The position numbers and the translations under genes were made by a program. A stretch of DNA of 64,000 nucleotides from Hyalangium ruber (lineage in GTDB: Bacteria; Myxococcota; Myxococcia; Myxococcales; Myxococcaceae), in assembly GCF_034259325.1 (NCBI RefSeq), contig NZ_JAXIVS010000025.1, positions 1 to 64,000 on the forward strand, read 5' to 3'. Below the pieces are notes generated by a model that saw only the letters and a list, made by a program, of their open reading frames with translations, was not told the origin of the DNA and ran no database searches. This document shows positions 1 through 64,000 of the stretch, piece by piece (position 1 is the first letter of the stretch; the number at the start of each line of letters is the position of its first letter).

Positions 1-56
1 CGCTCGCTGCCATCGAGAACCCGGGCACCGTCACGCTGCCGAAGGCCCAGGGCTGA
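1..56 (+). CDS. C-terminal end of an unidentified protein
   Basis: Only the last 17 codons are in the window, ending in TGA. The tail reads ...ENPGTVTLPKAQG. Third codon positions are almost all G or C, as in the real genes here, so the frame is probably coding. No family can be assigned from so short a piece. It converges on the minus-strand kinase, whose frame stays open through this stretch. If this gene is real, the kinase reading frame has either lost its stop codon or should end before here. Confidence 0.5.
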   Translation, partial: LAAIENPGTVTLPKAQG

Positions 57-1403
57 CCACCTCTCCCTCCGTGCGGCCAAGGACGGGGCAGCTCCGTGTC
101 GGGACGGGGCACGGCGAGGACTTACGCTGAACTCCACAGGAGGACGACAATGGGGCGCGCGCCGCTGGCCTTTGAGCGGTTGCTCGGGCAAGGGCCGCCC
201 CAAGCGCTCCTGGCCGGCAGGCTCCTCTCCTTGGGCCGCAGGTCCCGTCAGGCTGGTGTCGCCGAGCCCTATAGGATCGCGGCCCCCCAGCTCTTCGCTC
301 GTTGTGTGCTGAGCAGCGTCTTCCCGCGCATGCCGCAGTGTCCATCCGACTGTCACTGCGCCCACGCTTCCCACGAGCACCGCGCACGCAAGCATCCATG
401 CCGGCACACGAGCCCGTGTAAGCGACCATCCGGAGGGACCGTCAGCCTCCTCGCATTTCGCGGAATGCTCCCATTCCTTACGAGCGAAAAGAGGCAGGTC
501 CGCGCCTGAAGCTGGATTCCTGGCGGCTGTCTCCAGGGCTTTGGCCAGCTCGCCCGCGGAGGGACGCTCGTCGGGCCGCGCCGCGAGCATGCGGAGGATG
601 AGGGCATCCAGTTCCGGAGCCACCCGGGGGTTGAGTTCTTGCGGCGGCCGGGGCGGAGTCCAGTTCAGGCGCAAGCCCCCACCCGCCTCCTCGCGCACGT
701 CCACAGGCGGGAGATACTGGCCCGTGACCAGACGGTAGGCGCTCACTCCCAGGGCAAACACATCATCCGCCGGCTGGGCCTGATAGGTGGCGGGGGCGTT
801 TCTGGGGCGATGCAGCTCGAACTCCCAGGTTTCGGGACTGCGATATTTGTCGGTTCCCGGTGGCAGGCCGTCTCGCGTCACCGGGGGTGCGCCCGCGTAG
901 GTGCCCGCGCCGTAGTCGATGAGGAAGACTCGGTGCGAAGAGGAGCTCACCAGGATATTGGCGCCTTTGACATCGCGGTGCAGCCCACCTGCCGCATGCG
1001 TGGCCTCCAGTGCCCGTGCGACCTGCGCCAGCACCCGGCTCGTTTCCTGGGAGGAAGGATTGCTCCTCTCGGGCCACTCGTAGAGCGGCAGGCCCTCCAC
1101 CCACTCCATGACCAGGTACGGATAGACGGCGCCGCTGGGGTGTTGCCACTCTCCACTCGCCAGCAACTTCGGCACGCTGGGGTGCTGGCTGAGCGAGAGC
1201 AGCTTCGCCTCCCGGGGGAAGCGAGGGTCGAAGGGAAACCAGGCCACCTTGAGGACCACTGCACCGCGATGCTCCCGCCCCGCCAACACGGCGCGGAACA
1301 CGGCTCCGAACGAGCCTCCGGCGTGATAGCCCTTCACCTTCCACGGCCCCACCTGGGTACCTGGAGGCAGCCAGGAGGGTTCCAGCTTCAGCAAGGGCAT
1401 CAT
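1..1403 (-). CDS. Transmembrane serine/threonine protein kinase, C-terminal tail lost or running off the window
   Basis: Protein kinase-like protein of the myxobacterial one-TM type. The start chosen is MMPLLKLEP at 1403, typical of this family. Visible are a glycine loop AGGSFGAVF (about residue 28), the ATP lysine in VVLKVA (K52), the catalytic loop HRDVKGAN (142-149), DYG replacing DFG (D163), then one membrane helix at about 333-354 and a Pro/Gly-rich outer segment with GQRRAPHC. Members of this family usually end with a Cys/Trp-rich segment (GGCW...WKG.CY). Here that segment is missing after CRPPVEFS, and the frame stays open to the window edge, overlapping the opposite gene at 1-56. This suggests a degenerate or frameshifted 3' end. 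It probably phosphorylates Ser/Thr in the cytoplasm in response to an external signal; the target is unknown. Confidence 0.8.
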   Translation of the reverse strand, partial: MMPLLKLEPSWLPPGTQVGPWKVKGYHAGGSFGAVFRAVLAGREHRGAVVLKVAWFPFDPRFPREAKLLSLSQHPSVPKLLASGEWQHPSGAVYPYLVMEWVEGLPLYEWPERSNPSSQETSRVLAQVARALEATHAAGGLHRDVKGANILVSSSSHRVFLIDYGAGTYAGAPPVTRDGLPPGTDKYRSPETWEFELHRPRNAPATYQAQPADDVFALGVSAYRLVTGQYLPPVDVREEAGGGLRLNWTPPRPPQELNPRVAPELDALILRMLAARPDERPSAGELAKALETAARNPASGADLPLFARKEWEHSAKCEEADGPSGWSLTRARVPAWMLACAVLVGSVGAVTVGWTLRHAREDAAQHTTSEELGGRDPIGLGDTSLTGPAAQGEEPAGQERLGRPLPEQPLKGQRRAPHCRPPVEFSVSPRRAPSRHGAAPSLAARRERWSALGLRQRDGARVLDGSE

Positions 1404-1609
1404 CCGCGGTGAGTCCGCCTGGGATAGGAGCAGTTCCAGTTGCTCGGAGCTACCCTACCTCAGGGGTGGGGAGATTGTCCGGCGCCCCCACATGCCCGCG
1501 AACGTACTGCCACTCCACAGCACTCCTTCCCCGCTGGGCCCTGGGCAGCACCCCGCCGATAGGCCTCCATTTCTCCTATCGTTATGAGGCTGCCAGAGAG
1601 ACCCTAACC

Positions 1610-3124
1610 TCAGTCGTTGCCGCCGCGGCCTCCACCACCGTTGCCGCCGCGGCCTCCACCGCCGTGGCCGCCACCGCCGCCGCCGCCATGGCCTCCACCA
1701 CCGCCGCCGCCGTGGCCGCCACCACCGTGGCCTCCACCTCCACCGCCACCGCCGTGGCCTCCACCGCCGTGGCCTCCACCGCCGTGACCATCGTTGGGGC
1801 AACCGTCACCATCGTGGTGACCGCCACCACCACCGTGGCCTCCACCGCCGTGGCCTCCACCGCCGTGGCCTCCACCGCCACCGCCGTGACCGTGGTCATC
1901 GTTGGGGCAACCGTCACCACCGTGGTGACCGCCACCACCACCGTGGCCGCCACCACCGTGGCCGCCACCACCGTGGCCACCGTTGGGGCAACCGTCACCA
2001 TCGTGGTGACCGCCGCCGCCACCACCGTGGCCGCCACCACCGTGGCCGCCACCACCGTGGCCGTGGTCATCGTTGGGGCAACCGCCATCATGACCACCAT
2101 TGCCGCCGTCAGGCGTACCACCACCATTGCCGCCGTCGGGCGTCCCCCCGCCATTGCCGCCGTCGGGCGTCCCCCCGTCATTGCCGCCGTCGGGCGTACC
2201 CGGAGGAGGAGTCGGCGGCGCCTGGCAGATGCTGTGCTCATCCAGCAGGTTGAGGTGGCCCTCGGCGTTGCCCGTCAGCGACCTGGCGTAGATGCCGCCA
2301 TCGAAGCTGCCGTTGGTGAAGTGGATGTCAGCGCGGGGCGCCAGCACCGTGCCCCAGAAGCCGAAGCCCTGGGCGGTGATGCTGGTGGTGTCCACGAAGT
2401 TGTAGAGCACGCCGTGCTGGTCGATGCCTCCGCCGAACTGGGTGGCGAAGCCGCCGAAGGTGGCCGAGGAACCGCGGATGTTGACCACCACGAAGGAGCC
2501 GGCCGGCGCTTCGATGGACCACAGCGCGGCGCCGGTGAAGTCACTGGCGTTCACGTCGAAGACGTTCCGCTGCGCATCCGTGCCGCGCAGCATGAGTCCG
2601 CCCCAATTCTCGCGCGTCGTGGTGCCGTTGGCCGTCAGGCCGGCCAGCTGTGTGGACAGGCTGAGCAGTTGGGCTGCGCGGGCGGTAAAGTCGATGGGCG
2701 AGCCCTGCGTCACAGTCCCGCGCGGGTAGACCACTGACGGGTCGGCGCTGTAGCTGCCTCCGTGCCACGTGTCACCCCAAACGCCGCCATTGGTGAGCGT
2801 CAGGTTGCCGCCCGCCACCAGCGTGTTGGCGATGTCCGTGGCCGGCAGCCTCCAGCCCACCGAGAAGTTGTCCATGGTGATGTTGCCAGCCGCCGCGACC
2901 TTGCCCTCCACGTCCGTGCCCAGGTTGTAGTCCCCGAGCAAGAACAGGTTGTAGTCATTCAAGCGGACCGTGACGACCGGGGATTCGGGCGGGCAAGCGT
3001 CGGCATCGTTGAGGTGGCCGCTATTCGCGCCAGCCCCCTGCGATTCATCTCCAGAACCCACCAGACCGCAGGCAGGGAGCGACAGCAGAGCGGCGGCCAA
3101 GGCAAACGCACGGAAAGCACGCAT
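1610..3124 (-). CDS. Choice-of-anchor A family surface lipoprotein with Gly/His/Cys-rich repeat tail
   Basis: 504 residues. The N-terminus has a lipoprotein signal (LPAC, Cys at about 19), so it is probably anchored to a membrane. The region from about 50 to 300 matches the choice-of-anchor A beta-helix-like domain: LNDYNLFLLGDYN, AAGNITMDNF, GLMLRGTD, VVVNIRGSS, FWGTVLAPRADI and GSFDGGIYA are characteristic. From about 310 onward there are PDGGN repeats, then about 190 residues of GGHGGGG repeats interrupted four times by DG(D/G)CPN(D/G) units rich in His and Asp. The tail is low complexity and could bind metal or crosslink through the spaced cysteines; that is inference. Upstream, 315 bases separate it from the divergent Hint gene. 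Function is unknown; members of this family are surface or matrix proteins. Confidence 0.85.
   Translation of the reverse strand: MRAFRAFALAAALLSLPACGLVGSGDESQGAGANSGHLNDADACPPESPVVTVRLNDYNLFLLGDYNLGTDVEGKVAAAGNITMDNFSVGWRLPATDIANTLVAGGNLTLTNGGVWGDTWHGGSYSADPSVVYPRGTVTQGSPIDFTARAAQLLSLSTQLAGLTANGTTTRENWGGLMLRGTDAQRNVFDVNASDFTGAALWSIEAPAGSFVVVNIRGSSATFGGFATQFGGGIDQHGVLYNFVDTTSITAQGFGFWGTVLAPRADIHFTNGSFDGGIYARSLTGNAEGHLNLLDEHSICQAPPTPPPGTPDGGNDGGTPDGGNGGGTPDGGNGGGTPDGGNGGHDGGCPNDDHGHGGGGHGGGGHGGGGGGHHDGDGCPNGGHGGGGHGGGGHGGGGGHHGGDGCPNDDHGHGGGGGGHGGGGHGGGGHGGGGGHHDGDGCPNDGHGGGGHGGGGHGGGGGGGGHGGGGHGGGGGGGHGGGGGGGHGGGGRGGNGGGGRGGND
1620..2190. repeat. Low-complexity tandem repeats inside the choice-of-anchor A gene
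   Basis: Direct repeats of CCACCACCG(TGGCC)-type units code for the Gly/His tail on the minus strand, with longer units of about 100 bases carrying a Cys-Pro-Asn motif. At 2097-2200 a second set, about 24 bases long, codes for PDGGN(G/D)GGT. Such repeats expand and contract easily, so tail length may vary between strains, and short-read assemblies may be wrong here. Confidence 0.8.
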
Positions 3125-3439
3125 AACAGGAATACTGTCACTAAACGGTCCTTCCAGGCCACGTCAAAATCGGATCAACCACATTTTGTCATGCACCCGA
3201 CACTCGCTGCGCCGGCGTCCCGTGTCTGGCTCAGCGGAGACTTCGCACGGCCTGGGCAAGTCATGTCTGTTTTACGGAAGAATTACAGCTTTCCAGGATA
3301 AATAGGGGCGATCTGGTTTTCCTGGAGTGAAAAATTAGAGACTGTTAGTATGGCATGTTGGGCGATGGGCTGACGAGACGTGGGTTTTCTGGCCCATCAC
3401 CCATCAACCCGCCGCCATACACCGCCAAGGAGTTGTGAA
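3125..3439. other. Divergent intergenic region (promoters)
   Basis: 315 bases between two divergently transcribed exported-protein genes. The part from 3270 to 3350 is distinctly AT-rich for this genome (TTTTACGGAAGAATTACAG, GTGAAAAATTAGAGAC) and probably holds the promoter of the 3440 gene. No clear -35/-10 pair, RNA gene or terminator was recognised. Confidence 0.4.
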
Positions 3440-4540
3440 ATGACAGGGAGAACTGTCGCTCAGGCCGTGCTTTACGCATCGCTTCTCGTACCAGCGGTTG
3501 CCAGTGCTCAGCCTATTCTCCAGCAGCGCTGCAGCCTCGACAACCTGGACAATGCCGCCGCCGAGTCCCGTGTCCACTGGGCCCGCCGTTGTGCTTTGAA
3601 CCAGCACGTCATGAGCCCCGCGCAGGGCTTCGATACGGGCATCCCGTCGTCCAACAACGCTGGCAACCTCATGGAGTACATCGAGGCAGACCTGGGCGCC
3701 AACTGGTCCGGGCAGAACTGCTACACCGGTCAGGCCGACGCCTACGAGGTCAACAGCTCCTTCGTCAACAAGATCTACCTCAGCGGCATCACCAACCAGT
3801 TCACGGATGGCGCGGGCTTCAAGTCGTGGCTGCGTCCGGCGACCCGGAAGAAGCCCCGCCCGCTCTACCCCACCTTCGGCAGCCAGTACGACATCTACAG
3901 CCCCAGCAACCTCCAGCTCTTCCCCCACCCCACGCTGGCGGACTGCAGGCTCTATCTGGACCGCAACGGCACCCAGCCGGCCACCGCCCACTCCTTCTAC
4001 ATCAACGGCTACTGCGAGGCCTCCTGCTATACCCCGGACCAGGCTCTGCTCTTCACGGATGGGTACAAGCCCATCCTTGAGGCGCTCGAGGATCGCCGCG
4101 AGGATCTCGTCACGCTGACGCCAGATTCCTCGCTCGACAACATCCAGCTCCAGCAGAACAAGACCTACAGCTACACCGCGGAGTTCCGGGACAGCACTCA
4201 CCCCATCATCGAGCTGCGCACCGCCTCTGGGGGATTGCTGCGCGTCACTACGGAGCACGCTGTCCTCAACAGCCAGGGCCGCATCGTGCAGGCGCAGACG
4301 CTGAAGGAGGGGGATGAACTGCTGAAGGCGGATGGCACTCCGGATCCCATCACCAGCGTCGAGAGGACCACCTACTTCGGCAAGGTCTACAACCTGCGCC
4401 CGGTCTCGACGGACCTCGTCTCCAACATCGTCATCGCCGAGGGCTATCTCGTCGGCTCCTCCTCCTACCAGAATGATGATGTGGGCTACATCAACCGCAT
4501 CATCATGCACAAGCAAGTGCCCCCAGAGCTCATTCCCTGA
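3440..4540 (+). CDS. Secreted Hint-domain protein (copy A)
   Basis: 366 residues. The ATG was chosen because AAGGAG lies 7 bases before it and the same start exists in the paralogue at 9559. Signal peptide to about residue 23 (ending ASAQP). Residues 24-190 form an unrecognised domain with several cysteines. Residues 196-345 look like a Hint (hedgehog/intein) domain: C196 followed by the 12-residue spacing to DG (CYTPDQALLFTDG), a TxxH block (LRVTTEHAVL, T270/H273), an INT-like GDELL block and the closing strand VYNL...NIVIAEGYLVG. The usual intein-terminal His-Asn is absent, so N-terminal cleavage or thioester chemistry is possible but C-terminal splicing is not expected. It opens the unusual cluster running to 10659. 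Biological role unknown. Confidence 0.8.
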   Translation: MTGRTVAQAVLYASLLVPAVASAQPILQQRCSLDNLDNAAAESRVHWARRCALNQHVMSPAQGFDTGIPSSNNAGNLMEYIEADLGANWSGQNCYTGQADAYEVNSSFVNKIYLSGITNQFTDGAGFKSWLRPATRKKPRPLYPTFGSQYDIYSPSNLQLFPHPTLADCRLYLDRNGTQPATAHSFYINGYCEASCYTPDQALLFTDGYKPILEALEDRREDLVTLTPDSSLDNIQLQQNKTYSYTAEFRDSTHPIIELRTASGGLLRVTTEHAVLNSQGRIVQAQTLKEGDELLKADGTPDPITSVERTTYFGKVYNLRPVSTDLVSNIVIAEGYLVGSSSYQNDDVGYINRIIMHKQVPPELIP

Positions 4541-4583
4541 GCCGCTGAGGCTCAGCCGACGCCTCGCCGGCTGAGAAGTACCG

Positions 4584-4618
4584 GGAGGTGAGGAGAGTCC
4601 CTGGCTCTCCTTGCCTCC
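4584..4618 (+). terminator. Hairpin after the first Hint gene
   Basis: An imperfect stem of about 14 pairs (GGAGG..GGAGAG against CTCTCC..CCTCC) with a 7-base loop, 43 bases after the stop codon. There is no T-run, so it may act as a weak or protein-dependent terminator, or protect the RNA end. Confidence 0.4.
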
Positions 4619-4639
4619 GATTCCTTCACACACCCCTTG

Positions 4640-4700
4640 TGCTAATTTTTCTTCACTTTCCGTCTTGACTGGAGAATCCGGTTTTAGAGAAGCTATGCCC
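4640..4700 (+). promoter_or_regulatory. Possible promoter for the Hint lipoprotein gene
   Basis: An AT-rich patch in the 231-base gap contains TTGACT at 4665-4670, close to a sigma-70 -35 box. No convincing -10 box sits at 16-18 bases, so this is only a candidate. Confidence 0.25.
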
Positions 4701-4771
4701 CGCCCAAGTCGTGGCAGCCTCTGCACAGGCAAGCCACTCATCGCGGGCACACCAAGAAAGCGGAGGCCTCA

Positions 4772-5614
<843 letters not shown>

Positions 5615-5629
5615 TCCTGCTCGGGTTCT

Positions 5630-5686
5630 GCTGCCGACGAGCGCGATTCCCTTCGGGGAGCGCCTCGTCGGCAGCGCTCTTTTCCC
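5630..5686 (+). terminator. Intrinsic terminator-like hairpin
   Basis: GCTGCCGACGAGCGC pairs with GCGC(C)TCGTCGGCAGC (one bulge, loop of about 15), followed by GCTCTTTTCCC. It lies only 12 bases before the ATG of the next gene, so it may end the Hint lipoprotein transcript or act as an internal attenuator of the cluster. Confidence 0.65.
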
Positions 5687-5697
5687 AAAGGTCTCCC

Positions 5698-6567
5698 ATG
5701 GCATCCAGCAAGCGGCAGTGGCTCGGCATCCTGGTGGCGGTCGTCGCCTCTCTCGTTGCGCTTGGCGCCGTCTTGTTATGGCTGCCCGACAAGCAGCCCT
5801 CTGGCCCCCCAGCGGAGCACTCGAAGTCCCAGGCCGAGGCCCGGCCCGCGGGGGCCTCCCCGGCATCCCCCAAGGCACCAGACCCCGGCGTCGAGCACGC
5901 CACGGGCATCCCCGCGCAGGCGCGCGCTCGCCTGGATGGCAAGGCCACGGAGCTCGCCCAGCAGCGGCTGGAGCAACTGCCGAACCCCGCCGTGCAAGAC
6001 AGTATCGGCGGCTTCTCCAAGCAAGACCTGGAGCAAGTCCTCGGCAGCTATCGTGAGATGAAGGCCGTCCAGGGGCTGTACAACCAGCGCGTCGAGCGCG
6101 AGCGCCACGTGAAGAAGATCCTCGAGAGCCCCCACGGCGTGGCCATTGCCTCGAAGTCCCTGACGGACTTCACCTTCGCGCAAGAGGCCTTCGGTGAGTT
6201 CCAGGCCGAGGCCCGCTATTTCTCGATCGACGTGCTGAAGGCGACCTCGAGCCAGGGCAACCATGAGCCGCTCATGAGCACCGCCAGCCAGCTCGCCCAG
6301 CAGTTCGCCCTGCTCAGCGCTGACTCCGAAGGCTTCAAGAAAGGACGCCGCGAGGATCTCTATGATGTGCTCACCGCATACATCGATGTGGTGGGAGAGG
6401 ACTTCCTGTCCAGCGCGGACATGAAGGTCATGCAGCAGCTGGGCTACACGCCCCAACTGCCAGCCCACGTCCGGAAGGTCTACGACGACGCCCTGTTCTT
6501 CCGCCTCAATGTCAAGTTTGGCCGCCAGCGCGCTGTCGCCATCACCTCCTCACTGCTCGGCGAGTGA
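5698..6567 (+). CDS. Membrane-anchored protein of the Hint cluster, unknown function
   Basis: 289 residues, no family recognised. Lysine/arginine-rich start, one membrane helix at about residues 8-29, then a Pro/Ala-rich linker to about 65, then a mostly helical, charged domain (repeated Gln/Glu/Lys, e.g. QRLEQLPN, QDLEQVLGSYREM, VERERHVKK). The domain should face the periplasm or outside. Its stop codon is 4 bases before the ATG of the subtilase-like gene, which points to translational coupling and a shared job. It could be a scaffold, chaperone or propeptide-like inhibitor for the protease-like lipoproteins, but nothing in the sequence proves that. Confidence 0.7.
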   Translation: MASSKRQWLGILVAVVASLVALGAVLLWLPDKQPSGPPAEHSKSQAEARPAGASPASPKAPDPGVEHATGIPAQARARLDGKATELAQQRLEQLPNPAVQDSIGGFSKQDLEQVLGSYREMKAVQGLYNQRVERERHVKKILESPHGVAIASKSLTDFTFAQEAFGEFQAEARYFSIDVLKATSSQGNHEPLMSTASQLAQQFALLSADSEGFKKGRREDLYDVLTAYIDVVGEDFLSSADMKVMQQLGYTPQLPAHVRKVYDDALFFRLNVKFGRQRAVAITSSLLGE

Positions 6568-6571
6568 GCTC

Positions 6572-7960
6572 ATGTCCCGCTCGTGCGTTCTCTCGGTCCT
6601 GGTGGTCTTCCTCGGCCTCGCCGGGTGCGGTGGTGAAGAACCACCCCCGATTCCCGACCCTCCTGATCCGGGCGAAGGAGAGACCTCGCTCGAGAAGCAG
6701 ATGGGTAGCGCTCTGACTGCCATTGAGGAGCAAAGAAGCACCTGCATTCGGGAGCCCACAGCCCCGTCCTGCCAGCCGCAGGCCTTTCGCTTCGATCCCG
6801 CCACTCAGTTCAACATGGCTCACGCCACGGATGAGGCCATCCTGATCGTGGATGAGTTCTCGAAGCTGCCCCTCCGGACCGTTCGTTACCAGAACCGTCT
6901 CAAGGGGTACCTGAGAGCCGAGGCGGGAGGAGACATCCGCCCAGTCCAGTTCGACTGGAGCATGCAGGCCACGCTCTTCTCCGTGCTCAAGCAGTTCGCT
7001 ACCCCTGATCTCATTCCCGCCGCGGCGCTCCGAAAGCTCAGTGAGCCCCTTCACAGAGCCTTCCCCCCAGGGGCCGAAAACGTCGGACACGGGAGCATCG
7101 TCTTCTCCCTGCTCATCGAGGCCAACCCCCGCCAACCCATCGTGGTGCTGGATCGGCCCACCTTGCATGGAATCGCTCTCGCGGAGTTCTGTGATGCCAC
7201 GGGTGCGAGTCACCCGGCGCTGTTCGACAAGTCCGAGCACGCGGCCAGTGAGCTGGTGCGCATCATGCGCGAGCACAACGTCCGCTTCGTGAACGTAAGC
7301 TTCGGGGAAACCCTCGAGACGATTCAAGGCAGCTGGCAGACCGTCTGTACGGGGAGCCTGCCCAGCGATGAGCTCCTACGTGAGAAGCTGGCGGCCTATG
7401 CCCCCATCGTCAAGGCCCTCACCGGCACGCCCGGGGTCTTCGCCGCTCAAGCGGCGATCGATGCCTCGAATCCTCGAGACTTCCCATATGACTTCCCCTC
7501 CCAGGACTACCCGAATCGGGTACTCGCCGGCTTCTTCACCTCGCTCGACTCAGGGCTCGACGCTCAGGGCCAAGGCGACTCCGGCTCGCTGGTGGGCTGG
7601 CCCGAGCGCCAGAATGTAGACATCTACCTGAACAGTGGCGTGCTTCCGCAGCGCCCCTTCCCTCACAATCGGACCCCTCTGCTTCAGGTGGATGGGTTCG
7701 GTGTCGACATCTATCCGATCGCCTCCACTGCCACCTCCTGGATCGCGCCACTGGCGCTCTCGCGCTTCATCCACTTGCGATACTCAAGCTTTGAGAGTCG
7801 CACGATGGATGATGCGTTGATTTCTGAGATTCGCGGCCAGATGGTGCCCGCGGCATGTGGTCAGTCCAGCGAGGCCTGCGTCTATCAGGATCCCTTGCTC
7901 CACGGGCAAATCGAGGCCGTGCGTCTCGGCTACTGGAGTCGCCAGTACGTCTCGCCGTGA
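6572..7960 (+). CDS. Divergent subtilase-like (S8-fold) lipoprotein, copy 1
   Basis: 462 residues, lipobox LAGC (Cys19). Segments follow subtilase order: ILIVDEF (D94, like the catalytic Asp strand), NVGHGSIVF (H173, like GHGTHV), VRFVNVSFGE (like INLSLG), PGVFAAQAA (the AAGN region), RVLAGFFTSLD (like AVGAVD) and TATSWIAPLAL (S389, like GTSMAAP). Spacings of 79 and 216 residues are larger than in subtilisin, mostly because of inserts. The oxyanion Asn is not seen; Gln/Ala stand there. So it is either a divergent peptidase or a protease-fold protein with altered chemistry. It overlaps no gene but is coupled to the preceding membrane protein, and is paralogous to the next gene. Codon use is less G/C-ending than in the housekeeping genes. 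Confidence 0.65.
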   Translation: MSRSCVLSVLVVFLGLAGCGGEEPPPIPDPPDPGEGETSLEKQMGSALTAIEEQRSTCIREPTAPSCQPQAFRFDPATQFNMAHATDEAILIVDEFSKLPLRTVRYQNRLKGYLRAEAGGDIRPVQFDWSMQATLFSVLKQFATPDLIPAAALRKLSEPLHRAFPPGAENVGHGSIVFSLLIEANPRQPIVVLDRPTLHGIALAEFCDATGASHPALFDKSEHAASELVRIMREHNVRFVNVSFGETLETIQGSWQTVCTGSLPSDELLREKLAAYAPIVKALTGTPGVFAAQAAIDASNPRDFPYDFPSQDYPNRVLAGFFTSLDSGLDAQGQGDSGSLVGWPERQNVDIYLNSGVLPQRPFPHNRTPLLQVDGFGVDIYPIASTATSWIAPLALSRFIHLRYSSFESRTMDDALISEIRGQMVPAACGQSSEACVYQDPLLHGQIEAVRLGYWSRQYVSP

Positions 7961-8083
7961 GTTGATCTCCATTCACGATTAGATTGATTTTCCGTCTTTT
8001 CTGACTTGCCAGTTATTGCTGGTTCTGAGATGTTATCAGAACACTTGGCAATGGTAGCCTCCCTTTCTAGGCGAGAAACACTC

Positions 8084-9487
8084 ATGTCTCGTTCGTCCCT
8101 GCGGGCAGTCCTGGTGTCCTTCTTTGGTCTCGTCGGGTGTGGTGGCGAAGACTTCCTTCTTCCTCAGAATGAGCAGCCCGCCGAGTCAGCCGCGGAGTCA
8201 GTCGGCGTGCTCTCGCTGCAGCAGAAGATCACGGATGCGCTCGGTCAGATCAGCAGGCACAAGCAGATCTGCACCGAGAATCCGTCAAGCTCGATCTGCC
8301 AGTCGCGGCCCTTTCTCTACAATCCCAACGACTTCAACATGGCCCCCAATGCGGGCGAGGCCATCTTGATCGTGGATGAGTTCCCGAAGTTGCCCCTGCG
8401 CGCCATCCGCTACAAGAACCGTATCAAGGAGTACCTGAGGGCCCAAGCAGGGGGAGACATTGGCGCAGTCCTGTTTAGCTGGAACGTGCCGCCAGCGCTT
8501 TCCAACACGCTCAAGTCGTTCGCTGAGCCTGATCTCATTCCCGCCGAGTCGCTGAGGCCGCTCAGTGCTCCGCTCTACGAGTCCTTCGGCTACCTGAACC
8601 TGGATAACTTCGGGCACGGGAGCATCGTCTTCTCCCTGCTCATCGAGGCCAACCCCCGCCAGCCCATCGTGGTGCTGGATCGGCCCACCCTGCATGGAAT
8701 CGCTCCCACGGAGTTCTGCGATGCCACAGGTGCGAGTCACGAGGCGCTGCTCGACAAGTCCGAGCACGCGGCCAGTGAGCTGGTGCGCATCATGAACGAG
8801 CACAACGTTCGTTTCGTGAACCTGAGCTTCGGGGAGACCTTCGAGACAATCCGGGGCAAGTGGCAGAGTGCCTGCACGGGAAGCCTGCCCAGCGATGAGA
8901 TCCTGCGTGAGAAGCTGGCGGCCTATGCCCCCATCGTCGAGGCCCTCACCGGCACGCCCGGGGTCTTCGCCGCTCAGGCGGCGATCAATGCCTCGAATCC
9001 TCAAGACTTCCCGTATGACTTCCCCTCCCAGGACTACCCGAACCGGATGCTCGCGGGGTATTTCACCTCGCTCGACTCGGGGCTCAATGAGCAGGGCCAA
9101 GGCAACTCCGGCTCGCTGGTGGGCTGGCCCCAGCGCCAGAATGTAGACATCTACCTGAACAGTGGCGTGCTTCCGCAGCGTCCCTTCCCGTACAATGAGA
9201 CCCCTCTGCTTCAGGTGGATGGGTTCGGCGTCGACATCTATCCGGTGTCCGCCACCACTACGTCTTGGATTACCCCGCTGGCGCTCTCGCGCTTCATCCA
9301 CGTGCGGAACGCGACCTTCGGGACCAACGAGATGAGCGATCTGCTGATCTCCGCGATTCGCACCAATATGGTGCCAAAGGTTTGTGGCCAGCCCGCCGCG
9401 ACTTGCGTCTTCCAGGATCCGCTGCTCCACGGGCAGATCGAGGCCGTGCGCCTCAACTACCGGAGCCGCGAGTTTCAGGAGCCCTGA
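8084..9487 (+). CDS. Divergent subtilase-like (S8-fold) lipoprotein, copy 2
   Basis: 467 residues, tandem paralogue of the preceding gene. The internal ATG at 8084 (MSRSSLRA) was chosen over upstream in-frame codons because it aligns with the paralogue and gives a proper lipoprotein signal (LVGC, Cys19). The triad candidates are D98 (LIVDEF), H178 (FGHGS) and S394 (TTTSWITP). The centre is nearly identical to copy 1, while the linker after the lipobox and the C-terminus differ. The 123-base gap before it is AT-rich and may contain its own promoter. Probably exported and lipid-anchored. Proteolytic activity is inferred from motif order only. Confidence 0.65.
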   Translation: MSRSSLRAVLVSFFGLVGCGGEDFLLPQNEQPAESAAESVGVLSLQQKITDALGQISRHKQICTENPSSSICQSRPFLYNPNDFNMAPNAGEAILIVDEFPKLPLRAIRYKNRIKEYLRAQAGGDIGAVLFSWNVPPALSNTLKSFAEPDLIPAESLRPLSAPLYESFGYLNLDNFGHGSIVFSLLIEANPRQPIVVLDRPTLHGIAPTEFCDATGASHEALLDKSEHAASELVRIMNEHNVRFVNLSFGETFETIRGKWQSACTGSLPSDEILREKLAAYAPIVEALTGTPGVFAAQAAINASNPQDFPYDFPSQDYPNRMLAGYFTSLDSGLNEQGQGNSGSLVGWPQRQNVDIYLNSGVLPQRPFPYNETPLLQVDGFGVDIYPVSATTTSWITPLALSRFIHVRNATFGTNEMSDLLISAIRTNMVPKVCGQPAATCVFQDPLLHGQIEAVRLNYRSREFQEP

Positions 9488-9558
9488 GTCTCAGTGTTCG
9501 CCGTGCCCCGTCATGACGGTCAGAACCCACGTTCTACCTCCAACGAAGGAGTCGTGAG

Positions 9559-10659
9559 ATGGCAGCAAGATCTGTTGTTCAGGCCATGCTCTATGCGTCG
9601 CTGGTCCTGCCAGCGCTTGCCGGTGCTCAGCCCATTCTGTTGCAGCGCTGCACCGCTGACGGCCTGGACGCTGCGGGAGCCGAGGCGCGCGTCCACTGGG
9701 CCCGCCGGTGCGCGCTAACGCTGCACGTCGTCTACCCCAGCCTGGGTTGGGACACCGGTATGCCTTCGGCAAACAATGCCGGTAACCTCATCGAATACAC
9801 GGAGGCCGACCCCAGCAGCAACTGGTCGGGCCAGAACTGTTACACGGGCCAGAGTGACTCATACGATGTCAACTTCTCCTTCGTCAGCAAGCTCTTCCTC
9901 TCCGGCCCGACCAACCAGTACACAGATGGCGCTGGCTTCAAGTCGTGGTTGCGGAGTGCAGCCCGGAAGAAGGCTCGCCCCCTCTATCCTATCTTCGGCA
10001 GCAGCTACGACATCTACAGCACCGGCAATCGCCAGCTCTTCCCTCACCCCACGCTGACCAACTGCACGCTCTACCTGGACCGCAACGGCACCCAGCCTGC
10101 CACCGGCTATAACTTCTTCCTCAATGGCTACTGCGAGAACGCCTCCTTCACTCCGGAGCAGAAGGTGCTCTTCTCGGATGGCTCGATGCCCATCGTCGAT
10201 GCGGTCAAGTCCCTCCGAGAGGACCTCGTCACCCTGACGCCCAACTCCACTCTCGACACCGTTCGGCTTCAGCAGAATCAGACCTATAGCTACACCGCGG
10301 ACTTCCGGGACAGCACTCACTCCATCCTCGAGCTGCGCACTGCCTCCGGCGGCTTGCTGCGGGTCACCGAGGAGCACGCCATCATCAATAGCGAGGGCCG
10401 CATGGTTTCGGCTCAGACGTTGAAGGTGGGCGATGAGCTCCTGACGATGGAGGGCACCCGCGACCCCCTCGTCAGCATTGAGAAGACCACCCACTACGGC
10501 AAGGTCTACAACCTGCGCCCGACCTCTTCGGATCTCGTCTCCAACATCCTCGTCGCCGAGGGCTATCTGGTCGGCTCTTCTGCCTTCCTGAATGATGAGA
10601 TTGGCTATCTCAACCGCATCGTCCTCCACAAGCAGATCCCCCCCGAGCTCATCCCCTGA
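9559..10659 (+). CDS. Secreted Hint-domain protein (copy A', Ser nucleophile)
   Basis: 366 residues, same length and fully collinear with the protein at 3440. Signal peptide to about residue 23 (LAGAQP); AAGGAG stands before the ATG. The N-domain keeps GQNCYTG, GAGFKSWLR and YLDRNGTQPAT. In the Hint domain the first residue is S196 (SFTPEQKVLFSDG) instead of Cys; the TxxH block is RVTEEHAII (T270, H273) and the end NILVAEGYLVG. Ser at position 1 is allowed in inteins, so the domain may still make an ester rather than a thioester. It lies 71 bases after the second subtilase-like gene; a 12-base palindrome (CCGTCATGACGG, 9508-9519) is in that gap. Role unknown. Confidence 0.8.
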   Translation: MAARSVVQAMLYASLVLPALAGAQPILLQRCTADGLDAAGAEARVHWARRCALTLHVVYPSLGWDTGMPSANNAGNLIEYTEADPSSNWSGQNCYTGQSDSYDVNFSFVSKLFLSGPTNQYTDGAGFKSWLRSAARKKARPLYPIFGSSYDIYSTGNRQLFPHPTLTNCTLYLDRNGTQPATGYNFFLNGYCENASFTPEQKVLFSDGSMPIVDAVKSLREDLVTLTPNSTLDTVRLQQNQTYSYTADFRDSTHSILELRTASGGLLRVTEEHAIINSEGRMVSAQTLKVGDELLTMEGTRDPLVSIEKTTHYGKVYNLRPTSSDLVSNILVAEGYLVGSSAFLNDEIGYLNRIVLHKQIPPELIP

Positions 10660-10826
10660 CCTGCCCCGACCTGGAGAGCTGAGCCCAAGTCGCTCGGTCG
10701 CAGGTCCTACGTTCAAGCGCTGACACCACCAGAAAAAATGACCCACTCCGACGGTAGAGTGCCTCCGCCCGGCCAGCCCCCAAGGCTGGCGCCGTGGGCA
10801 TCACTCGTTTCCCGAGGAGAGTGCAT

Positions 10827-12101
10827 ATGTCGAAGCAGAGCATCCTTCGCGTGGCGGTATCTGGAGCCATGCTGGGGCTGGTGGGCTGTAACGGAACCCT
10901 CGAGCGGGAGGAAGCGGTAGCGCCGGTCTCCCGTGAGGCGGATGTGCGGACGAACGCGCCCTTCAGTCCCGCGCGGAACAGGACGCTGGATGATGCGCTC
11001 CTGCAGGTCGAGGCCGACGTCCCTGGCTTCGGGGGCATGTACTACGACGAGAAGGGCCGGCTCGTCGTGCGCATGGTCCACACGGCGCCCGCCTCCGCAG
11101 CCCTCGCCGCCGAGCGCGCCATCACCTCGGTGTTCGGGAAGGAGAAGGTACCGGCGGAGGGAATGGTGATGGAGCCGGCGACCCGCACCTTCGCGCAGCT
11201 CAAGGCGCTGCAAGAGCGCATCACCCCCGACGTTCTGTCCCAGGCGGGCGTCGTGCTCACGGACGTGGATGAGAAGACGAACCGCGTCGCCATTGGCATC
11301 GAGCGCGCGGCGGCGCGGCCGGGCATCGAGAAGGCCATCGATCGGCTGGGTGTGGCGCGCGACGCCTTCGACATCGTCGAGGTGGGCCCCGTCCTCCCGG
11401 CGAACGTGCAGGGTGCCTGGCGGCCCATCACCGGAGGGATCCAGATTGAAACGCCGGGCAAATACTGCACCCTCGGCTTCGCTGCGCTCCAGGGCGGCAC
11501 GCTCGGCTTCGTGACCAACTCGCACTGCACCCAGACCCAGGGTGGCGTCGAGTACACGCCCGCCTATCAGGCCGTCTACCCCGACCATGCCGGCACGGAG
11601 ATCTCCGACCCGTATTACAGCAGCGGAGGCAGCTGCCCGGCGGGGCGCATCTGCCGCTACAGCGACAGCGCCTTCTTCAGCACCAGCACGACGGTCAACC
11701 CGCTCGTGGCGATGACGCCCGGCGCCTTCAACCTGGGCATCTCCAGTTGGCTGAATGTGCCCGGCAAGGTGCTCTACCCCTCGCAAGGGCAGGTCGTCCA
11801 CAAGACGGGCCGCACCAGCGGCACCACCAGTGGCACCATCGAGTGGGCGTGTGCCACGGTCAACTCGGGTGGCGGGGCGCACACCTACTTCTGCAACTAC
11901 ATCGCCACCAGTCCCCAGCAGAATGGGGCCGGCGGTGACAGCGGCTCACCCGTGTACATCCTGTCGGGAAACAACGCCTGGCTCACGGGCCTGATGTGGG
12001 GCGCGGGCTCCAACCCGTGGCACTTCGCCTTCGCTCCGCTGGGCTCCGTCCAGAACGAGCTGGGCATCGTCCCCTACTGCCAGGGCTTCGTGGGCTGCTG
12101 A
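10827..12101 (+). CDS. Trypsin-fold (S1/alpha-lytic-like) serine protease lipoprotein
   Basis: 424 residues from MSKQSILR; an upstream start at 10794 would spoil the signal sequence. Lipobox LVGC (Cys20). Residues 30-200 look like a propeptide (helical, charged, ITSVFGKEKV). The protease domain starts near ITGGIQI, with catalytic His in TNSHCT, Asp in RYSDSAFF and Ser in GAGGDSGSPVY; paired cysteines fit an extracellular enzyme. The layout resembles streptogrisin/alpha-lytic protease precursors. It follows the Hint/subtilase cluster in the same direction after 167 bases, so it may belong to it or be an independent predatory protease. Confidence 0.85.
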   Translation: MSKQSILRVAVSGAMLGLVGCNGTLEREEAVAPVSREADVRTNAPFSPARNRTLDDALLQVEADVPGFGGMYYDEKGRLVVRMVHTAPASAALAAERAITSVFGKEKVPAEGMVMEPATRTFAQLKALQERITPDVLSQAGVVLTDVDEKTNRVAIGIERAAARPGIEKAIDRLGVARDAFDIVEVGPVLPANVQGAWRPITGGIQIETPGKYCTLGFAALQGGTLGFVTNSHCTQTQGGVEYTPAYQAVYPDHAGTEISDPYYSSGGSCPAGRICRYSDSAFFSTSTTVNPLVAMTPGAFNLGISSWLNVPGKVLYPSQGQVVHKTGRTSGTTSGTIEWACATVNSGGGAHTYFCNYIATSPQQNGAGGDSGSPVYILSGNNAWLTGLMWGAGSNPWHFAFAPLGSVQNELGIVPYCQGFVGC

Positions 12102-12102
12102 C

Positions 12103-12187
12103 CATCGCCGCTCAAGCCTCTCCGCCAGAGAGAGCCGCGGGCGCTTTGGGGTGGGACCGCTCCTGCCCTTGAGCGCTCGCGGCGATG
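12103..12187. repeat. Long imperfect inverted repeat after the protease gene
   Basis: CATCGCCGCTCAAG (12103-12116) is mirrored by CTTGAG..GCGGCGATG (12168-12187) with a 5-6 base bulge. It begins just after the stop codon. It may stabilise or terminate the protease mRNA; no T-run follows. Confidence 0.5.
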
Positions 12188-12302
12188 AAAGGCCTTGTCG
12201 CGCACCCCTCGTGTCCGTTACCTAGGGGACAGGTGCCGAGGGGCGCCTGAACCCGAAAAAGACGACGTCACCCTCGCTGTGCTCGCGGTTCGACATGTTG
12301 CT

Positions 12303-12355
12303 TGTCAGTTCCTTCCATGGTCCACCATCGGGTGCGGGCCGCTGTTCAACTGACA
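12303..12355. promoter_or_regulatory. Inverted repeat just upstream of the MATE gene
   Basis: TGTCAGTT at 12303-12310 and AACTGACA at 12348-12355 form an 8-base inverted repeat 37 bases apart, the second half ending 10 bases before the ATG. The spacing suits a DNA-looping or double-site operator. No regulator gene is adjacent. Confidence 0.35.
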
Positions 12356-12365
12356 GGTGCGACAT

Positions 12366-13790
12366 ATGAAACCCGGCTTTGGACGCGATCTGACCACCGG
12401 CAGCATCCCCCGGCACATGGTCGCCTTCTCCATCCCCATGCTCCTGGGGAGCTTCCTCCAGACGGCCCACAGCTTCATCAACGCCATCTGGGTGGGGCAG
12501 TTCCTCGGCACCCCGGCGCTGGCCACGGTGACGGTGAGCTTCCCCGTCATCTTCTTCCTGTTCGCCATCGGGATGGGACTCACGATGGCCACCAGCATCC
12601 TCGTGTCGCAGAACTATGGCGCCAGGCGGATGGACGAGGTGCGCAAGGTCGTCGATAGCTCCACCTTGATCATCTACTCCCTGGCGATCGTCCTCACCGC
12701 ACTGGGAGAGCTGTTCGCCCCGAGCATCCTGCGCGCCATGGACACGCCCGCGGATATCTTCGACGCGTCCGTGAGCTATCTGCGGATCTTCCTGCTCTCG
12801 CTGCCCTTCGGCTTCGGGTTGTTCCTGCTCCGGAGCCTCCTCCAAGGTGTGGGCGACTCGAAGACGCCCCTCTACTTCCAGCTCGTCTCGGTCCTCTTCG
12901 CCACGATCCTCGACCCACTGCTGATGCTCGGCTGGCTGGGCTTCCCGAAGCTCGGCCTGAACGGCACCGCGTGGGCCACGCTGATCTCCCAGATCGGAGT
13001 GCTCGTGGCCCTGGTCGTCTGGCTCCGAGCGAAGAAGTCACCCGTGGCTCCGGCCTTGCCGCGCCTGAGTCACCTGGGGCCAACGACCGGGACGATGCTG
13101 CGGATCGGTCTGCCCTCGGCCGTGCAGCAATCCTTCATCTCGATCGGCATGGTGCTCGTCACCGGCATCGTCAACGGCTTTGGGGAAGAGGCCACTGCCG
13201 CCTTTGGTGCTGCCTCTCGGATCGATCAGATCGCCTTCATGCCCGCCATGACGTTCGGGATGGCGATCTCGACCCTCGCGGGACAGAACCTGGGGGCGGG
13301 CCACCACCATCGCGTCAAGGAGATCTTCCTCTGGGGTTGCCTCTTCAGCGGTGGAGCCACGCTCCTCATCTCGGCGGTGGCCGTGGCGTTCCCTGATGCA
13401 CTGCTGCGGATCTTCGTCACGGACGCCTCGGTCCTCGAGTTGGGCGTCTCGTACCTGCACATCGTCGGGGCCTCCTACGTCTTCTTCGGCCTCCTCTTCG
13501 TCAGCAACGGGATCATCAACGGTGCGGGCCACACCCTGACGACGACTGTGTTCTCGCTCATCAGCCTCTGGGTGATACGCGTCCCCGTCGCCTACTGGCT
13601 CTCTCGGCACATGGGCAACGTGAAGGGGGTCTGGTACGCGCTGGCGCTGAGCTTCGTCGTGTCGTTGAGCGTCAGCATGGCGTACTACTTCTCGGGCCGA
13701 TGGAAGCGGTCGCTCGTCAAGAAGGCTCCGGCGGGTCCGGCCGCGCAGAATCCCGCCGAGGTGTTCGGCCATGAGACAGGGGAGGCTTGA
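12366..13790 (+). CDS. MATE family multidrug/organic cation exporter
   Basis: 474 residues with about 12 membrane helices in two similar halves. Typical MATE features are the opening GSIPRHMVAFSIPMLLG, TAHSFINAIWVG, the SQNYGARRMDEV loop after the second helix and its second-half equivalent GQNLGAGHHHRVKE. It should use a Na+ or H+ gradient to export drugs or metabolites across the inner membrane. ATG at 12366 was chosen; a GTG lies three codons earlier and neither has a good ribosome site. An inverted repeat overlaps the presumed leader. The next gene follows 59 bases later in the same direction. Confidence 0.9.
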   Translation: MKPGFGRDLTTGSIPRHMVAFSIPMLLGSFLQTAHSFINAIWVGQFLGTPALATVTVSFPVIFFLFAIGMGLTMATSILVSQNYGARRMDEVRKVVDSSTLIIYSLAIVLTALGELFAPSILRAMDTPADIFDASVSYLRIFLLSLPFGFGLFLLRSLLQGVGDSKTPLYFQLVSVLFATILDPLLMLGWLGFPKLGLNGTAWATLISQIGVLVALVVWLRAKKSPVAPALPRLSHLGPTTGTMLRIGLPSAVQQSFISIGMVLVTGIVNGFGEEATAAFGAASRIDQIAFMPAMTFGMAISTLAGQNLGAGHHHRVKEIFLWGCLFSGGATLLISAVAVAFPDALLRIFVTDASVLELGVSYLHIVGASYVFFGLLFVSNGIINGAGHTLTTTVFSLISLWVIRVPVAYWLSRHMGNVKGVWYALALSFVVSLSVSMAYYFSGRWKRSLVKKAPAGPAAQNPAEVFGHETGEA

Positions 13791-13849
13791 GAGCGAGCGG
13801 CTGGCCGCGCTGTCTGATAGGGATGGGCCGTACGCTTTCAGCAGGAGCG

Positions 13850-14470
13850 ATGATGAACGACGCACACCCTTTCGCCACACGCGTAAACGCACAGCTGCCC
13901 GACTGGCTCGTCAAAGAGCTGCCCACGTACAACGCGCGCTTGCCCACCGCCGCGGAGCGCGCCGCCCTCGTCAACAAGCTCGCCGCTCGCAATTACAAGG
14001 AGGGCAATGGCGGGCCGTTCGCCGCGCTCGTCGTTGACCCCGCGACGGGAGAATTGATCTCCATCGGCGTCAACGTCGTGTTGAGCTCGGGCCTCTCCTC
14101 CGTGCATGCGGAGGTCATGGCGATCTCGCTCGCCCAGACCCGCCTCGGGGCCTGGGACCTGGGCTCGGCTGGGGGTCGCGAGCTCGAGCTCGTCGTCAAC
14201 TGGCGCCCATGCACCATGTGCTACGGCGCGCTCGTCTGGTCCGGCATCAAGCACCTGCTCCTCGCCGGCGATGGTCCCGAGTGCGAAGCGCTCACGGGCT
14301 TCGACGAAGGGCCCATGCCCACGGACTGGAAAGCAGAGCTCGAGGCCCGTGGAATCCGCGTCACCTCTGGAGTGCGGCGGGATGAAGCGATCGCGGTCTT
14401 CGCCGAATATGGCCGCTCGGGCGCGCTCGTCTACAACGCTCGCGGAACCGGCTCACGCCTGCAGGACTGA
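13850..14470 (+). CDS. Zinc-dependent nucleoside/base deaminase (CDA fold)
   Basis: 206 residues starting MMNDAHPF, with GCAGGAG in front. It shows the cytidine/deoxycytidylate deaminase zinc motifs: SSVHAEVMAI (His ligand and catalytic Glu) and NWRPCTMCYGAL (PCxxC ligands). The overall form resembles guanine deaminase and tRNA adenosine deaminase relatives, with an N-terminal extension (ARLPTAAERAALVNKLAARNYKEGNGGPFAALV). The substrate cannot be read from sequence. It converges on the molybdenum hydroxylase operon end (12 bases between stop codons), a context that fits nucleobase metabolism. Confidence 0.85.
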   Translation: MMNDAHPFATRVNAQLPDWLVKELPTYNARLPTAAERAALVNKLAARNYKEGNGGPFAALVVDPATGELISIGVNVVLSSGLSSVHAEVMAISLAQTRLGAWDLGSAGGRELELVVNWRPCTMCYGALVWSGIKHLLLAGDGPECEALTGFDEGPMPTDWKAELEARGIRVTSGVRRDEAIAVFAEYGRSGALVYNARGTGSRLQD

Positions 14471-14481
14471 ATCACCCACCT

Positions 14482-15762
14482 TCACTCGAAGCGGTGGTGC
14501 TGCCGCGTGTCTCGCATGAAGGTGTAGATGAGCAGTGAGCAGAGAATGGCGCCCGACACGTACCAGAAGAACCACGTCTCGCGCCCGGACAGCTTGAGCC
14601 ACGTGCCCACGTACTCAGCCGTCCCTCCGAAGATGGACACCGTCAGCGCATACGGCAGCCCTACTCCCAGGGCCCGGATGCGCGCCGGGAACAGCTCCGC
14701 CTTCACCACCGCGTTGATCGAGGTGTAGCCCGAGAGGATGACCAGCGCCGCCATCACCAGCAGGAACGCGGTGAACGCGTCCCGGGTCTGCGTCAACGTC
14801 GTCAGCAGGGGCACGGTACAGAGCGTGCCCAGCACGCCGAACCCCATCAGCACGGGCTTTCGGCCCACCTTGTCCGAGAGCAGCCCGAACACCGGCTGCA
14901 ACAGCATGTAGAGGAACAGGGACGAGACGGAGATGAGCGTGGCCTGGTCCCGTGTCAGCCCCACCGAGTTCACCAGGAACTTCTGCATGTAGACGGTGTA
15001 CGTGTAGAAGGCGAGCGTGCCTCCCAGCGTCAGCCCGACGACCAGGGCGATCTCCTTCGGGTGCCGCAGCAGCTCGCTCATGGGACGCTGCTCCGTCTTC
15101 TTCGCCGTCTCCGCCTGGAAGGCCTCCGTCTCCACCATGTTGCGGCGCAGGTAGAAGCCCACCACCGCCAGCGCGGCGCCGCACAGGAACGGGATTCTCC
15201 AGCCCCACTCCTGGAGCTGCTCATGGCTGAGCACCAGCCGCTGCAGCACCAGCAACGTCACCGTCGCCAGGAGCTGTCCCATGATGAGCGTGACGTACTG
15301 GAACGAGCTGTAGAAGCCCCTGTGCCGGGAGGTGGCCACCTCGCTGAGGTATGTGGCGCTGGTGCCGTACTCTCCTCCCAGCGAGAGCCCCTGGAGCAGC
15401 CTCGCCAGGATCAGCACCGTGGGCGCCAGCACGCCAATCCGCTCGTACGTCGGGCAGACGGCGATGATGAAGGAGCCCAGGCACATCAGCGTGACCGACA
15501 GCGACAGCGCCGCGCGGCGTCCGTGCAGGTCCGCGTAGAGCCCCATCACCCAGCCGCCCATCGGGCGGATCAGGAAGCCGAGCGCGAACACCCCCGCCGA
15601 GTTGAGCTGCTCCACCAGCGGGTTGTCGCTCGGGAAGAACGCCTTCGCGAAGTACAGCGAGAACGCCGAGTAGATGTAGAAGTCGTACCACTCGATGAGG
15701 TTTCCCACCGAGCCGCCGAAGATCGAATACAGCCGCTGACGCACTCCGGTATCAGACTTCAC
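14482..15762 (-). CDS. Alpha-ketoglutarate permease-like MFS transporter (metabolite:H+ symporter)
   Basis: About 426 residues, 12 helices. The sequence tracks KgtP of E. coli closely: NLIEWYDFYIYS, FALGFLIRPMGGWVMG, GLSLGGEYGTSATYLSEV, FQYVTLIMGQLLA, EWGWRIPFL, YTYTVYMQKFLVNS, FPARIRALGVGLPYA and GGTAEYV. A GTG at 15762 was used as start because no ATG fits; the purine-rich GGGGGGAGG lies directly before it, so a later GTG at 15744 is possible. It is the last gene of a minus-strand operon, 22 bases after the M20 hydrolase. It probably imports a dicarboxylate or related organic acid by H+ symport. Confidence 0.85.
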   Translation of the reverse strand: MKSDTGVRQRLYSIFGGSVGNLIEWYDFYIYSAFSLYFAKAFFPSDNPLVEQLNSAGVFALGFLIRPMGGWVMGLYADLHGRRAALSLSVTLMCLGSFIIAVCPTYERIGVLAPTVLILARLLQGLSLGGEYGTSATYLSEVATSRHRGFYSSFQYVTLIMGQLLATVTLLVLQRLVLSHEQLQEWGWRIPFLCGAALAVVGFYLRRNMVETEAFQAETAKKTEQRPMSELLRHPKEIALVVGLTLGGTLAFYTYTVYMQKFLVNSVGLTRDQATLISVSSLFLYMLLQPVFGLLSDKVGRKPVLMGFGVLGTLCTVPLLTTLTQTRDAFTAFLLVMAALVILSGYTSINAVVKAELFPARIRALGVGLPYALTVSIFGGTAEYVGTWLKLSGRETWFFWYVSGAILCSLLIYTFMRDTRQHHRFE

Positions 15763-15784
15763 CCTCCCCCCCTTTGACCCAGGC

Positions 15785-17080
15785 TCACAGGCGCACGAGC
15801 AGCTCGCGGAGGATGGAGAAGCCCTGTCGGAAGTCCTCCAGCCGAGCCTGCTCATTCGGCGCGTGGTAGTACGCCATCTCCCCGAAGCCCGTGATCTGCA
15901 CATCGCAGCCCTGGCGCTGCAGGTCTCGCACGAGCGGCAGCGAGCCGGTGAGCGAGAACGGCGTGGGCGCCACGCCTCGCACCGCCTGCATCGCGTCTTT
16001 CAGCGCCTGGAGGCCCGGCGAGTCCAGCCGGCAGGCGATGCCCTCCATGCCGTTGCCCTGGAAGCGAAACGACAGTGAGCCGCGCTTCCCCGCCGCTGTG
16101 CGGGTGCGAGGGAAGCCCGCGGGCGCCTCGTCGCGATCCAAGCGCGCGTCCAACTCCTGCACGAAGTCCGTCACCGCCTTGCGCACCTCCGCCATGTCGT
16201 AGAAGGGCGTGAGGCGCAGGTCACCCTTGAGCGTGACATCGGCGGGAATCTTCGACTCCTTGGTGTTGGAGCCCTCCACCACCGTGGATTTGAGGCTGGA
16301 CGAGGACAGGAAGCCATACTTCTTCTCGTCCTCCGTGGGCGGGAACCGCGCTTGGAACCAGCGGGCCAGCTCCAGCGAGGCGGCCATGCCCAGCTCCAGA
16401 GCGTTGACGCAGTTCTGCGGCATTCCCGAGTGCCCGCCCACGCCCGTCACCTTCAGCTCCCACAGCGAGATGCCCCCGGTTCCCAGCGTGGGCCCGAAGT
16501 TCGCGCTGTCCAGCCAGTACACCGGCTGCCCGGCCAGGTCCTTCAGCCGTCCCTGCTCGGCCACGTAGTCCAGGCCCAACCCCGGCAGCGACGAGGACTC
16601 CTCGTTGGCGATGAGCACCACCTTCAGCGTGCGGCGTGGGCGCACGCCCTTCTCGGCCAGCTGCGCCAGCAGATCCGTCAGCACCGCCACGTGGCCCAGG
16701 CAGTCCGTCACCCCGCGCCCGTAGAGGACGCCTCCTGGCCCCTCCCACAGCGTGAAGGGGCTGCGCTCCCAGCCCTCGCCCTTCTCGTCCGCGGGGACGA
16801 CGTCGAAGTGCGCGCCCACGAAGCCCACCGCGCCCTCGCCTGTGCCACGCACGGTGAGCACCAGGCTGGGCCGCGCCTCCTTTCCCGAGGCCGCCAGCGA
16901 CTCGGCCTGGATGAAGCCGCTCTGGATGTGCGGCGCCAGCGTGTCCAGCACCACCTGCGCGGCGAGCCGCTCCTCCGGCACCAGCCCGCCGGCCGGGTTG
17001 TTCTGCAGCTTCGGCGTCAAGGCGATGAGACGCCGGAGCACATCCAGGAAGCGGTCCTCGCGCAGGGTGAGCGTATTCAT
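15785..17080 (-). CDS. M20 family metallopeptidase/amidohydrolase
   Basis: 431 residues from MNTLTLRED. Zinc-site motifs of the M20 (ArgE/DapE/carboxypeptidase G2) family are visible: GAHFDVVPAD (His and catalytic Asp), GRGVTDCLGH (bridging Asp), ANEESSS (catalytic Glu and Glu ligand), the dimerisation-lid HSGMPQN and a late His ligand in MAYYHAPNEQ. It hydrolyses an amide or peptide bond in a small molecule; deacetylase, N-carbamoyl or dipeptide substrates are all possible. It sits between the molybdenum hydroxylase and the permease, suggesting a role in the same catabolic route. Confidence 0.85.
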   Translation of the reverse strand: MNTLTLREDRFLDVLRRLIALTPKLQNNPAGGLVPEERLAAQVVLDTLAPHIQSGFIQAESLAASGKEARPSLVLTVRGTGEGAVGFVGAHFDVVPADEKGEGWERSPFTLWEGPGGVLYGRGVTDCLGHVAVLTDLLAQLAEKGVRPRRTLKVVLIANEESSSLPGLGLDYVAEQGRLKDLAGQPVYWLDSANFGPTLGTGGISLWELKVTGVGGHSGMPQNCVNALELGMAASLELARWFQARFPPTEDEKKYGFLSSSSLKSTVVEGSNTKESKIPADVTLKGDLRLTPFYDMAEVRKAVTDFVQELDARLDRDEAPAGFPRTRTAAGKRGSLSFRFQGNGMEGIACRLDSPGLQALKDAMQAVRGVAPTPFSLTGSLPLVRDLQRQGCDVQITGFGEMAYYHAPNEQARLEDFRQGFSILRELLVRL

Positions 17081-17114
17081 GGGGCCGGATTGGAGCCCAA
17101 GCCCCCGCCGGAAG

Positions 17115-19484
17115 TCACTGAGAACCACGGCCCCGCGCCATGAGCGCGCGCAGGACCCGTTCACTGGTGGCCGGAATCCGGTGTACGTGCGCTCCGGTCG
17201 CATGCCGGATCGCATTGGAGACGGCGGCGGCCACTCCGACGATGCTGGTCTCGGCCACCCCTTTCGCCCCGAATGGCGCCTCTCCGTGGGGATGCTCCAG
17301 CAGGACGGCGTGGAGCGCGACGGGAACATCCGGTGCCCCGAGGACCTTGTAGCCGCTCATGCTCGGGTTGGTCAGCTGGCCCTCCCGCCACACCAGTTCC
17401 TCCGTCAGCGCGAAGCCGAGTCCCTGCACGAACCCGCCCTGCACCTGCCCCTCCGCCGCCGCCGGGTTGATCGTGCGCCCCACGTCGTGGACGCTCCACC
17501 CTTCGAGCACCTGGACGTGGCCGGTCAGCTCGTCCACCTCCACCTCGACCACCTGCGTGGCGAACACGAAGTAGCCATTGCCCATCGACGACATCCCCTG
17601 GGCAGTCGTCCGCTTGGTGTCGATCGGGATCGGCGGGAACAGCCAACGGGAGCTGGCGATGATCGGCCCTCCCTTGAAGTAAAGCGCGCGGGCTGCGATG
17701 GCGCCGAACGTCACCGAGGCGTCGGGCTTGCCTTTGACTCCGACGATGCCGCCGGGCCGCAGCTCGAGCTCCCGCTCCGGGCGGCCCAGCATCTCACTGG
17801 CCTGCTCGAAGAGCTGCTGCTGGACCTGCTCGCACGCCTGGGTGACCACCCGGCCCACGGTGAACGTGGTGCGGGTCCCTCCGGTACACCAGTCGTAGGG
17901 TGAGCCATCCGTGTCCGGACTGGTGAAGTTGATCTGCTCCATCGAGAGCCCCAGGGCCGCGGCCGCGCACTGGGCCAGCGCCGTATCCGAGCCCTGGCCG
18001 ATGTCCACGGCTCCCGTGTTGACGGTGACCGTCCCATCCTCGTTGAGCCGCACCGTGGCGCTCGAGCCCAGCAGCGCCGACACGTGCCCCACCGCAGCGA
18101 TCCCGATGCCGCGCCGCTTGCCGGTAGGGGCGGCCTGCTGGCTCCGGCGCCGGTTCCAGTCCGACACCTCGCGCGCCCGCTCCAGGCAGGCCTTGAGCGT
18201 GCCGCTCTCGACGGGGACGCCTCCCAACCACCGCTCCCCCGTTTCGAGCGCGTTGCGGAGCCGCAGCTCGATGGGGTCCATGCCCAACCGCTCTGCGAGC
18301 TGATCGATCTGCACCTCGCTGGCGAAGTGGATCTGCGGGTTGCCGAACCCTCGGAACGCCGACGCCCGGAGCCGGTTGGTGTACACGCACCAGCACTCGA
18401 TATCGACGTGCGGGATGCGATACGGCCCGCGCGCGAACCAGGCCCCCACCCCCGCGACGAACGGCCCATCATCCGCGTAGGCGCCCGTGTCGAAGTAGAT
18501 CCGTACCTGGCGAGCCAGGATGCGGCCGTCCCGCGTCGCGCCCGTGCGCATGTGGATGCGGCACCCGTGGCGCGACCGCATCATCCGCATGTCATCCGTG
18601 CGCGAGAACGTCATCTTGACCGGCGCGCCCGTGGCCTTCGCCAGCGCCACCGTGATGGGCTGGTTGGTGGACTCCGTCTTTCCGCCGAACCCTCCGCCCA
18701 CTCGGGGCGCGATGACTCGGATCCGGGACATGGGAATGCCCAGCGCCTCGGCGATGACCGCCTGCGTCCGGAACACGGACTGGGTCGAGGTGTAGACCGT
18801 CACCTTGCCGGTGTCGCGATCCACCGAGGCCAGCGTCGCGCATGGCTCCAGGTAGACGTGCTGCTGCGCGGGCGTCTCGTACACGTCCTCGACAATTACC
18901 TCGCACCGCTCCCACACCTTGTCCGACTCGCCCTCGATGAGCCGGATGTGTGAGGCGGCATTGGGCGCCTTGGCGCGGGCCTCGGTGTTCTCCTGGAGGC
19001 TGAAGTAGGCGTCACGCTGGGCGTGGAGCACGGGCGCGTCTGGGCGCAGCGCCTCCTCGGGATCGAAGACCGAGGGCAGCGGCTCGTACTGGATATCGAT
19101 CGCCTCGAGCGCCCGGCGGGCCGTCTGGAGATCGACCGCCGCCACCGCCGCCACCGGCTCGCCCGCGTAGAGGACCTTGCCGCGCGCGAGCAGCGGTTGA
19201 TCCTTGATGACCGCGCCGATCTTGTGGTCAGGCAGATCCTCGGCCGTGAGCACGGCCTTCACCCCGGGCAGCGCCTTGGCCCGCGAGGTGTCGTACGAGA
19301 GGATCCGGGCATGCGCATGGGGACTGCCCAGCAGCGCGCCATGGAGCATGCCCGGCAGGGTCATGTCGTCGGTGTAGACCGCGCGTCCGGTGACCTTCTC
19401 GCGCGCGTCCAGCCTCGGCACGGACTGGCCCAGCACCTCTCCCACCGGGGTCGGCCCTGGCTTCGGTTTCCCCTGCTGACTCAT
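17115..19484 (-). CDS. Molybdenum hydroxylase large subunit (xanthine dehydrogenase/aldehyde oxidase family)
   Basis: 789 residues. It starts [18 protein letters not shown] and contains the molybdopterin-binding signatures [29 protein letters not shown] and the C-terminal GAKGVAETS holding the active-site Glu. The CO-dehydrogenase loop AYxCSFR is absent, and AFRGFG is the form seen in xanthine dehydrogenase and aldehyde oxidase relatives. So it hydroxylates an N-heterocycle or aldehyde with water as oxygen source. The ATG overlaps the stop of the 2Fe-2S subunit gene by 4 bases. The exact substrate is undetermined. Confidence 0.9.
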
Positions 19485-19951
19485 GGCCGCCCTCCCACCG
19501 AGGCGATGGCCTCCACGACCTTCGCGTAGCCCGAGCATCGGCAGACGTTGCTGCCCAGCGCCTGGCGGACCTCCTCCACCGTGGGGTGCGGATTGCGATC
19601 GAGCAGTGCCTTCGCCGTGATGACGATGCCGGACATGCAGAAGCCGCACTGCACCGCTCCGTGCTGGACCAGGGCCTGCTGCACCGGGTGGAGCGCGTTG
19701 CCTTGCTCCACTCCCTCGATCGTGGTGATCGCTCGGTCCCGCAGGGGCAAGGCCAGGGACAGGCAGGAGAACACCGGCTCGCCGTCCACCAGCACCATGC
19801 AGGCCCCGCAGCTCCCCTGGTCACAGCCTCGCCGGGTGCCCGTCGCGCGAAGGTCCTCCCGGAGCACGTCCAACAGCGTCCGCTCCGGAGGGACCGCGAG
19901 CGTGTGGGTCGTCCCATTGATGGTGAGGGACAGAGGGATCTTGTCAGCCAT
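19481..19951 (-). CDS. Molybdenum hydroxylase 2Fe-2S subunit
   Basis: 156 residues from [13 protein letters not shown]. Eight cysteines in two clusters: [14 protein letters not shown]...FSC (plant ferredoxin-type centre) and CGFC...NVCRCSGY (the helical CxxC/CxC centre). It passes electrons from the molybdenum site to the FAD subunit. Its start overlaps the end of the FAD gene by 8 bases. Confidence 0.93.
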
Positions 19952-20792
19952 GGGCAGGCTCCCGGGCAAGGGACACGGCACGGCCGAGCAGGCGCGGGAT
20001 GAGCAGGCGCCGGTACTCGGCCGAACCCCGAACGTCATCGACAGGCGAGGCGGCACGGGCCAGGAGCTGCCCCGCCTCGGCGATATCCTGTTCCCCGAGC
20101 GGGGTACCCACGAGCCGCTGGTCGGCGGCGGCGACATGGAGCGGCACCGGCCCGCAGCACCCCACGGCCACGCGCGCCTGGCGGCACGTGGCCCCCTCCA
20201 TGGCGAGCACCAGCGAGATGGACACCGTGGGGTAGTCGCCGGACACGCGGCTGAACCGGAGGTGGTGTCCCACCGCGCCCTCCGGGCCCCGGGGAATGAA
20301 GATCCGGGTGATCAGCTCATCTCGGCCCAGGGAGGTCTGGAAGCGATCCACGAAGAGCGACTCCACGGGGACGAGCCGCCGGCCGCTGGGGCCCGCCACC
20401 TCCACCTGGGCCGAGGCAGCGACCAGGGCCACGGGAATCTCCGTGTTGGGATCGGCCAACCCGACCGAGCCTCCCACAGTGGCCATGTTGCGGATGGCTG
20501 GGTGCGCCAGTTGCTCCGCGGCGCTGCGCACCACCCTCATGGCCCCGCGCAGGCGCGTGTCGGCCGCCACGGTTCGGTGTCGCACCATGGCTCCCACCCA
20601 GAGCCCCTCTGGCGTCTCGGTGATGGCGGACAGTTCCTGAATCCGATGCAGGCTGACCAGCATCGCGGGCGCGGCGTGTCCCGCGTGCATCATCGCCACC
20701 AGCGAGGCCCCTCCCGCGAGACAGCGCGCATGCTCCGTGGAGGCCAGGAGGGCGACTCCCTCCTCCACCGTTTGAGGTTCCGCGTATCTCAT
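19944..20792 (-). CDS. Molybdenum hydroxylase FAD-binding subunit
   Basis: 282 residues from [16 protein letters not shown], with GGGGAAGGGG before the ATG. FAD-binding (CoxM/CutM) motifs are [12 protein letters not shown] and [16 protein letters not shown]. It is the first gene of the operon FAD - 2Fe-2S - Mo - M20 - permease, all with overlaps or short gaps. It passes electrons to an unknown acceptor. The promoter must lie in the 20793-21060 gap, where nothing specific was recognised. Confidence 0.92.
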
Positions 20793-21060
20793 CGCACCCC
20801 TTCCCCGACTTGGGTTCACAGGCAGTGTACCCAGGTCTCTTTCAAGGTGGTGTACACGGTCCTGCCGCATCACGTCACTCCGTGACACGGGGGAAGGCAC
20901 GGACACGCACTCGGGCTCGCAGGTCGCGGGTCCCTCGTCTCGGCGCGGGGCCCCCCGTCAGCGGACGGGTCCTCCCGCGCCGGCCGTCCCGCTCTCCCTC
21001 GGCTCACGGGCCTCTTTGACTCCTCGGTCTCCAGCATCCTCTCAGGGCGCGCTCTCGCCA

Positions 21061-21085
21061 AACCTGTCCGGTTGTCTGACAGGTT
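21061..21085. promoter_or_regulatory. Short perfect inverted repeat
   Basis: AACCTGTC (21061-21068) pairs with GACAGGTT (21078-21085) around a 9-base loop, within the 596-base gap between the hydroxylase operon and the Sir2 gene. The half CTGACAGGT also occurs before the MATE gene (12350-12358). It may be an operator or a dispersed repeat. Confidence 0.35.
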
Positions 21086-21370
21086 CGGACGGGCCCTCTC
21101 CTTCAGAGGGTCTCCCCACGGACCTGCGTCGACGTTCTCTGCACGGATAACGCCATTCCCCCTGGCACTGAGCCCTACCGCAGCCCTCTCTTGACCGAAC
21201 TCTATCCACCGCCTCGCACCGACCCGAGACTCGATGATGACGTGGAAATCAACGGTGGCTGCTGGTTCCGCGCCGACGACCTCAAGCCCCCGTGCTTGAA
21301 GGATTGGTACGAGTGGAAGGGCAGTTGCTATTGGCCCCTGCTGGCTCGAGAACGTCCACCCACCTCCTGA
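21080..21370 (+). pseudogene. Orphan C-terminal tail of a Ser/Thr kinase of the myxobacterial type
   Basis: The frame opens just after a stop at 21077 and ends with TGA at 21370. It lacks a kinase domain, a plausible start and a signal. Its end carries the Cys/Trp signature that closes many myxobacterial membrane kinases: VEINGGCWF, LKPPC, YEWKGSCYWP. The part before about 21190 is not recognisable. It reads as the remnant of a kinase gene whose catalytic part has been deleted; the intact-looking kinase at the left edge of the window lacks just this kind of tail. The rest of the gap, 20793-21060, shows no gene. Confidence 0.65.
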
Positions 21371-21388
21371 GAGGTGTGACGCGCCCAC

Positions 21389-22735
21389 CTACCGCCGCAG
21401 GGCCTTGATCAGCTCGGGTAGCACCACGTCCGCCTCGCCCGGCAACAGCAGCGTGTCGAGGCTTCGCGACAGGCGGGAGGCCGTTCGCTTGAGTTCGATC
21501 ACAGGCACTCCGTTGGCGCGCGCCAGTCGTGGCAACTCCGACGCTGGCGCCACGTCCATGGCCGTGCCCACCACCAGCAGTGCGTCACACCGCCGCACGA
21601 GCTCGAGCGCTTGATGCATCCGCGCTGACGCGACCCGCTCCCCGAAGAGCACCACGTCGGGCCGCAACGCACCGCCGCACCGCTCACAGCGCGGCGGACG
21701 CGGCTGGCCCGCTCCTACGTAGGAGGCCGCGGTCCGTCCGGGTCGATCGTCACAGTCATGGCACCGGGTCTCCAGCAACGTGCCATGCAGCTCGATGACC
21801 GGCGGCATCGGCACCTGGGCCCCCTGCACCGCCAGGTGCGCCTCCTGGTGCAGCCCGTCGACGTTCTGCGTGGCGATGCCCATCAAGTTCGGGCAGGCCG
21901 CGAGCGCGAGGTGCGCGGCGGCCGGGGGGTGCGGCCCCTCTCCCAGGAAGTCGGCGATCACCTCCCAGAGCACTCCCGGCGCTTCCCGGAACCGGAACAC
22001 CGAGACCGCCGCGTCGCGGTCCCAGCGCTGCCACAGCTCCTTGCGCGTCGCCAAGCCACTACCCACCGAGAGTCCCGAGCCGGTCAGCGCCAGAATGGAC
22101 CGGGCTCCGGCCAGCAGTCGCGCGGCTTCGTGTGGTGTCACTCTCCGCGTCGCCAGCTCCCTCTCGAACTCCGCAGAGGATGCGCCCTCGGGCTCTGGCG
22201 CCACCTCGTCCAGCAACTCCGTGACGAGCGGCGCGGCACATTGCGCCAGCGGCCGTGGACCCGCCGCCGCGTCCCGCAGGGCATCCGCGAGCTGCCCCCG
22301 AACCCGGTGCGCCAACAGCGGCCGCAGCGCGCCCGGCCCTGGCTCGAGGCTCGCCTGGAGGAAGCGGATCGCCTCGCTCCGATGCCCCGCGAACCGCAGC
22401 GCGATGCCCATCTGGTACCGCGAGATGCGGTGCCCAGGCTCCAGGGTCAGCGCCCGGGTGAGCCAGGTGATGGCCTCCTCGACGCCTCCCGCCACCAGGG
22501 CGAGCCCCCCCAACTGCGCGCACGCCGGCACCAAGGTGGGCGCGAACTCCAGCGAAGCCCTAAGCGAAACCCGCGCTTCCTCCAGCTCCCCCAGGAGCCG
22601 GTGCGCGATGGCCAGGTGGTAGTGCGCGCGTGCATCCTCGGGCGCATGGGAGACCGCCTCCCGCAGGCAGGTGGCCGCCTCGCGCTCACGCCCCGCCCGA
22701 AGCAGCGCCAGGCCTCGGGTGTGCAGCTCGTTCAT
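21389..22735 (-). CDS. TPR-Sir2 fusion protein (sirtuin-like NAD-dependent deacylase)
   Basis: 448 residues. Residues 1-135 form about four tetratricopeptide repeats (e.g. ARAHYHLAIAHRLLGELEEA). Residues 205-448 are a sirtuin domain: TGSGLSVGSGLATR in place of the usual GAGxS..SGIPxFR, TQNVDGLH (289-296), catalytic His in ELHG (H317), four zinc cysteines (C325, C328, C350, C353) and VVGTAMDVAPASELP. The NAD loop is three residues short and Gly-Ala-Gly is Gly-Ser-Gly, so activity may be altered. The TPR part probably selects protein partners. The membrane protein genes to the right share its direction. Confidence 0.85.
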   Translation of the reverse strand: MNELHTRGLALLRAGREREAATCLREAVSHAPEDARAHYHLAIAHRLLGELEEARVSLRASLEFAPTLVPACAQLGGLALVAGGVEEAITWLTRALTLEPGHRISRYQMGIALRFAGHRSEAIRFLQASLEPGPGALRPLLAHRVRGQLADALRDAAAGPRPLAQCAAPLVTELLDEVAPEPEGASSAEFERELATRRVTPHEAARLLAGARSILALTGSGLSVGSGLATRKELWQRWDRDAAVSVFRFREAPGVLWEVIADFLGEGPHPPAAAHLALAACPNLMGIATQNVDGLHQEAHLAVQGAQVPMPPVIELHGTLLETRCHDCDDRPGRTAASYVGAGQPRPPRCERCGGALRPDVVLFGERVASARMHQALELVRRCDALLVVGTAMDVAPASELPRLARANGVPVIELKRTASRLSRSLDTLLLPGEADVVLPELIKALRR

Positions 22736-22747
22736 GGCGGGCCCGCC

Positions 22748-23233
22748 TCAGGGAGCCGGGGCGGGCGCGGGCTTCTCGGGGCTGGGGCTGTCCCCAAAGG
22801 GAATCCCCGCGGGGATGAACGTCCCGTCCGGATCCGCCTGCCACATCGAGTAGCGGCGCGAGGACACTTCCTTCAGCACTCCGCCCTGGTAGCAGACCGT
22901 GTAGACCGTGGTCACCGGCTCGACGAGCGAGAACATGCCGTGCTGGAAGCACTCCATGCCCCCCGCGCGCATCTCCTTGCCGATGGGACGCCCGAGCTGC
23001 CCGACCACGTCCTGCTGCGACATCCCCACACTCACCGCCCGAATGCCGTTCGGGGTGATGATCCGCACCATCTCCGGCTGCCCCTGCATCGACGCCCACG
23101 CGGCCAGCGCCCCGAACAGCGGCACCACCACCACGAAGATCCAACGGCGGTTGGAGGCGCGCCGCTCACGAAAGGCGCTGAAGAGGTTGTCGGGCGCCGA
23201 GGTCGCCTGCTCTGCCACCGTGGAGGGATTCAT
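22748..23233 (-). CDS. Small membrane-anchored protein with a BamE/SmpA-like domain
   Basis: 161 residues from MNPSTVAEQ (an ATG 15 bases upstream is also possible). One membrane helix at about residues 28-46, then a periplasmic domain containing VSVGMSQQDVVGQLGRPIG, which resembles the GMTxxEVxxLLGxP helix of BamE/SmpA-like proteins, and a Pro/Ala-rich end. No function can be given. It ends 12 bases before the Sir2 gene, in the same direction. Confidence 0.6.
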   Translation of the reverse strand: MNPSTVAEQATSAPDNLFSAFRERRASNRRWIFVVVVPLFGALAAWASMQGQPEMVRIITPNGIRAVSVGMSQQDVVGQLGRPIGKEMRAGGMECFQHGMFSLVEPVTTVYTVCYQGGVLKEVSSRRYSMWQADPDGTFIPAGIPFGDSPSPEKPAPAPAP

Positions 23234-23296
23234 GGGGGTCTCTTGCATTCTCACGCGGGAGGATAGCGGATACCCCAACCCCCTCCCAGGGCAGGT

Positions 23297-23725
23297 TCAT
23301 TCCAGGGCCCTCCGCCGGGTAAGCAGCCCATCCACTCCCGCGGCCAGCAGACCCCCCACCGTGTAGCAGAGCAGATCCGTGGCCAGGAACCCTCGCCCCA
23401 GCACCAGCGCGCCCAGCCGGTGCGCCCGCACCGCGTCAATCCAGGGCGCCCGGTAGAGCTGGCTGAACTCCACCAGGAACGAGATGCCCACCGCGAGCCC
23501 CACCGCCTGGAGCACCGAGAGGCGGGGCCAGAGGAAGACGAGGCACGCGTACACCATGGCCGTCCAGAGCGTGTCACCCGCGTAGGCAACGATGAAGGAG
23601 GGCAGCGGGACGGCTCCGGAGCGTGATCCCATCCCCAGCACGGGAAGCAAGAGCAACAGCGGCAGGACCGCCCACCGCCGGCGGACGGGAGGGGGAGTCC
23701 CAGGAGTAGCATCCAAAAGTCGCAT
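23297..23725 (-). CDS. DUF2809 integral membrane protein
   Basis: 142 residues from MRLLDATPG, four or five membrane helices. The conserved DUF2809 segments are present: YAGDTLWTAMVY, VEFSQLYRAPWIDAVR, LGALVLGRGF and DLLCYTVGG. The family has no known function. A later GTG start would shorten only the disordered N-terminus. Same direction as the two genes to its left, 63 bases apart. Confidence 0.85.
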   Translation of the reverse strand: MRLLDATPGTPPPVRRRWAVLPLLLLLPVLGMGSRSGAVPLPSFIVAYAGDTLWTAMVYACLVFLWPRLSVLQAVGLAVGISFLVEFSQLYRAPWIDAVRAHRLGALVLGRGFLATDLLCYTVGGLLAAGVDGLLTRRRALE

Positions 23726-23817
23726 TTGCCGTATTCTATGTTCTGTCCGGAATTCAGGCCGCGCGTGCCGGACCCCCGTTATGCACGGGAGAGCCCTCAA
23801 CTGGAGTGGAGAACGAC

Positions 23818-24714
23818 ATGCAGCACGCGTACGCAGAGATCAACGGCATCCGGATGCACTACGTGACGCACGGCACAGGGGAGCCCATCCTGTTCCTCCA
23901 CGGGTTCCCCGAGTACTGGGGCGTGTGGAAGCCCCTGCTGAAGGAGTTCTCGAAGGACTACCGGGTCATCGCCCCAGACCTGCGGGGCTACAACCTGACG
24001 TCCCGTCCCAGAGATGTCGAGCAGTACCGCATCCAGCACCTCGTCGCGGACGTGCGCGCGCTGGCCGAGCACCTGGGCCTGCGCAAGTTCACCCTGGTGG
24101 CCCAGGACTGGGGCGCGTTCCTGGGCTGGAGCTTCGCGATCCGCCACCCGGAGTACATCCGCCGCTTCGTCAGCATCGACGTCACCCACCCCGCCATCTT
24201 CGATCGCGAGCTGAAGGAGAACCCCTACCAGCAGAAGGCCAGCCAGTACATGCTGGGCATCCTCAACAACCCCCATGCCGCAGAGGAGCTGGTCGCCAAC
24301 GACTTCGCCCTCCCCCGCAAGCTCCTCTTCGAGGATGCGATCCACCACGGCGCCCGGCTCTCCGAGGAGGACCTCGCCGAATGGCTCACGGCCTGGAGGC
24401 AGCCCGGAGTGTTCAAGGCGGGGCACCAGTACTACCAGGCCGCGCGGATCGGCCCTCCGGATGGGAATGGCTTCCCGGGCGGCAGCAACCTCCTGGAGGA
24501 CGTGCCCCAGGAGAAATGGAAGGTGAACTTCCCCGTGCTCATGCTCTGGGCCGAGAAGGATCCCTACCTCCTCGAGGACTGCCTGCGAGGCCTGGAGGTG
24601 CTCGCACCCAACCTGACCCTCCACAAGGTCCCCGGCGCCAGCCACTGGCTCACCCTGGAGAAGCCCCAGGAGGTCATCCAGCACCTCCGCGACTTCTTCG
24701 CCAAGAAGGGCTGA
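23818..24714 (+). CDS. Alpha/beta hydrolase, probable epoxide hydrolase
   Basis: 298 residues, no signal peptide, so cytoplasmic. The oxyanion motif is HGFPEYW, the nucleophile elbow VAQDWGAFLGW (Asp nucleophile as in epoxide hydrolases and haloalkane dehalogenases), the acid in LWAEKDPYL and the catalytic His in GASHWLTLEKP. The cap region has the Tyr residues expected of epoxide hydrolases (e.g. HQYYQAA). GGAG stands before the ATG at 23818. It converges with the alanyl-tRNA editing gene, 4 bases away. Confidence 0.85.
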   Translation: MQHAYAEINGIRMHYVTHGTGEPILFLHGFPEYWGVWKPLLKEFSKDYRVIAPDLRGYNLTSRPRDVEQYRIQHLVADVRALAEHLGLRKFTLVAQDWGAFLGWSFAIRHPEYIRRFVSIDVTHPAIFDRELKENPYQQKASQYMLGILNNPHAAEELVANDFALPRKLLFEDAIHHGARLSEEDLAEWLTAWRQPGVFKAGHQYYQAARIGPPDGNGFPGGSNLLEDVPQEKWKVNFPVLMLWAEKDPYLLEDCLRGLEVLAPNLTLHKVPGASHWLTLEKPQEVIQHLRDFFAKKG

Positions 24715-24718
24715 GCCC

Positions 24719-25939
24719 CTACCCCAGCAGCGAGGCCACGAGCGCCGGGAAGTCGGCCCCCGCCGGCAGGCGCCCCTCGGCGTGCTCGGGCCGGCCTCCC
24801 CCTCGCCCGCCGCCCGCCTCCGCCAGGCGCTTGAGGAAGGCGCCACAGCCGAAGGGGGAGCCGCTCCCGCGGGCGATCAGCACCGCCAACCCCTCGGGAG
24901 CGCGGCCAGCCAGAAACACCACGGCCTCCGGGCGCGCCGTCAGCCTCGCCGCGATCGCCCGCAGCGACTCGGGGCCCGCTCCGTCCAGCACCGCCACCAC
25001 CCGGTGCTCCGGCGACTGCTCCAGCGCGGCGGCCAGCTCCGTGGCCGTCTGATCCGCCAGCTTCGCCCGGGCCGCCCCCAGCGCCTCGCGCGCCTCGGTG
25101 AGCTCACGGCGGAGCTTCTCGATGACGGTGGGTACCTCGCCCGGGCCACACGTGAAGGCCCGGCCCAGGCCACGCAGCGTGCCGGCCTCCTCCCACAGCT
25201 CGCTCCGGGCGCGAGGGCCCGCGGAGAACGACACCCGCCCCTTGCTCTTGTAGCGCTCCACCCCCAGCACCCGGATCAACCCCACCTGCGCCGAGCGGGT
25301 GCAGTGCGTGCCGCCACACGGCGACACATCGAAGTCGCCGATCTGCACCACGCGGATGTTGTCGGTCACCTTGGGCGCCCGGCGCAGCGGCAGCGCCGCC
25401 AGCTCCTCCGGCGTCGGGAAGAAGGAGCGGATCTGGATGTCATCGTCGATGACGGCGTTGACGAGCGCCTCGGCCTCGGCCACCTGCCGCTCGTCGAGCG
25501 CGTCCAGGTCCACGTCGATGGTACACAGCGTCTCGCCCAGGCGCGAAGAGACGGTGTGCGCGTTGGCCACGTCCACCAGCGCCCGCGAGAGCATGTGCTG
25601 CCCCGTGTGCAGCGCCATATGTACCCGTCGGCGGGCCCGGTCGATCTGCCCCGCGAGCTCGGCGCCCACCTCGGGCAGCCCCTTGCCCTCCGCCAGCTCC
25701 AGCACGTGGTGGACGAGGCCCGCGTCGTCCACTTGCACGTCCTTCACCGCCAACCCCCCGAGCACCCCGCGATCGGCCATCTGCCCTCCCGCCTCCGGGT
25801 AGAAGGCCGTCCGGTCGAGCACGAGGGAGGGGGCGCCATTCCACGCCGCGTGGGCGAGCACTCGCCCGGAGAACTGATGCAGGAAGGGATCGGAGTAGTA
25901 GAGCCGCTCGGTGGGAGACATGTCCCGAAGGGATAACAT
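24719..25939 (-). CDS. AlaX-type alanyl-tRNA editing protein with DHHA1 domain
   Basis: 406 residues. The editing domain has the zinc motifs HTGQHMLS (HxxxH) and CGGTHC; AFYPEAGGQMAD is the typical N-terminal segment. A coiled coil (about 265-305) leads to a DHHA1 domain ending FLKRLAEAGGGRGGG. It should hydrolyse Ser- or Gly-charged tRNA-Ala in trans. This is the large form of AlaX; no aminoacylation domain is present. GGAGG precedes the ATG by 10 bases. Confidence 0.88.
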   Translation of the reverse strand: MLSLRDMSPTERLYYSDPFLHQFSGRVLAHAAWNGAPSLVLDRTAFYPEAGGQMADRGVLGGLAVKDVQVDDAGLVHHVLELAEGKGLPEVGAELAGQIDRARRRVHMALHTGQHMLSRALVDVANAHTVSSRLGETLCTIDVDLDALDERQVAEAEALVNAVIDDDIQIRSFFPTPEELAALPLRRAPKVTDNIRVVQIGDFDVSPCGGTHCTRSAQVGLIRVLGVERYKSKGRVSFSAGPRARSELWEEAGTLRGLGRAFTCGPGEVPTVIEKLRRELTEAREALGAARAKLADQTATELAAALEQSPEHRVVAVLDGAGPESLRAIAARLTARPEAVVFLAGRAPEGLAVLIARGSGSPFGCGAFLKRLAEAGGGRGGGRPEHAEGRLPAGADFPALVASLLG

Positions 25940-26070
25940 GAAGGACCGCCTCCGGCGCCCGACCGCGCCTCTCGCCCGGAGAGGAAGGTGTCAGGCGCTC
26001 TCCGCCCCCCGCGTCACCGCCGGCAAGCCCTGAAAACCCGGGCATCCCTTTGAAAGCACGTGTGACGATC

Positions 26071-27072
26071 ATGAAAGCCGAACGCCTCTTCCTGCCGACG
26101 CAAAACCCTCCCGCCTCCCTCTGCTGGCACGAGGACTCCCTCATCGACTGGGTCTCGGGAGGCATCGCGTCCTTCCTCGATGGACGCACCGTCGATCCCC
26201 ACATCCGCTACGCCTACCGCTTCGATGCCGCGGTGATGTCCCCGGACGGCCGCTACGCCGTCCTCTACGAGAAGCTGGGGACCAAGGGGCTGGTGCTGAA
26301 GCAGGGCAAGATCCTGCGGGAGATCAACCGCAGCTTCTACCACGCCACCACCTACGAGTACCCCGTCGCCCTGCACACCCTGCCCAGCGGCCGCACGCTC
26401 CTCGCCCACTGTCCCGACGAGTACTGCCGGCTCGACCTCGAGGACATCGAGACCGGCGAGCGGCTCACCCGCCGCGCCGACAGCAGCGTGGACATCTTCC
26501 ACTCCCGCCTCCAGTTCAGCCGCGACGGCCGCTACCTGCTCAGCGCCGGCTGGGTTTGGCACCCCATCGACGTGGTGTCCGTCTTCGACGTGACCCGCGC
26601 ACTCGAGCAGCCCGAGACCCTGGACCGCCCCGAGCCCCTGGAGACCGGAGACTGGGGCTCGGAGCTGCACTCGGCCGCCTTCGGGGACAACGGCACGCTG
26701 TTCCTCAACAGCTCCGACCCGTTCTCCGATGACGCCTCCTCCCTTCCCCAGGGGCAGGATTCCGAGAGCCTCGGGGTGTACTCGCTCACGGAGCGCCGCC
26801 TGCTCTCGCTGGCCCCCCTGCAGCACCCCGCCGGGACGCTGATGGCCGTGGGCAAGTACGTGCTCGACTTCCTCGGGCACCCCAAGCTCGTCGACCCCTC
26901 CACGGGCCTGGTCATGGAGCGCTGGCCGGACCTGGACACGGGCCGCCAGGGCAGCAGCATCATCCGCCACCTCCCTCCCCAGCCGCCGCTGGCGTTGGAT
27001 CCCGTCGGCCGCCGCTTCGCGGTGGGCACCGAGAAGGGCATCGAGGTCGTCCGCTTCCTCACGGAGGCCTGA
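26071..27072 (+). CDS. Protein with beta-propeller-like repeats, unknown function
   Basis: 333 residues from ATG MKAERLFLP; a TTG seven codons upstream is less likely. Repeated blade-like units such as MSPDGRYAVLYE, FSRDGRYLLSAGW and LDPVGRRFAVGTEKG suggest a WD40-type or related propeller. No signal peptide, so probably cytoplasmic. The neighbouring gltB gene is separated by 211 bases containing two hairpins, so it is likely a separate transcript. Confidence 0.6.
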   Translation: MKAERLFLPTQNPPASLCWHEDSLIDWVSGGIASFLDGRTVDPHIRYAYRFDAAVMSPDGRYAVLYEKLGTKGLVLKQGKILREINRSFYHATTYEYPVALHTLPSGRTLLAHCPDEYCRLDLEDIETGERLTRRADSSVDIFHSRLQFSRDGRYLLSAGWVWHPIDVVSVFDVTRALEQPETLDRPEPLETGDWGSELHSAAFGDNGTLFLNSSDPFSDDASSLPQGQDSESLGVYSLTERRLLSLAPLQHPAGTLMAVGKYVLDFLGHPKLVDPSTGLVMERWPDLDTGRQGSSIIRHLPPQPPLALDPVGRRFAVGTEKGIEVVRFLTEA

Positions 27073-27076
27073 GACC

Positions 27077-27093
27077 GAGGGGCCGGGCCCCTC
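27077..27093 (+). terminator. GC-rich hairpin after the propeller gene
   Basis: GAGGGG and CCCCTC flank CCGGG, five bases after the stop codon. No T-run; it may be a weak terminator or an mRNA end. Confidence 0.35.
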
Positions 27094-27195
27094 CGCCGGC
27101 GGAATGAGCCCGCGCCTCGGAAGGGTTGCGTGCAAGCCTCCTTCCCACGCTCGCCGTGCCCATTCCCTTGACCACCAACCGAACAGGCTCCTTTA

Positions 27196-27237
27196 CCCCA
27201 CGTGACGCATCGCATTACTGTGATGCGTCACGTGGGG
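27196..27237. promoter_or_regulatory. Perfect 16-bp inverted repeat in front of gltB
   Basis: CCCCACGTGACGCATC (27196-27211) is exactly mirrored at 27222-27237 around a 10-base spacer (GCATTACTGT). It ends 46 bases before the gltB ATG. A regulator binding site or a leader hairpin controlling glutamate synthase are both possible. No T-run follows, so simple termination of the upstream gene is less likely. Confidence 0.7.
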
Positions 27238-27283
27238 TTCACGCGTTGTCTCGCTGCGGCGAAAGAAGAGAGGGAGCCAACTG

Positions 27284-31849
<4,566 letters not shown>

Positions 31850-31851
31850 CC

Positions 31852-33315
<1,464 letters not shown>

Positions 33316-33321
33316 GCCTCG

Positions 33322-33347
33322 GGGGCAGGCGAGGTCTCGCCTGCCCC
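33322..33347. terminator. Bidirectional hairpin between convergent genes
   Basis: GGGGCAGGCGAG and CTCGCCTGCCCC are perfect 12-base arms with only GT between them, six bases after gltD and ten before the end of the cytochrome gene. It probably ends both transcripts, although T-runs are short. Confidence 0.65.
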
Positions 33348-33357
33348 TGCTTCGGCA

Positions 33358-36141
33358 CTACCGCCTCGGCGTGCTCGCGGCGTCCGCCGGATTGCTCCCG
33401 GCGTCCACCTCGTCACCGTCGAGGTAGCCGTCCTCGTCCCGGTCGATGCCGATCCGCTCGCCCGAGCCCGGCGGCGCGCAGGTGTACGTCAGCTCCAGTG
33501 GCCCCGCGCTCACCAGCAGCCGCAGCGCCGACTCCGGAATGGGCGGCAGCCGCTTGCGGTCGGACACGAACTTGCCCGCGCCGATATAGAAGAAGCCCTG
33601 CTCGCGGTGGCCCACCTGCGTCTTCGCCACCAGATCGCACTCCCCTGCGTTCGCACGCGCCAGCAGGAGGTTGATGCGCGGGTTCGCCACCGCCGCGTTC
33701 GTGCGCGTGAGCGTCACCTGCTGGCCGACGATCGGCGCCAGGTTGGTGTCGAACGCGAGCATGAAGCTCTCCAGCTTGCGGCGCATCGCCTGCCCCTCCG
33801 CGTCGGGCGGCAACCCCGTCGGGTTGTCCGGCCCCTGCGTGAAGGCCATCACGTTGTTGAAGCGGAACATCGTGTCCACGCTGCCGTCGTGGATGAAGCC
33901 GAAGCCGCGCACCTGGTCCCCCGTGAACTCGTTGTCGATGGGGTTGAAGATCGGCGTGCGCGGCATGCCGAACATGCCGACCTTCTGGTACATGTTGCGC
34001 AGGTGCGGCACCTTGAGGACCTGCGCCGCGAACGGGAAGGCGCTCCGCCCATCCGCGCCGAAGAAGCCCGGAGCCACCGAGCCCGGGTTCGCCGTCGGGT
34101 TGATGACGTGGCACGCCTCACAGGTGATGTGGAAGACGATGTTCGAGGGCACGTTGAAGAAAAAGTCCTTGGCCTCCTGCTGATCCGGCGTCAGCGAGTT
34201 GTCGAGGTTCCGGATCGGGTTCGGCGGGTACGTCACCCGCAGGATGAAGTCCGTGAAGGCCTGCATGTCAGCCTCGGGCAGCCCCTCGTTCCGGCCCAGC
34301 AGATCCGCGAACGCCCCGTTGAACTTCTTGAACGCGACCTCCTCGTTGAACGAGCCGCTGTCCGGCTGGGCGCTGGGCTCGTCATTGCCGCCGGTACGGT
34401 CCGCGCGCCAGTGCATCGGCCCGTGGTTGGCCATGCCGCGCAAGCTCTGGGTGACCATGGGCCCCTTCAGCGGGTGGAAGTCGGGGTTGATGATCGTGTT
34501 GCCGATGAACGGCCCGGGGTTCGTCTCCACGCCCTGGTCCGGGTTGCCGAGATCCCACGCCAGGCTGTCGAAGTCGCCGAACACGTGGCACGTCGCGCAG
34601 GACGAGTCGCCGTGGCTCGAGCTCAGCGACGCGTCGTACAAGAAGCGGCGCCCCTTCACCACGTGCTGGGGCTCGGGGTTGTACATCGCCACGTGGTCCA
34701 CCTCGGCGCGGCGCCGGGTGTCCACCACCGAGATCGCGTTGTCGAACCGCGTCATGACGTACAGGCGCTGCCGGCGCTCATCCAGCACCAGCCCCGTCGG
34801 CCCGCCGCCGGTCAGCTTGATGTGGTTGGCCGTGTTCGGGACGAAGGTGTTGTTCTCCAGCTCCGCCGTCTTGAAGATGCCAACCTTGTCCGAGCTCAGC
34901 GCCGCCACGTACAGCGTCGCGCCGTCGCTGGTGACGGCCATGCCCGTGGGCAGCGCCAGGCTCTTCTGGTTCTCCGGATTCGGGACCGGCGCGCAGCAGG
35001 CGTCGTAGTTGATGTGCTTGTTCAGGTGACGCGGCGTCACCCCTGAGCCGCTCAGCACCGTGATTCGGTTCTCGTGGAACCGGCCCCGCACCGTGTGACC
35101 CGCGAACTCGCCCGGGCCCTCGAAGCGCTTCTCGTTGAAGGCCTCCGTGTTCGACACGTAGACCTTCCCGCTCACCGGGTTGACCGCCATGTTGTAGAGG
35201 ATGGTGCCCACCCCCGAGAAGGACCCCGCCGAGCCCGCCACCTGCCTCGGCGGATTGGCCATCGCGTCGATGACAAAGACATCCTTGTCCGGCAGCGAGA
35301 ACTTCACCGAGCTGTCCCAGGCCCTGCCCAGCTCGTCCACCCAGTGCGCCCCGTCGTACTTGACGATGAGCCCCACCTCGGGCTGCGTCGTCCCATCGAT
35401 GCTCTTGTTGGGTGCCGGCAGGCCTCCCTTCGTCTGGCCCCCATCGGGGATGAGGATGTGGGAGAGCGTCGTGGTCCGGTTGCCGGTATGGAAACCCGCC
35501 ACGTAGACCCGTGAGCCATCCGGCGTCACCGCCAGCGCGCGCGGCGTATCCGTGAAGAGTGTCAGGATCGTCTGCGGCAGCCCCCCGAGCGACTGACCCA
35601 GTGAGTTGGCATTGAAAACCCAGACATCCGCTCGGCCGACGCCCGGCGTGGTGAGCTGCGGATCGAACGGGATGTTCTGGCCCCGGTGCGCCGTGGTGAT
35701 GAAGGCCCGGCTGCGCCCCGGCCCCGCGAAGACGATGTCGCGCGGCTCGTCGCCCACCAGCAGCGTGCGGGTGACGCTCCCGCCCGTCCCAGCGGGGTTC
35801 AGCTCCACGATGCTCACGCTGTCCGAGAGGTGGTTCACCACCCAGACCTCGGTGTTGCTCCGCGCCGCCACCGCCACCGGCTCGAGCCCCACGGGGACCG
35901 AGCCGCGGTGGGTCAGCCCTCCCGCGTGAACCCGGAAGATCTCCAAACGATTGTCAGGCGTGTTGACCGCGAAGAGCAGCTTGCCGTCCGGCGACAATTC
36001 CAGAGGCCGGACATGCCCACTCTCGAAGAGGGTAAAAGAAGACTCGGCTCGCGCGGGCAACGCCGCGCAAAAACAAACAGCCAGTGTCGCAGCGAACAAC
36101 CAGCCTCTCCCAAAGAGAGACGCAGCGCGTTGTCGTACCAT
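33358..36141 (-). CDS. Secreted beta-propeller/di-haem c-type cytochrome with calcium-binding tail
   Basis: 927 residues from the ATG with AGGAG in front; a GTG at 36156 lies inside that ribosome site. Signal peptide ends ALPARAES. Residues about 25-480 are YVTN-type propeller blades ([44 protein letters not shown]). Two c-type haem motifs follow, SCATCH and TCEACH, in a region like MauG/di-haem peroxidases and cytochrome-linked surface proteins. The end has [16 protein letters not shown], an EF-hand/thrombospondin-3 calcium motif. Probably periplasmic or surface-exposed, doing electron transfer or peroxide-type chemistry. An AT-rich inverted repeat precedes it. Confidence 0.85.
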
Positions 36142-36210
36142 GGGGATCTCCTGCACTGAGGGAGCGTTCAGCGGCCCGGGACGTGCTCACCGGGCTTCAA
36201 TGCAGTGAAT

Positions 36211-36252
36211 CATTTTTCCAACAATTGAACTAGCCGCTTTATTTGGAAAATG
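36211..36252. promoter_or_regulatory. AT-rich inverted repeat upstream of the cytochrome gene
   Basis: CATTTTTCCAA (36211-36221) and TTGGAAAATG (36243-36252) mirror each other apart from one base, separated by 21 bases. The area is strikingly AT-rich for this genome and sits in the promoter region of the minus-strand cytochrome gene, so it may be an operator. Confidence 0.4.
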
Positions 36253-36254
36253 CG

Positions 36255-39200
36255 CTAACCCAGTAATGCCTGTGCGGGCTTGGTTTCACGCTCAGCGATG
36301 GGAAGCTTGAGCGTGGCGGTGGCGCCCAGTCCCTGCCCGGCGCTCTCCAACGTCAACCGCGCTCCCATGAGCTTCGCCGCGAGCGCGCTGGAGTGCAGGC
36401 CAATGCCGTGGCCTTCCTTGCGCGTGGTGAACCCCTGGGTGAAGAGCTGTTCCCGCACCTCGGGCGCGATTCCCTTACCATTGTCGACAACCTGGTAGTG
36501 GATCCATCCCTCCTCGACATACAGCCGCAATCGCACCTGGCGCTGTCCCGGCTCCACGGTGTCCATGGCCTGCCGCGCGTTGGCCAGCAGGTTGAGGAGG
36601 ATCTGCAGCAGCCGGTGCCGGTCCACCCGCATCCTCGGCAACGGTGAGAGCTCCTTGAGCACCTTCACCCCCGCGTGTTGCAGGGCTCCCGCCTGCAGGC
36701 GCAGGGCATCCTCCAGCACCTCGGCCAGATCGCACTCCTCGACCAGCAGCGTGGCCTTCGCGTACGCCTGCTGCATCTGGATGATGGAGCGCACCCGATC
36801 GACGTTGCGGGTCATGTCCTCCATGCCCTGCCGCAGCGCCTCGCGCTCCTGGGCCAGCTCTCCCGCGAGCCCCGAGAGGTAGGTGAACAACTGCCGGCCT
36901 CGCGGATCCTGGGTGAGGAAGTCCGCCAGGTTGTCGCGGTGGTTCTCCAGGAGCTTCACCACCTGCTCGACCCGGCCCGTGCGCGAGGTGGCCACCGTGT
37001 GGCGCAGCTCGTCCGTGTCCACCACCAGGCTGGTCAGGGCGTTGCCCACGTCGTGCAGCACGCTGGAGGCCACCTCCGTCTTGCCCACCATGCGCGCCGT
37101 CTCCACCAGCCGCGACTGGGCCTCTCGCAGCTCGCGCGTCCGCTCCTCCACGCGCGACTCGAGCTCCTCGTTGGCCTGACGCAGGGCCGCCTCCGCCTGG
37201 CGCACCTCCGCGTAGAGCCTCGCATTGTCCATGGAGATGACGGCCTGCGAGGCCAGGTGCTGCAGCAAGGGAATGCGGGTGGGGTTGAACGCCTCCGTGG
37301 TGAGGGCGTTCTCCAGGTACATCAACCCGTAGAACGCGCCCTTTCGCTCCAGCGGCAGGCACAGCAAGGAGCCCACCCTTCCCGGGGACATGAAGACGTC
37401 CGCGGAGAAGTCGTGCGGCCGGGAGATGTCCTCGATGAGGACGTGCTCGCCCGTGCGGCGCACGTAGGAAAGCACCGTCCACGGCAGGTCCTGGGCCTCC
37501 GTGTCCAGCGGCGCCTCCTTCCCCTCGGCCTCGACGGAGAAATCCACCAGCGCCGCCACCCTCAGCGCGTCTCCCTCCAGGAGCAACAGCGCGCCCCGCT
37601 GGGCCCCCGCGCTCTCCATCGCCACCCGAATCAGCGTGGCCACCAGCTTCTCCAGGTTCATCTCACTGGAGATGGCCTGCTGCGCCTTCACCACGCTGAG
37701 CGCGTCCAACAGCCGCGAGCCCGTGTCGTAGCTGGTGGTGCCCTGCCCCGTCAGCGCCAGCCGCGTCAGGTCCGGCCACGCCTCGTCCAGGTGCCGCACC
37801 TTGCCCTGCGCGCCCCACTGGATATAGGCCTCGCGCGCCTGGCGGGCATAGGCCAGCGCGATGAAGGAGACCTCGTGCTCCTGCCAGAAGCGCGCGGCCA
37901 GCTCGCTCGCCAGGGCCACGTTGTCGATGAGGCCGTACTGGCGAGAGACCTGGATGGCCTCCTCGTACGCGTAGACGGCCGCTTCCAGCCGGCCCTGGAG
38001 GCGCTCCAGCTCCGCCGCCACCAGCTTCTCGGCCGCGCGGAAGGTCTCCGGGACGTTGGCCGCCCACTCCGCCAGCTGTTGGTGATGCTCCTGGATCTCC
38101 TTCAGGTCCTGCGCCTGTCGCTCCTTCGGGGCGTCGTGGTAGCAGGCCGCCAACGCCAGGGCCCGGTAGTGGTGATAGTCCAGCAGTTGGATGCGCCCCG
38201 TCACCGCCCAGCGCATCTGTCTGGCCTTGTCCGCCGCCTCGCGCGCCTCCTCGAAGGCGCCGCACATGAAGCGCGAGCGCGTCTTGATGACGAAGTACGA
38301 GCACCGCAGCGGGGCCATGCCGCCGCTGAGCAGGGCCTCCAGGTCCGCCTCGCTGACGCCCTCCATGCTCAGCGAGTTGAACGACGGGGTGAGCCCCCGC
38401 ATCTGCTGCACCAGGCACAGGATGAACCGGATGATGTTCGATGCATCCCTGAAGCCCGCTTTGCGCGCGAACTCTCCGCGGGTGACCGCCTCCTGAGCCA
38501 CTTCCGCCAGCTCCGACCCCATGGCGAGGTAGATCCATGTGATGAAGATGGAGGAATAGCCCGCGATCTGGATGTCTCCCGACAGCAGCCCGTGATGAAA
38601 GGCTTTGCGGTACAGCTCCCGCGCGCTCGTCAGCGGCTGCACCCACAGCGTCAGGTGCCCCATCGTGAAGAGGACTCGGGCCCGATAGGCGGTGTTGTCG
38701 TTGCGCTCGACGAACTCACACGCCAGCCTGCCGAAGGCCTCTCCGCGATGGTAGTTACGGAAGATGCAGCTCGTGACAAAGCCATACCAGACATAGGCGG
38801 ACGCGGACTCGGGCGTGCTGCCATGGCGGATCGTCAGGACGATCATCCGGCACAGGTGTACGGCCAGCAGCGTCTCGCTGGTGAAGAAGGCCGGCGCGAA
38901 CAGCGCCCCCAGCAACCCCATGAGCGCCTTCAGCTCCGGATCCGTCATGGGAGGCAGATCGATCAGGCTCTCGATCGGACGATCTCCCAGCAGCGTCTCC
39001 AGCTCCTTCCTCGCGACCTCCACGTCCTCCCAGGAGGGCTTGGCGGAGAAGCGCTCCCCGAAGTGCTCCAGCCCCTCCAGCAGGCACAAGGCGGCGGCGT
39101 CGGGCTGGTGGGCCGTGACCAGGATGATGCTCTTGAGCCGGTAGGCCGCCGCCAGCTCCTGGCGCGAGGGCGCCCGGGGGAGCAGCGCGTCGACGATGCG

Positions 39201-41582
39201 GCGGGCCTCGGGGCCATTTCCGCTCATCAGCTCACTGCTGGCCTGCCCCAGGCGCAGCTTGAAGGCCAGCCCGGGAGCCGTCTCCCAGAGGTTCTCCGGC
39301 AGCAGCGAGAGGGCCATGGTGAAGTAGCCCACCGCCGTGCGGTGCGCGGTGGAAGCCTGCGCCCGCTGCCCCGCCTCGGCGTTGAGCCGCCCCAGCCGGG
39401 AGCGCTCCTCCACGTCCTGGATCAACTCCACGCCCGCGTTGAGCTGCCCCACCACGTCGAAGAGGCGCTCGTGCAGCTCCTCCGGGGAGAGCCGGGTCCA
39501 CAGCAGCCTGCCGATCCGCAGGTGGGTGGCCTTTCGCTCCTCCTCCTCGCTGAAGGCATAGGCCGCCTGCTGGATGCGATCGTGCAGGAAGCGGTAGTGC
39601 TGGGAGCTGGACTGCACCACCATACCCTCCTGAAGGGCTGGCTCCAGGCCGCGCTCCACCTCGGCTCCGTCCTGGTGGGACAGCAGGCCCAGGACGTCCA
39701 ACGCGAAGGTATTGCCCACGCACGCGGCCAGGCGCAGCAACTGCACGGACTCCTCCGGGAGCTTGCGCAGCCGGCTGGCCATGAAGTCCACCACGTTGTC
39801 CGAGTAGCCCCGGGCTCGCACGGCCTCCGCGTCCCAACGCCAGCCCCCCCGCGGCCCTCGCTCCACCAGCCCGTCCTGGTGGAGCGTCTGGAACAACTGG
39901 AGCAGGAAGAAGGGGTTGCCGCCCGTCTTCGTTTGGAGCAGCTCCGACAACGGCTCGACGAGCTCCATCGCCGCGCCGTGAAGGGCGTCCGCCACCAGTT
40001 GCCGCGTCTGCTCGGGGGCCAGCGGCCCGAGGTGGAGGTCCACCAGCCGCGCGCCCGCCTTGCGCGTCTCCTCCAGCACCAGCGCCAGCGAATGCGAGGC
40101 GTTCACCTCGTTGTCCCGGTAGGCGCCAATGAGCAGCAACGGCGGGGTACCGGGGTGGGTGGTCAGGTATTGCAACAACTTGAGGCTGGCGAAGTCCGCC
40201 CACTGCAAGTCATCCAGGAAGAGCACCAGCGGGCGCTCGGCGGTGGCGAACACTCCCAGGAAGCGCAAGAAGAGGCGGTGGAAGCGGTTCTGCGTCTCGG
40301 CAGGCGGCAGCTCCGAAGCAGGCGGTTGCTTGCCTACCACCTTCTCCAACTGTGGCACCAGGTTCACCAGCACCTGGCCGTTGCCCTCAAAGGCTTCCAA
40401 CAGGCGCTGACGCCAGGCCTCCACTTCCGCGTCCCTGCCCGCCAGCACCTGCTGCACCAGCGAGCGCATGGCCTGGGCCAGGGTGGCGTAGGGCACCTCG
40501 CGCTGCAAGGGATTGAACTTGCCGCTGAGGAAGAAGCCGCGGCGCTCCAGCACCGGCTTGTGCAGCTCGTGGACGATCGACGACTTGCCGATGCCCGAGT
40601 AGCCACGTACCAGCACCCACTCGGGCCTGCCCTCTCGCGCCACCCGCTCGAAGGCCCCCAGCAGCGCCTCCCGCTCCACCTCTCGGCCATAGAGGTGCTG
40701 GGGCAGTTGGAAGCGGGCCGGGAAGTCCCGCTGGCCCAGGGGAAAGTCTTCCACCACGCCCTGCCGCAGCGCCTCCTGGCACCGCTCCAGATCGGCCTTC
40801 AGCCCCTCGGCGCTCTGGTATCGGGCCTCCGCCTCCTTCGCGAGCAGCTTGAGCACCACCGCTGACACCATGGGCGGCAGCGAGGGCACCCACCGCTGGG
40901 GCGGCGCGGGCGGCTGAGAGATGTGCGCGTGGAGCCACTCCAGCGGATCCTTCCCCCGAAAGGGAAGCTGCCCCGTGAGCATCTGGTAGAGCGTCACGCC
41001 CAACGAATAGAAGTCCGTGCGGTAATCCACCGCTCGGTTGATTCGCCCCGACTGCTCCGGCGACATGTAGGCCAGCGTGCCTTCCACGAAGGTCGTGTTG
41101 GCCTCCTCGACGTGCTCCACCTGCTGCAAGGAGGCCAGGCCGAAGTCGATCAGCCACACCTGCCCCTGCGCCGAGAGGAGGATGTTGGCGGGCTTCACAT
41201 CCTTGTGGATGACACCCCGGCGGTGCATCTCCGCCAGCGTCTCCGCCAGGGAGATGGCGATGGACAGGAAACGCGAGAGTTCGAAGGGCTGGCCAAGCTG
41301 ATCCGCGAGGGCTTTTCCTCCCACGTCTTCCAACAACAGGACGGGCCGCTCCTGGAGCAGCTCATGGCCCCGCGAGGCAAGCACCCCCGGCGTGCCCTGC
41401 AAGCGCCGCAGAATGTCGTGCTCACGCTGGTAGCGGGTGCGCTCGCGAGGGCCGAGGTGCTCGGTCCGGGGCGTCTTGACGATGACTGGAAGCTGATCCG
41501 CTTCGCGCAGCGCCTGGAACAACAGGCTGCTGCTCGTCATCTGAAACAGCCCAAGGAGCTTGTACCCAGGAATTTCCATCAT
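36255..41582 (-). CDS. Giant sensor: Ser/Thr kinase + AAA ATPase + GAF + histidine kinase
   Basis: 1775 residues. Kinase domain 7-270 (ATP lysine VIVK36, catalytic HKDVKPAN with D128, DFG at 146). AAA/ATPase domain from about 292 with Walker A GYSGIGKSS (327-335) and a Walker B-like LVLFLDDLQWAD. A long TPR-like helical region runs from about 700 to 1270, then a GAF domain (VGSLLCLPL..GLMYLENA), a coiled coil, and a histidine kinase with H-box SVLHDVGNALTS (H1510), N-box NARQAM and DNGKGI/GHGIGL boxes. HKD replaces HRD but the catalytic Asp is kept. This PknK-like trifunctional layout is known from myxobacteria. It probably links an intracellular signal to phosphotransfer; no response regulator is next door. 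Confidence 0.93.
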   Translation of the reverse strand: MMEIPGYKLLGLFQMTSSSLLFQALREADQLPVIVKTPRTEHLGPRERTRYQREHDILRRLQGTPGVLASRGHELLQERPVLLLEDVGGKALADQLGQPFELSRFLSIAISLAETLAEMHRRGVIHKDVKPANILLSAQGQVWLIDFGLASLQQVEHVEEANTTFVEGTLAYMSPEQSGRINRAVDYRTDFYSLGVTLYQMLTGQLPFRGKDPLEWLHAHISQPPAPPQRWVPSLPPMVSAVVLKLLAKEAEARYQSAEGLKADLERCQEALRQGVVEDFPLGQRDFPARFQLPQHLYGREVEREALLGAFERVAREGRPEWVLVRGYSGIGKSSIVHELHKPVLERRGFFLSGKFNPLQREVPYATLAQAMRSLVQQVLAGRDAEVEAWRQRLLEAFEGNGQVLVNLVPQLEKVVGKQPPASELPPAETQNRFHRLFLRFLGVFATAERPLVLFLDDLQWADFASLKLLQYLTTHPGTPPLLLIGAYRDNEVNASHSLALVLEETRKAGARLVDLHLGPLAPEQTRQLVADALHGAAMELVEPLSELLQTKTGGNPFFLLQLFQTLHQDGLVERGPRGGWRWDAEAVRARGYSDNVVDFMASRLRKLPEESVQLLRLAACVGNTFALDVLGLLSHQDGAEVERGLEPALQEGMVVQSSSQHYRFLHDRIQQAAYAFSEEEERKATHLRIGRLLWTRLSPEELHERLFDVVGQLNAGVELIQDVEERSRLGRLNAEAGQRAQASTAHRTAVGYFTMALSLLPENLWETAPGLAFKLRLGQASSELMSGNGPEARRIVDALLPRAPSRQELAAAYRLKSIILVTAHQPDAAALCLLEGLEHFGERFSAKPSWEDVEVARKELETLLGDRPIESLIDLPPMTDPELKALMGLLGALFAPAFFTSETLLAVHLCRMIVLTIRHGSTPESASAYVWYGFVTSCIFRNYHRGEAFGRLACEFVERNDNTAYRARVLFTMGHLTLWVQPLTSARELYRKAFHHGLLSGDIQIAGYSSIFITWIYLAMGSELAEVAQEAVTRGEFARKAGFRDASNIIRFILCLVQQMRGLTPSFNSLSMEGVSEADLEALLSGGMAPLRCSYFVIKTRSRFMCGAFEEAREAADKARQMRWAVTGRIQLLDYHHYRALALAACYHDAPKERQAQDLKEIQEHHQQLAEWAANVPETFRAAEKLVAAELERLQGRLEAAVYAYEEAIQVSRQYGLIDNVALASELAARFWQEHEVSFIALAYARQAREAYIQWGAQGKVRHLDEAWPDLTRLALTGQGTTSYDTGSRLLDALSVVKAQQAISSEMNLEKLVATLIRVAMESAGAQRGALLLLEGDALRVAALVDFSVEAEGKEAPLDTEAQDLPWTVLSYVRRTGEHVLIEDISRPHDFSADVFMSPGRVGSLLCLPLERKGAFYGLMYLENALTTEAFNPTRIPLLQHLASQAVISMDNARLYAEVRQAEAALRQANEELESRVEERTRELREAQSRLVETARMVGKTEVASSVLHDVGNALTSLVVDTDELRHTVATSRTGRVEQVVKLLENHRDNLADFLTQDPRGRQLFTYLSGLAGELAQEREALRQGMEDMTRNVDRVRSIIQMQQAYAKATLLVEECDLAEVLEDALRLQAGALQHAGVKVLKELSPLPRMRVDRHRLLQILLNLLANARQAMDTVEPGQRQVRLRLYVEEGWIHYQVVDNGKGIAPEVREQLFTQGFTTRKEGHGIGLHSSALAAKLMGARLTLESAGQGLGATATLKLPIAERETKPAQALLG

Positions 41583-41700
41583 GACTGCGAGGACCTACTG
41601 CCAGAAAATCAGTGGAGAGGCGTGAACAGTACGCTTCCCCTGCCTCCATATGAAAGGCGGGGTGCAACACTCACACGTCGTATACCTGCCTGCCCGCTCC

Positions 41701-42873
41701 TCAGGACCCGGAGGGTAGGTTTCCCCGGAGTACCCGCAGGACGTTCTCCCCGCCTATCATCCGGATCTCCTTTTCGCTCAATCCCTCCGCGATGAGCGCG
41801 TCCGTCAGCTCGGCCAGCCCCGCGACATCGAACGGCGTCGTGACCGCGCCATCGAAGTCCGAGCCCAATCCCACATGGTCGGCGCCCACGACCGACACCG
41901 CGTAACGGACCGCCCGGGCGATGGCCTTGGCGCTGTTCCCACACGTCGCCGTGGACCAATAGCCAATCCCAATGACGCCGCCATTGCGAGCGATCGCCCG
42001 GAGCTGCTCATCACTGAGGTTGCGGTTGTTGTCGCACGTGCCCTTCACGCCCGTATGGGAGACGACGACGGGCCGGGTGGCGATCGCCAGCACGTCTTGG
42101 ATTGTCTTCCGCGAGGCGTGCGCCAGATCGATTGTCATTCCCCGCTCCTCCATGCGCTTCACCACCGCGCGCCCGCGCTCCGAGAGGCCTTCCTTCTTCA
42201 CCCCGTGCGCCGAGCCGCTCATGTCGTTGTCGAAGAAGTGCGCGAACCCCAACATCCGAAAGCCCGCCTCGTGGAGCTCATCCACCGCCTCCACGCGGCC
42301 CTCCAGCGCGTGCATGCCCTCGAGCGACAGGAGCGCGCCCACCTTCTTCCGATCCTTCTCGCGCTCGGCCAGGAAGCGCTCCAGGTCCTGGCGGGTGCGG
42401 ATGAACGTGAGCTTCCCGTCCGAGTCCTCCGCGAGCTCCTCGAGCTTCTCCGCCTGGTGCAGCGCTCGCGACTCGAGGCTGAACCAGGCCCCCACCGGCC
42501 AGCGCTGGGCGATGGAGAGCAGGCGGACCTCGTCCGTGGTGTCGTCATTGCGATCCGGGTTCATGTGCTTCGGCGTCTTGGTGACGACGCTGAAGACCTG
42601 GAGGCCCACGTTGCCCTCGATGAGCCGGGGCACGTCCACCTGCCCCCACGCTCCCCGCTCGTTCAGGTCCCGGTTCCACAGCAGCGGGTCCGCGTGGAGA
42701 TCCGCGAGGAACAACCCGGAGTGCAGCGCGGCCCCACGCTTCGTCGGGGTGTAGGGCGTCTTCCGGGAGACCTTGTTCATCCGCCGCCCCGCGCTCGTGG
42801 CGGCCACGTCGAGTCCGATGAGGGCCCCCACCACGAGAAAGGCGATGACGCCGAGGATGATTCGCTTCTTCAT
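41701..42873 (-). CDS. Membrane dipeptidase (peptidase family M19)
   Basis: 390 residues with an N-terminal membrane segment (residues 5-25) anchoring it to a membrane. Zinc ligands of the renal dipeptidase family are DLHADPL (HxD), LSLEGMH (bridging Glu), DLAHAS and VVSHTG (His), with VGLGSDFDG as the late Asp motif. It cleaves dipeptides, possibly D-amino-acid-containing ones, outside the cytoplasm. Divergent from the DUF885 gene over 107 bases. Confidence 0.9.
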   Translation of the reverse strand: MKKRIILGVIAFLVVGALIGLDVAATSAGRRMNKVSRKTPYTPTKRGAALHSGLFLADLHADPLLWNRDLNERGAWGQVDVPRLIEGNVGLQVFSVVTKTPKHMNPDRNDDTTDEVRLLSIAQRWPVGAWFSLESRALHQAEKLEELAEDSDGKLTFIRTRQDLERFLAEREKDRKKVGALLSLEGMHALEGRVEAVDELHEAGFRMLGFAHFFDNDMSGSAHGVKKEGLSERGRAVVKRMEERGMTIDLAHASRKTIQDVLAIATRPVVVSHTGVKGTCDNNRNLSDEQLRAIARNGGVIGIGYWSTATCGNSAKAIARAVRYAVSVVGADHVGLGSDFDGAVTTPFDVAGLAELTDALIAEGLSEKEIRMIGGENVLRVLRGNLPSGS

Positions 42874-42980
42874 CGGGCCCTCCAGGGCAGATCAGCGGAG
42901 CTTATCTCCCAGCAAGGCATTGCCTTGTCGACCCCGAACGAATGCGCGAGGCTCCCGGCGCTTTTCTTCCCCGAGGCTCC

Positions 42981-44765
42981 ATGTCCACACTCCGTGTCAA
43001 GTCTGCCCTCGCGGCGCTCCTGCTGCTGTCGTCCTCCGCCTGTACCTCTTCCCGCCCGCCTTCCCAGGCCGGCGTCTCTTCCGCGGAGCTGTCTCCCACG
43101 CAGGTGGCCCTGCGCGCCTTCGTGGATGCGCACTTCGAGGACCAGTTCCGGCGCAACCCCACCTTCGCCACCTTCGCCGGCATCCACACGTATGACGGGG
43201 AGCTGCGCGGCTTCACCGTCGAGGAGCGCGCCGAGAACCTCGCCGCCCTCAAGGCCCGGCTGGCCGCCCTGCCCCAGCAGGTGGACCGCTCCGCCCTCCC
43301 CGCGCTCGACCAGGCCGACTACGACATCCTCGAGAACCACCTGCGCGCCCGAATCCTCGATGCCGAGGTGGTGCGCGGCTTCGAGCGCAACCCCAACACC
43401 TACCTCTTCACCGCCTCGGGCGGCGTCTTCCAGCTCATCAACCGCGACTTCGCCCCGCTCGAGGAGCGCATGCGCTCGGCCGTGAGCCGCATGAAGCGCG
43501 TGCCCGAGGTGTTCGCCGTCGGCCAGGCCACGCTGAAGAACCCGCCCAAGCTCTGGACGGAGATCGCCATCGGCCAGGCCATGGGCACGCGCACCCTCTA
43601 CGCGGAGACGCTGCCGCAGGCCTTCGCCCCCGTGAAGGACGCCGCCCTTCAGGAGGCCTTCAAGCAGGAGCAGGCGCGCTGCCTGGCCGCCATCGACGGC
43701 TACATCCGCTTCCTCAAGGAGGACCTGCTGCCCCGCTCCAACGGGGACTTCGCCATCGGCGAGGCGGTGTACCGCCAGAAGCTCCAGTACGAGGAGGGCG
43801 TCACCGAGGACATCGACTCGCTGCTGGCCTGGGGCCGCGCCGAGCTCAAGCGCACGCAGGCCGAGTTCCAGACGGTGGCCTCGCGCATCACCCCCGGCAA
43901 GAACGCCATGGACGTCTACCGCGAGCTGGGCAAGGAGCACCCCACCCCCGCGGAGCTCGTGCCCGTCACGAACGCCATGCTGGAGGAGATCCGCCAGTTC
44001 CTCATCGACAAGCAGATCATCACCGTGCCCAGCGAGGTCCGCGCCCAGGTGGCCGAGACGCCCGTGTTCAACCGGGCCCTCTCCTTCGCCAGCATGAGCA
44101 TCCCCGGCCCCTTCGAGACCCGCGCCACCGAGGCCTACTACTACGTCACCCCGCCGGAGCCCTCGTGGACGCCCGAGCAGGTCGAGCAGCACATGAGCTT
44201 CTACAACCGCTACGCGCTGCAGATCGTCTCCATCCACGAGGCCTACCCGGGCCACTACGTGCAGTTCCTGTGGACCCGCCGCGTGGACTCGAAGGTGCGG
44301 CGGATGCTGGGCTCGGGCTCCTTCAGCGAGGGCTGGGGCCTGTACACCGAGCAGATGATGCTGGATGCGGGCTACGGCGGCGGCTCCGGCCTCAACGCGG
44401 ACAAGCTGCGGCTCAACCAGCTGGCGCTCTACCTGCAGCGCCTGGCCCGCTACGTGGTGGGCCTGTCCCTGCACACCCGGGGCATGACGTACGAGCAGGC
44501 GGTGCGCTTCTTCGAGGAGGAGGCCTATATGACGCGCGTCAACGCCGAGCGTGAGGCGCGGCGCGGCACCTCGGATCCGACCTACCTCGTCTACGCGCTG
44601 GGCAAGAAGATGATCCTGGAGCTGCGCGAGGAGGCCCGCGCCAAGTGGGGCAAGGACTTCACCCTCCAGCGCTTCCATGACCAGGCCGTCTCCTACGGCT
44701 ACCCGCCCATCCCCATCCTCCGCCAGCTGATGTTCAGCGAGCCCCAGGCCTCTGGCACCAAGTAG
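42981..44765 (+). CDS. DUF885 family lipoprotein, probable zinc metallopeptidase
   Basis: 594 residues from MSTLRVKSA; the GTG/ATG-like codons upstream would break the signal. Lipobox SSAC (Cys21). The DUF885 signature HEAYPGHYVQF (HExxxxH-like zinc site) and SEGWGLYTEQ lie at about 415 and 450. The family is thought to be metal-dependent peptidases of unknown specificity. It is the first of a three-protease neighbourhood with M19 and M48. Confidence 0.88.
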   Translation: MSTLRVKSALAALLLLSSSACTSSRPPSQAGVSSAELSPTQVALRAFVDAHFEDQFRRNPTFATFAGIHTYDGELRGFTVEERAENLAALKARLAALPQQVDRSALPALDQADYDILENHLRARILDAEVVRGFERNPNTYLFTASGGVFQLINRDFAPLEERMRSAVSRMKRVPEVFAVGQATLKNPPKLWTEIAIGQAMGTRTLYAETLPQAFAPVKDAALQEAFKQEQARCLAAIDGYIRFLKEDLLPRSNGDFAIGEAVYRQKLQYEEGVTEDIDSLLAWGRAELKRTQAEFQTVASRITPGKNAMDVYRELGKEHPTPAELVPVTNAMLEEIRQFLIDKQIITVPSEVRAQVAETPVFNRALSFASMSIPGPFETRATEAYYYVTPPEPSWTPEQVEQHMSFYNRYALQIVSIHEAYPGHYVQFLWTRRVDSKVRRMLGSGSFSEGWGLYTEQMMLDAGYGGGSGLNADKLRLNQLALYLQRLARYVVGLSLHTRGMTYEQAVRFFEEEAYMTRVNAEREARRGTSDPTYLVYALGKKMILELREEARAKWGKDFTLQRFHDQAVSYGYPPIPILRQLMFSEPQASGTK

Positions 44766-44787
44766 AGTCCAGGAGACAGGAGGCGAC

Positions 44788-45450
44788 ATGGAGACACGGA
44801 CCGCGCTGGTGGCCGGGGCGAGCGGGCTCGTCGGCGGCTTGCTGCTCGACGCGCTGCTGGAGAGCCCCACGTACCGGGAGGTGTGCTCGCTCGGGCGCCG
44901 CCCGCTGCCCAAAGAGCACCCCAAGCTCACCCAGCGCACCGTGGACTTCGCCCGGCTCGAGGCCGAGGCCCTGCCCGCCTCGGACGACGCCTTCTGCTGC
45001 CTTGGCACCACCATCAAGAAGGCGGGCAGCCAGGAGGCCTTCCGCGCCGTCGATTACGACGCCGTGCTGGCCTTCGCCCAGGCGGCGCGCAAGGCGGGCG
45101 CCCGGCGCTTCCTGGTGGTGACGGCGCTTGGGGCCGATGCGCGCTCGCGCGTGTTCTACAACCGGGTGAAGGGCGAGGTGGAAGCGGCCCTCCAGGGCGT
45201 GGGCTTCGAGTCCCTCGTCATCCTCCGACCCTCCCTGCTGCTCGGCGATCGCGCCGAGAAGCGGACCGGTGAGCACGCCGCCATCTTGGTGTCGAAGGTG
45301 CTCGGCCCACTGCTGCGCCCCTTCGGCGGTCGCCCCATCGAGGCCCGCACCGTCGCGCAAGCCATGCTCGCCCTGGCGCAGAGTGCCCCCGCCGGGGTGC
45401 GGGTGGTGCCCTCGGGCGAGCTGCAGACGCTCGGCGGGGCCGGCCGTTAG
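44788..45450 (+). CDS. NAD(P)-binding SDR-like protein (TIP30/YwnB-type)
   Basis: 220 residues. A Rossmann nucleotide-binding motif GASGLVGG opens the protein; FCCLGTTIKKAGS, YDAVLAFAQAARKAGARRFLVVTALGAD and YNRVKGEVE match small NAD(P)H-binding reductase-like proteins. No catalytic Tyr-x3-Lys of classical SDRs is in its usual form (YNRVK is close). Its stop overlaps the stop of the convergent M48 gene by 3-4 bases. Substrate unknown. Confidence 0.8.
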   Translation: METRTALVAGASGLVGGLLLDALLESPTYREVCSLGRRPLPKEHPKLTQRTVDFARLEAEALPASDDAFCCLGTTIKKAGSQEAFRAVDYDAVLAFAQAARKAGARRFLVVTALGADARSRVFYNRVKGEVEAALQGVGFESLVILRPSLLLGDRAEKRTGEHAAILVSKVLGPLLRPFGGRPIEARTVAQAMLALAQSAPAGVRVVPSGELQTLGGAGR

Positions 45451-46901
45451 TCGAGCGGGCCGCTCCAGGCTTCGTACTGCTCGTCCGACCACGCTCCGGA
45501 GGCCAGCTTCTCCACCACGACGGCCGGCTCCACGAAGCCGTCCTCGCGGTACACCCGGAGGTTGGCCCCGGGGCGTATCTCTGGCTCGAAGCCGCGCTCG
45601 GCGAGCGCCGCGGCCAGCCACTGCACCAACAACTGGCGCGCCCGCAGGCGCTTGGCCTCCGGAGAGAGGATGTCGAGCCCCGAGGGCCGAACCTTGTCCC
45701 ACAGCGCCGCGCCTTCCTTCAGCATCGCCGGCAGCGAGCGCAGGGACGTGCGGCGCGGATCCAGGCTGCTGCCGGTGAGCTGCTTGGCGATCTCCGGCAG
45801 GATGATCTTCTCGCCCAGCTCCTCCCACCGCAGCGCCACCAGCCCGCCTCGCGTCATGTGCTCGTAGAAGGACTCCTCCGCGCTGGCCTCTCCGCCGAAC
45901 AGCTCCAGGCAGCTCCCTGACTTCAGCTCCTCCAGCGGCGAGCGCCCTGCCTCGTGCTGCCCCGCGTGCCCCAGGGACTTCAGCCGCTCCTCCACGGGCG
46001 GGTGCGAGTCCCAGGGTGACGGCGGGCGCAAGGCGTCCTCCTCGAGATCCCGAGAGATCTCCGCGCGCCGGGACTGCTCTGCGAGGAAGCCGCGAAACCC
46101 CTCCAGCAGCGGCACGCGCACGGAGCGCTCCACGATGGGGATGACCTCATGCCCCAGGTAGGCGCCCCACAGCGGCGCCAGCACATGCACCTTGCGCAGC
46201 GCCTCTCCGGTCGCCTCCACGCCACAGGTCCGCGCCGCCAGCGCGTCCGCGGCCAGCTCCTGCTGGCGCGACACGGCGCTCGACACCCGGAGGAACAACT
46301 GCCCGTAGAGCCGGAACGGCACGTCGAGGAAGAACGCCGAGTCCTCCAGGCTCTCCACCGCCGAGGCGATGGCCACCCTCGTGCGGTACACCCACGGGCC
46401 CAGCGTCAGGTCGCCTCCCACGTGGTGGCCGAACTCGTGCGCCAGCACCGAGGCCAGCTCCTCGCGCGACAGGAAGCTGAACAGCGGCAGGCCCACCCCC
46501 ACCACCGCCTCGCGCCGCAGGCCCCACCAGCGCCGCTCCATGGAGATGAAGGCGGTGGCCTGGTCCACCAGGAACACCTTGCGCGGCGCCCGCGTCCCCA
46601 CCCGCCGGGCCACCTCCTCCACCAGGGAGAACAGCTCCGGGAGGCGCTCCGGGGACAGGGAGGCCATGTCCGACCCCCGCTTCTGGAACCACCAGCGCGG
46701 CCGCAGCGCCCACAGCACCGTGAGCGCGCCCGCGCCCGCCAGGGCCCCGGAGCACCCCAGGCCCCCGGTGTAGCGGCTCTCGGCCACGGGCACCCACGCC
46801 AGCGCTGCGACCACCGCCGCCCCCATGGCCCAGAAGCCCGCCCACAGCACCAGCGTCAGGAGCGCGCGCCGGGTGACGCCCCGTGAGTTCACGGTGCCCA
46901 T
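45447..46901 (-). CDS. M48 family zinc metallopeptidase, membrane protein
   Basis: 484 residues from MGTVNSRG; much longer in-frame extensions toward 47600 lie inside the next gene and are rejected. Two membrane helices (residues 12-62), the zinc site LAHEFGHHVGG and a third ligand in RQQELAADALA. A cytoplasmic or periplasmic helical region of about 200 residues follows. It resembles HtpX/CaaX-type M48 proteases. Its start overlaps the end of the TPR gene by 13 bases, so the pair is one operon. Confidence 0.88.
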   Translation of the reverse strand: MGTVNSRGVTRRALLTLVLWAGFWAMGAAVVAALAWVPVAESRYTGGLGCSGALAGAGALTVLWALRPRWWFQKRGSDMASLSPERLPELFSLVEEVARRVGTRAPRKVFLVDQATAFISMERRWWGLRREAVVGVGLPLFSFLSREELASVLAHEFGHHVGGDLTLGPWVYRTRVAIASAVESLEDSAFFLDVPFRLYGQLFLRVSSAVSRQQELAADALAARTCGVEATGEALRKVHVLAPLWGAYLGHEVIPIVERSVRVPLLEGFRGFLAEQSRRAEISRDLEEDALRPPSPWDSHPPVEERLKSLGHAGQHEAGRSPLEELKSGSCLELFGGEASAEESFYEHMTRGGLVALRWEELGEKIILPEIAKQLTGSSLDPRRTSLRSLPAMLKEGAALWDKVRPSGLDILSPEAKRLRARQLLVQWLAAALAERGFEPEIRPGANLRVYREDGFVEPAVVVEKLASGAWSDEQYEAWSGPLD

Positions 46902-49009
46902 GTGGCGATGGCCTCGGTGACCGTCCCCTGGAACCAATCCTCCCGCCGGGCCTGCTCCACCAGCTTCTGGCGCTCCTCGGCCGGCAGCGTGGCGTTGCGC
47001 GAGCGCACGAAGCAGGCCGCGGCGCGCAGCTCTGGATCCAGCTCGGCTTCCTCCAGGCGAACCGCCTCCCCGCGGACGAAGCGACGGAACAGCTCCTGGC
47101 TGTCCGGGTTCATCCCCGTCGTCCTCCCCAGCACCTGCTCGACGACGGTGGCGCCCGTGCGCACCGCCTCTCCGTACGTGAGCCCCCAGGTGCCCTGGTT
47201 CAGCCAGCGAATCTCCGTGCGCTTGAGGCGCTCGGCGAGCTTCAGGGCCGCCTGGGGATCCTGTTTCACCATGTACACCAGACGCGCGGCCACCCCCTCC
47301 GGGGCCCCCACCAGGGGCAGCTCCGAGCGCGCACGCAGGTCCCAGAGCTTCTCCCCCTCCTCGAGCTGACTGCTCGCCTCGAGCGCCGTGATGAGCGTGT
47401 CGGGGCTCTCTCCTTTCTCCACGTGAGCCACCCGGGCGTAGAGCTCCGCCAGGGAGTCCTGCTCGCTGGACTCCGCCTGGAAGAGCTCCCGCAGCAGCTT
47501 CAGCGCCTCGCCTCGCCTCCCCAGGGCCACCAGGGCCGTCGCCTCCGCCTTGGCCAGATCGACCGCTGACATGAGATCGAGGCCGCGCAGCTGCTCCCAC
47601 CCCTTCACCGTGCCCTCCCAGTCACCCGCACGCCAACGGTTGTAGACCGCCGCCCGCAGGATGTGCGGATCGTCCGGGAAGCGCTGGGCAAGCTCCTCCA
47701 TGGCGCTCAGGCCCTCGGGCCCGCGCAGCAGCCGCCGATAGAGGTACTGGGCGGTGGCCGAGTCGGGCTGGGCCTCGGCACGCGGCCGGTACTCCTCCCG
47801 CAGCGCGCTCAGCTCACCCGCGTTCTCCCGCGCCCACTGGTAGGTCCGGTGCAGCTCCACGCTGTCCGGTCGGGCCTCGAGCGCGCGCCGGGCCACACGG
47901 ATCGCCTCGGCCGGCGTCTTCGCGAAGGCGACTTGGACGGCGAGGGTGGCCGGCCCGTCCTCCCAGTTCGCCAGACGCGCGACGGCCTCGGTGAATGGCA
48001 GCGCATCGCCAAACCGCTCCTCCATCTGGAGCACCGCCATGCACAGCTCGAGGGCGTTGCGGCGCTCGCGCACCACGTCCACGTGCGTCCGGCTGACGCT
48101 CGCCTGATGCTTCGACATCTGCACCGAGGATGGGGGCTGGACGAAGGCGTCGTTCACGTTGTCGAGCACCACCACCCGCTCACCGCAGAAGAACGTCGGC
48201 TTGTACGGGGACGGCGCCTGGCTGAGCACCTTCTGGTAGGTGACCGTCTCGCGGAAGATCGGCGCCGCTCCGGCGATGTTCCACGCGAGCACATCGTGGC
48301 CCGAGGCCACGTTGATCTCGACCGTGTCCACCTCCACCCCGCCCTCGCTCACCGCGCGGCCCTTCTGGGCTCCCACGGGTACGGAGAGCACGTGCATGCC
48401 GCCCGCGGGCACGAGCTGGGTAAGCCCGCCAATCTCCACGCGCAGGGGCTCCTGGAACCCGTTGACCACGCGCACGTCCTGGTAGCGCGAGGCATGGAAC
48501 GCCCGCGCCGCCCCCAGCCCCACCAGCGCCATCACCCCCAGCGCCACCGCCCGGCCGTAGAGCCAGGGAAAGGCCCCCATCGGCACGCGGGCGAAGAGGG
48601 TCCAGCCGCGTTGCAGCCCCTTGTTCTCCTCGGAGGGCCGCACCACATAGGCGCCCAGCGGCAGCAGCGGAATGGCGAACAGCGCCACGAAGCAGTGCGT
48701 CGCGATGGAGGTGCCATCCTCCGGATCGGGCTCCGCGCTGCCGAGCAGCGTCATCCCAAACCCGTTGACGGTGCCCAGCGAGGGGCTGCCCTTGAGCGGC
48801 CGCGCGAACAGCCGGCGCTGGCGCAGCAGCGCATCCAGCACCGCGCGGTGTGAGCGCAGCCGCCCCAGCCACCGAGCCCAGAAGAGCGCGCGGTAGAGCC
48901 GGAACGGATCTCCCCGCTCGACGGCACGGCGCACCCCCGCGTCCTCGCACAAGGGCTTCAGCTCGGGGATGCGCTGCAGCACACCCGCCGGATCCTGGAT
49001 GATCATCAC
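46889..49009 (-). CDS. TPR-repeat membrane protein, unknown function
   Basis: 706 residues, no signal peptide but one or two membrane helices (about residues 100-180, LFAIPLLPLGAYVV and ALGVMALVGLGAARA). An Ig-like or beta region follows (VRVVNGFQEPLRVEIGG), then a long alpha-helical solenoid of TPR-like repeats (e.g. ARRALEARPDSVELHRTYQWA). No catalytic motif. Overlap with the M48 gene suggests it recruits substrates or partners for that protease. It is preceded by a gap of 69 bases from the second sensor gene. Confidence 0.75.
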   Translation of the reverse strand: MMIIQDPAGVLQRIPELKPLCEDAGVRRAVERGDPFRLYRALFWARWLGRLRSHRAVLDALLRQRRLFARPLKGSPSLGTVNGFGMTLLGSAEPDPEDGTSIATHCFVALFAIPLLPLGAYVVRPSEENKGLQRGWTLFARVPMGAFPWLYGRAVALGVMALVGLGAARAFHASRYQDVRVVNGFQEPLRVEIGGLTQLVPAGGMHVLSVPVGAQKGRAVSEGGVEVDTVEINVASGHDVLAWNIAGAAPIFRETVTYQKVLSQAPSPYKPTFFCGERVVVLDNVNDAFVQPPSSVQMSKHQASVSRTHVDVVRERRNALELCMAVLQMEERFGDALPFTEAVARLANWEDGPATLAVQVAFAKTPAEAIRVARRALEARPDSVELHRTYQWARENAGELSALREEYRPRAEAQPDSATAQYLYRRLLRGPEGLSAMEELAQRFPDDPHILRAAVYNRWRAGDWEGTVKGWEQLRGLDLMSAVDLAKAEATALVALGRRGEALKLLRELFQAESSEQDSLAELYARVAHVEKGESPDTLITALEASSQLEEGEKLWDLRARSELPLVGAPEGVAARLVYMVKQDPQAALKLAERLKRTEIRWLNQGTWGLTYGEAVRTGATVVEQVLGRTTGMNPDSQELFRRFVRGEAVRLEEAELDPELRAAACFVRSRNATLPAEERQKLVEQARREDWFQGTVTEAIATWAP

Positions 49010-49078
49010 TCGCTCCGTGAGAGCCTTCGACGGGGCAAGAGCTTCGCCTCCCCGCCGGGTCCTGCCAAGGGGGCCACC

Positions 49079-52000
49079 CTAGGCGAGCGGGAGCTCCAGC
49101 GTGGCCGTGGCGCCCTTTCCCGGCCCCTCGCTCTCCAGCGAGAGGCGCCCTCCCAGCGACTTCGCGGTCTGTGCGCTCGAGTAGAGCCCCAGGCCCTGCC
49201 CTTCCTCGCGCGTGGTGAAGCCTTGCGAGAACAGCCGCCCGCGGTGCTCCTCGGAGATGCCCTTGCCGGTGTCCACCACCTGGATGCGCGCCGTGTTCCC
49301 TTGCGCCTCCAGCCGCACGGTCAGGTGACGCTGGCCCTCGGACTGCTCGCTCATGGCGCTGCGCGCGTTGGTGATGAGATTGATGAGGATCTGCAGCACC
49401 CGGTGCTTGTCCAGCCGCGCCTTGGACTTCACGCCCAGCTCTCGGGTGACGGTGATGCCCTGGATCTCGAGCGCGGGCAGCTGGATGCTCAGCGCATCCT
49501 CGATGAGCTGGGACAGCTCGCACTCCTCGGGCAACAGCGAGTCGCGCGAATAGGACTTCTGGATCTGCAGGATGGAGCGCATGTGCTCCAGGTGCTTGTG
49601 CAGCTTGCCCGCGCTCTCCTTCAGCGCCTCCTGCTCGCGCAGCAGCTCATCGGCCAGGCTGAAGAGGTAGGTCGTCAGCTGCGGGCCGCGCGGATCGCGG
49701 GTCAGGAAGTCCGCCAGGTTGCCCTGGTGCTGCTCGAGCAGCTCGGTGATCTGCTTCAGCCGGCCCATGCGCGAGGCGCCCAGCTTCTCGCGCAGCATGT
49801 GGAAGTTGAGGACGGCGCTGGTGAGGACGTTGCCCACGTTGTGGAGCACGTTGGCGGCCAGCTCGCCCGTTCCCGCCTGCCGCATGACGTCCGACAGCCG
49901 GGACTGGAACTGGGTGAACTCCCAGGTGTGCTCCTCCAGGCGCTGCGCGAACTCGTCGTTGGTGCGGCGCAGCGCGGCCTCGGAGCGCTGGAGCTCGGCA
50001 TGCCGCCGGACGTTCTCCAGGGAGATGGAGGCCTGCGCGGCGAGGTTTCCCAGCAGCGACAGGCTGGCGGGGCTGAAGGTGTGGGGGGCGAAAGTACACT
50101 CCAGGTACAGCACGCCCTGGAGCGCCTCCTGGCGCATCAGCGGCAGGCAGAGCACCGAGCGGATCCGGCCCCCCGTGAAGCAGGGATCGGCCGAGAAGGG
50201 ATGCGGCTGGGAGGTGTCCGCGATGAGCACGGACTCCCCGGTGCGCTGCACGTAGGCGAGCACGGTCCAGGGCAGCGCCGTCTCTGCCTGGGGCACGGCG
50301 GCGCCCTCGGGCCCTCCCATCGCGGCGATCGTGAGCTTGCCGTCCTGGGCGAGCAACAGGGCGCCCCGCTGCACTCCCGCGCCCTCGGTGGCCACCCGCA
50401 CCAGCGTCGTGGCCAGCCCCTCCAGGCTCAGCTCCCCCGAGAGGGTCTGCTGGGCCTTCAGCACGGCCAGCGCGTCGGCCTGGAACGCGCCCGTGTCGGT
50501 GAGCGGCTGCCGCAGGGCCGTGAGCGAGGCCAGGTTCGGCCACTGGGAGTCCAGGTGGCGAACCTTCCCCAGCGCGCCCCACTTCAGATAGGCCTCCCGA
50601 GCCTGCCGGGCGTAGGTATCGGCGAGAGTGGGCACATGGCGCTCGCGCCAGAACCTCGCCGCCAGCTCGCTGGCGAGGCCCACGTTCTGGATGAAGCCGT
50701 GGGTGCGCGCGTCCTGGATCGCCTCCTCATAGGCCCGTAGCGCCTCCTCCGTGCGGCCGGTGACGCGGGAGATCTCCGCGAGGACCAGCTGCTCGGGCGC
50801 ATGGAAGTTCGGGCCGCAGTGGCGCGCCCACTCCGCCAGCTGCCGGTGGTGCTGGTGCATCTGCTCGAGGTAGCGCTGCCGCTGCTCGGGCGCGGCCTCG
50901 GGGTAGCAGGCCGCCAGCGCCAGGGCCCGGTAGAGGTGGAAGTCCAGGAGCTGGATGTGGCCGAGCGAAGCCCAGATGAGCTCGGCGGCCCGATCGCCAG
51001 CCTCCAGCGCCTGCGCATAGGCGCCGCACATGAAGCGCGACTGCAGCTTGATGAGCCAGTACCAGCACCGCATGGTGCTCATGTGCTGGGGCGTCAGCCT
51101 GGCCTCGAAGGCCTCCTCGTCGAAGTGCTCGTTGCTCAGCGTGTCGAACGAGCGCGACAGCCCGCGCAGCTGCTGAACGTAGCACTGGATATGAAGGAGG
51201 ATGTCCACCACGGCCTGGAAGTCCGCCCGACGCGTGAAGTCGAGGCTCGCCAACGACTCCTGGTAGACCTCCTCCAGGGGGTGCCCCAGCACGCGGCGGT
51301 CCGTGACGATGTGGCAGCTGCAGTAGCAGGCGATCTGGAAGTCGCCGCCCTGCAGCGCGTGGTGGAAGGCGGTGCGGACGAGCTCCAGCGACAGGGAGAT
51401 GGGGCTGATCCAGTAGTTGGTCAGCTGCAGGCTGTAGAGCGCCCGGCCCCGCGCAGTGGAGAAACCGTGGCGCTCCACCAGATCGCACGCCAGCACCCCG
51501 AAGGCATGCCCCTCCTCGTACCGCTTGAAGATGGAGCCCTGCACCAGGCCATACCAGGCATACCCGTTGACGGCCGCCTCGGTGTTGCCGTGGCGCAGGC
51601 TCAGCGACACCATGCGGCACAGGTGGAGGATCAGCAGGTTCTCGTCGGTGAAGTAGGCCGGAGTGAACAGCGCGCCGAGCACGTCCATCACCGCCTTCAT
51701 GTCCGGATCGGTCATGAGGGGCAGCGCGATGAGGCTCTCGATGGGCCGGCCCGCCATCAGGGCCCACACCTCCTCGTTGGCGGCGATGACCTCTTCCCGG
51801 GAGGGATGGGGCGACATCGGCATGCCCAACCGCGCCAGGCACTCCAGCAGACAGGTGACGGCCGCGGGGATCTCGTTGGCGGTGATGTAGATCTCGCTCT
51901 CGAGACGGACGACCGCCGCCAGCTCCACGGGAGTCCGGGCCCGGGGCAGGAGCTCCCGCACCAGGCGGCGCGTCTCGGCGGCGTTGCCGCTCATGAACTC

Positions 52001-53539
52001 GCTGTGCGCCCGGTCCAGCTGGACCTTGAAGGCCAGCGCCGGGTCCGTCTGCCAGGGGTCTCCCGGCAGGAGCTCGAAGGCCGCCGCGAAGTAGTCCGCG
52101 GCCGAGCGGAACGCCGTCGAGGAGCGCGCCTTCCAGCCCGCCTCGGCGTTCAGTCGCGCGACGCGGTGGCGCTCCTGAGCGTCATGAATCAACCCGCTCG
52201 CCAGGTTGAACTGCCCCACCACATCGAAGATCTGCTCGCGCACCTGCTCCTGCGTCAGGCTGGCCAGCAACAGGCGGCCGATGCGCAGGTGGACGGCCTG
52301 ACGCTCCTTGGGGGGAATGAGATCGTGGGCCGCGTGCTGGATGCGATCGTGCAGGAACCGGTACTGCTCCGGGCGCTCGCGCATCAGCATGCCTTCCCGG
52401 AGCGCCTGTTCGAGGCCCGCCTCCACCTCACCCGGCACCTGCCCGGAGAGGATGACCAGGAGCTGGAACGGAAAGGTGGTGCCCACACACGCGGCCAGCT
52501 GCAGCAGGTGCTGGGTCCGCAGGGGGAGCTGGCGCAGCCGGCTCGCCATGAACTCCGCGACGTTGTCCGAGTAGTCCTTCGCCCGGACGCCCATGGCATC
52601 CCACCGCCACTCGCCCCCGGGCGTTCGGGCCAACAGCCCATCCTGGTGCAGCGTCCACATGAACTGGGTGAGGAAGAACGGGTTGCCGCCGGTCTTCTCG
52701 TGGATCAGCGCCGACAGAGGCCCCAGCGTGCTCTCCGCGGCGCCGGGCAGCGTGGCGGCGACGAACTGCTGGACGTGCTCCCGGCTCAGCGGCTCGAGGC
52801 GCAGATCCGTCATCCGCACCCCTCCCTTCCGCAGCGCCACCAGGATCTGCACCAGCCAGTGTGAGGGGCTCGTCTCGTTGTCCCGGTACGCGCCCACCAT
52901 CAGCAGGGGTGGCGTGTCCGGGTGGGTGAGCAGGTGCTGCAAGAGCCGGAGGCTGGCCAGATCGGCCCACTGCAGATCGTCCAGGAACACCACGAGCGGG
53001 TGCCCGGGCGTGGAGAACACGCCGAGGAACTTCTGGAACAGCCGGTTGAAGCGGTGCTGCGCCTCGCCGGGGGGCAGCTCCGGCACCGCCGGCTGTTTGC
53101 CCACGAGGAGCTCCAGCTGCGGCACCATGTCCACGAGCACCTGGCCCTGCGCGCCCCAGGCCTCGCGCAGCCGCTCGCGCCACCGCACCAGCTCCTCCTC
53201 ACTACTCCCCTCCAGCAACTGCTGCGTCAGCTCGCGAATGGCTTGAGCCAGGGTGGCGTAGGGAATGTCCCGGTGGAACTGCTCGAACTTGCCGCTGAGG
53301 AAGCTCCCTCCCCGCTCCGCCACCGGCTTCCGCAGCGCGTACACCACCGAGGACTTGCCGATGCCGGAGTAGCCGCTGACCAGGATCAGCTCGGGCCGAC
53401 CGCCTCGCGCCACCCGCTCGAAGCCGTGCTGCAGCACGGCCAGGTGAGGGTCTCGCCCATAGAGCCGCTGCGGGAGCTGGAACCGGCTCGTGGGAGCGTG
53501 CGGACCGTCTTGGGAGGTGGCACCGGGTAATTCTTGCAT
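49079..53539 (-). CDS. Giant sensor without kinase domain: AAA ATPase + GAF + histidine kinase
   Basis: 1486 residues, paralogue of the 36255-41582 protein but starting at the AAA domain: SRFQLPQRLYGRD (18-30) equals RFQLPQHLYGRE there, and Walker A GYSGIGKSS is at 56-64. The helical middle, GAF (GGRIRSVLCLPLM), and histidine kinase (H-box NVLHNVGNVLTS, H1233; NARSAM; DTGKGI; GQGLGLYS) are collinear. The Ser/Thr kinase domain is absent, not degraded: only 95 bases separate the start from the M28 gene. So it is either controlled by another kinase or works only as AAA/histidine kinase. Same strand as the M28 gene upstream. Confidence 0.92.
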   Translation of the reverse strand: MQELPGATSQDGPHAPTSRFQLPQRLYGRDPHLAVLQHGFERVARGGRPELILVSGYSGIGKSSVVYALRKPVAERGGSFLSGKFEQFHRDIPYATLAQAIRELTQQLLEGSSEEELVRWRERLREAWGAQGQVLVDMVPQLELLVGKQPAVPELPPGEAQHRFNRLFQKFLGVFSTPGHPLVVFLDDLQWADLASLRLLQHLLTHPDTPPLLMVGAYRDNETSPSHWLVQILVALRKGGVRMTDLRLEPLSREHVQQFVAATLPGAAESTLGPLSALIHEKTGGNPFFLTQFMWTLHQDGLLARTPGGEWRWDAMGVRAKDYSDNVAEFMASRLRQLPLRTQHLLQLAACVGTTFPFQLLVILSGQVPGEVEAGLEQALREGMLMRERPEQYRFLHDRIQHAAHDLIPPKERQAVHLRIGRLLLASLTQEQVREQIFDVVGQFNLASGLIHDAQERHRVARLNAEAGWKARSSTAFRSAADYFAAAFELLPGDPWQTDPALAFKVQLDRAHSEFMSGNAAETRRLVRELLPRARTPVELAAVVRLESEIYITANEIPAAVTCLLECLARLGMPMSPHPSREEVIAANEEVWALMAGRPIESLIALPLMTDPDMKAVMDVLGALFTPAYFTDENLLILHLCRMVSLSLRHGNTEAAVNGYAWYGLVQGSIFKRYEEGHAFGVLACDLVERHGFSTARGRALYSLQLTNYWISPISLSLELVRTAFHHALQGGDFQIACYCSCHIVTDRRVLGHPLEEVYQESLASLDFTRRADFQAVVDILLHIQCYVQQLRGLSRSFDTLSNEHFDEEAFEARLTPQHMSTMRCWYWLIKLQSRFMCGAYAQALEAGDRAAELIWASLGHIQLLDFHLYRALALAACYPEAAPEQRQRYLEQMHQHHRQLAEWARHCGPNFHAPEQLVLAEISRVTGRTEEALRAYEEAIQDARTHGFIQNVGLASELAARFWRERHVPTLADTYARQAREAYLKWGALGKVRHLDSQWPNLASLTALRQPLTDTGAFQADALAVLKAQQTLSGELSLEGLATTLVRVATEGAGVQRGALLLAQDGKLTIAAMGGPEGAAVPQAETALPWTVLAYVQRTGESVLIADTSQPHPFSADPCFTGGRIRSVLCLPLMRQEALQGVLYLECTFAPHTFSPASLSLLGNLAAQASISLENVRRHAELQRSEAALRRTNDEFAQRLEEHTWEFTQFQSRLSDVMRQAGTGELAANVLHNVGNVLTSAVLNFHMLREKLGASRMGRLKQITELLEQHQGNLADFLTRDPRGPQLTTYLFSLADELLREQEALKESAGKLHKHLEHMRSILQIQKSYSRDSLLPEECELSQLIEDALSIQLPALEIQGITVTRELGVKSKARLDKHRVLQILINLITNARSAMSEQSEGQRHLTVRLEAQGNTARIQVVDTGKGISEEHRGRLFSQGFTTREEGQGLGLYSSAQTAKSLGGRLSLESEGPGKGATATLELPLA

Positions 53540-53634
53540 GTTTGGAATTGATGTGAAGAACGGATGATCCCGTATTTCCCTTCGGGTGAGAAGGGATGCA
53601 ATCCAGGGTCGGCCGGCGCAACTCCCTTATGAGC

Positions 53635-55950
53635 TCAAAGCGACAGGGAGCGCAGGGAGACGATCCGCGTTCCGGCCGTCACCCAGGAAGGCAGGGCGGC
53701 ACGGGCCGACTCCAGTGCGGGCGTGCGCTCGCCCTCGGCGAGCTCGCGGACCTGGACCTTCACGGGCGCCGCGCCTCGCAGCAACAGGGTGACTTCCCAG
53801 GAGACATCCGGCTTCATCAACGCGTGGATCGTGTAGGTCCGCTCATCCTCGGGCAGCGTGGGCAGGGGCGGTGTGAGCGACCAGCCCGCCAGGGCCTTGC
53901 GCGGAATGAAGAGCGAGAGCCGCTCGCCGGACTCTCCGTGCCACCGCAGCGTCACCCTGCGTGTTCCCTCTGGCCCTTCCCCCGCGGGGATGACTTCCAG
54001 CGAGGGCGCCTGGCGGCCCGTGGGCTTCTCGGAGATTCGATGCTGCTGCGCGGTGCCGTGCCGAGAAGAGGTACTCAGCCCGGGCAGCAGTCCCTCCAGC
54101 TCGAGGAAGTCCGCACCATCCACCCAGAGGCGGGACTGGCCCTCCTCGTCGGCGTGCGTGAGCGTCACCCGCTTGGGCCGCTCCGGGGTGTAGGGGGAGC
54201 GCAGCGCCAGTACCCCGGCGGCGAGCACCGCCACGAGGGACAGCGCCAGCGCGGCGCGTCCCAGGCGGCGCTGAGGAAGCAGCGCGGGCAGGCCCGTGAG
54301 CGCCGCGCTGATGACGATGAACGCGATCAGGAGCGCGATGACGGGATCGAACGGAATGACGGGCCCCGAGCGCCCGGCCACGGGGATGAAGAGCTCCAGC
54401 AGCAGCAGCCCGCTCTGCGCGGTGAGGAGCGCGCCGGGCAGGAAGGCGACCCACGCCAGCACAGCGCGCCAGCGTGGCCACTGGCACGCGGCGGCGAGCC
54501 CCAACGCTCCGGGCAGCAGCCACCAGCACGCGAGGTAGGCGACGACCGCGCCCAGCGCCACCAACAGCCCTTGGAGCAGCGCCCACACCAGCAGCCCTCC
54601 GGCCCAGAGGGTCAGGGCCTGCGCCGCACCGGGGACTCCGCGCCGCTCGGCACGCCGCACCCACGCGGAGGCCACCGCCAGCGGGCCCACGAGGGCGAGC
54701 GTCCCGAAGCCGAGCCAGGCCAGGGATGGCGTCGCATACCAGCCGTGGGGGCGCTTGAACAGGTACGCCTCCAGCAGCGCGAGCGCCACCGGCAGGCACA
54801 GCCCCGCGAGGAGCCCTGCCAGGGTGACAGCCGCACCCCACCCCACTGCCTTCGGGGAGACTCCGCCGCGGCGCCACGCGACGAGCAGCGCTCCCAGCAC
54901 GCCCAGCGTGGAGAGCCCCGCCAACGCGAGCGCGGTGCGCGCGGAGTAGACGAACATCACCCCGCCCAGCAGATCGTAATAGATGGAGGTCTCCGCCTGG
55001 GCGCTCGGAGGCGGCGGCTGCTCCGCCAGCGCGCGCGCGAGCGCCAGGGTGTTGCTCCCCACGTGCTGGAGGCTGCCGGGCGTCACCCGCTCGGGCGTGT
55101 CCAGCGGGGTGTGGTAGGCGTAGCCGTCCTCGATGAAGGCCGAGTCCAGGACCCGCAGCCCGCGGTCGCGGTAGACGCGGAAGTCGGTATCGGACGGGAC
55201 GAGCTGCGCGCGAAATAGATCCTCCCCCACCACGGAGCCGAAGGGATGGGGCACGCTGCTCGCGTAGGTCTTCAGCAGCCCGGCGGCATCGGGCGTGGCG
55301 CGAAAGAGGAGCGACTTGCCACCTGGCCCCGCAGCATCGAGGTTGATCACCGCCTGGACCTCGCGGGCCCAGGGGTGCTGCAAGAAGGCGTCGGCGCCGA
55401 CCAGCCCGTACTCCTCGCCTCCATTGAGGTTGAAGAGGATGTCATGGCGCGGCTGGGGCCCCGCGGCGAGCGCTCGGGCCACCTCCACCGCGGCGGCCAC
55501 GGCCACGGCGTTGTCTCCAGCGCCGGGCGCATCCGCGTGGCTGTCGTAGTGGGCGGAGATCAGCACCGCCGCGCCGGGCTCACGGCCGGGCAGCCTCGCG
55601 AGGATGTTGCGCACCCGGTAGGCCACCGCCCGGTCCGGCCCCACGAGGGCGCCTTGCGCGTCCTGGACCTGCACCTCCAGACCGGGGATCTCCCGCAGGC
55701 GCTGCGCCAGGTACTCCGCCGACTGGGCGTCGCGGGAGCTGCCCTGGGGACGGGAGCCGATGTCCGCCGCCAGGTGGCGCAGGAGCGGCGCCGCGCGTGC
55801 CTCGGAGAAGACGGTGGGTGGGGCGTCGGCGGGAACGGGTGACGGCGGCTGGCGCGACCAGGTGACCAGCGCGTACACCCCCACGAGGGTGACCACAGCC
55901 ACGACCCAACGCCTGACGTCCGTCTCCTGGAAAGATGCATGCACCGTCAC
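53635..55950 (-). CDS. M28 family zinc peptidase with C-terminal membrane domain
   Basis: 771 residues. Signal/anchor helix at residues 15-30. The M28 zinc site is visible: SAHYDSHADAPGAGDNA (His, Asp), LNGGEEYGLVGA (Glu-Glu), and a metal-ligand region in VPSDTDFR. About seven membrane helices follow (residues 325-600), then a soluble C-terminal domain. The layout resembles ERMES-1/Fxna-type endoplasmic or bacterial aminopeptidases. The active site should face the periplasm. Five palindromic repeats lie 90 bases upstream of the start. Confidence 0.88.
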   Translation of the reverse strand: MTVHASFQETDVRRWVVAVVTLVGVYALVTWSRQPPSPVPADAPPTVFSEARAAPLLRHLAADIGSRPQGSSRDAQSAEYLAQRLREIPGLEVQVQDAQGALVGPDRAVAYRVRNILARLPGREPGAAVLISAHYDSHADAPGAGDNAVAVAAAVEVARALAAGPQPRHDILFNLNGGEEYGLVGADAFLQHPWAREVQAVINLDAAGPGGKSLLFRATPDAAGLLKTYASSVPHPFGSVVGEDLFRAQLVPSDTDFRVYRDRGLRVLDSAFIEDGYAYHTPLDTPERVTPGSLQHVGSNTLALARALAEQPPPPSAQAETSIYYDLLGGVMFVYSARTALALAGLSTLGVLGALLVAWRRGGVSPKAVGWGAAVTLAGLLAGLCLPVALALLEAYLFKRPHGWYATPSLAWLGFGTLALVGPLAVASAWVRRAERRGVPGAAQALTLWAGGLLVWALLQGLLVALGAVVAYLACWWLLPGALGLAAACQWPRWRAVLAWVAFLPGALLTAQSGLLLLELFIPVAGRSGPVIPFDPVIALLIAFIVISAALTGLPALLPQRRLGRAALALSLVAVLAAGVLALRSPYTPERPKRVTLTHADEEGQSRLWVDGADFLELEGLLPGLSTSSRHGTAQQHRISEKPTGRQAPSLEVIPAGEGPEGTRRVTLRWHGESGERLSLFIPRKALAGWSLTPPLPTLPEDERTYTIHALMKPDVSWEVTLLLRGAAPVKVQVRELAEGERTPALESARAALPSWVTAGTRIVSLRSLSL

Positions 55951-56040
55951 GGTGCGCGCATCAAAGCCTCAGTCAGGGTGCCCCGCCATGTCTCGCCCGA
56001 GACTTCCAGCAAGGCTGGAATCCGCCCCTTTATCTGACTC

Positions 56041-56160
56041 CTAACCGGTTAGAACGGGTGACGACTCCTAACCGGTTAGGACTGGTGACGACTTCTAACC
56101 GGTTAGAACTGGTGACGACTTCTAACCGGTTAGAACTGGTGACGACTTCTAACCGGTTAG
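56041..56160. repeat. Five tandem 27-bp units, each with the palindrome CTAACCGGTTAG
   Basis: The 12-base palindrome starts at 56041, 56068, 56095, 56122 and 56149, an exact 27-base period. The spacers, (A/G)ACTGGTGACGACTT, are also nearly identical. The array lies 20 bases after the amt stop and 90 bases before the M28 start. The conserved palindrome looks like a regulator-binding array; conserved spacers and the short unit exclude a CRISPR. Confidence 0.9.
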
Positions 56161-56180
56161 GACTGGCCATCGGGGAGGCC

Positions 56181-57569
56181 TCAGGCCGGCACCGGGAGCG
56201 ATCCCTCAGGACGGGCGGGCTCGGAGGAAGTAGCCACCGAAGCCGCGGCCGGAGGCGGCGCGGACAACACAGCCGTCTCCCCCACCGTCTCGTCATGCTG
56301 GCTGCGGTCGAGCCCCTCCTCCTCGTGCTTGGCGGTGACACGCAGCGGGACGATGCGATCCACCAGCTTGTAGAGCAGGTAGGAGCCGATGAACGAGAAG
56401 GCGGAGACGACGACCAGCGCCAGCATGTGCATGAGGAAGGTGCGCGTCTCGCCGTAGAGGAGGCCCACGTCCTTGGCCAGCACGCCGGTGAGCACCATGC
56501 CCACCACGCCGCCCAGGCCGTGGCAGGGGAAGACATCCAGCGTGTCATCCACCGCGGTGCGGCTCTTGAAGTGCGCGGCCGCGTTGCTGACGAAGCTGGC
56601 CACCAGGCCCACCATGATGCTCTGGCCCACGGTGATGAAGCCGGCCGCGGGAGTCACCGCCACCAGGCCCACCACCGCGCCCACGCAAGCGCCCAGGGCA
56701 CCCGGCTTGCGGCCGCGCAGCCAGTCGAAGGCGATCCACCCCAGCATGGCGGCGGCCGAGGCGGTGTTGGTAGTGGCGAAGGCGAGCGTGGCCGTGGACG
56801 AGGCGCTGAGCGCCGAGCCCGCGTTGAACCCGAACCAGCCAAACCACAGCATGCCCGTGCCCAGCATCACGAACGGCAGGTTGGCCGGGGTGTGGCTGAG
56901 ATTCTCGCGGTGGACCTGCCGCCGCCCCAGCACCAGCGCGCCGGCCAGCGCCGCGAAGCCCGCGGACATATGCACCACCGTGCCGCCCGCGAAGTCCAGC
57001 ACGCCCCACTGGCGCAGGAAGCCCTCCGGGTGCCACGTCCAGTGCGCCAGCGGCGCGTAGATGACGAGGCTGAAGAGCACCATGAAGACGACGTACGCCT
57101 TGAAGCGCACGCGCTCGGCGAACGCGCCGGTGATGAGCGCCGGGGTGATGATGGCGAACTTGAGCTGGAACAGCGCGAAGAGCAGCAGCGGGATGGTGGG
57201 CGCCAGATCCGGGTGCGTCTCGCCGCCCACGCCGCTGAACATGAAGAAGGTGCGCGGATCGCCGATGAGCCCGTGGAAGCTGTCACCGAAGCTGAGGCTG
57301 AAGCCCACCACCACCCAGAGCAGGCTGATGACCGCCATGGCCATGAAGCTCTGCAGCAGCGTGGAGACCACGTTCTTCAGCCGCACCATGCCGCCGTAGA
57401 AGAACGACAGGCCCGGCGTCATCAGCAGCACCAGCGCCGTCGCGGTGAGGATCCACGCCGTGTCCGCCGTGTTGATGGGCCCGCCCTGTTTCGCCTGGGC
57501 CTGAGGCGTCACCAGCATGCCCAACACACCTACACCTACCAGGACTGCCATCGCCGCCCACTTCTTCAT
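56181..57569 (-). CDS. amt: Ammonium transporter (Amt family)
   Basis: 462 residues with an N-terminal signal-like segment (TPQAQA) as in many bacterial Amt proteins and about 11 helices. Typical elements are FFYGGMVRLKNVVSTLLQ, GAFAERVRFKAY, VHMSAGFAALAGALVLGRR, the pore region WFGWFGFNAGSALS and DDTLDVFPCHGLGGVVG with the conserved His. The C-terminal tail is extended by an acidic/Ala-rich stretch (about 425-462). It moves ammonium into the cell, a natural partner of gltBD. No PII (glnK) gene is adjacent, unlike in many bacteria. Confidence 0.95.
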   Translation of the reverse strand: MKKWAAMAVLVGVGVLGMLVTPQAQAKQGGPINTADTAWILTATALVLLMTPGLSFFYGGMVRLKNVVSTLLQSFMAMAVISLLWVVVGFSLSFGDSFHGLIGDPRTFFMFSGVGGETHPDLAPTIPLLLFALFQLKFAIITPALITGAFAERVRFKAYVVFMVLFSLVIYAPLAHWTWHPEGFLRQWGVLDFAGGTVVHMSAGFAALAGALVLGRRQVHRENLSHTPANLPFVMLGTGMLWFGWFGFNAGSALSASSTATLAFATTNTASAAAMLGWIAFDWLRGRKPGALGACVGAVVGLVAVTPAAGFITVGQSIMVGLVASFVSNAAAHFKSRTAVDDTLDVFPCHGLGGVVGMVLTGVLAKDVGLLYGETRTFLMHMLALVVVSAFSFIGSYLLYKLVDRIVPLRVTAKHEEEGLDRSQHDETVGETAVLSAPPPAAASVATSSEPARPEGSLPVPA

Positions 57570-57760
57570 GCTGCCCGCCTCCTGCGGAAGAGCCGACGCG
57601 GTGCATTATGGGAGCGCTATAGCCTTATTTCAAGTGCTGATAATACTAAACCCCACCAAACAAGGACAAAAACAAAGCACTTAATCCAAGGGCGCTGAGA
57701 TTTGCCCCGACCGAGAACACCCGCCCCTCCAGCAGGCAGGCTGAGCTAAGGAGCGAACGG

Positions 57761-57789
57761 CGGGAGCGGCGACGCTCCCGTTTTTCTTT
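57761..57789 (+). terminator. Strong intrinsic terminator with no gene in front of it
   Basis: CGGGAGCG, loop GCGA, CGCTCCCG, then TTTTTCTTT. It is a clear plus-strand terminator, but the gene to its left (amt) runs the other way. It lies 39 bases before the next ATG. A small RNA or a leader/attenuator transcript starting in 57600-57740 would explain it. Confidence 0.8.
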
Positions 57790-57808
57790 GCGGGGACCGG
57801 TTCCCCGC
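57790..57808 (+). promoter_or_regulatory. Second hairpin in the leader of the YbaY-like gene
   Basis: GCGGGGA and TCCCCGC flank CCGGT, directly after the T-run of the terminator and ahead of the AGGAG site (57815-57822, itself inside CTCCTTCAGGAG). The mutual arrangement could control translation of the lipoprotein. Confidence 0.45.
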
Positions 57809-57828
57809 TCTCCTTCAGGAGCCCTGTC

Positions 57829-58317
57829 ATGACTCGCCGAATCACCGCGCTCGCGGGATGCCTCGCCGCGCTCACCCTGTCCGCCTGCGCCTCTACGCCC
57901 CCCACCCCCGAAACCCAGACCCCCGAGACCCAGGCCCCCGAGATGAAGACCCCCGACACCACCCCCACGGAGCGCCCTACCCCTCCCGCCAGCACCCAGG
58001 TGACCGGGACGGTGCGGTACCGCGAGCGCATCGCCCTCTCCCCGGAGGCCGTCGTCCAGGTGGAGGTGGTGGAGGTCTCCGCCGAGGGCCGCCCTGGGGA
58101 CGTGGTCGGCACACAGACCCTGCGCTCCCCGGGCCAGGTCCCCATCCCCTTCTCCGTGGACGTGCCCTCCGAGCGCATCCGCGCCGACGCCACCTACCTC
58201 GTCCGGGCGCGCATCACCGACGGCGCGCGGACCTTCTCCACGCCCGAGCCCATCACCGTGCTCACCCAGGGCGGCCGGACCACGGACGTAGAGGTCCTCT
58301 TGCGCAGCGGAAACTGA
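57829..58317 (+). CDS. YbaY-family lipoprotein
   Basis: 162 residues. Lipobox LSAC (Cys20), then a Pro/Thr-rich spacer to about 58 (TPETQ repeats), then a YbaY-like domain: TGTVRYRERIALSPEAVVQVEV, GQVPIPFSVDVP and YLVRARITDG. YbaY-domain proteins are outer-membrane lipoproteins of uncertain role. The leader contains an intrinsic terminator and a second hairpin, so expression may be attenuated. Confidence 0.85.
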   Translation: MTRRITALAGCLAALTLSACASTPPTPETQTPETQAPEMKTPDTTPTERPTPPASTQVTGTVRYRERIALSPEAVVQVEVVEVSAEGRPGDVVGTQTLRSPGQVPIPFSVDVPSERIRADATYLVRARITDGARTFSTPEPITVLTQGGRTTDVEVLLRSGN

Positions 58318-58403
58318 CGTAACTCCATCCTCCTACCCCGTCTCCCGAAGGGGAAAGTCAGACCCATGCACTAGTTATTCACGTGTCTGAGCGGGAGGCA
58401 TCC

Positions 58404-59381
58404 ATGCAGGGAGAGATGTTTCGCAGTGAGTCGCTGGTGCCAACAACGCGCCGCGCGTACCTCACGGCCGATCTGTTGAAGGAGGAGCGGGAGCAGCGCC
58501 AGCTCCTCGGCCAGTACGTGAAGCAGTGCATGGTGGAGGGCACCGACTACGGCCGCATCCCCGGCATGGACAAGCCGACGCTGCTCAAGCCCGGCGCCGA
58601 GAAGCTGATCGACTTGTTCCGCTGCACCCCCGAGTTCACCCTGGTGCCGGACTTCAGCCGGGAGGACTTCGAGGGGGGCTTCTTCAAGTACACCTTCCGC
58701 TGCCGCATCCTCAGCCGGGACACGGGCGCGGTGATGGCGGAGGGCTACGGCTCGGCCAACAGCCGCGAGAGCCGGTTCCGCTGGCGCACGGCCAACCGCA
58801 CCTGCCCCACCTGCGGCAAGGCGGCCATCATCCAGGGCAAGGCCGAGTACGGCGGCGGCTGGGTGTGCTTCAAGAAGCGGGGCGGCTGCGGCGAGAAGTA
58901 CGTCGAGTCGGACGAGCGCATCACTGTGCAGCCGGTGGGCCGCGTGGAGAACGAGAACATCGCCGACGTGGACAACACCATCCTGAAGATGGCCAAGAAG
59001 CGGGCCCAGGTGGATGGGGCCATCGCCCTGGCGCGCTGCTCGGACATGTTCACCCAGGACGTGGAGGACATGCCGGCGGCGGAGCTCTCCGCGGTCGCCC
59101 CTCCCGTCACGGGCGCGGTCTCGGCGCCGGGGCCCACGGTGGAGGCCTCTCCCCGAATCTCCGCGGTGGCCTTCGGCCCCTACAAGGGCAAGGCCATCTC
59201 CGAGATGAGCGACGAGGAGCTGAGCGCCTCCATCGATCTGGCCCACTCGAAGCTGCAGGAGCAGCCCAAAGCCAAGTGGGCCAAGGCGATGCGCGAGAAC
59301 CTGGCGGCGCTCGAGTCCGAGGTGGAGCTGCGATGCCGTGCGCCCCACGCGGACGGGGCGCACACCGGCCTGCCGCAGTAA
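58404..59381 (+). CDS. Phage-type zinc-ribbon protein, possible DNA-recombination/annealing role
   Basis: 325 residues; GGAGG lies 6 bases before the ATG. The core, YVKQCMVEGTDYGRIPGMDKPTLLKPGAEK (described here by its ends), is a signature seen in phage and prophage proteins near single-strand annealing and exonuclease genes. A four-Cys zinc ribbon (CPTCGKAA ... WVCFKKRGGCGEKY) follows at about 135-165, then DVDNTILKMAKKRAQVDGAIAL. The C-terminal FGPYKGKAISEMSDEEL resembles a motif found at the ends of phage RecT/exonuclease-linked proteins. No integrase or other phage gene is near, so it looks domesticated. Exact function unproven. Confidence 0.65.
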   Translation: MQGEMFRSESLVPTTRRAYLTADLLKEEREQRQLLGQYVKQCMVEGTDYGRIPGMDKPTLLKPGAEKLIDLFRCTPEFTLVPDFSREDFEGGFFKYTFRCRILSRDTGAVMAEGYGSANSRESRFRWRTANRTCPTCGKAAIIQGKAEYGGGWVCFKKRGGCGEKYVESDERITVQPVGRVENENIADVDNTILKMAKKRAQVDGAIALARCSDMFTQDVEDMPAAELSAVAPPVTGAVSAPGPTVEASPRISAVAFGPYKGKAISEMSDEELSASIDLAHSKLQEQPKAKWAKAMRENLAALESEVELRCRAPHADGAHTGLPQ

Positions 59382-59390
59382 CCCCGGGCA

Positions 59391-62300
59391 CTACCCGGGG
59401 CGCACGGTGGTCTTCAGGTACTCCTGGAGCGGCTTGACGCTCAGCTCCGTGCGCCGCAGGGACTCCAGCGCGCCCACCGCCATCCGCGCCGCCTGCACCG
59501 TCGTGTAGTACGGCACGCCGTGCATCAGCGCCTCGCGGCGGATGGTGAAGCTGTCGGCGATCTCCTGCTTGCCGAACGTGGTGTTGATGAGCAGCACGAT
59601 CGCCCCATCGACGATCTTGTCGACGATGTTCGGCCGGCCCTCCTTCACCTTCTGCACGAGCTGCGCCTGGATGCCCTTGGTGGCCAGGTACGCGTGCGTG
59701 CCGGCCGTGGCCACCAGCTCGTGCCCCATGGCCCGCAGGCGCTTGGCCAGGTCCACCACCGCAGGCTTGTCATCGTCCTTCACGGAGATGAACACCTTGC
59801 CGGCGCGCGGCAGCTTCACGCCAGCGGCGAGCTGGCTCTTGGCGAAGGCCGAGGCGTAGTCGTCCGCCAGCCCCATCACCTCGCCCGTGGACTTCATCTC
59901 CGGCCCGAGGATGACGTCCACCCCGGCGAAGCGCGCGAAGGGGAACACCGACTCCTTGACGGCCACGTGGGAGAACTCGACCTCCTGCGTGTGGCCCAGC
60001 TCCTCGAGCGTCTTGCCCACCATGCAGAGGGCGGCGATCTTCGCCAGCGACACGCCGGTCGCCTTGGAGATGAAGGGCACGGTGCGGCTGGCGCGGGGGT
60101 TCACCTCCAGGATGTAGATGATTTTCCCCTGGATGGCGAACTGCACGTTCATCAGGCCTACCACCTTCAGCTCGCGCGCCAGGGCGATGGCCTGATCCTT
60201 CATGCGCTCCACGAGGTCCGGCGAGAGCGAGTGCGGAGGCAGCGTCGCCGCCGCGTCTCCGGAATGCACCCCGGCCTCCTGGATGTGCTCCAGCACCCCG
60301 CCCACCAGCACCGCGCCCGTCTTGTCCGCCACGAGGTCCAGATCCACCTCGATGGCGTCCTTGAGGAAGCGGTCAATGAGCACCGGGTGCTCCGGAGAGG
60401 CGCTCACCGCCTCGCGCATGTAGCGCTCCAGGCTGGACGCGTCGTACACCGTCTCCATGGCCCGACCGCCCAGCACGTAGCTGGGCCGCACCATCACCGG
60501 GTAGCCAATGCGCTCGGCGATCTTGAACGCCTCGGCGTGGCTGCGCGCCACCCCGTTCTCCGGCTGCGTCAGCTTCAACTTCTCGATCAACGTGGCGAAA
60601 CGCTCACGGTCCTCGGCGCGGTCGATGGCGTCCGGCGTGGTGCCAAGAATGGCCAGGCCGGCCTTCTCCAGCGGCACGCTGAGCTTGAGGGGCGTCTGCC
60701 CGCCGAACTGTACGATGGCGCCCACGGGCTTCTCTCGCTGGGCCACCTCGAGCACGTCCTCGATGGTGAGCGGCTCGAAGTACAACCGGTCCGAGGTGTC
60801 GTAGTCGGTGGACACCGTCTCCGGGTTGCAGTTGACCATCACCGTCTCGAAGCCCGCCTCGCGCAGCGCGAACGCCGCATGCACGCAGCAGTAGTCGAAC
60901 TCCACGCCCTGGCCGATGCGGATGGGCCCGCTGCCCAGGATCAGCACCTTCTGGCGATCGGAGGGAGGCGCCTCGTCCTCCTCCTCATAGGTGGAGTACA
61001 GGTAGGGGGTGAACGCCTCGAACTCCGCGGCGCACGTGTCCACCCGCTTGTACACGGGCCGGATGCCCCGAGCGTGCCGGTGCGCGCGCACCTCGGACTC
61101 CGGGTAGCCCAACAGCAGCCCCAGGTAGCGATCCGAGAAGCCGTTCGACTTGGCGTCGCGCAGCACCTCGTCCGGGATCTGATCCAGCCGGCCGTACTCC
61201 TGCAGCGCATGCCCCTGGCGCACCAGCGCTTCGATCTTCCGGAGGAACCACGGATCGATCGCCGACACCTCGTGGACCTGCTCCACCGTGAGGCCCTCGC
61301 GGAAGGCCTGGGCCACGTACCAGGGGCGCTCGGGCCGGGGGATGCGCAGGGCCTCGCGCAGCACCTTCTCCCGCTCCTCCTTCTCCGTGGGCAGCTCGGG
61401 CACCTCCAGCGCCAGGCGGCTGGCCTCCATGGAGCGCAGGGCCTTCAGGTACGCCTCGGAGAAGGTGCGGCCAATGGCCATCACCTCGCCCACCGAGCGC
61501 ATGCTGGTGGTCAGCGTGCGGTCGGCGCGGGGGAACTTCTCGAAGTTGAAGCGGGGAATCTTCACCACCACGTAGTCGATGGTGGGCTCGAACGAGGCCG
61601 GCGTGTCGCGGGTGATGTCGTTGCGCAGCTCGTCCAGCGTGTAGCCCAGGGCCAGCTTCGCGGCGATCTTCGCGATGGGGTAGCCCGTGGCCTTCGAGGC
61701 CAGCGCGCTGGAGCGGGACACGCGCGGGTTCATCTCGATGACGACCATGCGCCCATCGCGCGGATGGATGCCGAACTGGATGTTGGAGCCGCCCGTGTCG
61801 ACGCCAATCTCGCGGATGATGGCCAGCGACGCCTCGCGCATGCGCTGGTACTCGCGGTCCGTGAGCGTCTGCGCGGGGGCCACGGTGATGGAGTCACCAG
61901 TGTGTACGCCCATCGGATCCAGGTTCTCGATGGAGCAGACGATGATGACGTTGTCCGCCGAGTCGCGGACCACCTCCAGCTCATACTCCTTCCAGCCGAG
62001 CACGCTCTCCTCGACGAGGATGGTGGAGGTGGGGCTGGCCTTGAGGCCCGAGCGGCAGATCGTCTCGAACTCCTCGCGGTTGTAGGCAATGCCGCCGCCA
62101 GTGCCGCCCAGGGTGAACGAGGGCCGGATGATGGCCGGGAAGCCGATCTCCTCGATGAGCGCGATCGCCTCCTCGATCGTCTTGGCGTAGCCGCTCTTGG
62201 GCAGCGCCACGCCGATCTTCTGCATGGCCGCCTTGAAGAGCTGGCGGTCCTCGGCCTTGTTGATGGCCTCCAGCGAGGCACCGATCAGCCGCACGCCGTA

Positions 62301-62630
62301 CTTCTGGAGGATGCCCTGCTCGGCCAGCGCCTTGGCGAGGTTGAGCGCCGTCTGTCCGCCCATGGTGGGCAGGAGCGAGTCGGGGCGCTCGGCGGCGAGG
62401 ATCTTCTCGGCGGCCTCGACGGTGATGGGCTCGATGTAGGTGCGGTTGGCGAACTCGGGGTCCGTCATCACCGTGGCGGGGTTGCTGTTGAGCAGCACCA
62501 CCTCCACCCCCTCGTCCCGGAGCGCCTTGATGGCCTGCGTACCCGAGTAGTCGAACTCCACGGCCTGGCCGATGACGATCGGACCCGAACCAATCACGAG
62601 GACCTTACGGATATCGTTTCGCTTGGGCAT
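59391..62630 (-). CDS. carB: Carbamoyl-phosphate synthase large subunit
   Basis: 1079 residues from [10 protein letters not shown], full length. Two ATP-grasp halves: the first has [30 protein letters not shown] and [18 protein letters not shown]; the second has [26 protein letters not shown] and [19 protein letters not shown]. An oligomerisation region lies between, and a C-terminal allosteric MGS-like domain ([10 protein letters not shown]) ends the protein. It makes carbamoyl phosphate for pyrimidine and arginine synthesis with a glutaminase partner (CarA) that is not in this window. Convergent with the phage-type gene, 9 bases apart. Confidence 0.97.
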
Positions 62631-62761
62631 CGGGCGCCCCCATAGCAACCCGCGCCCGCACATGCACGTGGCGATTGAACGAGGTGGGTCGCCTGCTCCG
62701 GGAGGAACCCAGGCCATCGGCTCGGCGCTCTGCTAAAACGCGAACGCTCCCTGGAGGTTCC

Positions 62762-63535
62762 ATGCGCCGCTGGTCCCTGGCCCTGCTCGTCACCCTTGCC
62801 GCTCCCGCCTTTGCCCAGGCTCCCACGCCTGCCGCCGAGCCCGCGCAGACCCCGCCCGCCGCGCCAGCGCCCGAGCCCCAGGCTGCCCCTCCGGCGCCGA
62901 CGCCCACTCCGGAGCCCAAGGCGGCCGCCCCCGCCCCCACCCCCGAGCCCAAGGCAGCGGCCCATGCCCCTACCCCAGAGCCCAAGGCCACGCCGCCCGC
63001 GCCAGCAGCTCCGGCTCCGGCGGCCAAGGCCACCCCGACGCCCGCTCCCGCTCCCGCAGCGGCGGCGCCCGCTCCAGCGGCCAAGGCAGCCCCCGTGCCG
63101 GCGCCCGTGGCCGCCGAGGAGGACGACTCGAAGCTCAACGCCGAGGAGTACCTGCGCAAGCTGGTGCGCCGGGAAGCCCGCTACATCTTCGAGAACCTGC
63201 TGGCGGGGGACGCGCGGGGCGCCTCGAACGAGCTGATCTACCCCTTCCAGCTCGAGGACAAGAAGTTCAACACCCCCGACGAGCTGGTGGCCGCCTGGGT
63301 GAAGGAGCTCCGGCAGAAGCGCACGGACCTCATCACCCTCTACGACATCGAGGTCCTCTCCCTGGCGGAGATGGAGAAGAAGTACGGCAAGTCCCCGGCG
63401 CGGCTGGGGCTCGGCAACCTGAAGGATCCCAACATCTACGCCGCGGTGGGCAACCTCTCTGGGAAGGCGGCGGTGCTGCTCTTCCGCGCCCCCCAGGGGA
63501 CCACCCAGCCGCAGGCCTTCGCCTACACGGACTGA
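62762..63535 (+). CDS. Secreted protein with Ala/Pro-rich linker, unknown function
   Basis: 257 residues, signal peptide ending AFAQA. Residues 19-120 are an Ala/Pro/Lys low-complexity linker with TPEPKA repeats, of the TonB/cell-wall-spanning kind. The C-terminal 130 residues form a compact unrecognised domain (LRKLVRREARYIFENLLAGDARG, YPFQLEDKKF, KELRQKRTDLI). It probably lies in the periplasm, perhaps spanning the peptidoglycan. Divergent from carB over 131 bases. Confidence 0.75.
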   Translation: MRRWSLALLVTLAAPAFAQAPTPAAEPAQTPPAAPAPEPQAAPPAPTPTPEPKAAAPAPTPEPKAAAHAPTPEPKATPPAPAAPAPAAKATPTPAPAPAAAAPAPAAKAAPVPAPVAAEEDDSKLNAEEYLRKLVRREARYIFENLLAGDARGASNELIYPFQLEDKKFNTPDELVAAWVKELRQKRTDLITLYDIEVLSLAEMEKKYGKSPARLGLGNLKDPNIYAAVGNLSGKAAVLLFRAPQGTTQPQAFAYTD

Positions 63536-63542
63536 GGCGACG

Positions 63543-64000
63543 TCAGCTCAGCGCGGCGATGAGCTCGCCGATCCGCGCCAGGCCCTTCTGAATCACCTCG
63601 CGCGAGGTGACGAAGCTCATGCGCAGGTAGCCCTCGGCGCCGAACGGCGCGCCGGGCATGACGGCCACCCGGAAATCCTCCAGGAGGATGTCCGAGAGCC
63701 GCTGGGAGCTGCCCACCTTCTGGCCCTTGTAGGAGCGCTCCAGCAGGGCCTTCACGTTGGGGAACACGTAGAAGGCCCCGTCCGGGTAGCGGCAGCTCAC
63801 GCCCTGCAGCGCGTTCAGCCCCGAGACGATCAGCTCCCGGCGCGCGCGGTACTCCGTCACCATGGTGGTGATGGTGTCGGTGGGGCCCTTGAGCGCCGCC
63901 ACCGCCCCCTTCTGCACCATGGAGGTGGGGTTGGAGGTGGACTGGTCCTGGATCATGTTCATGCCGGCGATGAGCGGCTTGGGCCCGGCCGCGTACCCCA
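63543..64000 (-). CDS. PLP-dependent aminotransferase class I/II, C-terminal part (aspartate aminotransferase-like)
   Basis: The last 152 residues of a fold-type I aminotransferase; the N-terminus and the PLP lysine are beyond the right edge. The segment SNPTSMVQKGAVAAL is the usual stretch after the PLP lysine, followed by YRARRELIVSGLNAL and PDGAFYVFPN, and the substrate carboxylate Arg in GYLRMSFVTS. Its match to bacterial aspartate aminotransferases is good but closely related enzymes cannot be excluded. It converges on the preceding gene. Confidence 0.88.
   Translation of the reverse strand, partial: GYAAGPKPLIAGMNMIQDQSTSNPTSMVQKGAVAALKGPTDTITTMVTEYRARRELIVSGLNALQGVSCRYPDGAFYVFPNVKALLERSYKGQKVGSSQRLSDILLEDFRVAVMPGAPFGAEGYLRMSFVTSREVIQKGLARIGELIAALS

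What the first reader, a model, noticed from the sequence alone, without database searches (positions are those of the whole stretch)
3440..10659. A cluster of three exported Hint proteins with two subtilase-like lipoproteins and a membrane-anchored protein
Six same-strand genes (gaps 4-231 bases) encode two secreted Hint proteins, a Hint lipoprotein, a membrane-anchored protein and two divergent S8-like lipoproteins. All Hint copies keep the first nucleophile and TxxH but lack the final His-Asn. I know of no named system with this make-up. It could be an extracellular self-processing and protein-modification or surface-attachment device with dedicated proteases.
Basis: partly seen in the sequence, partly recalled or inferred. 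Interest (0 to 1): 0.82.

Follow-up and report, generated by a model that had tools for sequence, protein, structure and literature searches.

The report
Hedgehog-like secreted proteins with partner proteases
In myxobacteria, secreted proteins with a self-cutting tail built like that of animal Hedgehog signals are repeatedly encoded beside a membrane-anchored partner and an exchangeable exported protease, which points to an unstudied bacterial protein-maturation module.

Summary
The six genes are real and correctly placed. The Hint fold is supported for A1 (best VIA matches Hedgehog, Z 8.6, some inteins tied). The 'S8-like' lipoproteins have a subtilase fold (Z 12.5) and an invariant Asp-His-Ser triad in 25 sequences. 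One correction: A2 has Ser, not Cys, as first Hint residue (57 Cys, 1 Ser of 58).

The cluster is one form of a wider module: Hint protein, one-TM helical protein, exported protease or propeller. All 13 genes of this TM family found in 96 same-family genomes lie between a Hint and an S8-like gene, one of these broken. A second TM family has Hint within ~1.5 kb in 26 of 30 loci, with true S8 proteases or propellers; a third variant has M4 and M1-like peptidases. Related modules occur in reduced genomes of another order.

Six of 11 Hint-less N-domain proteins end within about a residue of the predicted cut, so Hedgehog-like N-terminal cleavage is the best reading. Why proteases come along is inferred: Hint plus TM look constant, the enzyme an exchangeable client. 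A Hint subgroup of this kind was noted in 2008.

The parts
3440..4540 (+). A1: secreted N-domain plus C-terminal Hint protein, 366 aa; N-domain residues 1-195 (3440-4024), Hint from Cys196 (codon 4025-4027)
4772..5614 (+). H2: lipoprotein with C-terminal Hint, 280 aa; Cys117 codon 5120-5122
5698..6567 (+). TM: one N-terminal TM, Pro/Ala-rich linker, 289 aa; no Pfam match above cut-off; one of 13 genes of its family in 96 genomes, all with Hint on one side and S8-like on the other
6572..7960 (+). S1: divergent subtilase lipoprotein, 462 aa; Asp94 (6851-6853), His173 (7088-7090), Ser389 (7736-7738)
8084..9487 (+). S2: second copy of the S8-like lipoprotein, 70% identical to S1
9559..10659 (+). 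A2: second secreted N-domain plus Hint protein, 70% identical to A1; first Hint residue is Ser196 (codon 10144-10146)

Best explanation
A protein-maturation module of myxobacteria. (1) SHOWN by sequence and model: exported proteins consist of a small N-domain with four invariant Cys followed by a C-terminal Hint domain that has the N-terminal cleavage residues but not the terminal His-Asn. (2) INFERRED from Hint chemistry: after export the Hint domain shifts the peptide bond before Cys/Ser196 to a (thio)ester, which water or another nucleophile then opens, releasing or transferring the N-domain; no splicing happens. (3) SHOWN: a one-TM protein is encoded directly after the Hint gene and, in nearly all loci checked, an exported protease or propeller beside it, on the same strand. 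(4) INFERRED: Hint plus TM are the constant core; the TM protein acts in the periplasm as a membrane-held chaperone or escort, and the exchangeable hydrolase is the client that is secreted or activated together with the N-domain, or that finishes its release. In this window the clients are the two divergent S8 lipoproteins.
For: Hint fold, best to Hedgehog, some inteins tied. Position 1 Cys 57 and Ser 1 of 58, Thr 58 of 58, His 57 of 58. Hint-less N-domain proteins: 6 of 11 end within about one residue of the predicted cut (...CEASP...CVP...CESIY...CSAIY...CESVY, and ...CAE in a distant genome). Coupling: 13 of 13 TM loci with Hint and S8-like on either side; 26 of 30 loci of the second TM family with Hint within ~1.5 kb, two of the other four being cut by a contig end on that side. 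Clients differ: S8-like, true S8, SBBP propeller, M4 with M1-like. Distances of Hint, TM and S8-like proteins across 12 triads correlate at r 0.94-0.97, 0 of 5000 permutations each; in L073, which has two triads, all three genes of each triad are closer to another genome's triad than to each other. Deep conservation: Hint, S8 protease and TM relative together in L176 and L177.
Against: No cleavage has been observed. The A1 model is poor overall (mean pLDDT 39.1; N-domain below 50). Five of 11 Hint-less N-domain proteins do not end at the junction: two continue into PPC-type C-terminal parts, one into CGDGxC repeats, two third-variant ones run about 25-40 residues further. S8-like genes persist without Hint/TM neighbours in 9 genomes. 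TM family 1 is only weakly similar to family 2 (hhalign 43%, E 2.4e-4; family 2 to 3 93%), so the 'constant TM partner' may be two families. In L155 and L156 the place of the Hint is taken by an S8 gene. The distance test has no unrelated-gene control and does not remove the species tree.
Confidence: 0.5

Rival explanations
1. Hedgehog-like ligation: the Hint domain transfers the N-domain to a lipid, glycan or surface amine, so the module attaches N-domains (and possibly the proteases) to the cell surface or vesicles.
For: Cys1 and block B kept, His-Asn lost, as in Hedgehog-type Hints (recalled); top structural matches are Hedgehog 6tyy and 1at0, with inteins tied; N-domain plus C-terminal Hint is the Hedgehog order.
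Against: Only about 23 residues follow the matched part of the Hint in A1, too few for a sterol-recognition region (size recalled); the Asp that I align by eye and from memory with Hedgehog's sterol-activating Asp is in the five HintA proteins but not in H2.
Confidence: 0.22
2. The S8-like and other proteases are the processing enzymes of the Hint proteins: the Hint precursors are their substrates.
For: Adjacency and co-inheritance; top VIA match is a lanthipeptide leader protease (4zoq), EpiP is near, both tied with many other S8.
Against: Protease families are exchanged (S8, M4, M1-like) or replaced by propellers while Hint stays; S8-like genes survive alone.
Confidence: 0.15
3. The Hint domains are no longer active and serve as a structural or binding domain; the locus is an ordinary set of exported proteins.
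For: A2 has Ser at position 1 and one of 58 has Gln for the block-B His.
Against: The catalytic positions are among the best conserved of the domain in 58 sequences; 6 of 11 Hint-less N-domain proteins end at the junction.
Confidence: 0.1
4. A polymorphic toxin with PT-HINT release of a C-terminal toxin.
For: PT-HINT is the nearest Pfam model (E 0.0022 for A1, 0.0045 for A2, 0.21 for H2).
Against: Below the curated cut-off (18.7 against 27.7 bits for A1); the Hint lies at the C-terminus with no domain behind it, whereas toxins follow HINT in polymorphic toxins (PMC3482391, passages). Immunity genes were not searched for.
Confidence: 0.03

Closest known systems
Bacterial C-terminal Hint-like subgroup of Buerglin 2008 (STIAU_1829, MXAN_6253, Photorhabdus, Serratia, Yersinia, Reinekea; PMC2362128, passages and section 12 seen)
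   Same: C-terminal Hint-like domain with motifs A and B, secretion signals in some, conserved upstream cysteines, present in myxobacteria.
   Different: The section read describes single proteins; it mentions no TM partner, protease or Hint-less relatives.
Hedgehog and nematode warthog/groundhog proteins (Hog domain)
   Same: Signal peptide, N-domain, C-terminal Hint with Cys1 and TxxH; extra proteins made of the N-domain without Hint (for nematodes: abstract start of PMC1636047 in a search listing).
   Different: No region the size of a sterol-recognition region after the Hint; bacterial; conserved gene neighbours.
Inteins and bacterial intein-like domains (BIL)
   Same: Fold, Cys1, block B.
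   Different: No His-Asn at the end and no C-extein, so no splicing.
Subtilases (family S8), incl. lanthipeptide leader proteases and mycosins
   Same: Fold (Z 10.8-12.5 in the rows shown), order Asp-His-Ser, Ser at the start of a helix (residues 388-406).
   Different: No Pfam S8 match; N-x-S-x-G kept but the oxyanion Asn motif is not (AA[QH]AA-like); extra invariant cysteines; lipoprotein.
Lipase-specific foldases (Lif), recalled
   Same: N-terminal TM, Pro/Ala-rich linker, helix-rich remainder, gene beside a secreted hydrolase.
   Different: No match to a Pfam chaperone family among those listed.

Membership tests
Hint superfamily | Hint fold | tested here: met
   Foldseek: the 40 matches at E<=0.001 are all intein/Hedgehog/BIL; VIA Z 8.6; tested for A1 only, A2 and H2 by profile
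Hint superfamily | Cys/Ser at position 1 and Thr-x-x-His block B | tested here: met
Intein / BIL type A | terminal His-Asn and a C-extein | tested here: not met
   the position I align by eye with the His is Gly in 57 of 57 readable sequences; VG-S/VG-D in the window proteins; A1 ends about 23 residues later
Hedgehog / Hog | signal peptide, N-domain, then C-terminal Hint | tested here: met
   signal peptide by eye
Hedgehog / Hog | sterol-recognition region after the Hint | tested here: not met
   about 23 residues after the last matched Hint residue of A1; size of the region recalled
Hedgehog / Hog | covalent ligation to a sterol | not testable with these tools
   needs chemistry
PT-HINT polymorphic toxin | PF07591 above gathering score | tested here: not met
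   18.7 (A1), 12.3 (H2) and 17.7 (A2) bits against 27.7
PT-HINT polymorphic toxin | toxin domain C-terminal to the Hint | tested here: not met
   no sequence of domain size behind the Hint
Buerglin 2008 bacterial Hint subgroup | C-terminal Hint, motifs A and B, conserved upstream Cys | tested here: met
   four upstream Cys here, two stated there
Buerglin 2008 bacterial Hint subgroup | alignment with STIAU_1829 / MXAN_6253 | not tested
   I had no way to fetch those records by name
Subtilase S8 | S8 fold | tested here: met
   VIA Z 12.5, rmsd 4.8 over 238 (4zoq), the 50 rows shown are subtilase-type entries; Foldseek E 1.7e-3 at best
Subtilase S8 | Asp, His, Ser triad | tested here: met
   D94, H173, S389 invariant in 25 sequences; pairing with subtilisin's triad by motif and secondary structure, not by superposed coordinates
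Subtilase S8 | PF00082 match | tested here: not met
   no family at E<=1; hhalign with neighbouring true S8 2%
Subtilase S8 | oxyanion Asn | tested here: inconclusive
   column near residue 293 holds Q, H or N
Lif-type foldase | sequence match to the lipase chaperone family | tested here: inconclusive
   17 TM proteins of families 2 and 3 scanned at E<=10: not among the 12 families listed; of family 1 only P0003, at E<=1

The most novel reading that the evidence does not exclude
A bacterial Hedgehog-type secretion and release system: an autoprocessing Hint precursor plus a membrane-held chaperone form a constant carrier into which different exported hydrolases (S8-like, S8, M4, M1-like) or propellers are slotted, shared by Myxococcaceae and a distant lineage with reduced genomes.
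Probability: 0.3. Interest if true: 0.85.

Novelty: new variant of a known kind. Interest (0 to 1): 0.66.

Why it matters
C-terminal Hint proteins of myxobacteria were noted in 2008 as an unassigned Hint type. A recurring partner set, a predicted cut site matched by several Hint-less natural copies, and small cloneable genes make their chemistry directly testable: hydrolysis or ligation, to what, and whether the TM protein serves the Hint or the protease. If the N-domain is ligated to something, it would be a bacterial parallel to Hedgehog modification.

Tried and rejected
S8-like gene as ordinary S8 by sequence: profile comparison with the true S8 proteases of neighbouring modules gave only 2% and no PDB sequence match was found (one protein, E<=1, 25-row profile, E<=10); only motifs and the fold model settled it. 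Redox gate: Cys at -4 is invariant in 58 Hint proteins, which suggested a Cys-4/Cys1 disulfide; but it is kept in Hint-less N-domains and is one of four invariant N-domain Cys, so a structural disulfide is likelier. Sterol ligation: no room for a recognition region. Lif foldase: no sequence support. N-domain function: no PDB match (best 0.08) and no consistent Pfam match (best 0.0045 in 1 of 13). A pore-former look of the ~420-aa gene in the reduced genomes is recalled only; Pfam finds nothing above cut-off. The first genome-contig scan, with S1 alone, found no relative. My BLAST cluster 'c0' (72 members) mixes Hint proteins with Hint-less N-domain proteins and Cys-rich CGDGxC-repeat lipoproteins; the labels 'HINT*' for L090, L105:12083, L106:4741, L108:4031 and for the N-domain-only or PPC proteins are therefore wrong, and Hint counts rest on the profile.

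Papers searched for a description of this module: 0 papers; 20 of 48 listed; 1; 9; 0; 12 of 16 listed; 12 of 17 listed; 10 of 354 listed; 4; by titles and abstract starts none of those listed describes it. Only PMC2362128 (passages and section 12) and PMC3482391 (12 passages) were opened.

Rows dropped: L091's truncated S8-like gene was left out of alignment A3 (25 of 26) and its triad out of the distance test (12 of 13); the L008 Hint, a partial match, out of the 58 of 59 (one of the 58 is cut by a contig end). In the distance test the 'b' triads use the H2-type Hint, not the HintA next to the TM gene; for L074 only its own two triads were compared in print. 30 of 36 second-family TM hits had loci and were checked. 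The 40 regions were chosen from the hit lists, not exhaustive; S8-like fragments in G060, G069 and a doubtful hit in G046 were not fetched.
Full report
What is in the window. Six + strand genes lie at 3440-10659 with gaps of 231, 83, 4, 123 and 71 bases. A1 and A2 (366 aa each, 70% identical) are a secreted N-domain followed by a C-terminal Hint domain. H2 (280 aa) is a lipoprotein with a C-terminal Hint. TM (289 aa) has one N-terminal hydrophobic segment and a Pro/Ala-rich stretch; that the rest is helical is my reading of the sequence. S1 and S2 (70% identical) are lipoproteins. The genome is 10.77 Mb in 43 contigs; named relatives of S1 are Myxococcus, Hyalangium, Corallococcus, Pyxidicoccus, an Archangium MAG and a record titled Comamonas, so the window is from the Myxococcaceae (inferred). 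G+C is 0.61-0.64 over 4-10 kb against 0.65-0.73 elsewhere in the window.

Hint domains. Pfam and NCBIfam give only sub-threshold hits. A profile started from the five HintA proteins of this genome finds 59 proteins in the window start and 44 fetched loci, including A1, A2 and H2. In 58 of them position 1 is Cys in 57 and Ser in one (A2), the block-B Thr is kept in 58 and the His in 57; the position that I align with the intein's penultimate His is Gly in 57 of 57 readable. AlphaFold of A1 with nine sequences is weak overall (pLDDT 39.1), but its 40 Foldseek matches at E<=1e-3 are all inteins, Hedgehog and BIL domains, and the best in VIA are Hedgehog (6tyy Z 8.6, rmsd 3.2 over 106; 1at0 Z 8.4; several inteins tied within 1).

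N-domain. Thirteen HintA-type N-domains share four invariant Cys (31, 51, 169, 192 of A1); the same four are in distant relatives. No PDB or Pfam family fits. The N-domain exists without Hint in 11 proteins examined. Six end within about one residue of the bond before Hint position 1: CEASP and CVP, CESIY, CSAIY and CESVY in proteins with two N-domains, and CAE in a distant genome. Five do not: two continue (one proven PPC; its relative in L093), one is fused to CGDGxC repeats (L106), two third-variant ones continue for about 25-40 residues (L105, L108).

S8-like lipoproteins. No family or PDB sequence match and no profile similarity to true S8. In 25 sequences Asp94, His173, Asn241, Ser389 are invariant. 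The model (mean pLDDT 72.4, much of the core above 90, 131 residues below 50) matches subtilases: Foldseek kumamolisin 1.7e-3, subtilisin 3.1e-3 (none at E<=1e-3; chitinases are interleaved, mostly at low probability); VIA 4zoq Z 12.5, and the 50 rows shown are subtilase-type.

The module. In 96 genomes of the family, the HintA profile matches 55 (some matches are other Hint types), the S8-like gene 23 including one doubtful hit (22 at the stricter threshold), the window's TM family 11, with 13 genes. All 13 TM genes have Hint on one side and S8-like on the other, the S8-like gene being broken in G059. A second TM family (28 genomes, 36 hits) was checked at 30 loci: Hint within about 1.5 kb in 26, with true S8 (10), SBBP propeller (11), another S8 type (2) or no client recognised (3, one at a contig end) on the other side. 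Of the four without Hint, L153 and L160 are cut by a contig end on that side, and L155 and L156 have an S8 gene there. This genome has such a second module on contig C11: in gene direction HintA, TM, two SBBP propeller proteins, HintA. A third variant (four loci, L105-L108) has Hint, an M1-like lipoprotein (25.9 bits, just under the 27.7 cut-off), TM and an M4 protease (Pfam run on L105 only). TM families 2 and 3 are related (hhalign 93%), family 1 only faintly to 2 (43%, E 2.4e-4).

Co-inheritance. Over 12 triads, protein distances correlate at 0.945 (Hint-TM), 0.967 (Hint-S8-like) and 0.935 (TM-S8-like), none of 5000 permutations reaching these. Species history is not removed and no unrelated neighbour was used as control; but in L073 the two triads of one genome are 47-53% identical, while one is 59-66% identical to the L077 triad and the other 65-74% to the window's, for the three genes.

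Deep conservation. Among 195 genomes of the phylum, the Hint profile hits 62, of which five lie outside the family, all in one other family with 1.3-1.8 Mb genomes (73-99% complete) and 44-51% G+C in the loci fetched. In L176 and L177 the order is Hint, S8 protease, TM-family-2 relative (2.3e-28, 5.5e-24), large protein (kelch repeats by Pfam in L176). In L173 a Hint gene directly precedes the only S8-like relative outside the family in the 195 genomes. In that order 5 of 16 genomes have the Hint.

Against. The S8-like gene stands intact without Hint or TM beside it in nine genomes (G018, G022, G025, G028, G056-G058, G066, G079), three of which (G025, G028, G066) have no Hint match anywhere. 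In G057 and G058 it sits between the same flanking genes as the full triad of G054, so Hint and TM were lost or gained there. It is fragmentary in G060 and G069. So the protease is not strictly dedicated.

Mechanism. Most likely N-terminal, Hedgehog-like self-cleavage without splicing; inferred from the chemistry of known Hints, not shown. Since Hint and TM stay while the enzyme changes, I read Hint plus TM as a carrier or maturation pair and the hydrolase as client; the alternative, that the hydrolase processes the Hint protein, is weaker but open. Ligation instead of hydrolysis is open too; the short tail argues against a sterol-recognition region.

Known and new. The Hint subgroup probably is the one described by Buerglin 2008 (PMC2362128, passages and section 12), earlier seen by Dassa and Pietrokovski as cited there; I could not align the named proteins. 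The gene module, the Hint-less forms ending at the junction and the exchange of proteases were not found in the titles and abstract starts listed by searches, several of them capped lists over open-licence papers only.

Noticed in passing
L005:6924-10321, L093:5579-8875 and similar loci: A HEAT/Vitellogenin_N-like membrane protein (family in 14 fetched loci) and an unknown secreted protein (12 loci), 11 of each in loci with TM family 2; possible further module parts (Pfam on L093 only).
   Followed up: partly
L174:8623-9897, L175:5922-7184, L178:5877-7145; L176:2783-5413, L177:4103-6652: Near the Hint genes of the reduced genomes: a ~420-aa secreted family without Pfam match above cut-off, related (hhalign 97%) to the N-terminal half of two larger proteins, one with kelch repeats by Pfam.
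   Followed up: partly
window 1610-3124 (-): Divergent choice-of-anchor A / ice-binding-like adhesive lipoprotein with a long Gly/His-rich tail.
   Followed up: no
window 10827-12101 (+): Lipoprotein with sub-threshold similarity to Nal1/alpha-lytic-type serine proteases directly downstream of A2; no relative is marked in the maps.
   Followed up: no
L008:7559-9445 (-), own genome contig C5: 628-aa secreted protein with a different C-terminal Hint (Hom_end_hint 1.2e-6, below cut-off); similar weak matches lie in open frames of 638-890 aa in other genomes.
   Followed up: no
own genome C7:206-1318 and C11:283-1404: Two closely similar HintA genes lie at the starts of two contigs, so the assembly breaks there; the contigs may be neighbours.
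   Followed up: no
   Followed up: partly
L090:9452-12388 (-), L106:4741-5691, L105:12083-12727, L108:4031-4771: Cys-rich proteins with CGDGxC repeats near module genes, most with a lipobox; one (L106) is fused to an N-domain of the third variant.
   Followed up: partly
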